A program made the position numbers and the translations under genes. 33,464 bases of DNA from Candidatus Shapirobacteria bacterium (GTDB lineage: Bacteria > Patescibacteriota > Microgenomatia > UBA12405), in the NCBI GenBank assembly GCA_018062705.1, contig JAGORQ010000012.1:1-33464 (forward strand). The letters run 5' to 3'. The stretch's first letter is position 1. Each line of letters opens with the position of its first letter. The notes beneath the pieces are model-generated. The model did no database searches and had not been told where the DNA came from. It saw nothing but the letters and a program-made list of their open reading frames with translations. Of this stretch, positions 1 to 33,464 are shown in pieces.

Positions 1-1976
1 GGTAGGACTGCTTGAACAGTTTCGCCTTGGATAATGTTGATTAAGTTAACTATGGCTTGACCTTTGGATTGACGACTACTTTCGGCAATATCCCAAACCT
101 TGGTTTTGAAGACGCGACCTTTGTTGGTGAAAAACAGTAAATCATCATGAGTGTCGACAGACATCATATTTTCTACTTCATCTTCGACCTTGGTGGCCAT
201 ACCAGACACGCCAACTCCACCACGATTTTGAATGCGATAAGTTTCTTTGGGGACGCGCTTGATGTAGCCGGTGCGAGTAATGGTGACAAGAGTCGGCTCA
301 TTTGGAATTAAATCCTCTTCGGAAAATTCATCGAGGCCTCGGGCGTAAATTTTGGTTCGACGAGGGTCGGCATATTTTTCAGTTATTTCGTCGTTTTCTG
401 ATTGAAGAACTTGAGTCATCGACTCAGGGACAGTGATAATATCGGTTAGATGTTTAATGGTTGAATTGACTTCGGTGTACTCATCATCAATTTTTTGACG
501 TTCGAGAGCGGCTAGGCGACGGAGTTGCATTTCTAAAATGGCATTGGCCTGAAGATCGGAGAGCTTGAACTTGGCCATTAAATTTTCTCGAGCTTCGTCG
601 GTGGTTTTGGAGGCGCGAATCGTTTTGATTATTTCATCGATAACATCGAGAGCTAGCTTGAGACCCTCAAGAATGTGGGCCCGCATGTAAGCAGTTTTAA
701 GATCAAAAATACTTCGACGGCGGATAACTGTTTCCCGGTGACGAAGGAAAAGTAAGAGCATTTGTCGAAGGTTGAGAGTTTGAGGCACACCACCAACCAG
801 AGCTAGCATGTTGGCTGAATAAGAAGATTGAAGCTGGGTGTATTTGAATAGTTTGTTGAGAATTGATTTTGGTTTACCGATTTTTTTGATTTCAACAACC
901 ACCCGAATACCGTGACGGTCGGATTCGTCGCGAAGATCACTAATGCCGATGATTTTTTTGTCGCGAACTAGGTCGGCGATTTTTTTGACAAATTCAGATT
1001 TGTTGACTTGATAAGGCAGTTCGGTGATGATGATGCGGATTTTGCCAGATTTGGTCTCTTCAATATTGGTTTTACCACGGACAATAAATTTGCCTCGACC
1101 GGTGTTGTACATTTCTAAAATGCCAGTTTTTCCATAGATTTCACCAGAAGTGGGGAAGTCAGGACCAGTGACAAATTTAGCTAATTCTTCGATGGTAGCG
1201 GTGGTTTCAAAATTAAAGGATGACTGTTCGAGCTTGAAGACCGGTTCTAAAACTTTTTCTTGAGTGGTCAGAACTTTATTGAGAAGAGGTTTGATGACTG
1301 GGGGCAGAGTGACGGTTTCGAGAGTGGAGTGTTTGATGATGTGGTCGAGGGCAAGACAAAGTTCTTTGAGGTTGTGGGGTGGAATGCGGGTAGCCATGCC
1401 GACAGCGATACCCTCAGCACCATTGAGTAAGAGGTTGGGAATGCGAACCGGGAGAACAGTAGGCTCCAAAGTTGAGGCGTCGTAATTGTCCATCATATCA
1501 ACCGTGTCTTTGTTGAGATCAGCAATCATTTCCGGAGTAATTTTGGCAAGCTTGACTTCGGTGTACCTCATGGCGGCTGGAGGGTCGCCATCAATTGAAC
1601 CAAAATTTCCTTGACCGTTGACTAAAATGTAGCGCATGGAAAAATCCTGGGCCATGCGGACGAGAGCCATGTAGATACTTGAGTCACCATGAGGATGATA
1701 TGACTTCATGACATCACCCACCACAGCGGCTGATTTAACGTTTTTACCAGTGACTGTTAACCCCATTTGATTCATGGCGTAAATAATCCGGCGATGGACT
1801 GGTTTGAGACCGTCACGGACATCAGGTAATGCGCGGGAAACGATGACGCTCATGGCATAGTCGAGGTAGGATTTTTCCATCTCAGGAACTATGTCGACGT
1901 CAAGCACCTTACCTTGATTATTGACAAATATTTTGTCGTCGGAGACTTGAGTGTTTTTGGTGGTGTCTGTGGGCAT
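1..1976 (-). CDS. gyrA: DNA gyrase subunit A (C-terminal part beyond window)
   Basis: My translation of the minus strand from the ATG at 1976 stays open to base 1 (about 658 residues), so the C-terminal beta-pinwheel is cut by the window edge. It reads as a type IIA topoisomerase A subunit: the N-terminal segment [20 protein letters not shown], the QRDR-like segment [10 protein letters not shown] (residues 94-103), catalytic tyrosine in RYTE (Tyr138), then the coiled-coil and the start of the CTD. With GyrB it introduces supercoils by double-strand passage. Two oddities: the position equal to E. coli Asp87 is Met (residue 103), and the GyrA box reads QNRGGVG (residues 583-589) instead of QRRGGKG. 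It lies 20 bases after a small unknown gene that follows gyrB. No clear Shine-Dalgarno. ParC is the alternative, but adjacency to gyrB and a recognisable box favour GyrA. Confidence 0.93.
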
Positions 1977-1996
1977 TAGAGTAGTTGGTAGGTCAA

Positions 1997-2398
1997 TTAT
2001 TGTTGAGTTAATTTATCAATAAGTTCATTATTAAGTGCAATTAAGATAGCGAAGTCACCACTATCTAGATTTTCCATCTGCCCAGTTTCTTCGAGTGCAT
2101 TAGATAATTCAGTATAAAATGGTGCGTCGGGTCCCATATTAATTAAAGCCATTTTAAGAAAGTTACTGGCAGTATCCCTGTAAGCGGTTGATGCACAAAG
2201 ATTGGTATTGCATAGCTCCTCTGCAGTTTTGTTGAGTCTTGAAAAATGTAGGGCTGTTTGCATACAATTTCTCATAGGCACTAATTCATCTTTAGCTACG
2301 CTTTCATAAAATTCTGAGACGCGTGAGAGTGCATTCAGAACGTTTGTAGATTGATGTTCAGCTAAATGATCAACTAATTGGCTTAATTTTTCAGACAT
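1997..2398 (-). CDS. hypothetical protein encoded between gyrB and gyrA
   Basis: 133 residues, no family recognised. It looks soluble and mostly helical, with no signal peptide or membrane segment, three cysteines (in [16 protein letters not shown]) and an acidic, Gln/Asn-rich composition. The gene sits inside what should be a gyrB-gyrA pair: 15 bases after the gyrB stop and 20 bases before the gyrA start, same strand, so co-transcription is very likely. No good Shine-Dalgarno precedes the ATG; the upstream stretch is an A/T run. Its position suggests co-expression with gyrase, but nothing in the sequence shows a gyrase-related function. Confidence 0.75.
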
Positions 2399-2413
2399 TT
2401 TTTTGATAAATAA

Positions 2414-4357
2414 TTAAATATCTAAGTTGGCTAAATGGGCGTGGGTGACAATAAACTTTTTGCGGGGGGGGACATCTTCGGACATCAGGACACGGAAGAT
2501 CTCGTCGGCTTTTTGAGCGTCAGCAATAGAAATGCGCTTGAGTAAACGACTTTCGGGATTCATGGTGGTATCCCACAATTGTTGAGGATTCATTTCTCCT
2601 AAACCCTTGTAGCGCTGAATATCGTAAGACTTGGATGTGTCGAGAGTTTTGAGATAAGCTTCGCGCTCGTCTTCGGTGTAGACATATTTGAGGTTCTTGC
2701 CCTGCTTAATGCGGAATAGTGGTGGCATGGCTAAATAAACATAACCCTGTTCGATAATGCCGGGTAAATGACGGAAAATAAAAGTTAGAAGCAAAGTGGA
2801 AATATGAGCACCATCAACGTCAGCATCAGCCATTAAAATAATTCGGTGGTAGCGAAGGCGTGAAGCATCGAATGTTTCACCAATGCCCATACCTAGGGCA
2901 ATAATTAGATCTTTGAGTTTATCGGAGCCAACAATTTTGTCAAGACGCATACCTTCGGTATTGAGAGCTTTACCCCAGAGAGGGAGAATGGCTTGAAATT
3001 TGCGATCCCTCCCCTGTTTGGCCGAACCACCGGCCGAGTCACCCTCAACGATATAGATCTCACATTCTTCTGGTTTTTTGGATTGACAGTCGGCGAGCTT
3101 ACCAGGTAAACCTAAAGTGTCAAAGGCGCCTTTGCGCATGATGGCATCTTTGGCGGCTTTGGCAGCTTTGCGGATTTGGATGGTCAAAATAGCTTTGCCT
3201 ATAATGGCTTTGGCTACGTCAGGGTGTTCTTCAAAATAGACATCAAGTTCTTCACGGACAATTTTGGCAACAATGGGCTGGACTTCGGAATTGCCCAATT
3301 TACCCTTGGTTTGACCTTCAAACTGAAGATCTTTGGAACCCATCTTAAGAGATATAACAGCAGTGAGACCTTCGCGGACATCGTCGCCGGTAATAGAGTC
3401 GTCCTTGTTTTTGATCATTTCTTTTTTGGTGGCGTAGTCTTTGATGGACTTGGTTAGGGCAGTTTTGAAACCGGCGAGATGGGTGCCACCTTCATGAGTG
3501 TTGATGATATTGACAAATGATGGAGTATTTTCTTGGAAAGAATCGTTGTATTGAATGGCAACTTCAACATCGACACCATCATCGAGACGATGGAGATAAA
3601 TTGGTTCATGAATAACAGTTTTGCCCTTGTTGGTTTCGCGAAGCAAAGAGAGAATGCCACCTTCAAAATAATAGTGATGCTCGGTACTCGAGCGTTCATC
3701 ATAAAAATGGAAGTATATTTTACTGGTAAGATAAGCGCGATCTTTGAGTGATTTAATAATGACTTTGTTGTCAAACTCAGTAGTCTCTTTGAAAATTTCG
3801 GGGTCGGGATAAAAAGTGACAGTAGTACCGGTGACTGATGATGGCAGAATCTTTTCGAGCTTGGAAACCTTGGTTTGGTCAATAACACTTAATTTAGATT
3901 TAATTTTACCTCGGGAAAACTCGATAAAATGAATTTTTTTGTCACGACGGACCTCAACTTGGTAAAGGTTGCTTAGAGCATTGACGCAGGCGGCACCGAC
4001 ACCATGAAGACCACCAGAAACTTTGTAGGCGGCACCTTCAAACTTACCACCAGAGTGGAGGGTGGTCATGATGACTTCGATGGCTGGTTTGTTACCGTAT
4101 TTGGCCATAGGGTCGATGGGAATTCCTCGACCATCATCGGCCACAGAGGCGGAATTGTCGGGGTGAATAATCACCCAAACATTGCGGGCAAAGCCGGCCA
4201 AGGCTTCATCAATTGAATTGTCAATTATTTCGGTGAGACAGTGATGAAGACCACGGGTATCGGTGGAACCGATGTACATGGCAGGACGTTTGCGGACTGG
4301 CTCGAGACCCTCGAGAACAACGATTTGATCGGAAGTGTAATTAGTTTTATCAGGCAT
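2414..4357 (-). CDS. gyrB: DNA gyrase subunit B
   Basis: 647 residues, normal length for a GyrB without the enterobacterial insertion. GHKL ATPase domain first (Glu43 and Asn47 in TEIIDNSIDEA; DDGRGIP near residue 74; GGLHGVG loop), then the transducer, then TOPRIM with EGDSAGG near residue 438 and the DADVDGAH metal-binding triad near 508-512, and the C-terminal QRYKGLGEMNP. It supplies ATP hydrolysis and the metal-binding part of the cleavage core. The ATG at 4357 is preceded by GAGGGA, one of the few Shine-Dalgarno-like sequences here, and by two hairpins of a repeat (4372-4410) that would lie in its leader. First gene of gyrB-orf-gyrA. A run of eight G (plus strand, about 2463) lies close to the 3' end. 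Confidence 0.96.
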   Translation of the reverse strand: MPDKTNYTSDQIVVLEGLEPVRKRPAMYIGSTDTRGLHHCLTEIIDNSIDEALAGFARNVWVIIHPDNSASVADDGRGIPIDPMAKYGNKPAIEVIMTTLHSGGKFEGAAYKVSGGLHGVGAACVNALSNLYQVEVRRDKKIHFIEFSRGKIKSKLSVIDQTKVSKLEKILPSSVTGTTVTFYPDPEIFKETTEFDNKVIIKSLKDRAYLTSKIYFHFYDERSSTEHHYYFEGGILSLLRETNKGKTVIHEPIYLHRLDDGVDVEVAIQYNDSFQENTPSFVNIINTHEGGTHLAGFKTALTKSIKDYATKKEMIKNKDDSITGDDVREGLTAVISLKMGSKDLQFEGQTKGKLGNSEVQPIVAKIVREELDVYFEEHPDVAKAIIGKAILTIQIRKAAKAAKDAIMRKGAFDTLGLPGKLADCQSKKPEECEIYIVEGDSAGGSAKQGRDRKFQAILPLWGKALNTEGMRLDKIVGSDKLKDLIIALGMGIGETFDASRLRYHRIILMADADVDGAHISTLLLTFIFRHLPGIIEQGYVYLAMPPLFRIKQGKNLKYVYTEDEREAYLKTLDTSKSYDIQRYKGLGEMNPQQLWDTTMNPESRLLKRISIADAQKADEIFRVLMSEDVPPRKKFIVTHAHLANLDI

Positions 4358-4371
4358 ATTTTAATCCCTCT

Positions 4372-4410
4372 GTTCGCTAAAGCGAACCGTCTCCCTTTAA
4401 CAAGGGAGAC
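4372..4410. repeat. paired hairpin repeat upstream of gyrB
   Basis: Two adjacent perfect hairpins: GTTCGC-TAAA-GCGAAC (4372-4387) and GTCTCCCTT-TAAC-AAGGGAGAC (4389-4410). The second is a member of the CCCTTTGACAAGGG family found elsewhere in the window; the flank AATCCCTCT (4363) is also shared with the copy at 12.93 kb. On the minus strand both would be in the gyrB leader, just before the GAGGGA ribosome-binding sequence. They are not followed by a T run on the minus strand, so a terminator for the upstream methyltransferase gene is unlikely. Confidence 0.7.
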
Positions 4411-4518
4411 AAGAGTTTTTTTAAGTTTTTATTTAGCAATACATTCTACCAAATACCAATAGCTTTACAATGGGCAAAAGATGTGGAAAGATAGGTGTAA
4501 TTTAATTGAGTTTCGGTT

Positions 4519-5064
4519 CTATTTTAGCTTGGAGATAGCATCGAATGAAATGATGCTGGAGGCGACCAAAACATTGAGCGATTTGTTGATGCCGTACATG
4601 GGAATTTCGACTGCGAGGTCACATAATTTTTGGCACGACTCCCCTACTCCATTCGATTCACTGCCAGCGACAATGGCCAGGGGAAATTGGTATTTTGCTT
4701 CTAAATAATTGACACTATTTTTGGTCTGTTCACAGGCTACTATAAAACAACCATCATTTTTTAATTTTTGGAGACAATCTTCGGTTGTTTGAAAATGTTG
4801 CCACTCGATCCATTTCCAGGTGCCTATAGAGGCGCGGTGAATTTTGAGATTTGGTGGAGTAACCACAGGGCCACAGAGATAAATTTTCTCCGCCCCGAGG
4901 GCGTCGGCCAGACGAAAAAATGAACCGATGTTGTAGGTGTCTAAAACGTTGTCCAGGACTAAAACAATTGGATTACGTTTAATGTTTTTTTGTAATTTGG
5001 CCGACTCCACTACCCGACTGCGACGGAGCTGATGAGAGTTTAACTTTAATTTTGGAGAATCCAT
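4519..5064 (-). CDS. SpoU/TrmH-family RNA methyltransferase
   Basis: 181 residues with the SPOUT (trefoil-knot) signature: motif 1 LVLDNVLDTYNIGSFFRLADALG (residues about 34-56, Asn near 45), motif 2 AGSESNGV (about 132-139) and motif 3 IPMYGINKSLNVLVASSI (about 153-170). Such enzymes use S-adenosylmethionine to methylate ribose 2'-OH in tRNA or rRNA; which RNA is not evident. The N-terminal rRNA-binding extension of RlmB-type enzymes is absent, so this is the short TrmH-like form. The ATG at 5064 has TAAAAT ending six bases upstream (5071-5076) and no Shine-Dalgarno. It ends 161 bases before gyrB on the same strand. Confidence 0.88.
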   Translation of the reverse strand: MDSPKLKLNSHQLRRSRVVESAKLQKNIKRNPIVLVLDNVLDTYNIGSFFRLADALGAEKIYLCGPVVTPPNLKIHRASIGTWKWIEWQHFQTTEDCLQKLKNDGCFIVACEQTKNSVNYLEAKYQFPLAIVAGSESNGVGESCQKLCDLAVEIPMYGINKSLNVLVASSIISFDAISKLK

Positions 5065-5070
5065 ACACCT

Positions 5071-5076
5071 ATTTTA
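5071..5076 (-). promoter_or_regulatory. -10 box of leaderless promoter, SpoU gene
   Basis: TAAAAT on the minus strand, six bases (AGGTGT) before the ATG at 5064. No convincing -35 is visible at 16-18 bases. Confidence 0.5.
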
Positions 5077-5096
5077 TCATTTTATTACGTTTCTTC

Positions 5097-5139
5097 GAGA
5101 CGGGGCCTACCACGGCGGGTAAACATGCCCCGTCTCTAC
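5097..5139. repeat. REP-like palindrome, unit 1
   Basis: GAGACGGGGC (5097-5106) pairs with GCCCCGTCTC (5127-5136), followed by TAC; the interior is a 20-base loop. This is the GTAGAGACG...CGTCTCTAC family, with the 5' GTA eroded. It starts the first of two composite units upstream of the RAYT gene. Confidence 0.75.
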
Positions 5140-5165
5140 AATATAATCCCAGGCAATGAAAATAA

Positions 5166-5195
5166 TACATGGGTGTTGACTCACCCAGACAAAAA
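5166..5195. repeat. 30-bp direct repeat with hairpin, copy A
   Basis: A 30-base sequence from TACAT to CAGACAAAAA containing the hairpin GGGTG-TTGACT-CACCC. It matches copy B (5270-5299) at 26 of 30 positions, and one stem pair changes from G-C to A-T between copies, a compensatory change. It starts exactly 34 bases after GTCTCTAC of the preceding palindrome, as in copy B. Confidence 0.7.
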
Positions 5196-5218
5196 CTATT
5201 TTTTTCATCTTTTACTTT

Positions 5219-5243
5219 GAGACGCCAGACCTGGCGTCTCTAC
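5219..5243. repeat. REP-like palindrome, unit 2
   Basis: Perfect 10-bp stem GAGACGCCAG / CTGGCGTCTC with a two-base loop, followed by TAC. Same family as the copy inside the RAYT gene at 5676, with an identical GACGCCAG inner arm. Confidence 0.8.
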
Positions 5244-5269
5244 ACAACAATCCCCTGCTCTAAAACGAA

Positions 5270-5299
5270 TACATAGGTAGTGACTTACCCAGACAAAAA
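5270..5299. repeat. 30-bp direct repeat with hairpin, copy B
   Basis: Second copy of the TACAT...CAGACAAAAA element, hairpin GGTA-GTGACT-TACC, 17 bases before the RAYT start. Together with the palindrome at 5219 it repeats the arrangement palindrome, 34-base spacing, hairpin seen in unit 1, so the 250-base intergenic region is a degenerate tandem duplication of one composite unit. Confidence 0.7.
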
Positions 5300-5304
5300 A
5301 GCGT

Positions 5305-5310
5305 TAAAAT
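5305..5310 (+). promoter_or_regulatory. -10 box of leaderless promoter, RAYT gene
   Basis: TAAAAT five bases before the GTG at 5316. A GTGACT in the loop of direct repeat B (5280-5285) lies 19 bases upstream and could act as a weak -35. Confidence 0.4.
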
Positions 5311-5315
5311 AAATT

Positions 5316-5984
5316 GTGAGATTTATTGATCGATATCGAATTGAATCGACTCGTAAATTAGGTTGGAATTATTCAGATGATGGAATCTACTTTATTACCA
5401 TTTGCACTTATGGAAAGAATAATTTCTTTGGAAAAATATCAGATGGTGAAATGGTTTTATCAAACAAGGGTAATGTGGTTAAGGAAGAAATGTTAAAGAC
5501 TTTTGATTTGAGAAAATATTTAAATTTAATTGAATGGGTAATAATGCCAAATCATGTTCATTTGTTGTTTTCAATTAAGAGCCTAGGTATTGGTGATGAG
5601 GTTGTTAATCCCCATATTGCAGATATAAATTCCATAGAGACAGGTTTTAATTTCGTAGAGACATGTTTTAATTCCGTAGAGACGCCAGGCCTGGCGTCTC
5701 TACCTAGAAGTACCAAATGTCAAAACGTAATCAGTGGTCATCGGAAATACCCGAACTTTTACAAAAAGATGGGTAACAAGTCAAAACAAATTATTCCAGC
5801 AACAATTCAGCAGTTTAAAGCATCAATCAAGAGACGATTGAAAAAGCAGAATGAATTTTTCGGTTGGCAACCAGGATTTTATGATGAGATTGTTAAAGAT
5901 AAGAAACAATTGGAAACCATTAGATATTACATTAGAAACAATGTCAGGAATTGGGAGAAGGATGGGATGTGGAGCACGGGCTAA
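5316..5984 (+). CDS. REP-associated tyrosine transposase (RAYT, Y1/HUH family)
   Basis: 222 residues from a GTG start. The HUH metal-binding motif is MPNHVHLLF (His80, His82), the nucleophile region IRYYIRNNVRNW gives Tyr204 or Tyr205, and WQPGFYDEIVKD is the usual segment between them. These enzymes nick single-stranded DNA at hairpins; the E. coli relative binds REP hairpins with a GTAG tetranucleotide at the 5' foot. The gene is flanked upstream by two palindromes of the GTAGAGACG family and contains one perfect copy (5676-5703) plus two partial ones as an in-frame 21-bp tandem repeat, giving a low-complexity insertion (residues about 105-133) between the HUH motif and the tyrosine. All catalytic residues remain, so it may be active. 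It is convergent with the DHH gene. Confidence 0.9.
   Translation: MRFIDRYRIESTRKLGWNYSDDGIYFITICTYGKNNFFGKISDGEMVLSNKGNVVKEEMLKTFDLRKYLNLIEWVIMPNHVHLLFSIKSLGIGDEVVNPHIADINSIETGFNFVETCFNSVETPGLASLPRSTKCQNVISGHRKYPNFYKKMGNKSKQIIPATIQQFKASIKRRLKKQNEFFGWQPGFYDEIVKDKKQLETIRYYIRNNVRNWEKDGMWSTG
5628..5690 (+). repeat. 21-bp in-frame tandem repeat in RAYT gene
   Basis: Three units of 21 bases beginning AATTCCATAGAGACAGG, AATTTCGTAGAGACATG and AATTCCGTAGAGACGCC. They encode NSIETGF, NFVETCF, NSVETPG. Each unit contains the left foot (G/A)TAGAGAC of the palindrome, and the third merges into the full palindrome. Confidence 0.85.
5676..5703. repeat. REP-like palindrome inside RAYT coding sequence
   Basis: Perfect 28-bp palindrome whose left half is GTAGAGACGCCAGG. 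It begins with GTAG and ends with CTAC, is read in frame within the RAYT gene, and encodes the end of SVETPGLASLP. Confidence 0.9.
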
Positions 5985-5993
5985 ACTTAGAAT

Positions 5994-6917
5994 CTACTGA
6001 CTAAGGTATTCTTCCACTTTTCTAAAAATTTGTTTTCTCATTAGTATCGAATCAGTTTTGAAACCTGGTTTTAGACCAGGAATACCAAGAGCTTCTAAAA
6101 ACAATTTGTTGGAAACCTCGTCAATTGTATAGAAAATATTGTATCCTTCAACAATATCTATCCCATTAAAAAACATATAATCTAATTTATTATCTTTCAC
6201 AAATTGATTAAGTGAAGACAATAAAATTGGTTTCAAGTCAGTTTCTACCCTTTTTACATCTACCATTTCTACTTGAGCTATTCCAACTTTTTTTCCTGCA
6301 ATTGGCCTCACTGCAATATCCTGGCGCAAAACTTCATAAAAGTTTTTAGGAGTAATCATCGACTTTGCCAAAAACATTTCTCGAATATAAGAATCTGGAA
6401 TGTTGGCAATATCTTTTAACCATGCTGCCATTTCCACGTCTCGATTTGTCGTCAGGGCATTTTTAAAATTTACTGTATTTGAAGCAATTGCCGAGTACAA
6501 ATAAATTGCCGTATCTCTACTTGGCTCAAAACCATTTTTTCTAAATTCTTCGCAGATAAGAGTTGCACATGATCCAACTAAGTCAATATGAACAGTCGCC
6601 TTAGAAAATAATTTTACTTGTTCTGTTTGTCTGTGATCATACAATTCAATAACATTGTCAATATTTATCCTCGGATCAACTCTTGTTGGGTCTGAACTGT
6701 CAACTAAAATAAATTTGTCTGCATCATCATAATTGTCCAAGTGTTTTTTTAAAGAAAATGAGTTGGTATATTTTTCCACAAAATCAATTTCTAGATTCTT
6801 TTCGCCAAAATATACCCCCTCGACAACTGTCCCAATTTTAGTAAGTAACTCAACATAACCTAGTGTGCAGGCTACGCAATCAATATCGGGGTCGGAATAA
6901 CTTGTTATGTAAAGCAT
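5994..6917 (-). CDS. DHH-superfamily phosphoesterase
   Basis: About 307 residues if started at the ATG at 6917 (MLYITSYSDPDIDC), which places the first metal-binding motif near residue 9 as in the family; a GTG at 6947 would overlap the upstream gene. DHH motifs: SDPDID, VDSSDPTRVD (near residue 80) and LYDHRQ (near 100), then a DHHA2-like C-terminal half. The nearest familiar enzymes are family II (manganese) inorganic pyrophosphatases and NrnA-like phosphatases. Metal ligands look reduced: the first-motif His is replaced (SYSDPD) and the DHH is DHR. Substrate is therefore uncertain. It is the last gene of the minus-strand cluster, 13 bases after the thioredoxin-fold gene. Confidence 0.8.
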   Translation of the reverse strand: MLYITSYSDPDIDCVACTLGYVELLTKIGTVVEGVYFGEKNLEIDFVEKYTNSFSLKKHLDNYDDADKFILVDSSDPTRVDPRINIDNVIELYDHRQTEQVKLFSKATVHIDLVGSCATLICEEFRKNGFEPSRDTAIYLYSAIASNTVNFKNALTTNRDVEMAAWLKDIANIPDSYIREMFLAKSMITPKNFYEVLRQDIAVRPIAGKKVGIAQVEMVDVKRVETDLKPILLSSLNQFVKDNKLDYMFFNGIDIVEGYNIFYTIDEVSNKLFLEALGIPGLKPGFKTDSILMRKQIFRKVEEYLSQ

Positions 6918-6930
6918 TTTTGTAGGTAAA

Positions 6931-7884
6931 TTATATCCCACACCCACCGGCGGTGGGGGCGGAGCCGGAGAGCTCGGGTAACAGGGTTTTGCACTCCTTG
7001 GGTTGCTTGGTCATGGATTCGCAAAGAGCGGTTTTGATGACGTTGGGGGTGCGGTATTTATCTTGGGTGGCGGTTTTGGAGCCAATTTTCAAGGCACCCT
7101 TGCCATCGTTGGTATAGGCATCTTCAGGAGGGAACGGCGCTTCATTGATTAAAACTGTGGGAGAACTGCTGACTTTATATTGAGTAGTCAGAGCAATTTC
7201 TTTTTCAATTAGATCAATCCCCTCTTTATTAAAGCACTCGGTGATTTTGGAAGTATCCAAGCCCGCTTTTTTGGCTTGATCTTCCCAACAACTGTCGCTA
7301 TTTTGTGCAGTGCAATTTTTGTTGATGTTACCGACAAAATCCCACCATTGTTTTTTGTCGGTTACCTGTTTCCAAGCACACATTTCCCGAACATTTTGGT
7401 TGGCTTCCTGACGACCATGGAGGGAAGAATACATAACACCGTTACTAGCCTTGATGTAGGCTTTTTCGTCGGTACATTGGGTCAGATTTTCAGATACGGT
7501 CGATTTGCATTCACTTATAGTTTTGAAATAACCGGTGGTAACATATTTATCACATAAACTAGGGTCGCCAGATCGGTTTTTACAAAAAGTATCAATATTG
7601 TCGATTTTGTCAAAAATATAGTGGGGAACCAAGTCTGCTTTGTTGCCAATTAAATCAAAAACTGGACGGAGCGTGTCTTCTATTTGGTTGCCATAAGGGC
7701 AATAACTCATGACAAAAAACTTTAACTCGGGTTTGGTGGATTTTTTTAGGTCGAATTTAGCTGTGGCTTTGACAGGAATAACTTTTGGAGTAAATTTATT
7801 TTTGGCCCAAAGATTACCGGAATAAAAAGAGGCAATTGCTAAACAAAGGCAGGAAAATATGATTTTTGAGTCGGACATTTTCAT
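6931..7884 (-). CDS. exported thioredoxin-fold (DsbA/GILT-like) protein
   Basis: About 317 residues from the ATG at 7884 (GTG at 7899 is an alternative). An N-terminal signal segment (IIFSCLCLAIASFYSGNLWA) suggests export. The thioredoxin fold shows in KFFVMSYCPYGNQIEDTL (beta strand plus active-site helix) and the cis-proline loop SSSPTVLIN. The active-site motif is CPYG, so the usual resolving cysteine of CxxC is missing. Many other cysteines occur in pairs (FCKNRSGDPSLC, NKNCTAQNSDSC, ECKSTVSENLTQC), and the chain ends in AGGCGI. A role in extracytoplasmic disulfide chemistry is a reasonable inference, with the partner cysteine uncertain. It follows a ferredoxin gene by 20 bases. A CCCACCG-G-CGGTGGG palindrome overlaps its last codons (6943-6957). 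Confidence 0.75.
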   Translation of the reverse strand: MKMSDSKIIFSCLCLAIASFYSGNLWAKNKFTPKVIPVKATAKFDLKKSTKPELKFFVMSYCPYGNQIEDTLRPVFDLIGNKADLVPHYIFDKIDNIDTFCKNRSGDPSLCDKYVTTGYFKTISECKSTVSENLTQCTDEKAYIKASNGVMYSSLHGRQEANQNVREMCAWKQVTDKKQWWDFVGNINKNCTAQNSDSCWEDQAKKAGLDTSKITECFNKEGIDLIEKEIALTTQYKVSSSPTVLINEAPFPPEDAYTNDGKGALKIGSKTATQDKYRTPNVIKTALCESMTKQPKECKTLLPELSGSAPTAGGCGI

Positions 7885-7904
7885 GAAGAATGTTAGCACA
7901 ACTG

Positions 7905-8102
7905 CTAATCTTCAACAATGGAAATGGCACCAACCGGACAAGAAATTACCGCTGTGTCGACTGTATCGGTAATTGTAGTGGGTTGTTTTTTGACAAAGGC
8001 TTTGTAGGTGTCGGTGTCGAGGGCAAATGTTTCTGGGTCTACCAAAGGGCAGGTGTTGCAACCGATGCAAGTGTCTTGGTTAACGACGACTTTTTTAGTC
8101 AT
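7905..8102 (-). CDS. single-cluster 4Fe-4S ferredoxin
   Basis: 65 residues. The cluster ligands are CIGCNTC (Cys12, Cys15, Cys18) and a distal Cys in ISCPVGAI, the pattern of a monocluster [4Fe-4S] ferredoxin with a degraded second site. The sequence between (DPETFALDTD) is typical of this family. It is a small soluble electron carrier; the partner is not identifiable here. It lies between a HEPN-like gene and an exported thioredoxin-fold gene on the same strand with short spacers, so all are probably one transcript. Confidence 0.92.
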   Translation of the reverse strand: MTKKVVVNQDTCIGCNTCPLVDPETFALDTDTYKAFVKKQPTTITDTVDTAVISCPVGAISIVED

Positions 8103-8109
8103 GGGTAGA

Positions 8110-8619
8110 TTATAACAAACCGTCGGCGCTGGAGGTATGGTTTTCTAGAAATTCACCTGATTTAATGATGGCATCGAGCAGCATAGCAATTCTCTCTTCG
8201 GCATCTGCTCGGTCGATATTTTTTAGTTTACCAGGGAAATAGTGAAAAATTTCATTTCTCCCGTACTTCCAAGCATTCCAAAGACTTTCGGCTAACTCCT
8301 CACCATTTTCGTTGATGTTGATAAGTTTTTGAAAAATTGAAAAGCGTTTGTAGCGAAGTGATGGGTTGAGGGTTTTGCCGACGCGGAAACGGTCGGAATT
8401 GTAGTCCATCTTGTTGATAATTCTTATTTTTAAAAAGAAGTCTTTGAGATAACCTTCGTAAGCCTTGGAAACAGGCGATACGATAAAAGAGTAGTCGCTA
8501 ATATGGTCGGATATTTGGAGGCGATTGAGGATTAGTTGGACGTCAAAAATTAGCGCCTTTTGTTGGTCGGAAAGAAATTCACTTGCCAATTTGAAAGCTT
8601 GAGGACTTAACTGGCTCAT
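8110..8619 (-). CDS. HEPN-like domain protein (possible ribonuclease)
   Basis: 169 residues, helical. Residues 121-126 read RNEIFH, the R-x4-H pattern of HEPN nucleases, at the end of a helix that starts AESLWNAWKYG. Upstream, IVSPVSKAYEGYLKDFF resembles the corresponding helix of RnlA/RNase LS-type HEPN domains; that link is from memory of the family and needs a profile search. HEPN domains often cut RNA in toxins and defence systems. The start overlaps the end of the membrane-protein gene by four bases (ATGA), so translation is coupled. No small antitoxin gene lies beside it, so a classical toxin-antitoxin pair is not supported. Confidence 0.55.
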   Translation of the reverse strand: MSQLSPQAFKLASEFLSDQQKALIFDVQLILNRLQISDHISDYSFIVSPVSKAYEGYLKDFFLKIRIINKMDYNSDRFRVGKTLNPSLRYKRFSIFQKLININENGEELAESLWNAWKYGRNEIFHYFPGKLKNIDRADAEERIAMLLDAIIKSGEFLENHTSSADGLL

Positions 8620-9179
8620 GAGCGATAGAAAGATAACATCAAAAAGAATATGAAACTGAGGATAGAAAAGATAGCAATGTAGTGGAATAAATAAGCCTGG
8701 GGTAGCTGTTTTGATTCACGAGCAAATAACCAGTTTTGAAGGTGGGGTTTGTTGGTGTGATAATCGTCGATTTCGTCGACTATCAAATGTATATTGAGAG
8801 CCAGGATAAAGGCCATGGCAAATGAATTGCCAGAGCTAGTTAGGATAAAAACAGAAATGGCGGCTAAGACCACTTGAAAAAAGAAATGATGGAAAACCAG
8901 GCTGACATGTTTTTTGTGAGTACTTTCGAGGAGTTTGATTATTGATCTGAAATCGTATTTTTTGATGGCTAGTTGACCGAGACGGCTCTCATCGGTGTTT
9001 GGGTTGAGATAAAGCCAGTAAATTAGATGATCAATATCGAGAAAAAATGCTCCGACAACAAGACCGAGGAAAAGATAGAAGTAATTGTAAAGGGAGACTT
9101 GGCGAAAAAACCAAAAAACAGAAGTTAGCAGAAAAATGACGATCAGTGGTGGCAGATGTTTGCGCAATTCAGTTTTCAC
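8616..9179 (-). CDS. integral membrane protein with PDIDH-like motif
   Basis: 187 residues, GTG start. Four or five hydrophobic segments: residues about 10-25, 32-58, 97-115, 119-135 and 165-184. The motif FLDIDHLIYW (about residues 46-55), histidines in HKKHVSLVFHHFFF and acidic residues in HLIVDEIDDYH recall the YdjM/DUF457 family of putative membrane-bound metal-dependent hydrolases, in which PDIDH supplies metal ligands. Substrate unknown. TATTAT ends six bases before the GTG, so this is probably the first gene of the five-gene minus-strand unit ending with the DHH phosphoesterase. Confidence 0.65.
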   Translation of the reverse strand: MKTELRKHLPPLIVIFLLTSVFWFFRQVSLYNYFYLFLGLVVGAFFLDIDHLIYWLYLNPNTDESRLGQLAIKKYDFRSIIKLLESTHKKHVSLVFHHFFFQVVLAAISVFILTSSGNSFAMAFILALNIHLIVDEIDDYHTNKPHLQNWLFARESKQLPQAYLFHYIAIFSILSFIFFLMLSFYRS

Positions 9180-9185
9180 AAGTTA

Positions 9186-9191
9186 ATAATA
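9186..9191 (-). promoter_or_regulatory. -10 box of leaderless promoter, membrane-protein operon
   Basis: TATTAT on the minus strand, six bases (TAACTT) before the GTG at 9179. No strong -35. Confidence 0.45.
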
Positions 9192-9222
9192 GCAGAAATT
9201 TTTGTGATACATTTTTAACGAA

Positions 9223-9250
9223 TTGATTTATTGGTCAGGAGTAATACAAT
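9223..9250 (+). promoter_or_regulatory. sigma70-like leaderless promoter
   Basis: TTGATT (9223-9228), 16-base spacer, TACAAT (9245-9250), six bases, then the ATG at 9257. Transcription starting seven bases after the -10 would begin at the start codon itself. Confidence 0.65.
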
Positions 9251-9256
9251 TTTAGT

Positions 9257-9646
9257 ATGATTACCGACGATGATGTAAAAAAACTAAAAAAAGTTTTTGC
9301 TACTAAAGATGACTTGAAGGGTTTTTCTACCATGAAAGATTTGAATAAATTTGCAACCAAGAAAGATATGAATAAATTTGCAACCAAGAAAGATTTGAAT
9401 AAATTTGCAACCAAGAAAGATTTGGAATTGTATGCCACAAAAAGTGAATTGCATGACGAACTGAGAACTTTTAAAAATGAAATATTCGACAAGATGGATG
9501 AAAAGTATTCATTACTGTTTAATTTAATTGATCCGGTGCTGAAAGAATTAAGCGATAATGATGAGGCGAGAAATATTTTTAGCCATCGAATTGAGGATCA
9601 TGAGAAAAGAATTGCAAAGGTTGAGAAGGTTGTTTTGGTAGCGTAA
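9257..9646 (+). CDS. coiled-coil protein with nine-residue ATKKDL repeats
   Basis: 129 residues. The N-terminal half is six units of a nine-residue repeat (FATKKDLNK with variants), followed by a charged helix and a C-terminal segment HRIEDHEKRIAKVEKVV. The whole protein is predicted to be helical and to oligomerise as a coiled coil; there is no signal peptide. ATKxDL repeat proteins are common in several bacterial groups, with no settled function. At the DNA level, units 1 and 3 are identical and unit 2 differs by one base, a sign of recent expansion. A paralogue-like gene lies at 31395-31712. It is convergent with the ABC permease gene, one base apart. Confidence 0.75.
   Translation: MITDDDVKKLKKVFATKDDLKGFSTMKDLNKFATKKDMNKFATKKDLNKFATKKDLELYATKSELHDELRTFKNEIFDKMDEKYSLLFNLIDPVLKELSDNDEARNIFSHRIEDHEKRIAKVEKVVLVA
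9335..9442 (+). repeat. 27-bp tandem repeats in coiled-coil gene
   Basis: Four 27-base units start at 9335, 9362, 9389 and 9416, each beginning AAAGAT. The first and third are identical, the second has a single T-to-A change, the fourth has diverged. The unit is a multiple of three, so copy-number change would keep the frame. Confidence 0.9.
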
Positions 9647-9647
9647 A

Positions 9648-10898
9648 TTATTCATATCTTAGAGCTTCTATGGGTGACAACTTTGATGCTTTGCGGGCGG
9701 GGGCGACTCCAAAAATAATACCGACAAGAGCAGAGACACCAAACGCCAGGGCGACAGAGCTAAAGGTCATTCGAGCCGGAAAAAAATTGCTGATAGCTAA
9801 GGTTCCCAAGCCACCAAGAGCGACACCAATTAGTCCACCTAGACTGGAAAGGATAATTGCTTCAATTAGAAATTGAATTAGGATGGCTCGGGGGTAGGCG
9901 CCAATGGCTTTGCGTAAACCAATTTCCTTGGTTCGTTCGGTAACGGTGACCAACATGATGTTCATAATTCCGATACCACCGACAACTAAAGATATGGCGG
10001 CAATACCCGTCAAGCCTATAGTTAAGATACCAATAATTGAATTGATTGAACTAAGGAGCTGACTACTATCAAAAACAGTAAAAGCGTCCTTGTCGTATTT
10101 TTTGAGCATGACTTTTTTGATGATTTCTTTGACCTGAGGGACACTGTCTTTGGTGGCGGTTTTGACAAAAATTTGATTGATGTTTTGATTACCATTAAAG
10201 TCGTGAACAATTCCAATCGGAACAAAAACTTGCTGGTCGATGTCAGGACCACCAAAACTACCACCTTTTTTGTCGAGGACTCCAACAACCCGAAGGTTAC
10301 GGCTTTTGACAATAATTTTTTTGCCTACGGCGTTAGTTGTGGGGAACAAATCAGAAGCTATACCAAAACCTAAGACAGCAACTTCGCTATTTTTTGTATC
10401 CTCTTCGCTGGTAAAGGAGCGTCCATTGCCGGGTGATGGACTGTTATTTGAAGCAGCGGCGTATTGATATGTGGCACCAATTACATTGACAGCAGATTTG
10501 GTAGTGCGACTTGATTTTACTTCAACTTGGGAGGCAGAAATGGGGATTACTGTATGACCGCGTAACGATCTTTTAAGACTGGAGATATCTGACTGAGTGA
10601 AACTGGTGGAGACAAAACGACCACCACCACCGCCACCACTAAAACCACCTTTATCGTCAAAAATTTTGCCTGGTGCGACAAAGACGGAGTTGGCACCAAG
10701 AGCGTCGAATTGGTCGGTGATATAGCTTTGGAGACCAGTGCCAATTGATGTAAGTAATATTACAGATGTAACACCAATGATAATTCCTAAAGAAGTTAGT
10801 ACAGTTCGACTTTTATTTTTCCAAATAGAGCGAAGACTGGATTTGAGTAGATCGTCGAGAGATGGTTTGAGATTAAACATTTTTTTGTATAAGTCCAT
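9648..10898 (-). CDS. MacB-like ABC transporter permease
   Basis: 416 residues. One membrane segment near the N-terminus (SRTVLTSLGIIIGVTSVILL), a large extracytoplasmic MacB-type domain with a glycine-rich stretch (GGFSGGGGGGRF), then three C-terminal segments with the FtsX-type core GGIGIMNIMLVTVTERTKEIGLRKAIGA. It is the membrane part of a MacAB-like exporter or mechanotransmission machine for peptides, lipids or drugs; the substrate is not shown. The start is uncertain: ATG 10898 overlaps the ATPase gene by 26 bases, ATG 10880 by eight. Last gene of the adaptor-ATPase-permease unit. Confidence 0.92.
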   Translation of the reverse strand: MDLYKKMFNLKPSLDDLLKSSLRSIWKNKSRTVLTSLGIIIGVTSVILLTSIGTGLQSYITDQFDALGANSVFVAPGKIFDDKGGFSGGGGGGRFVSTSFTQSDISSLKRSLRGHTVIPISASQVEVKSSRTTKSAVNVIGATYQYAAASNNSPSPGNGRSFTSEEDTKNSEVAVLGFGIASDLFPTTNAVGKKIIVKSRNLRVVGVLDKKGGSFGGPDIDQQVFVPIGIVHDFNGNQNINQIFVKTATKDSVPQVKEIIKKVMLKKYDKDAFTVFDSSQLLSSINSIIGILTIGLTGIAAISLVVGGIGIMNIMLVTVTERTKEIGLRKAIGAYPRAILIQFLIEAIILSSLGGLIGVALGGLGTLAISNFFPARMTFSSVALAFGVSALVGIIFGVAPARKASKLSPIEALRYE

Positions 10899-11580
10899 CC
10901 TTAATAATAATAGTTCGTTTGGCTTGGCGGGCGACGTCCATATCGTGGGTGACCAAGACTATTGTCCTTCCTTCTTCTTCGTTGAGTTTGTGAAACAGCT
11001 CCATAACATCTTTACCTGATTTGGAATCGAGATTGCCGGTGGGTTCGTCGGCCAAAATAATTTTGGGGTCGTTGACCAAAGCCCGAGCAATGGCTACTCG
11101 CTGTTGCTGACCACCGGAAAGCTGGGCGGGAGTGTTTTTGAGTTTGTCCTGTAGTCCCACCTTGGTAAGCATGTCGATACCAATTTTTTCGCGTTGAGAT
11201 TTGGGAACATCAGAATAAAGTAGAGGTAGGGTGGCATTTTCTAAAGCTGAAGTTTTGGGTAACAAATTAAATTGTTGAAAAACGAAACCTAAGGTGACAT
11301 TGCGAATTTGAGCTAGCTGAGTTTCTTTTAATTTGGATATATCCCTACCGTCCAATAAGACTTGGCCAGATGTGGGATTGTCGAGTAGGCCAATAATGTG
11401 CATTAGGGTGGATTTGCCAGAACCCGAAGGTCCGGTGATGGAGACAAATTCACCTTGGAATATTTGGAGTGAAACCTTATTTAAGGCATTGAAGGTGACA
11501 TTGCCAGTAGTGTAGGTTTTGACAATGTCTTTGAGTTCAAGGACAACTGGATTACTTTTGGATGATGGCAACTTGGTCAT
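10873..11580 (-). CDS. MacB/LolD-type ABC transporter ATP-binding protein
   Basis: 235 residues from the ATG at 11580 ([10 protein letters not shown]); longer starts would read through the adaptor gene in another frame. All ABC motifs are intact: Walker [10 protein letters not shown] (50-58), Q-loop [10 protein letters not shown], signature LSGGQQQ (144-150), Walker [12 protein letters not shown] (165-175) and switch His202 in VTHD. It powers the neighbouring permease. The gene overlaps the adaptor stop by 29 bases and the permease start by 8 or 26 bases, so expression of the three is tightly coupled. Confidence 0.95.
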
Positions 11581-12598
11581 TGGTAGAAATTCCTGAAGTA
11601 ACTTGGGTGGTGGAATCGGTTTCGATACCCACGGAAATATCACGGCGGATAAGTTCGTTGCCGGTTTTGAGGTAGACATACCTTTGGCCATTGTCGTCAT
11701 TGACGGCGTCTGTGGGAATTGTTAGGGTGTCTTTTGCCTCATTTAAGATAATACTGACATCGCCATCCATACCGAGGCGGAACTGTTGGCCGATATTTTT
11801 GGGGAGATCGAAGCGAAGGTGGTAGACAGTTGAAGTTTGTCCTGAGACTGGGGTAAAAGAGATGTAGTTAATTTTGGAATCGATTTTTTGGTCGGGAAAA
11901 CTGTCGAGAGTAATAGCGACTGGTTGATCGATTTTTACTTGGGTGACTTCACTTTGGTCAATTTGAGCCTCGAAATAGAGATTTTCCGGATTGATGACGG
12001 TGATGGTGGCAGTGGCGGGAGTGATATTGATGCCGGCTAATGGTTGGTCGATAGCAGTGACAACTCCATTGATGGGTGAAGTCAAAACCGAATCCTTGAT
12101 AGCCATATCGGTGATTTCGTAGTTGATGACAGAATTGTCGAGAGAATATTGGGTGCGGTCGAGAATTCGTTGGATAGTTTCAGTTACCAAGAGATTGTCT
12201 TTGGCGGATTTGTAGGTGGATTGGGTGTCATTAAATTGAGAGAGTTGAGAGCGGTAGTTGTTGTATTGGGTTTGAAGATTTTTTTTGAGTTGTTCTCGGT
12301 CGAGTGAGGCGAGGGCCTGGCCACGCTTAACAGTATCGCCGACTTTGACACCAACCCAAACCAGTTTGCCTGAAGACTGAAAGCGAAGATTGGCGATTTG
12401 GCTGGTGGAGACGGAACCGGCTAAGGTGAGGATGTTTTGAATGGTATCAGTTTTGGGGGTGTAAAGGGTGGTTTTTTTGGCATCGTATTTTAGAGTGGTA
12501 CTTTTGGAAGAAGCAGCATTAATAAATCGATGATAAGAGAAGTTTAGGATGGTGACGGTCAACATCAATCCAAGTAAATATCGGGCAAGTTTTGTCAT
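11552..12598 (-). CDS. HlyD/MacA-type periplasmic adaptor (membrane fusion protein)
   Basis: 348 residues. A single N-terminal membrane anchor (RYLLGLMLTVTILNFSY), then the biotinyl-lipoyl-like half LVWVGVKVGDTVKRGQALASLDREQLKKNL (residues about 73-102), a helical hairpin, the second lipoyl half SPINGVVTAIDQPLAG (about 174-189) and beta-barrel domains. It bridges the permease to the cell exterior; in a lineage probably lacking an outer membrane it may instead hand substrate across the cell wall. First gene of the export operon. TATAAT (12608-12613) lies nine bases before the ATG and overlaps the end of the preceding gene. Confidence 0.9.
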   Translation of the reverse strand: MTKLARYLLGLMLTVTILNFSYHRFINAASSKSTTLKYDAKKTTLYTPKTDTIQNILTLAGSVSTSQIANLRFQSSGKLVWVGVKVGDTVKRGQALASLDREQLKKNLQTQYNNYRSQLSQFNDTQSTYKSAKDNLLVTETIQRILDRTQYSLDNSVINYEITDMAIKDSVLTSPINGVVTAIDQPLAGINITPATATITVINPENLYFEAQIDQSEVTQVKIDQPVAITLDSFPDQKIDSKINYISFTPVSGQTSTVYHLRFDLPKNIGQQFRLGMDGDVSIILNEAKDTLTIPTDAVNDDNGQRYVYLKTGNELIRRDISVGIETDSTTQVTSGISTNDQVAIIQK

Positions 12599-12607
12599 AT
12601 GACAATG

Positions 12608-12613
12608 ATTATA
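12608..12613 (-). promoter_or_regulatory. -10 box of export operon
   Basis: Consensus TATAAT on the minus strand, nine bases before the ATG at 12598 and overlapping the TAA of the upstream gene. The -35 region is poor. Predicted leader of two or three bases. Confidence 0.5.
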
Positions 12614-12917
12614 GCTTATTTTTAAATTTTTTTTCGGCCCGGAGTTGTTTTAATTTCCACATGAATAGTCCACCTTTGGATTGGACGGCACCAGGATTGT
12701 GATCTTTGACAAAATATTTGGCTTTTTCTAAAAGTTCGCGGTCGACATTTTTGGCCAGACGTAAATAAATGGTTTTGTGGGACCAGTCGTCAAGTTCCTT
12801 GGCTAAATCAAGGGCATAGGATTGGAATTCATTTTTAATATATTTTTTTCGTTTAATTAGGGTGTCTTTAAACAGAGACAGTGAATCGCTAATGTTACTG
12901 GGTTTGGTAGTGCGCAT
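12609..12917 (-). CDS. hypothetical basic protein
   Basis: 102 residues, lysine- and arginine-rich, helical, no signal peptide or membrane segment. The C-terminal part SKGGLFMWKLKQLRAEKKFKNKL is strongly basic and could bind nucleic acid, but I recognise no family. It has its own TATAAT five bases before the ATG and ends ten bases before the adaptor gene on the same strand. It is divergent from the large surface-protein operon, sharing a short intergenic region with a hairpin repeat. Confidence 0.7.
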   Translation of the reverse strand: MRTTKPSNISDSLSLFKDTLIKRKKYIKNEFQSYALDLAKELDDWSHKTIYLRLAKNVDRELLEKAKYFVKDHNPGAVQSKGGLFMWKLKQLRAEKKFKNKL

Positions 12918-12922
12918 AGACT

Positions 12923-12928
12923 ATTATA
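12923..12928 (-). promoter_or_regulatory. -10 box of leaderless promoter
   Basis: Consensus TATAAT on the minus strand, five bases (AGTCT) before the ATG at 12917. Confidence 0.6.
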
Positions 12929-12943
12929 TCCAATCCCTCTAAA

Positions 12944-12963
12944 TCTCCCTTTGACAAGGGAGA
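12944..12963. repeat. CCCTTTGACAAGGG hairpin repeat
   Basis: TCTCCCTT-TGAC-AAGGGAGA, a perfect 8-bp stem with a TGAC loop, preceded by AATCCCTCT as at the gyrB copy. It lies between two divergent transcription units, and its TTGACA is correctly spaced to act as the -35 of the plus-strand one. Confidence 0.8.
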
Positions 12964-12979
12964 CTTAAAAAAATAGACT
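12951..12979 (+). promoter_or_regulatory. promoter of surface-protein operon built on repeat
   Basis: TTGACA (12951-12956, inside the hairpin repeat), exactly 17 bases, TAGACT (12974-12979), seven bases, GTG at 12987. A perfect -35 and optimal spacing suggest a strong promoter giving a leaderless mRNA. Confidence 0.65.
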
Positions 12980-12986
12980 AATATTG

Positions 12987-15605
12987 GTGAGAAATATACT
13001 TTTGACGGTTTTATTTTTACTGGCTTCGACGCGAGGGGTGTTGGCCGATGAGGTGATGGTCCGATTGTCGCGGATGAAAACTGGGGAGAGTCCCCTACCG
13101 ATATTGGTGACTGTCACTGCCACGACAAATGTGGTGGAGAATGGACTTGCGGTGGTAGTGGGAAATGGTTGGAGCGTGTCCAGTACTGCCAGTGATCTGA
13201 CGGTTACGACAACTGGCTTGCCTAACGACGTTACTCCCCTACCAGGAATTGCTACGGCGGTGAGTGTATCGGGTAAAACAATTAGTTTTCCGTCAAACGA
13301 CTTGTCTACAAATGTAAAATATGGTTTTTATATAACCGATGGAATTGGGGTAAACCCGGTTGCTGGCGATGGAGCCAACTATAAATGGATAATAAGTAGT
13401 ACGGAAATAAAAGTGCCGGTGGTAGCCAGTGACAGTATTGTCTTAACCGGTAAGGTGGGGGCAATGGCGACTGACTTTCAGCTAGAAATAGGTAGAAGTG
13501 GACCATCACCTTTGTCACAAAACAAAAGTGTTGAATATACCATTACTTATGGCTCTTATTTGATGAGTCCGGTGTATCCACTAAAAATTGTGGCTGAGTG
13601 GGGAGATGGTATCTACAATGTAGTTGATTATGTGGTGGGAAGTGGAACAACTGCTTATGGTGGAGCTATACCAGTGGTTGATTTGATAAATCGGAGAATT
13701 GAGTGGACGATAACTAATTTCCCAGCTAATTTACAGGGGAAAGAAATTAGATTTTCACTTCAAGCAAATGATAGTTACCAGGGTCAGCAAATGGTTAATT
13801 TTCCGGTAAAGGTAATACTTAATGGTGCCAATGTGGTGACAACGGATCAAAGCTTGACGGAGACTTATCAATATTTTTCGACAGTGACACCCACGAGTAA
13901 CCCAACTACTGTTCAGGTGGCAGTGACAGGTGATCTGACGAGTGTTCCGGCTGTGACATTAGCTCCAACACCAACTCCAGCCCAAACAGAGACAAGGAAG
14001 ATCAATTTAATTGAGGTAGCTGAAATTACCAATGATTCGGCGACAATTAAAATTTCAGCTAATTTTGAGCCAAAACTAATCAAAGTGTTTTATGGTGATT
14101 CAATTAAAAAGTTGGTATATAAATTGACGTCGGTGAATAAAAATAAAACACAGGAAATAAAAATTGATGGTTTATTGCCTGACAAAAACTACTTTTTTAA
14201 ATTGGAAATTGATGATGAAGGTGGCGTTGTTTCAACTGATCTGTTTACTTTCAAAACTGCTAGCAACAGTGAATTGGCAGAAATTTTGGCTGAGTCACTA
14301 TTGATTACTAGTCAAAACAATATTGTGGCAGATGCACGTGATGGTATGTTGATGGTGGCTCAGGTGATACCAGCTACAGACTATGCCTATAAATTTAAAA
14401 TCAACAAGCCGGAACTAGTCAGGTCGGTGAGGCTGTTTGTGAGAAATAAACAAGTTTTGGGAGTGACTAGCTGGGCGTTGGGTGCCGAGCCGGGGCAAAC
14501 ATCGGCTGACTTGGTTGAACTAAGCCCAGGTAATTATTCAGGACATTTAGTCAGTCCGAACGTGGAGGGATTTTATGAAATCGTGGTGAGAGTTACCGGA
14601 ATTAATGGGAGTGTGACTGAGAAAATATTGGGTACGATTAGGGTGTCAAAACCGTTTCGAGTGCTTGATGAAAAAGGTCGACCAATTGAGGGAGCAGAAG
14701 TTAACATGTCAAGATATAACCAAAGAAGCAGATTGTTTGAAGTGATAAATCGGGAGAACTTTGGGTACAGAAATCCTTTATATACAGATCCACTAGGTGA
14801 GATAAGAATTTCACTACCAAACGGTAAGTATCAGGCTGAGATTATGGCACCAGGATTTGCCAGCAAAACAATTGTTTTTGAGATTGGTCAAGGTTCAGAG
14901 GAAAAACCACCAACGGTTAAAATGGTGGCGGAAAAAACCAAATTGTTTGGCTATTTAAGCTTTTATGATAAATCAAAAGATGATTTGGGGCGAATTTTCA
15001 TTGATGGGTTGAAAGAGATTGCTAGTTCACAAAGATTTTTTAAAATTTATTCCATTGTGGTGCTTATAATTGGGTTTGGTCTATGGTCTAAACTACTGGG
15101 AAAAATAAGTCGTGAATTGGGATGGAGTGTGTTTATTAAAAGAAAGCGTGATGGTGTTGTTTGGGGAGAGGTTTTGGAGGCTGATTCAAAATTGCCTATA
15201 GCCAAAGCGCAAATATACTTGATTGCCGAAGAGGGTAAAAAAATCCTAAATCAGAGTCGAAGTGATAATTTGGGCACCTTTGGTCTGAAATTGACAAAAA
15301 GTAAGTTTTATAAAATTATGGCAACAAAGACAGGCTACCATCCAACGGCGATGCTGGATTACACTTATCTTGGTTTGAAAGCGGGTAATTTGAAAATTTG
15401 GTTAAAGAAAAAAGAGGGTGGTAGTGAAATTGTGCGAGAGAAAATAGAAAAGTTGATATCTTTTGGATTTATCTTGCCACTTTGTGTGTTGTTGGTGATA
15501 TTGGGGGGAATTTATTTTGTGAATTTTGGTGTATATAAAGTGTTAATTATTTGGTTGACGGCAATAGTTAATTTATACTTATTTTTTGTATTGAATAAAA
15601 TATGA
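12987..15605 (+). CDS. secreted and membrane-anchored surface protein
   Basis: 872 residues from GTG 12987 (TTG 12984 is the alternative). Signal peptide RNILLTVLFLLASTRGVLA; then a beta-rich domain starting VRLSRMKTGESPLP that resembles the N-terminus of the third gene of this operon (IRYDRMKAATLSTLQ). Pro/Thr linker near 325-335, a fibronectin III-like domain (about 338-427), a carboxypeptidase-regulatory-like domain (KPFRVLDEKGRPIEGAEV, about 553-640), a membrane helix near 690-710, a second regulatory-like domain (VVWGEVLEADSKLPIAKA) and two C-terminal hydrophobic segments. This looks like a wall- or membrane-bound scaffold. First gene of a 15-kb operon; its stop overlaps the next start (ATGA). 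Confidence 0.85.
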   Translation: MRNILLTVLFLLASTRGVLADEVMVRLSRMKTGESPLPILVTVTATTNVVENGLAVVVGNGWSVSSTASDLTVTTTGLPNDVTPLPGIATAVSVSGKTISFPSNDLSTNVKYGFYITDGIGVNPVAGDGANYKWIISSTEIKVPVVASDSIVLTGKVGAMATDFQLEIGRSGPSPLSQNKSVEYTITYGSYLMSPVYPLKIVAEWGDGIYNVVDYVVGSGTTAYGGAIPVVDLINRRIEWTITNFPANLQGKEIRFSLQANDSYQGQQMVNFPVKVILNGANVVTTDQSLTETYQYFSTVTPTSNPTTVQVAVTGDLTSVPAVTLAPTPTPAQTETRKINLIEVAEITNDSATIKISANFEPKLIKVFYGDSIKKLVYKLTSVNKNKTQEIKIDGLLPDKNYFFKLEIDDEGGVVSTDLFTFKTASNSELAEILAESLLITSQNNIVADARDGMLMVAQVIPATDYAYKFKINKPELVRSVRLFVRNKQVLGVTSWALGAEPGQTSADLVELSPGNYSGHLVSPNVEGFYEIVVRVTGINGSVTEKILGTIRVSKPFRVLDEKGRPIEGAEVNMSRYNQRSRLFEVINRENFGYRNPLYTDPLGEIRISLPNGKYQAEIMAPGFASKTIVFEIGQGSEEKPPTVKMVAEKTKLFGYLSFYDKSKDDLGRIFIDGLKEIASSQRFFKIYSIVVLIIGFGLWSKLLGKISRELGWSVFIKRKRDGVVWGEVLEADSKLPIAKAQIYLIAEEGKKILNQSRSDNLGTFGLKLTKSKFYKIMATKTGYHPTAMLDYTYLGLKAGNLKIWLKKKEGGSEIVREKIEKLISFGFILPLCVLLVILGGIYFVNFGVYKVLIIWLTAIVNLYLFFVLNKI

Positions 15606-16663
15606 GTTGGCAAAAGAAATTAACTAAATACTTGTGGGTATTTTTGGTGTTGCCAGTCAGTACTAATTATCAACTGCAAAGCTTTAGTTTGGGCAACGGC
15701 GGTGGTAATAGCACTTCATCAACAAATTATTCAATGGTAGGACAGATTGGGGAAATGGTTAATAAGTTGAGTGGGTCTAATTTTGACTTGGGAGCTGGAT
15801 TGTCGTTTGCTAGGCAATCGAATGTGCCCATGGTGGCTTCTTTTACTAACCCAGCTAATTATTACAATAAATTAAAACTGGTGGTTGATCAGCAAGATAA
15901 TCCGACGGATACAAGATATGCAATTGCCATAAGTAAGGATAATTTTGCAACTACAAATTATGTTAAAAGTGATTTTACAGTAGGGTCGACCTTGGCCAGT
16001 GCTGATTATTTACTCTATTCACAATTGGGGGGGGCTAGTGGTTTTGAAATTGTTGGTTTGGATGTGGGAACTTCATATAGTGTCAAAATAAAAGCCATGC
16101 AGGGAAGCTTTACTGAGACTGATTGGGGGCCAGAAAGCGCTTCGTCGACGGTTAGTCCGACTTTGGCTTATGATATTGATGTGGCAACTACAGATATTCA
16201 AACTGATCCACCTTATGTGATTAGTCTGGGTGATTTAAATCCAGGGAGTGTGGTGATGGGTAGTAGTCGGGTGTGGGTGAGTTTGGATACTAATGCGAAT
16301 AGTGGTGGAAGTGTGATGGTTTACGGACAAAACGGTGGACTACAAAGCACTACTGCCGGCTATCTAATTTCTGGAGTAAGTGGAAATTTGAGTGTGCTGG
16401 CGACTGGTTTTGGGGTTCAGGGGGCGGGGGTGGGTCAAACTTCCGGTGGTCCACTGACGATTGATGTGGGCTACACCGGCTATACCGGTAGTGATGGGTA
16501 TGTGGGTATGGCCGATACTAATATTAGACAAATATTTGTCTCTAGTGCCCCAATCACTTCTGGCAGAGCGTCGTTTGTGGTTAAAGCAAAAACTGATACA
16601 AATGTACCGTCTGCAGGAGATTATTCCGAGTCATTAACTGTAATTGCGGTTGCAAATTTTTAA
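15602..16663 (+). CDS. secreted beta-rich surface protein
   Basis: 353 residues. Basic N-terminus and hydrophobic segment (SWQKKLTKYLWVFLVLPVS), then a Ser/Gly/Thr-rich exported chain. Residues about 75-175 resemble a fibronectin III-like domain (NPANYYNKLKLVVDQQDNPT ... SYSVKIKAM). The C-terminal third ends AGDYSESLTVIAVANF, closely matching the end of the next protein (GSDYTDTLTVVGAGSF), so both share a terminal beta domain that may drive assembly into a fibre or layer. A run of eight G at 16027-16034 could slip. Start overlaps the preceding stop by four bases. Confidence 0.8.
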   Translation: MSWQKKLTKYLWVFLVLPVSTNYQLQSFSLGNGGGNSTSSTNYSMVGQIGEMVNKLSGSNFDLGAGLSFARQSNVPMVASFTNPANYYNKLKLVVDQQDNPTDTRYAIAISKDNFATTNYVKSDFTVGSTLASADYLLYSQLGGASGFEIVGLDVGTSYSVKIKAMQGSFTETDWGPESASSTVSPTLAYDIDVATTDIQTDPPYVISLGDLNPGSVVMGSSRVWVSLDTNANSGGSVMVYGQNGGLQSTTAGYLISGVSGNLSVLATGFGVQGAGVGQTSGGPLTIDVGYTGYTGSDGYVGMADTNIRQIFVSSAPITSGRASFVVKAKTDTNVPSAGDYSESLTVIAVANF

Positions 16664-16678
16664 TCGCTTGACTTTGAT

Positions 16679-17704
16679 ATGTTTAGTCGTCATATTTATT
16701 ATGTGAGGAAATATTTTTTGACATCGATATCATTTGTTTTAACTTTTGGTCTGTTGTTGGTTGTTGGTAGTGGTGATGTTTTTGCGGCACAATTTACAAA
16801 AGCTTCAATTAGATATGACAGAATGAAGGCAGCCACTTTGTCGACACTTCAAGTGGTAATTGTGCCAGTAACGACAGCTTCCGAAGCCAAAGTTAGGATA
16901 GTGTTTGGTTCGGCTACTTTGGGTGCAGGCCAATCGGCAACGACTGCTAATACTCCGTCGGGAGCAGTGGGTTTACCGGGTACTTTGGTGGCGACAGGAG
17001 CAGGAACAAGTATTTTGGTGACCGGGTTAACTGATTTGACTGTAGGGACGACTTATTCTTTTAATTTAACTGTTGGAGTGACAACGCCGGGAGCTGGTTC
17101 AGCCTTAGATACAGTGACAACCTTGACTGCTGGTGATTCTGCAGTCGATACGACTACTGTCTTGTCTAGGTATATAACAGACGATCAGATTGTGGTGACG
17201 GCAAACGTACCACCAACTTTTACTTTTACTTTATCGGGAAATACGGATACTTTTACTACCGACTTGAGCTCTTCTGCAATAGCGGTAACCAATGGTCGAA
17301 CAGTGTCGGTGGCGACTAATGCAGCTAAAGGTTGGATTGGCTGGGTTAAAAGTGATAACACTGCATTGAGTTCGGTAACCACTGGGGAGAGTATTGGAAC
17401 GACTGGTACAGTAGATACTGCTCCAAGCGTTTGCCAAGTTAATAGTGATTGTTATGTGTTGGATGCTGATTTGACAACCACTGGCGCTGGTAGTGGATCG
17501 TTGACAATTGATGCCGAATATTTGGGTGTCGGCACTTCTGACGGGGGTACTTTGAGTACCACTTTTCAACCTTTTGCCAAAAGAACCGGAAAGACCGCTG
17601 GGGATGTGATTACTTTAATTGAAAAAGCATCGATGATTGCTACAAAAGCTGCTGGCTCTGATTACACTGACACGTTAACGGTGGTTGGAGCGGGTAGTTT
17701 TTGA
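16679..17704 (+). CDS. secreted beta-rich surface protein, putative layer or fibre subunit
   Basis: 341 residues. Signal peptide of about 37 residues ending VFA, then AQFTKASIRYDRMKAATLST, a domain shared with the first operon gene. Composition is dominated by Thr, Ala, Gly, Val and Ser with few charged residues, typical of self-assembling extracellular beta proteins. One likely disulfide pair occurs in VCQVNSDCYVL. The C-terminus GSDYTDTLTVVGAGSF repeats that of the preceding protein. The abundance of such domains in CPR genomes and the position suggest a structural surface subunit; no enzymatic motif is seen. Confidence 0.8.
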   Translation: MFSRHIYYVRKYFLTSISFVLTFGLLLVVGSGDVFAAQFTKASIRYDRMKAATLSTLQVVIVPVTTASEAKVRIVFGSATLGAGQSATTANTPSGAVGLPGTLVATGAGTSILVTGLTDLTVGTTYSFNLTVGVTTPGAGSALDTVTTLTAGDSAVDTTTVLSRYITDDQIVVTANVPPTFTFTLSGNTDTFTTDLSSSAIAVTNGRTVSVATNAAKGWIGWVKSDNTALSSVTTGESIGTTGTVDTAPSVCQVNSDCYVLDADLTTTGAGSGSLTIDAEYLGVGTSDGGTLSTTFQPFAKRTGKTAGDVITLIEKASMIATKAAGSDYTDTLTVVGAGSF

Positions 17705-17705
17705 T

Positions 17706-18731
17706 GTGAAGCAGATTTTTTGGATATTTATTTCTTTTTTTATTTTTTCTGGTGCTGTGTTGGCGCAAGATAATGGGTTGAGTTTAACTACTTCGCCACT
17801 ACCAGTTAATTTGGTGGCTGAACCAGGGACAGCTATTACTACCCAACTTAAGGTAAAGAATAATGGGTTGGAAAAAGAAACACTGACTTTGGGTTTGATG
17901 AAATTCCAGGCCTTTGGGGAAGAGGGAAAGCCAAAATTGTTGGATCGGGAGATTGGGGATGATTATTTTGATTGGGTAAGTTTTTCGGAAAATGATTTTG
18001 AATTGGCTCCAAACGAATGGAAGACCATAACTATGACGATAAATGTACCCGCAGAAGCGGCCTTTGGATATTACTATGCGGTCACTTTTGCGCGGAAAGA
18101 TAGCTCGGTTACCGGCTTGGGTACAACTAAAATAGTTGGAGCTACTGCCTGTTTGGTACTACTGGAAGTGAGGGTTCAAAACGCGGTGAGAAGTATAGTG
18201 GTGAATGATTTTTTATCGAGTCAAAAAATTTATGAATTTTTGCCAGCAAAATTTTTTATTAGATTGAAAAATCGGGGTAATGTCCACGTGGTGCCCCGGG
18301 GTAATATATTTATAGATCGGGGAAACGATCGAGATGTGGGGGTGCTAGAGATTAATGATGTAAAAGGTAATGTGTTGCCCAACTCTTCACGAATTTTTGA
18401 GGCTAGTTGGAATGATGGTTTTCCTAATTATGTGGAAAAAAAAGATGGTAATAAAATGTTGCTGGATAAAAAAGGAAATGTGAAAACTGAACTGAAGTGG
18501 GATTTGAGTCAATTTAGTAAATTTAGGTGGGGAAAATATACCGCCAACATGCTCCTGATTTATGATGATGGCACTCGGGATGTGCCAATAGAGGCGAAGG
18601 TAGATTTTTGGGTAATCCCCTACCGAATAATATTGGTGGTGTTGGCAATACTAATACCACTGGTGTTTGGTTTGTGGACAATTATTGGTGTTATATTTAG
18701 AAAAGTGTTTGGTAAAAAGAAAGATAAATGA
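17706..18731 (+). CDS. DUF916-like surface protein with C-terminal membrane anchor
   Basis: 341 residues from the GTG at 17706, which is two bases past the previous stop; a TTG at 17685 would overlap. Signal peptide ending GAVLA, then an Ig-like region LTTSPLPVNLVAEPGTAITTQLKVKN with NEWKTITMTINVP, as in DUF916 proteins of WxL-type surface complexes. A second beta domain contains NRGNVHVVPRGNI, then a membrane helix (PYRIILVVLAILIPLVFGLW) and a basic tail, so the bulk is outside and anchored. The next gene is a paralogue, sharing the N(R/S)GNVH(V/L)(V/I)PRG motif. Role: probably holds the secreted subunits at the membrane. Confidence 0.75.
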   Translation: MKQIFWIFISFFIFSGAVLAQDNGLSLTTSPLPVNLVAEPGTAITTQLKVKNNGLEKETLTLGLMKFQAFGEEGKPKLLDREIGDDYFDWVSFSENDFELAPNEWKTITMTINVPAEAAFGYYYAVTFARKDSSVTGLGTTKIVGATACLVLLEVRVQNAVRSIVVNDFLSSQKIYEFLPAKFFIRLKNRGNVHVVPRGNIFIDRGNDRDVGVLEINDVKGNVLPNSSRIFEASWNDGFPNYVEKKDGNKMLLDKKGNVKTELKWDLSQFSKFRWGKYTANMLLIYDDGTRDVPIEAKVDFWVIPYRIILVVLAILIPLVFGLWTIIGVIFRKVFGKKKDK

Positions 18732-19627
18732 AGAAGTTTTTTTTGGTAGTGCTGTTTTTGATGATGTATCCCCTACCGGCACAAGCTCTGGATGGTGGAA
18801 TTGGGATATCACCCCCTTTTTCAAATATTGTAATTAGGGAGAGTGAGAAGCAAAAAAAAATAGCGGTAAAATTTGTAAATAATAGTAATGTCCTGATTAG
18901 TTTGAAGTTAAAAGTAGTTGATTTTGGGGCATTGGATGAAGCAGGTGGGGTGGCATTTTTGGGGTTTAATAAAGAAAATTTGGATAAAAAATACTCCCTA
19001 GCCTCTTGGGTGAATTTGTCGGCTGATTATTTAAATATCGATCCAAAAAAAACAGTTGAGGTGGAAGTGACAATTTTGAATCGAGAATCATTGTCGCCGG
19101 GGGGGCATTATGGAGCGGTGTTGGCTACCTTGGAACAGTCTGGAGTGAGTGGTGAGGAGAAAGTGGCAGTTAATCAAAGCTATGGGTCTTTATTTTATGT
19201 CAACAAAGAGGGTGGGGAAAAATTTGGAATGAAGTTTAGTCAATTGGTTACCAGTAAGCTATGGTGGAAACTCGACAATCAAGTTCAGTTGAGACTGCAG
19301 AATTCAGGTAACGTTCATTTGATACCCCGAGGTTTGGTGGTAATTAAAGATCAAAAAAATAGAGAAGTGGCCAGGGGGATTATCAATTCGGAGTCTGCAA
19401 TTATTTTGCCGGAAACTTTTCGTTGGTTTAAATTTGATTTAGATAGCGAAAAAAACTTAATAATGCCGGGTAAATATAAGCTGGTAGTGAGTTACCGTTA
19501 TGATGGTAAAAACGAGTTTGACAATAAAGAAACGAGTTTTTTTTATATTGGGGTTGAAGGTGTTATCTTTATGTTGGTAGGTTTGATATCGTTTATCGTA
19601 CTTATTTGGCGACGGAAAAACAACTAA
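18728..19627 (+). CDS. DUF916-like surface protein, paralogue of upstream gene
   Basis: 299 residues, ATG overlapping the previous stop (ATGA). Signal peptide ending PAQALDGG; N-terminal Ig-like domain GIGISPPFSNIVIRESEKQK with the family-typical stretch SLSPGGHYGAVLATL; second domain with NSGNVHLIPRGLVVIKD; C-terminal membrane helix (GVIFMLVGLISFIVLIW) and RRKNN tail. The common architecture with the preceding gene indicates a tandem duplication. Its likely partners are the secreted beta proteins upstream. A run of seven G lies at 19099-19105. Confidence 0.75.
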   Translation: MKKFFLVVLFLMMYPLPAQALDGGIGISPPFSNIVIRESEKQKKIAVKFVNNSNVLISLKLKVVDFGALDEAGGVAFLGFNKENLDKKYSLASWVNLSADYLNIDPKKTVEVEVTILNRESLSPGGHYGAVLATLEQSGVSGEEKVAVNQSYGSLFYVNKEGGEKFGMKFSQLVTSKLWWKLDNQVQLRLQNSGNVHLIPRGLVVIKDQKNREVARGIINSESAIILPETFRWFKFDLDSEKNLIMPGKYKLVVSYRYDGKNEFDNKETSFFYIGVEGVIFMLVGLISFIVLIWRRKNN

Positions 19628-19704
19628 AATTAAACTAAGGTGAAAAGGATAAAAACCGAATAAATTTAAGAATTTAAAATTTAGAAACGAAACAAATACT
19701 TCGG

Positions 19705-21369
19705 TTGTTATTGGTTTTGGGGTTGTTTTTGGCGGAGGTTTTGCCGGCTATGGCGGCGACAGGAATAAATAGAAAGATAAATTTTCAGGGAAAATTGGTT
19801 AATAATGGCGCCACCGCCGGGACAAATGTGACTGATGCTAGCTATACGATGAAGTTTACTTTGTGGGATGCGTCGTCGGCTGGCACATCACTTTGGACAG
19901 AAGTGTGGAATAGTGGCACAACTCAGGTGGCAGTAAGTAGTGGGATTTTTAGTGTAGCTTTGGGGAGTTATAGCACATTCCCCCCTTCAGTAGATTTTAA
20001 TACCGACAATATTTACCTAAGTGTGGGTGTAAGTAGTGATTCGGATATGACCCCGAGGATTCAGTTTACAGCAGTACCCTATGCGCTTAATGCCGAAAAG
20101 GCGTCTGGTCAAAGTTTGTCGATTACCGATTTGGTTAGTTTTGGCGGAATAACTATTGGAGGAACTGGTTTGTATGGGAACTTGGCAACGACCGGGAAAA
20201 TGTCGATTGGGACGACAGTGATAAATACAGTTTATGCCTTGAATGTGGGTGGAACCTACGGTGGGTCGGATTTGTATTTGACAGGAAAAATAGGGATCGG
20301 CACCTCGGTGCCTGGTGTATTTGCGCTAAATGTGGGCGGGACAGGTAGGTTTGGTGACATCTTTGTTAATGGAAAAATAGCCATTGGATCAACTGTGCCG
20401 GGAGTGTATGGCTTAAATTTGGGGACGAGTGGCTTTGCCACTAATTTTTCAACTAGCAAACTATCTGTTGGCACAACGGCTTTTTTTGGGGCGTACAACT
20501 TGAATGTGGGGGGGACAACTAGTTTAACTGATTTACATATTTTAGCTAAAGTAGCCATTGGATCAACTGTGCCGGGAGTGTATGCGTTGAATGTGGGTGG
20601 AACATACGGCGGATCGGATTTGTATTTGACGGGACGGATTGGTATTGGAACCTCAATTCCGGGATATAAGTTGCAAATTGTGGGTGATGCAAATATTAGT
20701 ACTAATCTGGGGATTGGCGGTTCTTTGTCGTTGACAGCCCTGCCAGTAGGGGTGGGAACAAGTGTGTTGTATATTGCGAGTAATGGGGTGATTACCCAAG
20801 GTACTTTGCCAGTGACTAGTGTGGTTAATTCGAAGGTGATAGTATTGTCGCCGGAGTATCCTGGTGGTGCACTTAGTGCGGATGGTTCGGGGACAACAGC
20901 AGTATCAATGACGTCGGATAATACTTTGAACGCCGGTGGGGTGGGGTGGAAAAACTATTATGAATTGTCGTCGACGAGTGGTTCACTCCAAGATTATTCT
21001 GTATTAGTTAGGGTGACTTTACCTAGTGATTTTGGATCTTGGGAAACCGGGAGTTGCCCCGGGAGTACTTGTGCTTTGGAATTTGCATACCAAACTGGAG
21101 TAGGGACGACTGGGGATAATGCAGTTTCTTATTTAGTCTCAAACGATGTGGATACTCCAGGTACGACTGTTTGTTCAATTGGTAATACAGCAAACACAAG
21201 CTGGGGTTCTTCGGGTTGTACTGAAGCAACTTTGAATGACGGGGTGGCTCCAGAATGGGATGCTGCTAGTGAAACTGCGGTGATTAGGGTCAAAATGGCA
21301 TCAAAAAGTACGGCTAGTGCACTGGCACGAGTTGGTGACATTATTTTGAGATATCGTTCAAGATTCTGA
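19705..21369 (+). CDS. fibre-like surface protein with GIGT repeats
   Basis: About 554 residues with a TTG start at 19705. The hydrophobic signal segment (LLLVLGLFLAEVLPAMA) is present, but the usual basic n-region would have to come from upstream, where no standard start codon is in frame. After INRKINFQGKLVNNG comes a globular head (to about 130), then repeats of about 30 residues with the core KIGIGTSVPGVFALNVGGT, as in phage tail fibres and bacterial trimeric adhesins; the usual S74 chaperone is absent. The C-terminal 180 residues form another domain with four cysteines. DNA repeats include a perfect 33-base pair (20378 and 20552). The stop overlaps the next start by one base. Confidence 0.75.
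   Translation: MLLVLGLFLAEVLPAMAATGINRKINFQGKLVNNGATAGTNVTDASYTMKFTLWDASSAGTSLWTEVWNSGTTQVAVSSGIFSVALGSYSTFPPSVDFNTDNIYLSVGVSSDSDMTPRIQFTAVPYALNAEKASGQSLSITDLVSFGGITIGGTGLYGNLATTGKMSIGTTVINTVYALNVGGTYGGSDLYLTGKIGIGTSVPGVFALNVGGTGRFGDIFVNGKIAIGSTVPGVYGLNLGTSGFATNFSTSKLSVGTTAFFGAYNLNVGGTTSLTDLHILAKVAIGSTVPGVYALNVGGTYGGSDLYLTGRIGIGTSIPGYKLQIVGDANISTNLGIGGSLSLTALPVGVGTSVLYIASNGVITQGTLPVTSVVNSKVIVLSPEYPGGALSADGSGTTAVSMTSDNTLNAGGVGWKNYYELSSTSGSLQDYSVLVRVTLPSDFGSWETGSCPGSTCALEFAYQTGVGTTGDNAVSYLVSNDVDTPGTTVCSIGNTANTSWGSSGCTEATLNDGVAPEWDAASETAVIRVKMASKSTASALARVGDIILRYRSRF
20378..20584 (+). repeat. direct repeats in fibre-like gene
   Basis: A 33-base sequence starting TAGCCATTGGATC is identical at 20378-20410 and 20552-20584. 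A second longer repeat (starting GAATGTGGGTGGAAC) occurs near 20241 and 20590. Spacing is a multiple of three in the 33-base pair (174 bases), so recombination would remove whole repeats in frame. Confidence 0.8.
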
Positions 21370-24300
21370 TGATAAGAAAAATATTGATACTAATATTAGT
21401 TTGTGGGTTATTTTTTGATCGAGTTGGGTTGGTTTTGGCCAATGAGCCTCAGTTGTTGCCCACATTTGAAATAATTAATAGTCAAAATTTTAGAGATGGA
21501 AGTGCCAAAAAACGAGAAAAAATTAGTTTAAAGTCAAAAATTAAAGCCACCTATGGTTCAAAAGAAAAAGTTCAAGTATCTATATATAATATTGATCAAA
21601 ATTTAGTTGAGGTTAAGTTGAAAAATAGCTTGGGTGAAACCCAAGAAATTGAATCTGTTCAAGAAGCTGTTGATAGTACTACAGCGATAACTGTAATTCC
21701 CCCACCTCAGTTTAGGCCAGGAAGATATAGTTTGGAGATAAGAGACCAATTGGGTGAGGTGGTCAGTCAAGATTTTTTGTGGGGTGTGTTGGCTATGAAT
21801 TTGGATAAAGATAAATATGGTGTGGGGGAAGTGGCAAAAATAGACATGGCAGTGCTGGATGAACTGGGAAAAATGGTGTGTGATGCGAATGTCAAATTAC
21901 TAATTACTAATGATAAATTACTAATTAAAGAAGAATTTAGTACAGAAAATAAGAAAATAATTGTTAATCCGAATTGTTCGAAAAAGGATTTCACATTAAA
22001 ACCGGATTACGAAACGAGTTATAAATTTGATAAAACTGGAACATACAACTTGGAATTGACGGCAACAACTGCAAATGGGACATATTCAATCAGTCAGGAA
22101 ATAATAGTAAAGAGTGGTGGCGATTTTAATGTTAAAAGAGTTAGTGCTACCCGTATTTACCCGGCAAATATTTACCCAATGAATATCGAGATTGAGGCTA
22201 AACGGGATTTTAAAGGCAAGGTTTATGAAACAGTGCCAGTCGACTTTGAAATTAAAGATACTATAGGGAGAGTAGTAGAGGAAAATGGGATAAAAAAAAT
22301 AGTTTGGGATTTGGATATAAAAAGTGGTGAGCGACGAACCTTGGTTTACAAGTACAAGGCTCCGGAAATTAGTCCACAATTTTATTTGACTGGTCCATTA
22401 TCAATGGCTACTTTGACGGATTTGATTTATCAGGAGGCGAGGCAATGGCAGATAGCTGTTGACGATACGGGAAATGTAACTATTAGACAAGAAATAAATA
22501 TTATTGATGGGCCGGTAACGGTAGGTGGTACTGACGCTGCCTTGATAAATATTGATACAACTAAATATACTGGGGCGACCTATTATTTTGAAGTAGTGGC
22601 AAGCCAAGGGGCAGGGACAACATTGACGGTTAATTTGAGTGCTGGAAACACTCAATCTGTGTCGATAGGTATAACTGATACGTCAACTCTAATTAGATCG
22701 AGAAAGGTGTTCACGCCAGTCAGCGGGAGTTTTGATTATCGATTAAATGTAGTAACTGGAACGACGCACTCCATAAAGGCTGCTCGAGTAATTATTTTAC
22801 AAAATGCCACAGAAATTACTGCCACTGAGACGCAGATTGAAATTGGAAATGAAGAGATTGGCTTGACTATGGCGACTGGGGTAAAGCAACCGGTGATGCA
22901 AGCGATCGGGGTTAGTGCTGCGGCGACAACTGGTACAGCCAGTCCGGCTTGGCCAACCCATCAAACTGATGATGTGGCTCTTCTTTTTGTGGAAACGATC
23001 GGAGAGTCTGCGGCAGTCTTAACGACTCCAAACGGGTTTGTGGCCGTGACTGCTAGTCCTAAAGCTGTTGGTACGGGAACCTCAGGAACTACGTTATCGG
23101 TCTTTTGGGCAAGAGCTACTTCGGGAGCGATGTCTGCCCCAGTGATAAAAGCTTCAGGAGACCATATTTTTGCAGTAGTTGTAACTTATCGAAATGTCAT
23201 TGAAACAGGAGACCCGTGGGATGTAGCGATTGGTAGTACAAAGGCAGTTGTTAGTACGAGGACCACTTGGGAGTCGGTGACGACTACTGTTGACAATACT
23301 TTAATTGTTTATGCAGCCACAAGACATAATGACTCGGCCGCTGCGGCTTGGGGAATAATTACCAACCCAGGCGTGACAGGGTTGACGGAAAGGGTTGATA
23401 GTGGAACTACTTCTGGAAACGGGGGAGGATTAAAAATTTCTGATGGAATCTTTTATGAAGCAGGTGTGGGAGGTACCTCGACTGCTACAGTAACCTCAAG
23501 TATCAATGCCACCATGACAATTGCGCTAAAGGGTGGAGATAACCCAGCGGCCACACCTCTTAACAGCCCAAAGTATTGGAAATATGACTCGAACCTGTGG
23601 GGTGGAACTCAGACTGTTTCGGCTGAAGCTACTTGGATGAAAAACGATACTGGGACTTATGTGCCACGATTCCAGGCGATAGGTGGAGCGGTGTCAGCGA
23701 CAACTGGCACTGCTAGTCCGGCGTGGCCGACACATCAAGCCAACGATATTGCAATTTTGTATGTGGAAACAATTGGTAACACTACCGTATCATTGACTAC
23801 TCCGAACGGGTTTACAGCCATGACAAATAGTCCGCAAGCAACCGGTGTGGGTGGTACAAATACCGCACTTACTGTTTACTGGGCTAGAGCTACTTCATCT
23901 TCGATGACTGCTCCGGTAATAAAAGGGTCGGGTAACCATATTTATGCTGTTATTGCCACTTATCGTAATGCAGTCGAGACCGGGGATCCATGGGATGTAA
24001 CTGTCGGTAGCACTAAACCAGCAAATTCTACCTTGACAACTTGGAATTCGTTGACAACTAATTTTGACAATGAGCTGGTTGTCTTTGTGGCATCACGCGG
24101 TAATGATTCGGCTGCTGCAGCTTGGGGGGTGATAACTAATTCAAATATGATTGGGGTAAATGAAAGGTGGGATGCCGGAACAACTTCTGGAGATGGTGGA
24201 GGATTAAAGATAAGTGATGGGGTTTTGGAAACAGCGGGTGTAGGTGGAACGTCGACAGCCACAATGTCGGTTTCGACCCAAAATGCCGTGTTTAGTTTTG

Positions 24301-26714
24301 CCTTAAGAGGTAAAGTAAAAACCTCGACAAAATTAACTATAACAGTCCAAGAAGACGATGGTTCGTTTGGAAATTGGGTAGATGTATCAACTATCTTGGA
24401 TTTGGGGACCAGTAGCGGTCAAGTAATCAGGTCCAGATCTCCTCCATTTGTCCCCACTACTGGAAGAAATTATCGGCTAGCGAAAACACTAAATAATTCA
24501 AATGGGCATTCAATTGATATTTATAATGCAAAAATTATTATTGATCAAACTAGCGCAAGCTCGATTGGAAAATTGGAGGCACAGTATTTAGTGTTGAATA
24601 CTAAGTCAACAACTACGGGTAGTGCTTTAGGCTACAAACAATTATGGAGCTCGGCGGAATGGTTGAGAACAACCAATGTGTACAAATACGCTCAGGATGC
24701 AATTGGGGCAGGAGCCAACAGTAAACTAAGAGATACTACGGCTTCTAGTGATTTGACAAATTCTTCGGTAACTGGGGAAAACCAAACAATTAGTAGTGGG
24801 GTGACTATGCCAACTACAGGTAATGAAATTGACTCGTGGTTGGTGAATGCAGGAACTGAGGTTGATGCCGGAAGAATATTGGTGCAGGTGACGGTAAACG
24901 CGATAACGATTGATCCGACCGCCTACTCTTTTCAGAGAAAAACTTGGTTTGATGGAACGCGTTATTGGCGAAGTTATTATGATAATGCCAATAGTCGGGT
25001 TAATTTTGAGTATTCGAGTGACGGTTTTGGTTGGACTGAAAATACTTCGGCGAGGTTGACGATTGCAAATAGTGATTTTTCAATTGAAGCCGATAGTGCG
25101 AGGGCTTTTATTGTCTATTCGTGTAGTAGTGACGTTTGTGGAAGGGTGGCTTCGTCGTATCCGGGCACAGGGTTTGGTTGGGGTGCTGAGCAGACAGTGT
25201 TTAATGGAACTGGCGCCACTGATGATTATAGTTATCCAGTGATTAGTCGAGACTCAAGTAGTTATGTCTGGGTGGTAGCCCGCTATACCGGAAGTGGAGT
25301 GTATTATGTAAAAACAATTAAAGAGACTAGTGCGACCAATGATTTGCCAGAAGATTCTGGTGATAATGTTGATTCGTTGGTCAATGTTAATAACTCAAAT
25401 AGTAATGTGTATGGGACAATTGTGCCTAGGGGTAGTCAAGATATGTACATTACGATGGCGATAGGGGCTACTATTGCTGGTTGCAAATGGGTAAATAGTA
25501 GTACTCAGTGGCAAAATAGTGGCGGAGCTAGTTGTGAAGACTACCCCACTCTCGCGAGTGGATTGGTTGGATACTGGCAATTAGAAGAAGCCGGTGATGC
25601 AACTCGTGCTGATAGCTCAGGGTATGGTAATGATCTGACGGAAAGTGCAAGTGATACTATCGCTCAAGTCGCTGGTAAATTTGGTAACGGGGCAGATTTT
25701 GAAAGGGCTGATACAGAATACCTTTCAATTGGGGCTCAATCTGAGTTTAACTTGTCAAGTTTTACCATGAGTGCTTGGTTGAAAGTAGAGAGTATTGCTG
25801 GAAACTATGAGTCGGTGATGGGCTACAGCGATTCGGGGGACTGGTCGTACAACATGGCCGTGGGAGATGTAAATGAGGTGATGACGAATGTGGACAATGA
25901 TGGTTTTGCCGGTGGTGGAGCCGAGATTTATACTGCCAATAATAGTGTTGCTACGGCTACCTGGGCATTATTTACAACTACTTTTGATGGTACTGATTTA
26001 AGAATGTATAAAAATGGAGTAGAGGTATCTAGTGGTTTTCCCGCTACACTTGGTATATTGCCAAACTATAGTACGGGAAATTTTTATCTGGGTTATTGGA
26101 GCTCGCAGTCAGAATATTATGACGGAATTATGGATGATGTTCGTTTGTATAATCGGGCGTTGGGGGCGACTGAAGTGAGCTTGTTATATAACTACAATCC
26201 GTCAGGGGGAAGCTATGATGCTATAGGGACTGGTCAAACGGGGATAACAACGACTTTGTCCTCGGTAGCGGATGCCTCGGGTAATGTGCATTTGGCTTTT
26301 GTGGATGTAGGAGGGTCGATGGTTTATCGAGAATATACTAGCTCGTGGCAAACAGCGGTGGTGTTGGACACTAACGCTGGAAATGCCTATCCTTCGGTGA
26401 CTCTCAATACGACAAATTCGGATGTCTATGTTTTTTGGATTAGGGGAAACCATATTTATTATAAAAAGGGGGCGTCGACATACACTTCTGGTAGTTGGGA
26501 TGCCAGTGCAACTGACTGGAAGACGACTGGAACCAACACTTTGTTGACATCAAATTTTTCTGGAGCAGACATAATATTTGCAGAATGGTATGACGGCACG
26601 AATATTTCGTGGGATAAGATAAATTTTGGTGGGGTGGTGGGGCCAGTAATGCAACAACTATTGCGTCACGGTATGTGGTTTTCAAGTGGTGCTAGACAAA
26701 AATTTACTTTTTGA
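21369..26714 (+). CDS. giant multidomain surface protein with LamG domain
   Basis: 1781 residues. Signal peptide (IRKILILILVCGLFFDRVGLVLA), Ig-like modules to about residue 380, then jelly-roll-like segments. Two copies of a module of about 213 residues lie at about 510-722 and 768-981 (both contain ATTGTASPAWPTHQ and NDSAAAAWG). Then a propeller-like region with YSSDGFGWT, an Asp-box-like turn, and at about 1399-1609 a LamG/concanavalin-like domain (LVGYWQLEEAG ... FTMSAWLKVE ... GIMDDVRLYNRAL), after which propeller-like strands resume. No membrane anchor or sorting motif at the C-terminus. LamG domains bind glycans or proteins, so adhesion to a host or neighbouring cell is a sensible inference. 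It starts within the previous stop (TGATG). A heptamer repeat lies at 21895. Confidence 0.85.
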   Translation: MIRKILILILVCGLFFDRVGLVLANEPQLLPTFEIINSQNFRDGSAKKREKISLKSKIKATYGSKEKVQVSIYNIDQNLVEVKLKNSLGETQEIESVQEAVDSTTAITVIPPPQFRPGRYSLEIRDQLGEVVSQDFLWGVLAMNLDKDKYGVGEVAKIDMAVLDELGKMVCDANVKLLITNDKLLIKEEFSTENKKIIVNPNCSKKDFTLKPDYETSYKFDKTGTYNLELTATTANGTYSISQEIIVKSGGDFNVKRVSATRIYPANIYPMNIEIEAKRDFKGKVYETVPVDFEIKDTIGRVVEENGIKKIVWDLDIKSGERRTLVYKYKAPEISPQFYLTGPLSMATLTDLIYQEARQWQIAVDDTGNVTIRQEINIIDGPVTVGGTDAALINIDTTKYTGATYYFEVVASQGAGTTLTVNLSAGNTQSVSIGITDTSTLIRSRKVFTPVSGSFDYRLNVVTGTTHSIKAARVIILQNATEITATETQIEIGNEEIGLTMATGVKQPVMQAIGVSAAATTGTASPAWPTHQTDDVALLFVETIGESAAVLTTPNGFVAVTASPKAVGTGTSGTTLSVFWARATSGAMSAPVIKASGDHIFAVVVTYRNVIETGDPWDVAIGSTKAVVSTRTTWESVTTTVDNTLIVYAATRHNDSAAAAWGIITNPGVTGLTERVDSGTTSGNGGGLKISDGIFYEAGVGGTSTATVTSSINATMTIALKGGDNPAATPLNSPKYWKYDSNLWGGTQTVSAEATWMKNDTGTYVPRFQAIGGAVSATTGTASPAWPTHQANDIAILYVETIGNTTVSLTTPNGFTAMTNSPQATGVGGTNTALTVYWARATSSSMTAPVIKGSGNHIYAVIATYRNAVETGDPWDVTVGSTKPANSTLTTWNSLTTNFDNELVVFVASRGNDSAAAAWGVITNSNMIGVNERWDAGTTSGDGGGLKISDGVLETAGVGGTSTATMSVSTQNAVFSFALRGKVKTSTKLTITVQEDDGSFGNWVDVSTILDLGTSSGQVIRSRSPPFVPTTGRNYRLAKTLNNSNGHSIDIYNAKIIIDQTSASSIGKLEAQYLVLNTKSTTTGSALGYKQLWSSAEWLRTTNVYKYAQDAIGAGANSKLRDTTASSDLTNSSVTGENQTISSGVTMPTTGNEIDSWLVNAGTEVDAGRILVQVTVNAITIDPTAYSFQRKTWFDGTRYWRSYYDNANSRVNFEYSSDGFGWTENTSARLTIANSDFSIEADSARAFIVYSCSSDVCGRVASSYPGTGFGWGAEQTVFNGTGATDDYSYPVISRDSSSYVWVVARYTGSGVYYVKTIKETSATNDLPEDSGDNVDSLVNVNNSNSNVYGTIVPRGSQDMYITMAIGATIAGCKWVNSSTQWQNSGGASCEDYPTLASGLVGYWQLEEAGDATRADSSGYGNDLTESASDTIAQVAGKFGNGADFERADTEYLSIGAQSEFNLSSFTMSAWLKVESIAGNYESVMGYSDSGDWSYNMAVGDVNEVMTNVDNDGFAGGGAEIYTANNSVATATWALFTTTFDGTDLRMYKNGVEVSSGFPATLGILPNYSTGNFYLGYWSSQSEYYDGIMDDVRLYNRALGATEVSLLYNYNPSGGSYDAIGTGQTGITTTLSSVADASGNVHLAFVDVGGSMVYREYTSSWQTAVVLDTNAGNAYPSVTLNTTNSDVYVFWIRGNHIYYKKGASTYTSGSWDASATDWKTTGTNTLLTSNFSGADIIFAEWYDGTNISWDKINFGGVVGPVMQQLLRHGMWFSSGARQKFTF
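21895..21922 (+). repeat. heptamer tandem repeat (4 x 7)
   Basis: AATTACT, AATTACT, AATGATA, AATTACT, followed by a partial fifth unit AATTAAA. It is read within the giant surface-protein gene and encodes part of KLLITNDKLLIKEE. The pattern of units (A A B A) is the same as at 29124 and 29583. Confidence 0.75.
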
Positions 26715-26718
26715 GTGT

Positions 26719-26724
26719 TAGAAT
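26719..26724 (+). promoter_or_regulatory. -10 box of possible internal leaderless promoter
   Basis: TAGAAT five bases before the ATG at 26730, just after the stop of the giant surface gene. No good -35 at the right distance, so it is weaker evidence than the others. Confidence 0.35.
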
Positions 26725-26729
26725 TTAGT

Positions 26730-27368
26730 ATGAAGTTTAGTCGGTTACGGGTAATAGTATTGGTGATAATACTGGTATTTATGGTTGGGGTGATTTTTTA
26801 TAAGAAAAATAAAAACAAGGAGAATGTGTGGCAAGAGGTGTCAAAATTGATGGTTTTACCATCAGAGACACCTAGAATTGGTGAAGTGACAGATAAAACT
26901 AAATTGATAGGTCAGAAATTTTTTGAGCAGTCGGAAGATGGTGATAAGGTGTTAATTTTTGATAAGGCTTTAAAGGCGGTGCTCTATCGACCGAGTTTGA
27001 ATAAAATAATTGAGGTGACTGAATTGACTGGAGAAAATCAACCAACACCAACGGTGGTGGAACTGAAGCAGTCGGAAACAATTAATCCACGAGTGGTGAT
27101 TTATAACGGGACGAATAAGATAGGCCTGGCTTCGGTGGTAGAGAGCGCGGTGATTGAGTCTAAAGTAGAAGTAAATGTGGTAGCTAAGAAAATGGCAGTG
27201 GCAAGAAATTATCCAAATACTTTGATGGTGGAATTAACTGGAAAGACTAAAAATCAAACAGAATTGTTGACGGCTTTTGGTGCGAAGTTGGTGGATAAAG
27301 TGCCGGATGGGGAAACTATTCCTAGTGCTGATGTGTTAATAATATTAGGTGGAGATTGGTTAAAATGA
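26730..27368 (+). CDS. membrane-anchored LytR_C-domain protein
   Basis: 212 residues from ATG 26730; the longer GTG start at 26715 would put five residues before the charged MKFSRLR. One N-terminal membrane anchor (VIVLVIILVFMVGVIFY), a linker region, and a C-terminal domain from PRVVIYNGTNKIGLASVVES to ADVLIILGGDW that matches the LytR C-terminal domain pattern. In LytR-CpsA-Psr proteins this domain accompanies the enzyme that attaches polymers to the wall; here the catalytic LCP domain is absent. A role near the cell wall fits the surface operon. Its stop overlaps the next start (ATGA). Confidence 0.75.
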   Translation: MKFSRLRVIVLVIILVFMVGVIFYKKNKNKENVWQEVSKLMVLPSETPRIGEVTDKTKLIGQKFFEQSEDGDKVLIFDKALKAVLYRPSLNKIIEVTELTGENQPTPTVVELKQSETINPRVVIYNGTNKIGLASVVESAVIESKVEVNVVAKKMAVARNYPNTLMVELTGKTKNQTELLTAFGAKLVDKVPDGETIPSADVLIILGGDWLK

Positions 27369-27907
27369 AAAATGTTTTAATAGTGGTGACGGTGATTATT
27401 ATTGCGATAGGGGGAGTGTTTTTGTGGGGTAGGAGCGAGAGTCGGGGTAAGGTGGTGGTAGGTCAACGGGCAAAAATAACTCCGATTAAGAAAATTGAAA
27501 ATATGACATATGATGATGACTACTTGAATTGGAAATATGGTAGTAAGTTTGAAATGAGAAAAATTGAAACTACAGACGGTCGAGTGTTGACCAACATTGA
27601 GTTGTTGGGAAATGTCGGATTGGCGGTGCACTACACAATTACTTTGAGAGAAGCTAGTCAAGAATTAGCCGATTTTTCGGCAGTACAATTTAGGCGAAGC
27701 CGACCAGATCAATATACAGAAGGAATTGCTGAGTGGGGTGAGAAGCGGGGCTTGCTGTTTACGACTGAAGATAATAAAGAAAAGACAGTATTTTTTAGGG
27801 AAAAAGATCGGATATTGACGGTGTCGATGACGGTCAATTCCAATGATCCGGAATTGGATAAAGAATTTAAAACATTTTGGCAAGGAATTGAATGGAAAAG
27901 CTGGTAA
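27365..27907 (+). CDS. membrane-anchored protein of unknown function
   Basis: 180 residues from the ATG at 27365, which overlaps the preceding stop by four bases. N-terminal anchor KNVLIVVTVIIIAIGGVFLW followed by a basic segment; the remaining 150 residues are extracytoplasmic, mixed alpha/beta, with no recognised motif. The overlap makes translation coupled to the LytR_C protein. It is the last gene of the surface operon; no clear hairpin-plus-T-run terminator follows. Confidence 0.7.
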   Translation: MKNVLIVVTVIIIAIGGVFLWGRSESRGKVVVGQRAKITPIKKIENMTYDDDYLNWKYGSKFEMRKIETTDGRVLTNIELLGNVGLAVHYTITLREASQELADFSAVQFRRSRPDQYTEGIAEWGEKRGLLFTTEDNKEKTVFFREKDRILTVSMTVNSNDPELDKEFKTFWQGIEWKSW

Positions 27908-27934
27908 TGCCAAATTTTTTGAAAAAAGTGATAA

Positions 27935-28222
27935 CTAAGCCAAAGGTCGGGGCGAGCTAGCCACTGCTACAACTATATCGCCTATTGTTTCAGTAGAAAT
28001 TAGTTCGCTTCCTGACATTAAACTACTCGCAAATAGGACTTGTAGTCCGTCTTCCATCTTCATATCTTCAGTGATGATACCTAATAATCTGTGGGGATTA
28101 TTAGGGTGTCTGAGATTTACCGATTGTTGGAGTTTATAAAATTGTTCTAAATATTCTATTCCAACTTCCTTAATTTCTGAACCTGCTGGTTTAATGGTTG
28201 TTTGTTCGAAATTGGGCATCAT
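27935..28222 (-). CDS. hypothetical protein
   Basis: 95 residues starting MMPNFEQ, or one codon later. Soluble, no recognised motif. The central segment (RHPNNPHRLLGIITEDMKMEDGLQVLFASS) could be alpha/beta. It is convergent with the surface operon (27 bases between the stops) and lies 44 bases downstream of the tRNA gene on the same strand, so it might be read through from pth. TAAAAT and TACATA hexamers occur 10 and 5 bases before the ATG. Confidence 0.55.
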   Translation of the reverse strand: MMPNFEQTTIKPAGSEIKEVGIEYLEQFYKLQQSVNLRHPNNPHRLLGIITEDMKMEDGLQVLFASSLMSGSELISTETIGDIVVAVASSPRPLA

Positions 28223-28266
28223 AGATTTATGTATTTTAATTTATATTAAGTAGATATTAACATAAG

Positions 28267-28338
28267 TGGACCATGACGGAGTCGGACCGTCCTTTCCGCA
28301 ATGCGAATGCGGTGCTCTACCAGATAAGCTAATGGCCC
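28267..28338 (-). tRNA. tRNA-Ala (anticodon CGC)
   Basis: 72 bases on the minus strand. Acceptor stem GGGCCAT / ATGGTCC with G3:U70, the alanine identity pair, and A73. D-arm GCTT ... GAGC, anticodon arm CCGCA-TTCGCAT-TGCGG (anticodon CGC, reading GCG), T-arm GACGG-TCCGACT-CCGTC. The variable loop is four bases. CCA is not encoded (the gene is followed by CTT), so it must be added by a nucleotidyltransferase. The T-loop has C instead of U at position 55, which is unusual. It is 21 bases after pth and probably co-transcribed with it. Confidence 0.93.
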
Positions 28339-28343
28339 AAATT

Positions 28344-28378
28344 AATTACTAATTAATAATTACGAATTAATAATTGGC
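28344..28378. repeat. degenerate heptamer tandem repeat
   Basis: AATTACT, AATTAAT, AATTACG, AATTAAT, AATTGGC: five heptamers sharing AATT, spanning the pth stop codon and the space before tRNA-Ala. The last residues of Pth (ELLPIINS) are partly encoded by it. Confidence 0.6.
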
Positions 28379-28854
28379 AACAATTCATTAAGTATTCTAT
28401 CAACAGTTAGTTTAATTATCATTTTTTCGTCTGAAGTGAATGGCTTTAAAACGTAGTCGGCGACGGACATTTGACCGCCTCCGCCGAAAGCTTCGGCGTG
28501 TCGAGGGTGACCTATTCCCACTCTGATTCGATTAAAGGCCTGACTACCAAGCTGTTCAACTACTGATTCAACTCCGTGGTGGCCGGCGGGGCCACGGTCG
28601 AATTGGAAGCGGTACTCCCCTACCGGCAAGTCGAGATCGTCGTGGACTAGATAAAAATCTTGTAAGTCGACTTTGTAAAAATTAACAACTTTTTGGACGG
28701 AAAAACCAGCTTCGTTCATAAAACCAGTGTTTTTGTCTAGTTTGAGACCAGTCAAATTTAGTTCTTTGAGTTTGTCGATGATGGCATGGCCAATGTTGTG
28801 GCGGGTGCCAGAATATTCTTTGTCGGGGTTACCGAGGCCGATGATGAGTTTCAT
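28360..28854 (-). CDS. pth: peptidyl-tRNA hydrolase
   Basis: 164 residues, shorter than the usual 185-195. Family landmarks: IIGLGNP (Asn9), TRHNIGH with catalytic His19, FMNEAG (Asn47), HDDLDLPVG (Asp72), FNRIRVGIGHP. It frees tRNA from prematurely released peptidyl-tRNA in the cytoplasm. About 30 residues usually found between the first helix and the MN motif are missing. The segment normally GHNG reads GHHG (His103 in place of the conserved Asn, E. coli Asn114), a change at a substrate-positioning residue. TACAAT ends six bases before the ATG. tRNA-Ala follows. Confidence 0.93.
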   Translation of the reverse strand: MKLIIGLGNPDKEYSGTRHNIGHAIIDKLKELNLTGLKLDKNTGFMNEAGFSVQKVVNFYKVDLQDFYLVHDDLDLPVGEYRFQFDRGPAGHHGVESVVEQLGSQAFNRIRVGIGHPRHAEAFGGGGQMSVADYVLKPFTSDEKMIIKLTVDRILNELLPIINS

Positions 28855-28860
28855 GTTGAT

Positions 28861-28866
28861 ATTGTA
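28861..28866 (-). promoter_or_regulatory. -10 box of leaderless promoter, pth
   Basis: TACAAT on the minus strand, six bases (ATCAAC) before the ATG at 28854. The REP palindrome at 28871-28897 occupies the spacer and -35 region. Confidence 0.6.
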
Positions 28867-28870
28867 TCTT

Positions 28871-28897
28871 AGAGACGTGCCTGTGGCGCGTCTCTAC
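28871..28897. repeat. REP-like palindrome between pth and upstream gene
   Basis: AGAGACG and CGTCTCT (28871-28877 and 28889-28895) with inner GCC-TGT-GGC pairing and one T-G wobble, followed by AC. Same GTAGAGACG family as near the RAYT gene. Confidence 0.8.
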
Positions 28898-28899
28898 TA

Positions 28900-29316
28900 T
28901 TATATGAGTGGTGTATCGGAATAAAATTGTTTGAGAGAGAAGAATAATGGCTCGGCGCTGAGGTAGATGAGACTGTCGCAACAGATTTCTAAATTTTTGA
29001 CCTCGGCTTCGGGAATAATGGGAATGGCTAAAACGGTTTTGACTTGGGGATATAACTTCCGTAATCGAACCGTAAATTCGTCAAATTCGTTTGAAGGGGT
29101 GGAACCGTCGTCGACTATGACTAAGTGCTCAGTGCTCAGTGCTAAGTGCTCAATATTTAACAACAAACTGTCTTTTTGGTGAAGGTTTTGAGACACTAAG
29201 TCGGCAAATTCTTTGGCATCAGGACTGATGTACATTAGATCAAGATGGGCTAAATTTTCAGATTGAATACGGAGAGCTAGTTGGGAAGCAGAGTCAGCAA
29301 TATTTTTGAAGAGCAT
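28900..29316 (-). CDS. reduced phosphoribosyltransferase-like protein
   Basis: 138 residues. The C-terminal half (LVIVDDGSTPSN, residues 65-76, then KTVLAIPIIPEAEVKNLEICCDSLIYLSAEPLFFSLKQFYSD) follows the pattern of the predicted phosphoribosyltransferases of about 210 residues (VDDGIATGAT ... VPVAP ... CD ... FF.VGQFY). The PRPP loop is degenerate, with TPSN where TGAT is expected, and the middle of the usual protein is missing; residues 56-65 are encoded by a heptamer tandem repeat. It is probably catalytically impaired or a specialised relative. It begins nine bases before the end of ligA (stop 29325) on the same strand. Confidence 0.55.
   Translation of the reverse strand: MLFKNIADSASQLALRIQSENLAHLDLMYISPDAKEFADLVSQNLHQKDSLLLNIEHLALSTEHLVIVDDGSTPSNEFDEFTVRLRKLYPQVKTVLAIPIIPEAEVKNLEICCDSLIYLSAEPLFFSLKQFYSDTPLI
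29124..29151. repeat. heptamer tandem repeat (4 x 7) in phosphoribosyltransferase-like gene
   Basis: AGTGCTC, AGTGCTC, AGTGCTA, AGTGCTC on the plus strand. It encodes EHLALSTEHL just before the PRPP-loop strand. The third unit is the variant one, as at 21895 and 29583. Confidence 0.85.
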
Positions 29317-29321
29317 GAATC

Positions 29322-29327
29322 AATCTA
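29322..29327 (-). promoter_or_regulatory. -10 box inside ligA end
   Basis: TAGATT on the minus strand, five bases (GATTC) before the ATG at 29316; TTGTCA from the hairpin repeat (29346-29351) lies 18 bases upstream. It could give the phosphoribosyltransferase-like gene its own leaderless mRNA. Confidence 0.4.
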
Positions 29328-31352
29328 CCCCCTAGCCCCCTCCTTTGACAAGGAGGGGGAACTTAATATTTTATTAAATTGTTTTTCATCTATTATTTTT
29401 ATGTTAAGTTTTTTGGCAGTCACGAATTTGGAAGAGTTTGAATCAACCTCATTGGTAATTAGATAGCTGGTGTTTTTGGAAACGGTTGAGGCGACTTTAC
29501 CACCATTATCAATAATTAATTTTTCTAAATCTTTGCGGGGAAGGGAAAGATCACCCGTAATGGCGAAAGAGAGTCCTGATAAAGATTTAAGATTTAAGAT
29601 ATAAGATTTACGAATAACTACATTTGAAATTATTGATTCAATCCAGGGGCGGCGGAGAGAAATACCGTCGATGATTTTTTGGGCTAGGGTGATTTGAAAA
29701 CCTTTGAGAGTCAGTAAATTGGTGGTAGTTAAATTGAGAATTTTTTCGGGCGTGTCAAATCCCCCGTCAATAACTTGTTGTACCCGTTTGGCGGAGAAAT
29801 TTGGAATAATTGAAGCGTCGAAGGCTTCGACTAGACTTAACTCGCGCTTTTTATTGATTTGATGCAAAATATTTTTGGCCGATTTTTCACCGAGATTGTC
29901 GAGAGTGGAGATATCGTCAATGGTTAGTTTGTAAAAATCTCCTGGGACAACAACTTTACCAGCGGTATAGAGTTTACGAATGGTTTTGTCGGATAACCCA
30001 AGAAATCCCAGTGTGTCGCAAAACAGCCGGAGAGAACCAATTATTTGATCGAGACATTGAGGTGTGTTGGGGCAACGGAGAAATTTATCTTCGATTATTA
30101 ACTTGGTATTGCAAGTGGGACAGTGGGTGGGAATTTTTGTGTGGCCGAGGTTGACCTTGGTAATTACTTTTTCGATGTGAGGAATGACATCACCGCGACG
30201 GCTAATTTGAATAATATCACCGATATTGAGATCTTTTTCTTTGACTAAGGCGTAATTAGCCAGCGAGGCAAAAGTAACCATAGCACCTGAGAGCTCCAAT
30301 GGTTCAACTTCGGCTACTGGTGTTACCAGGCCCATAGGACCGACCTGCCAAACAACTGATTTGATAACCGTCTGGTTGGATTGTGAAGGGAATTTGTAGG
30401 CAACTTGATATTTGGGACGATTATTTTTGGTGCCCAGTTTTTTAGATAAACTTAGATCGTTTATTTTTATAACCAGACCGTCGATTTCAAAAGGATAGGA
30501 TAAGCGCTTGGAGACAAAAAATTCTTGATAGATTTTTTCAATATCATCAAACGAATTGCAGAGAGTTGATTCGACGGGGGTGAAGCCAAGAGATGTTAAA
30601 TAATCAATTTTTTGGTTTTCTGTAGAGACGTAGCGCGCTACGTCTCTACGACTATCAAAAAAAATATCAACTGCATAAAGCGAGCAATATTCAGCATATT
30701 TTGAATCTAGCCGTTGGGATAAGCCGGAAGCGGCGTTACGGGGGTTAGAATATTTTTCTTCAGAAGTTTTATTTAATTTTTCAAAATCCTTTTTGGTAAC
30801 TACAATTTCACAACGAACCGAACCGGTAAATTTTTTTGGATTGTTAATATAGTTTTGCATCTTTACCACATTTTGGGTGATAATATCGCCGACTTCACCA
30901 TCACCTCGGGTAATAGCATTAACTATTTGACCACTTCGATATTCAATTTCTAGGGAAATACCGTCGCATTTTGGTTGGACAATCCACCCCCAATCCAATC
31001 CCCCCTCAGTCCCCCCTTTGACAAGGGGGGAGGAAGAATTTTTTAATAAATCCTTATTTTTCAGCTCGAAATAATGAACTAGGTCGTTAAGATTGGTGAC
31101 TTTGTTTTGCGAGCCCATGGGCATGAGATGTTTTTTCTTCTCAAAACCGGTGTCGAAGTTGGGGTGACCAACCTTGGTAAAAATCCGATGATAAGGCAAT
31201 TTTTTCTTCAAGATTTCTTCGAGAGTGTCATAAGTGTGGTCGTCCATAATGGGTTTACTGCCAGTGTAGTAAGCCTTTTTAGCCTCAATTAACAGCTCAC
31301 CAAGTTCTTCGGGGGAAATTTTTTGGAGATTCAGAGAATCGAGAGTAACCAT
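29325..31352 (-). CDS. ligA: NAD-dependent DNA ligase
   Basis: 675 residues, full length. Domain Ia (YYTGSKPIMDDHTYD), adenylation domain with catalytic Lys128 in QPKCDG, GDGEVGD, the SNPRNAASG motif (near 202-210), OB fold, zinc finger CPTC (Cys411, Cys414) plus CPNTPQC, helix-hairpin-helix repeats and a C-terminal BRCT (about 594-665). It seals nicks in replication and repair. The gene carries in-frame repeats of three families: a hairpin repeat encoding part of SSPLVKGGTEGG before Lys128, a perfect REP-like palindrome encoding residues 235-244, and heptamers before the BRCT; another hairpin encodes the terminal SPSLSKEGARG. All key motifs survive, so it should be active. TAAAAT ends six bases before the ATG. 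Confidence 0.96.
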   Translation of the reverse strand: MVTLDSLNLQKISPEELGELLIEAKKAYYTGSKPIMDDHTYDTLEEILKKKLPYHRIFTKVGHPNFDTGFEKKKHLMPMGSQNKVTNLNDLVHYFELKNKDLLKNSSSPLVKGGTEGGLDWGWIVQPKCDGISLEIEYRSGQIVNAITRGDGEVGDIITQNVVKMQNYINNPKKFTGSVRCEIVVTKKDFEKLNKTSEEKYSNPRNAASGLSQRLDSKYAEYCSLYAVDIFFDSRRDVARYVSTENQKIDYLTSLGFTPVESTLCNSFDDIEKIYQEFFVSKRLSYPFEIDGLVIKINDLSLSKKLGTKNNRPKYQVAYKFPSQSNQTVIKSVVWQVGPMGLVTPVAEVEPLELSGAMVTFASLANYALVKEKDLNIGDIIQISRRGDVIPHIEKVITKVNLGHTKIPTHCPTCNTKLIIEDKFLRCPNTPQCLDQIIGSLRLFCDTLGFLGLSDKTIRKLYTAGKVVVPGDFYKLTIDDISTLDNLGEKSAKNILHQINKKRELSLVEAFDASIIPNFSAKRVQQVIDGGFDTPEKILNLTTTNLLTLKGFQITLAQKIIDGISLRRPWIESIISNVVIRKSYILNLKSLSGLSFAITGDLSLPRKDLEKLIIDNGGKVASTVSKNTSYLITNEVDSNSSKFVTAKKLNIKIIDEKQFNKILSSPSLSKEGARG
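29336..29359. repeat. hairpin repeat forming the ligA 3' end
   Basis: CCCCCTCCTT-TGAC-AAGGAGGGGG, a perfect 10-bp stem with TGAC loop, preceded by CTAGCC. It supplies the codons of the ligase C-terminus after the BRCT domain. Confidence 0.85.
29583..29610. repeat. heptamer tandem repeat (4 x 7) in ligA
   Basis: AGATTTA, AGATTTA, AGATATA, AGATTTA. It encodes part of SYILNLKSL (residues about 581-590), the linker between the helix-hairpin-helix region and the BRCT domain. Confidence 0.85.
30622..30649. repeat. REP-like palindrome inside ligA
   Basis: Perfect 28-bp palindrome with left half GTAGAGACGTAGCG. In frame it encodes RRDVARYVST (residues 235-244), in a loop of the adenylation domain where other ligases have a variable sequence. 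Confidence 0.92.
31011..31030. repeat. hairpin repeat inside ligA
   Basis: CCCCCCTT-TGAC-AAGGGGGG, a perfect 8-bp stem. With its flanks (AATCCACCCCCAATCC) it encodes SSSPLVKGGTEGGLDWG (residues about 106-122), an apparent insertion between the helical domain and the strand carrying the catalytic lysine. Confidence 0.85.
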
Positions 31353-31358
31353 TGATAT

Positions 31359-31364
31359 ATTTTA
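31359..31364 (-). promoter_or_regulatory. -10 box of leaderless promoter, ligA
   Basis: TAAAAT on the minus strand, six bases (ATATCA) before the ATG at 31352. It overlaps the -35 box of the divergent promoter, so the two may compete. Confidence 0.55.
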
Positions 31365-31388
31365 CACTGAGGAAGGTAGGTGTAGAAT
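31361..31388 (+). promoter_or_regulatory. sigma70-like leaderless promoter
   Basis: TTTACA (31361-31366), 16 bases, TAGAAT (31383-31388), six bases, ATG at 31395. Same geometry as the promoter of the other coiled-coil gene at 9223. Confidence 0.6.
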
Positions 31389-31394
31389 TTTAAT

Positions 31395-31712
31395 ATGAAG
31401 CAGATGACTCAAAAATATTTTACAAAGAAAGATGGTGAGGAGTTGGAGAATAGATTGACCAAGAACTTAACCAGAGATTTGACGCAAGTTATTGATGCTA
31501 AGTTGCAAGGTGAAATGACAAAATTGAAATATGAACTTCAAGATGAACAAAAAAAGTTTTTGAACGAAATGCATAATTTGGTTGATGGTTTGGTGACTGA
31601 AGCCAAGGACAATCAAAGTTTTCGAGCGACAGTTAGCTACCAAACAAACGAGAACACGGAAAAGATTATTAGGCTAGAAAAAAAAGTTTTTGGAGTTGGT
31701 TCGACTTACTAG
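31395..31712 (+). CDS. small coiled-coil protein
   Basis: 105 residues, highly charged, predicted to be one long helix: FTKKDGEELENRLTKNLTRDL at the N-terminus and NENTEKIIRLEKKVFGVG at the end. The end resembles that of the protein at 9257 (RIEDHEKRIAKVEKVV), and KYFTKKDGEEL recalls its ATKKDL repeats, so the two are probably distant paralogues. No signal peptide. Function unknown; oligomeric scaffold is the most that can be inferred. Its stop overlaps the convergent Fic gene by four bases. Confidence 0.7.
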   Translation: MKQMTQKYFTKKDGEELENRLTKNLTRDLTQVIDAKLQGEMTKLKYELQDEQKKFLNEMHNLVDGLVTEAKDNQSFRATVSYQTNENTEKIIRLEKKVFGVGSTY

Positions 31713-32842
31713 ATATTGGCTAGACAGTAATAGGCGCCTTTGGTTGATCCTCGCTTCTCGACAACTTTATCATCGATGAGTTTTTTGAGGTCACGCCATA
31801 TAGTGTCGTCACTGACCATAGGCAGAAGGGATTGGGCGTCAGGCATACGGAGACCACCAAATTGTTGCATGTATTCAACTAGTTTTATTTGGCGTTCGGT
31901 GAGGTGAACCTGCTTGCCACCCAATTTTTGTTTGAATTTGATGTCGCGGGAGAGTGACTGGACCTTTTCTTTGACTCGATTTAATTCGATACCCAGTGCT
32001 TCGGTAAAATATTCAATCCAGCGGGTGAGGTCGCGTTTGAAAATATCACTACCTTGAATGTGTGTCTCTTGAATAGTGTTGTAGTAGGTTTCAGCATTGC
32101 GATCAAAATATTCTTCGAGGGAAAATAATCGACGAATGTCATATCCTTCTACAAATAATGGTAGTGTGGCAAAAGCGCGGGACACTCGACCATTGCCTTC
32201 AATAAAAGGATGGATGGCCACTAAAATGTATTGAGAAATGGCTGACCGAATAGCCGGATGGACTTCGCGAGAATCTTTGAAATTTAACCAGGAAATAAAA
32301 TCGGTGACCAAATAAGGAACTTCAATGGCGGCTGGTGGGCGGTGGGCAATTTCACCGGTCCGAGTATTTTTGAGGACTACTTGCTGGTGACGATATTTAC
32401 CAACTTCAATTTCGGGGATAACTTTGGAAGTGGTGAGAGTGTGAATTTTTTTGATGATGGTTTCACTATAGAAAAATGGTCGGTGGCCTGACTCGTCAGT
32501 AGACGGGATGCTTTTTTCTTCGGGTAGGGGCATGTTGGCATTGTAGAGTGACCAGAGTTCTTCGAGATAAGACATGACATTGCGATAGTTGATAACTTCT
32601 TGGATATCACGTTGCGTGGCGGTTATTTGTCGGCCTTCTACTAATTTGGCAACCTCTTGGTAGGTGAGGTCGTTACCTTCAATTCTGGTACCAAAATGTA
32701 CAGTACGAACAATAGCCTCTTGCTGGAATTGTTTTTCGTAGGCGGGGATAAGGGGAGCTTCGTCAATAATGGCTTTGGCACCTTCAATAGTGGCAATATT
32801 TTTGAGAATCCGATTATTGATGGTAAATACTGGCGAAAACAT
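31709..32842 (-). CDS. Fic-family protein with C-terminal winged helix
   Basis: 377 residues. The Fic core motif is complete: HPFIEGNGRVSR (His211, Glu215, Asn217, Arg219, Arg222), so AMP transfer to a protein hydroxyl is feasible. The N-terminal inhibitory helix is TRIEGN (Glu55), although the Ser/Thr of the consensus (S/T)xxxE(G/N) is shifted by one place. The C-terminal 65 residues (HLTERQIKLVEYMQQFGGL ... DDTIWRDLKKLIDDKVVEKRGSTKGAYY) form a winged helix, as in Fic proteins that control their own transcription. An inverted repeat at its promoter (32852-32904) may be its operator. Target protein unknown. Confidence 0.92.
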   Translation of the reverse strand: MFSPVFTINNRILKNIATIEGAKAIIDEAPLIPAYEKQFQQEAIVRTVHFGTRIEGNDLTYQEVAKLVEGRQITATQRDIQEVINYRNVMSYLEELWSLYNANMPLPEEKSIPSTDESGHRPFFYSETIIKKIHTLTTSKVIPEIEVGKYRHQQVVLKNTRTGEIAHRPPAAIEVPYLVTDFISWLNFKDSREVHPAIRSAISQYILVAIHPFIEGNGRVSRAFATLPLFVEGYDIRRLFSLEEYFDRNAETYYNTIQETHIQGSDIFKRDLTRWIEYFTEALGIELNRVKEKVQSLSRDIKFKQKLGGKQVHLTERQIKLVEYMQQFGGLRMPDAQSLLPMVSDDTIWRDLKKLIDDKVVEKRGSTKGAYYCLANI

Positions 32843-32851
32843 CTTAAACGA

Positions 32852-32904
32852 TTAAAAGAGATACTATTTCAAAAAGTAATAGAATTAGCGGTATCTCTTG
32901 TTAA
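32852..32904. promoter_or_regulatory. inverted repeat at fic promoter, putative operator
   Basis: Left arm TTAAAAGAGATAC (32852-32864) and right arm GTATCTCTTGTTAA (32891-32904): 13 matched bases with a single-base gap and a 26-base spacer. The left arm overlaps a TTTAAT -10 box (minus strand, eight bases before the ATG at 32842), so a protein bound here would block the fic promoter. Confidence 0.5.
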
Positions 32905-32959
32905 TTCTGTTGTAACTGAATTATAACACTTTTTTGGCAAGTCAATGAGGGAAAAATGC

Positions 32960-33017
32960 GGGGATTAAATCCCCTGTCTCGACCTGCGGTCGATCCACCC
33001 CCTTTGACGAAAGGGGG
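32960..33017. repeat. three consecutive hairpins before DUF559 gene
   Basis: GGGGATT-A-AATCCCC (32960-32974), TCGACC-TGC-GGTCGA (32979-32993) and CCCCCTTT-GACG-AAAGGGGG (32998-33005 with 33010-33017). The third belongs to the CCCTTTGACAAGGG family with a GACG loop, and is part of a 32-base sequence (32990-33021) repeated in inverse orientation at 33427-33458. Confidence 0.8.
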
Positions 33018-33020
33018 AGC

Positions 33021-33026
33021 TATAAT
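33021..33026 (+). promoter_or_regulatory. -10 box of leaderless promoter, DUF559 gene
   Basis: Consensus TATAAT six bases before the GTG at 33033. The TTGACG of the adjacent hairpin is only 11 bases upstream of it, too near for a standard -35, but is 17 bases from the weaker overlapping hexamer TATTGT (33027-33032). Confidence 0.55.
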
Positions 33027-33032
33027 TATTGT

Positions 33033-33464
33033 GTGAAATATACTGCACCTGAAGAGGCTCGAACTCAGGTGGGAAACTTAAGGTATTTAGAAGAATTGCG
33101 TTTGTTGTCAAAAAGACAAAGAAACAAATCTACATTAGGAGAAATTATCTTCTGGCAAAAAATAAAGGGTGACGCGCTAGGATATCGTTTTTTGAGACAA
33201 AAGCCTGTGGGTAGATTTATTGCCGACTTCTATTGTTCCAAATTAACTTTAGTTATTGAAATTGATGGTGAATATCACAAAAGAACTTTAGAGAGAGACA
33301 AGGGTAGAGACTTATACTTTGTACAGAGAGGTATAAATACTGTAAGGTTCGATAATCAATTTGTTTTGGATAATACTGGTGAGGCAGTTAACCAACTAAG
33401 AACAATAATAACAACTCGAGAAAAAGAGCTCTCCCTTTCGTCAAAGGGAGATGTTCGACGAATG
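33033..33464 (+). CDS. DUF559 / Vsr-like endonuclease-domain protein (3' end beyond window)
   Basis: 144 codons from the GTG at 33033, open to the window edge. The fold signature of DUF559 is clear: STLGEIIFWQKIKGDALGYRF, then LRQKPVGRFIADFYCSKLTLVIEIDGEYH with the PD-(D/E)xK acidic residues (Asp in ADFYC, Glu in IEIDG), and FVQRGINTVRFDN. Members are predicted nucleases related to very-short-patch repair enzymes; the substrate is unknown. The C-terminal codons (ELSLSSKGDVRRM) come from a hairpin repeat, the inverted partner of one just upstream of the start. This bracketing suggests a mobile gene. Confidence 0.85.
   Translation, partial: MKYTAPEEARTQVGNLRYLEELRLLSKRQRNKSTLGEIIFWQKIKGDALGYRFLRQKPVGRFIADFYCSKLTLVIEIDGEYHKRTLERDKGRDLYFVQRGINTVRFDNQFVLDNTGEAVNQLRTIITTREKELSLSSKGDVRRM
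33427..33458. repeat. inverted copy of the 32-bp hairpin element
   Basis: Contains CTCCCTTT-CGTC-AAAGGGAG (33431-33450). Read on the minus strand it matches 32990-33021 at 27 of 32 positions, both running from TCGA to GAGCT. One stem pair differs by a compensatory C-G to T-A change. It lies inside the 3' end of the DUF559 reading frame. Confidence 0.8.

Follow-up and report, generated by a model that had tools for sequence, protein, structure and literature searches.

A DUF559 nuclease gene between inverted hairpin units: a probable REPtron-like mobile element and a possible source of BoxC-type repeats

The unit at the end of the contig

Why does a nuclease gene stand between two hairpin repeats in inverted orientation, and do gene and repeat form one mobile unit? 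The question is raised by the end of the 33,464-nt stretch analysed here (the window, which is an entire contig, C21, of a Candidatus Shapirobacteria bacterium), where the original prediction saw an autonomous element, composed of a DUF559 gene and its flanking hairpins, together with non-autonomous relatives scattered along the same contig. The 32-mers at 32990-33021 and 33427-33458 are, as predicted, inverted copies of each other (27 of 32 positions identical) that have CCCTTTGACGAAAGGG in common and differ by one compensatory stem change (CCCCC/GGGGG vs. CTCCC/GGGAG). Allowing up to three mismatches, CCCTTTGACGAAAGGG is matched three times in the window vs. 0.28 times expected, a number reached in none of 100 shuffles. 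The 32-mers are, however, not the full ends of the predicted element but the inner halves of longer units with two hairpins each, which run, from outside to inside, from AAATCCC- through a variable hairpin to a TTTGAC hairpin (Table 1). The contig ends 6 nt past the right 32-mer, and the outer part of the right unit (hairpin 1 and the AAAATCCC end) is found in another contig, C22, the end of which duplicates the final stretch of the window; this continuation was read by eye, an exact-overlap join being blocked by the differing last two bases of C22. RNAalifold provided no consensus structure for the aligned units, probably because their stems vary in length.

Only the DUF559 gene and its TATAAT lie between the 32-mers, as had been proposed, but the right hairpin falls within the reading frame: the right unit encodes the last residues of the protein, and the stop codon is located just past this unit in C22. 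No -35 box was seen at normal spacing from the TATAAT, the TTGACG of the hairpin being merely 11 nt upstream. The protein belongs to PF04480 (81 bits vs. a curated cut-off of 20.6), its sole Pfam match, with no sign of an HUH Y1 tyrosine transposase in the gene, and its catalytic residues are conserved, i.e., E, D, ExDGxxH, D, and R are invariant or nearly so in an alignment of 21 sequences. It matches 3hrl (E 2e-33) and, by profile, 3r3p, a "Mobile intron protein" (E 1e-5), which relates it to the EDxHD nucleases; DUF559/YcjD has been described as Vsr-like (PMC1189080) and termed EDxHD (PMC9403480). The gene downstream of the right unit, in C22, appears to be holB (DNA polymerase III delta' subunit), a name given from its sequence and not from a family search.

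Table 1. Features of the DUF559 locus and of the solo hairpin units in the window.
Feature	Position	Strand	Basis
Left unit; outside to inside AAATCCCC, hairpin 1, hairpin 2	32967..33020 (start ~32967)	+	Sequence; aligned units of relatives share the architecture
Hairpin 1 of left unit, variable, TCGACCTGCGGTCGA	32979-32993	+	Sequence
Hairpin 2 of left unit, CCCCCTTTGACGAAAGGGGG	32998-33017	+	Sequence
TATAAT, candidate -10 box of the DUF559 gene	33021..33026	+	Sequence only
DUF559 (PF04480) nuclease gene, GTG start, open at contig end	33033..33464	+	81 bits to PF04480
DUF559 domain with E, D, ExDGxxH, D, R	33096..33404	+	21-sequence alignment
Right unit, inverted copy of left unit	33427..33464	-	Sequence; runs past contig end
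Hairpin 2 of right unit	33431-33450	-	Sequence
Solo hairpin unit, TTTAAC replacing TTTGAC	4389..4411		Sequence
Solo hairpin unit, AATCCCTCTAAATCTCCCTTTGACAAGGGAGA	12944..12963		Same type as one unit at the DUF559 gene of contig C15
Solo hairpin unit, 3' end of ligA	29336..29357		Sequence
Solo unit, in frame within ligA (position 31014)	31011..31030		Sequence

Four solo hairpins with a TGAC loop had been predicted elsewhere in the window; those at 12944, 29336, and 31011 fit the description, whereas the one at 4389 has TTTAAC. The LigA loop that holds the in-frame unit (ligA occupies 29325-31352) also carries units in five relatives (G007, G010, G014, G017, and G031), and no target duplication was found at these insertions in the window or in the relatives. 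In four other genomes (G008, G011, G024, and G032), an unrelated palindrome occupies the same loop (AAG.NVDMRRISYV). Across the 1.07 Mb genome (50 contigs), all three DUF559 genes are bracketed by inverted units, which match within a locus (e.g., 41 nt at 95%) and differ between loci, and there are 33 CCCTT(T)GAC..AGGG hairpins, most of them away from DUF559 genes, vs. none for the reversed control pattern.

Bracketing of DUF559 genes in other genomes

In relatives, matching hairpin units in inverted orientation, not unrelated sequence, flank the DUF559 genes. Almost every full DUF559 gene of the host family has such units, which are absent at L051 and L052, both weak DUF559-like matches within longer open frames. 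For the wider comparison, loci were collected by protein match, disregarding their flanks, and compared with shifted control windows of the same shape from the same DNA; the broad genome scan used a closer alignment of six proteins since the 21-sequence alignment was too diverse. All 40 loci of the phylum entered the inverted-repeat score test, with a median of 37.5 vs. 19 in 3671 shifted windows and 29 loci above the 99th percentile of the controls, and 57 loci in named genomes of many other bacterial phyla (counted on loci free of N; the flanks of L163 contain N) had a median of 52 vs. 21. A pyrimidine/purine hairpin was present on both sides of the gene at 32/33 loci of the phylum vs. 8/1815 control windows, a count that leaves out five hand-picked long open frames (L120, L131, L134, L135, and L136) and two loci near contig ends (L147 and L148) and retains L155, also a long frame; the corresponding numbers for the other bacteria were 49/57 vs. 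9/2360. Bracketing is thus commoner than expected, given that 0.4% of control windows show it. In about one in seven loci of the broad set, at least one side lacks a hairpin; DUF559 domains within long proteins are mostly unbracketed.

BoxC/triplex repeats, known since the 1990s, have been linked to genome instability. Beyond the lineage of the window, the units at DUF559 genes read CCCTCTCC-loop-GGAGAGGG-TTA-GGGTGAGGG, which would be what is known as the BoxC/PIT/intrastrand triplex motif (Holder et al. 2015, PMC4666352). The two have in common the occurrence as solos and inverted pairs and, apparently, the three pyrimidine/purine arms, and the form of these repeats is that of the units at most DUF559 genes outside the lineage: the three-arm form stands on both sides of 70-75% of the loci there vs. 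0.1% of controls. In contrast, the units of the window represent an A/T-shifted variant: their loop is TTTGAC, they have an additional hairpin, their third arm is just AATCCCC, and they do not fit the strict TMECO consensus CCCTCNCCC-N3-6-GGGNGAGGG-N3-GGGNGAGGG. The repeats also differ in having been described without an associated mobility gene; the authors of the 2015 study never found one near them (PMC4666352). E. coli K-12 has five sites with inverted BoxC pairs that lack a gene (PMC4666352), and the two pairs inspected are oriented as are most units at DUF559 genes. BoxC pairs of MG1655 are missing from some E. coli strains, and none of these presence/absence sites had clean ends, the differing stretch exceeding the units and showing no clean target duplication. 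The E. coli DUF559 gene, ycjD, carries BoxC-type sequence solely on the 3' side, is matched in 5313/5426 genomes, and adjoins sapF where annotated; hence, it looks fixed or domesticated. No paper joining BoxC/PIT with YcjD/DUF559 turned up in the literature searched, outside which lie most subscription journals and all preprints, and we provisionally regard the link as new.

The units also follow the nuclease that they flank. On average, the two ends of one locus are more alike than ends taken from different loci, and unit similarity co-varies with nuclease identity (Mantel r 0.465, P 5e-5; units cut out by hand), including among pairs from different genera only (r 0.358, P 5e-5), with genus alone explaining little of unit similarity (r 0.12). 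Among genomes of the host family, the median number of hairpins is 8 where DUF559 is present vs. 0 (range 0-2) where it is not (P 3e-5; P 0.002 after subtracting two hairpins per gene), P values that are indicative since closely related genomes are not independent. At the phylum level, a DUF559 match is found in 22/26 genomes with TTAGGG-type units vs. 101/380 overall; that is, four genomes have such units and no detected DUF559. As an observation from another group, the DUF559 gene of L159 (Sinorhizobium meliloti CP090106) has nearly identical inverted ends of 114 nt, and this unit is found in many Rhizobiaceae records; a search for an empty counterpart of this insertion yielded none, its flank being covered by no other record.

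Gain and loss at orthologous sites

The stretch separating the Fic gene from holB (the Fic-holB gap), which holds the unit of the window, was compared in 30 genomes of the host family. Eleven of them have little or nothing in this gap (about 20-50 nt); the gap contains a solo unit in one (G023), an inverted pair without a gene in three (G007, G016, and G019), and the full arrangement of unit, DUF559 gene, and unit in six, the window included (G000, G014, G017, G018, G021, and G011, the last with a broken gene); the remaining gaps hold other sequence or were not scorable. Hence, gene and both units are present or absent jointly, and the whole unit is present in some genomes and absent from others at orthologous sites, as is the case for transposable elements; the solo unit and the gene-less pairs in this very gap support the predicted reading of an element with non-autonomous relatives. 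The DUF559 genes of this gap do not form one group, their gene tree requiring five changes, at least three of which are forced by well-supported branches. Since the genes come from several DUF559 lineages, insertion has recurred and different elements probably entered the same gap, the direction (gain or loss) being read from the gene tree and from the empty gap of most relatives. The orthologous comparison proposed earlier yielded loci with and without the unit but neither exact ends nor a clean target-site duplication, the relatives compared being too divergent, and no near-identical pair of genomes with vs. without the full gene-bearing unit was found among those compared here.

Elsewhere, two Deinococcus cassettes, with proteins 87% identical, occupy different gaps of one hpa operon, and in Legionella, segments holding a transposase and DUF559 have been reported to be recombination hotspots (PMC12308824). 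Two further observations concern individual loci. At L045 (G011), where the DUF559 gene has two stops, a newer unit on the upstream side starts directly behind the CCCTTG of an older unit's hairpin loop, as though it had been inserted into that loop. The Fic-holB gap of L091 (G008) contains a gene that, by eye, resembles GIY-YIG genes and is flanked by copies of another repeat, ACTTCGTTCAGAATGACAA; gene and repeat may represent a parallel nuclease-repeat unit.

A possible mechanism and its rivals

We favor the hypothesis, to which we assign a probability of about 0.7, that the unit-DUF559-unit arrangement is a REPtron-like mobile element with a PD-(D/E)XK nuclease as its enzyme and BoxC-type repeats as its non-autonomous copies. 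Such an element would be about 0.5 kb long, with a Vsr-like/EDxHD PD-(D/E)XK nuclease as its only gene and inverted copies of the hairpin repeat as its ends, and the gene-less inverted pairs and solo units would be its non-autonomous derivatives. The nuclease itself would do the moving: it may recognise the end units folded in single-stranded DNA, either as hairpins or by alternative arm pairing (triplex), and nick or cut there, after which replication or repair might copy or paste the element or a single unit into new intergenic sites, in the manner of homing nucleases. The element would thus work like a REPtron (RAYT plus REPs) with an unrelated enzyme. In either system, one nuclease gene is set between palindromic units in inverted orientation, and there are scattered solo units as well as inverted pairs that lack a gene (REPINs in the case of the GTAG REPs); the two differ in that the DUF559 enzyme is Vsr-like and not an HUH/Y1 transposase. 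Insertion sequences with MITEs similarly combine an autonomous copy with inverted ends and gene-less derivatives, whereas the DUF559 element has no DDE, HUH, serine, or tyrosine recombinase and no target duplication was found at it.

Alternatively, DUF559 might cut at or near existing units and be copied in by repair, that is, spread onto pre-existing repeats as a homing gene and not generate them. The relationship to EDxHD homing nucleases (the 3r3p match; PMC9403480), the newer unit inside the older loop at L045, and the several DUF559 lineages at one site are all consistent with this scenario, and EDxHD/Vsr-like homing endonucleases such as I-Bth0305I (3r3p) share related sequence and motif, and probably selfish gene spread, with DUF559. 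However, gene and both units are jointly absent in many relatives, whose Fic-holB gap lacks any unit, the two ends of a locus match better than ends of different loci on average, and the DUF559 element is intergenic and repeat-bracketed, with no intron or intein host. We consider homing onto pre-existing repeats unlikely.

It is also conceivable that nothing moves and that the hairpins simply serve a defence-type nuclease gene as ordinary transcription terminators or insulators, given that the units are strong hairpins, some of them followed by T runs, and sit tightly at the gene ends. However, other small genes in these loci are rarely bracketed (a score of at least 30 in 3.5% of small neighbouring ORFs vs. 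58% for DUF559). Further, units also occur solo, inside ligA, and as gene-less inverted pairs at an orthologous site, their sequence tracks the nuclease clade across genera, and, as reported by Holder et al. 2015 (PMC4666352), PIT elements had shown no terminator activity in earlier work, all of which makes the terminator explanation improbable to us.

Finally, that the genome's own RAYT-like tyrosine transposases move the repeats, with DUF559 as a passenger, seems very improbable, even though RAYTs have been proposed to move GTAG REPs (PMC3733652) and three RAYT-like genes are present (L054, L055, and L056, the last in the window at 5484-5579 as a match to RAYT-like Y1 transposase below the Pfam cut-off), because all three are flanked by other palindromes, ending in CTAC/GTAG (GAGACGCC..GGCGTCTCTAC), and it is DUF559 presence that predicts unit number and nuclease clade that predicts unit type. 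The GTAG tag found at these RAYT-like genes is absent from the DUF559 units, which therefore constitute a separate system.

Returning to the mobile-element hypothesis, DUF559/YcjD would, beyond the lineage of the window, be the missing mobility enzyme of the BoxC/PIT/intrastrand-triplex repeats. We see about even chances for this broader proposal, namely that there is a bacteria-wide class of minimal transposable elements that encode nothing but a Vsr-like PD-(D/E)XK nuclease, which acts on repeat ends folded into hairpins or triplexes, that this class is the source of the BoxC/PIT/triplex repeats of hundreds of bacterial genomes, E. coli K-12 with its 23 copies among them, and that YcjD is the E. 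coli enzyme or a domesticated remnant of it. If true, a nuclease bracketed by its own BoxC/triplex repeats across bacteria would explain how these repeats spread, would provide a function for DUF559, a large family of "unknown function", and would mean that a second class of enzymes, beside the HUH transposases, runs a REP-like system. The DUF559 package would then represent an overlooked kind of jumping DNA, which may explain long-known repeats that have had no known mover.
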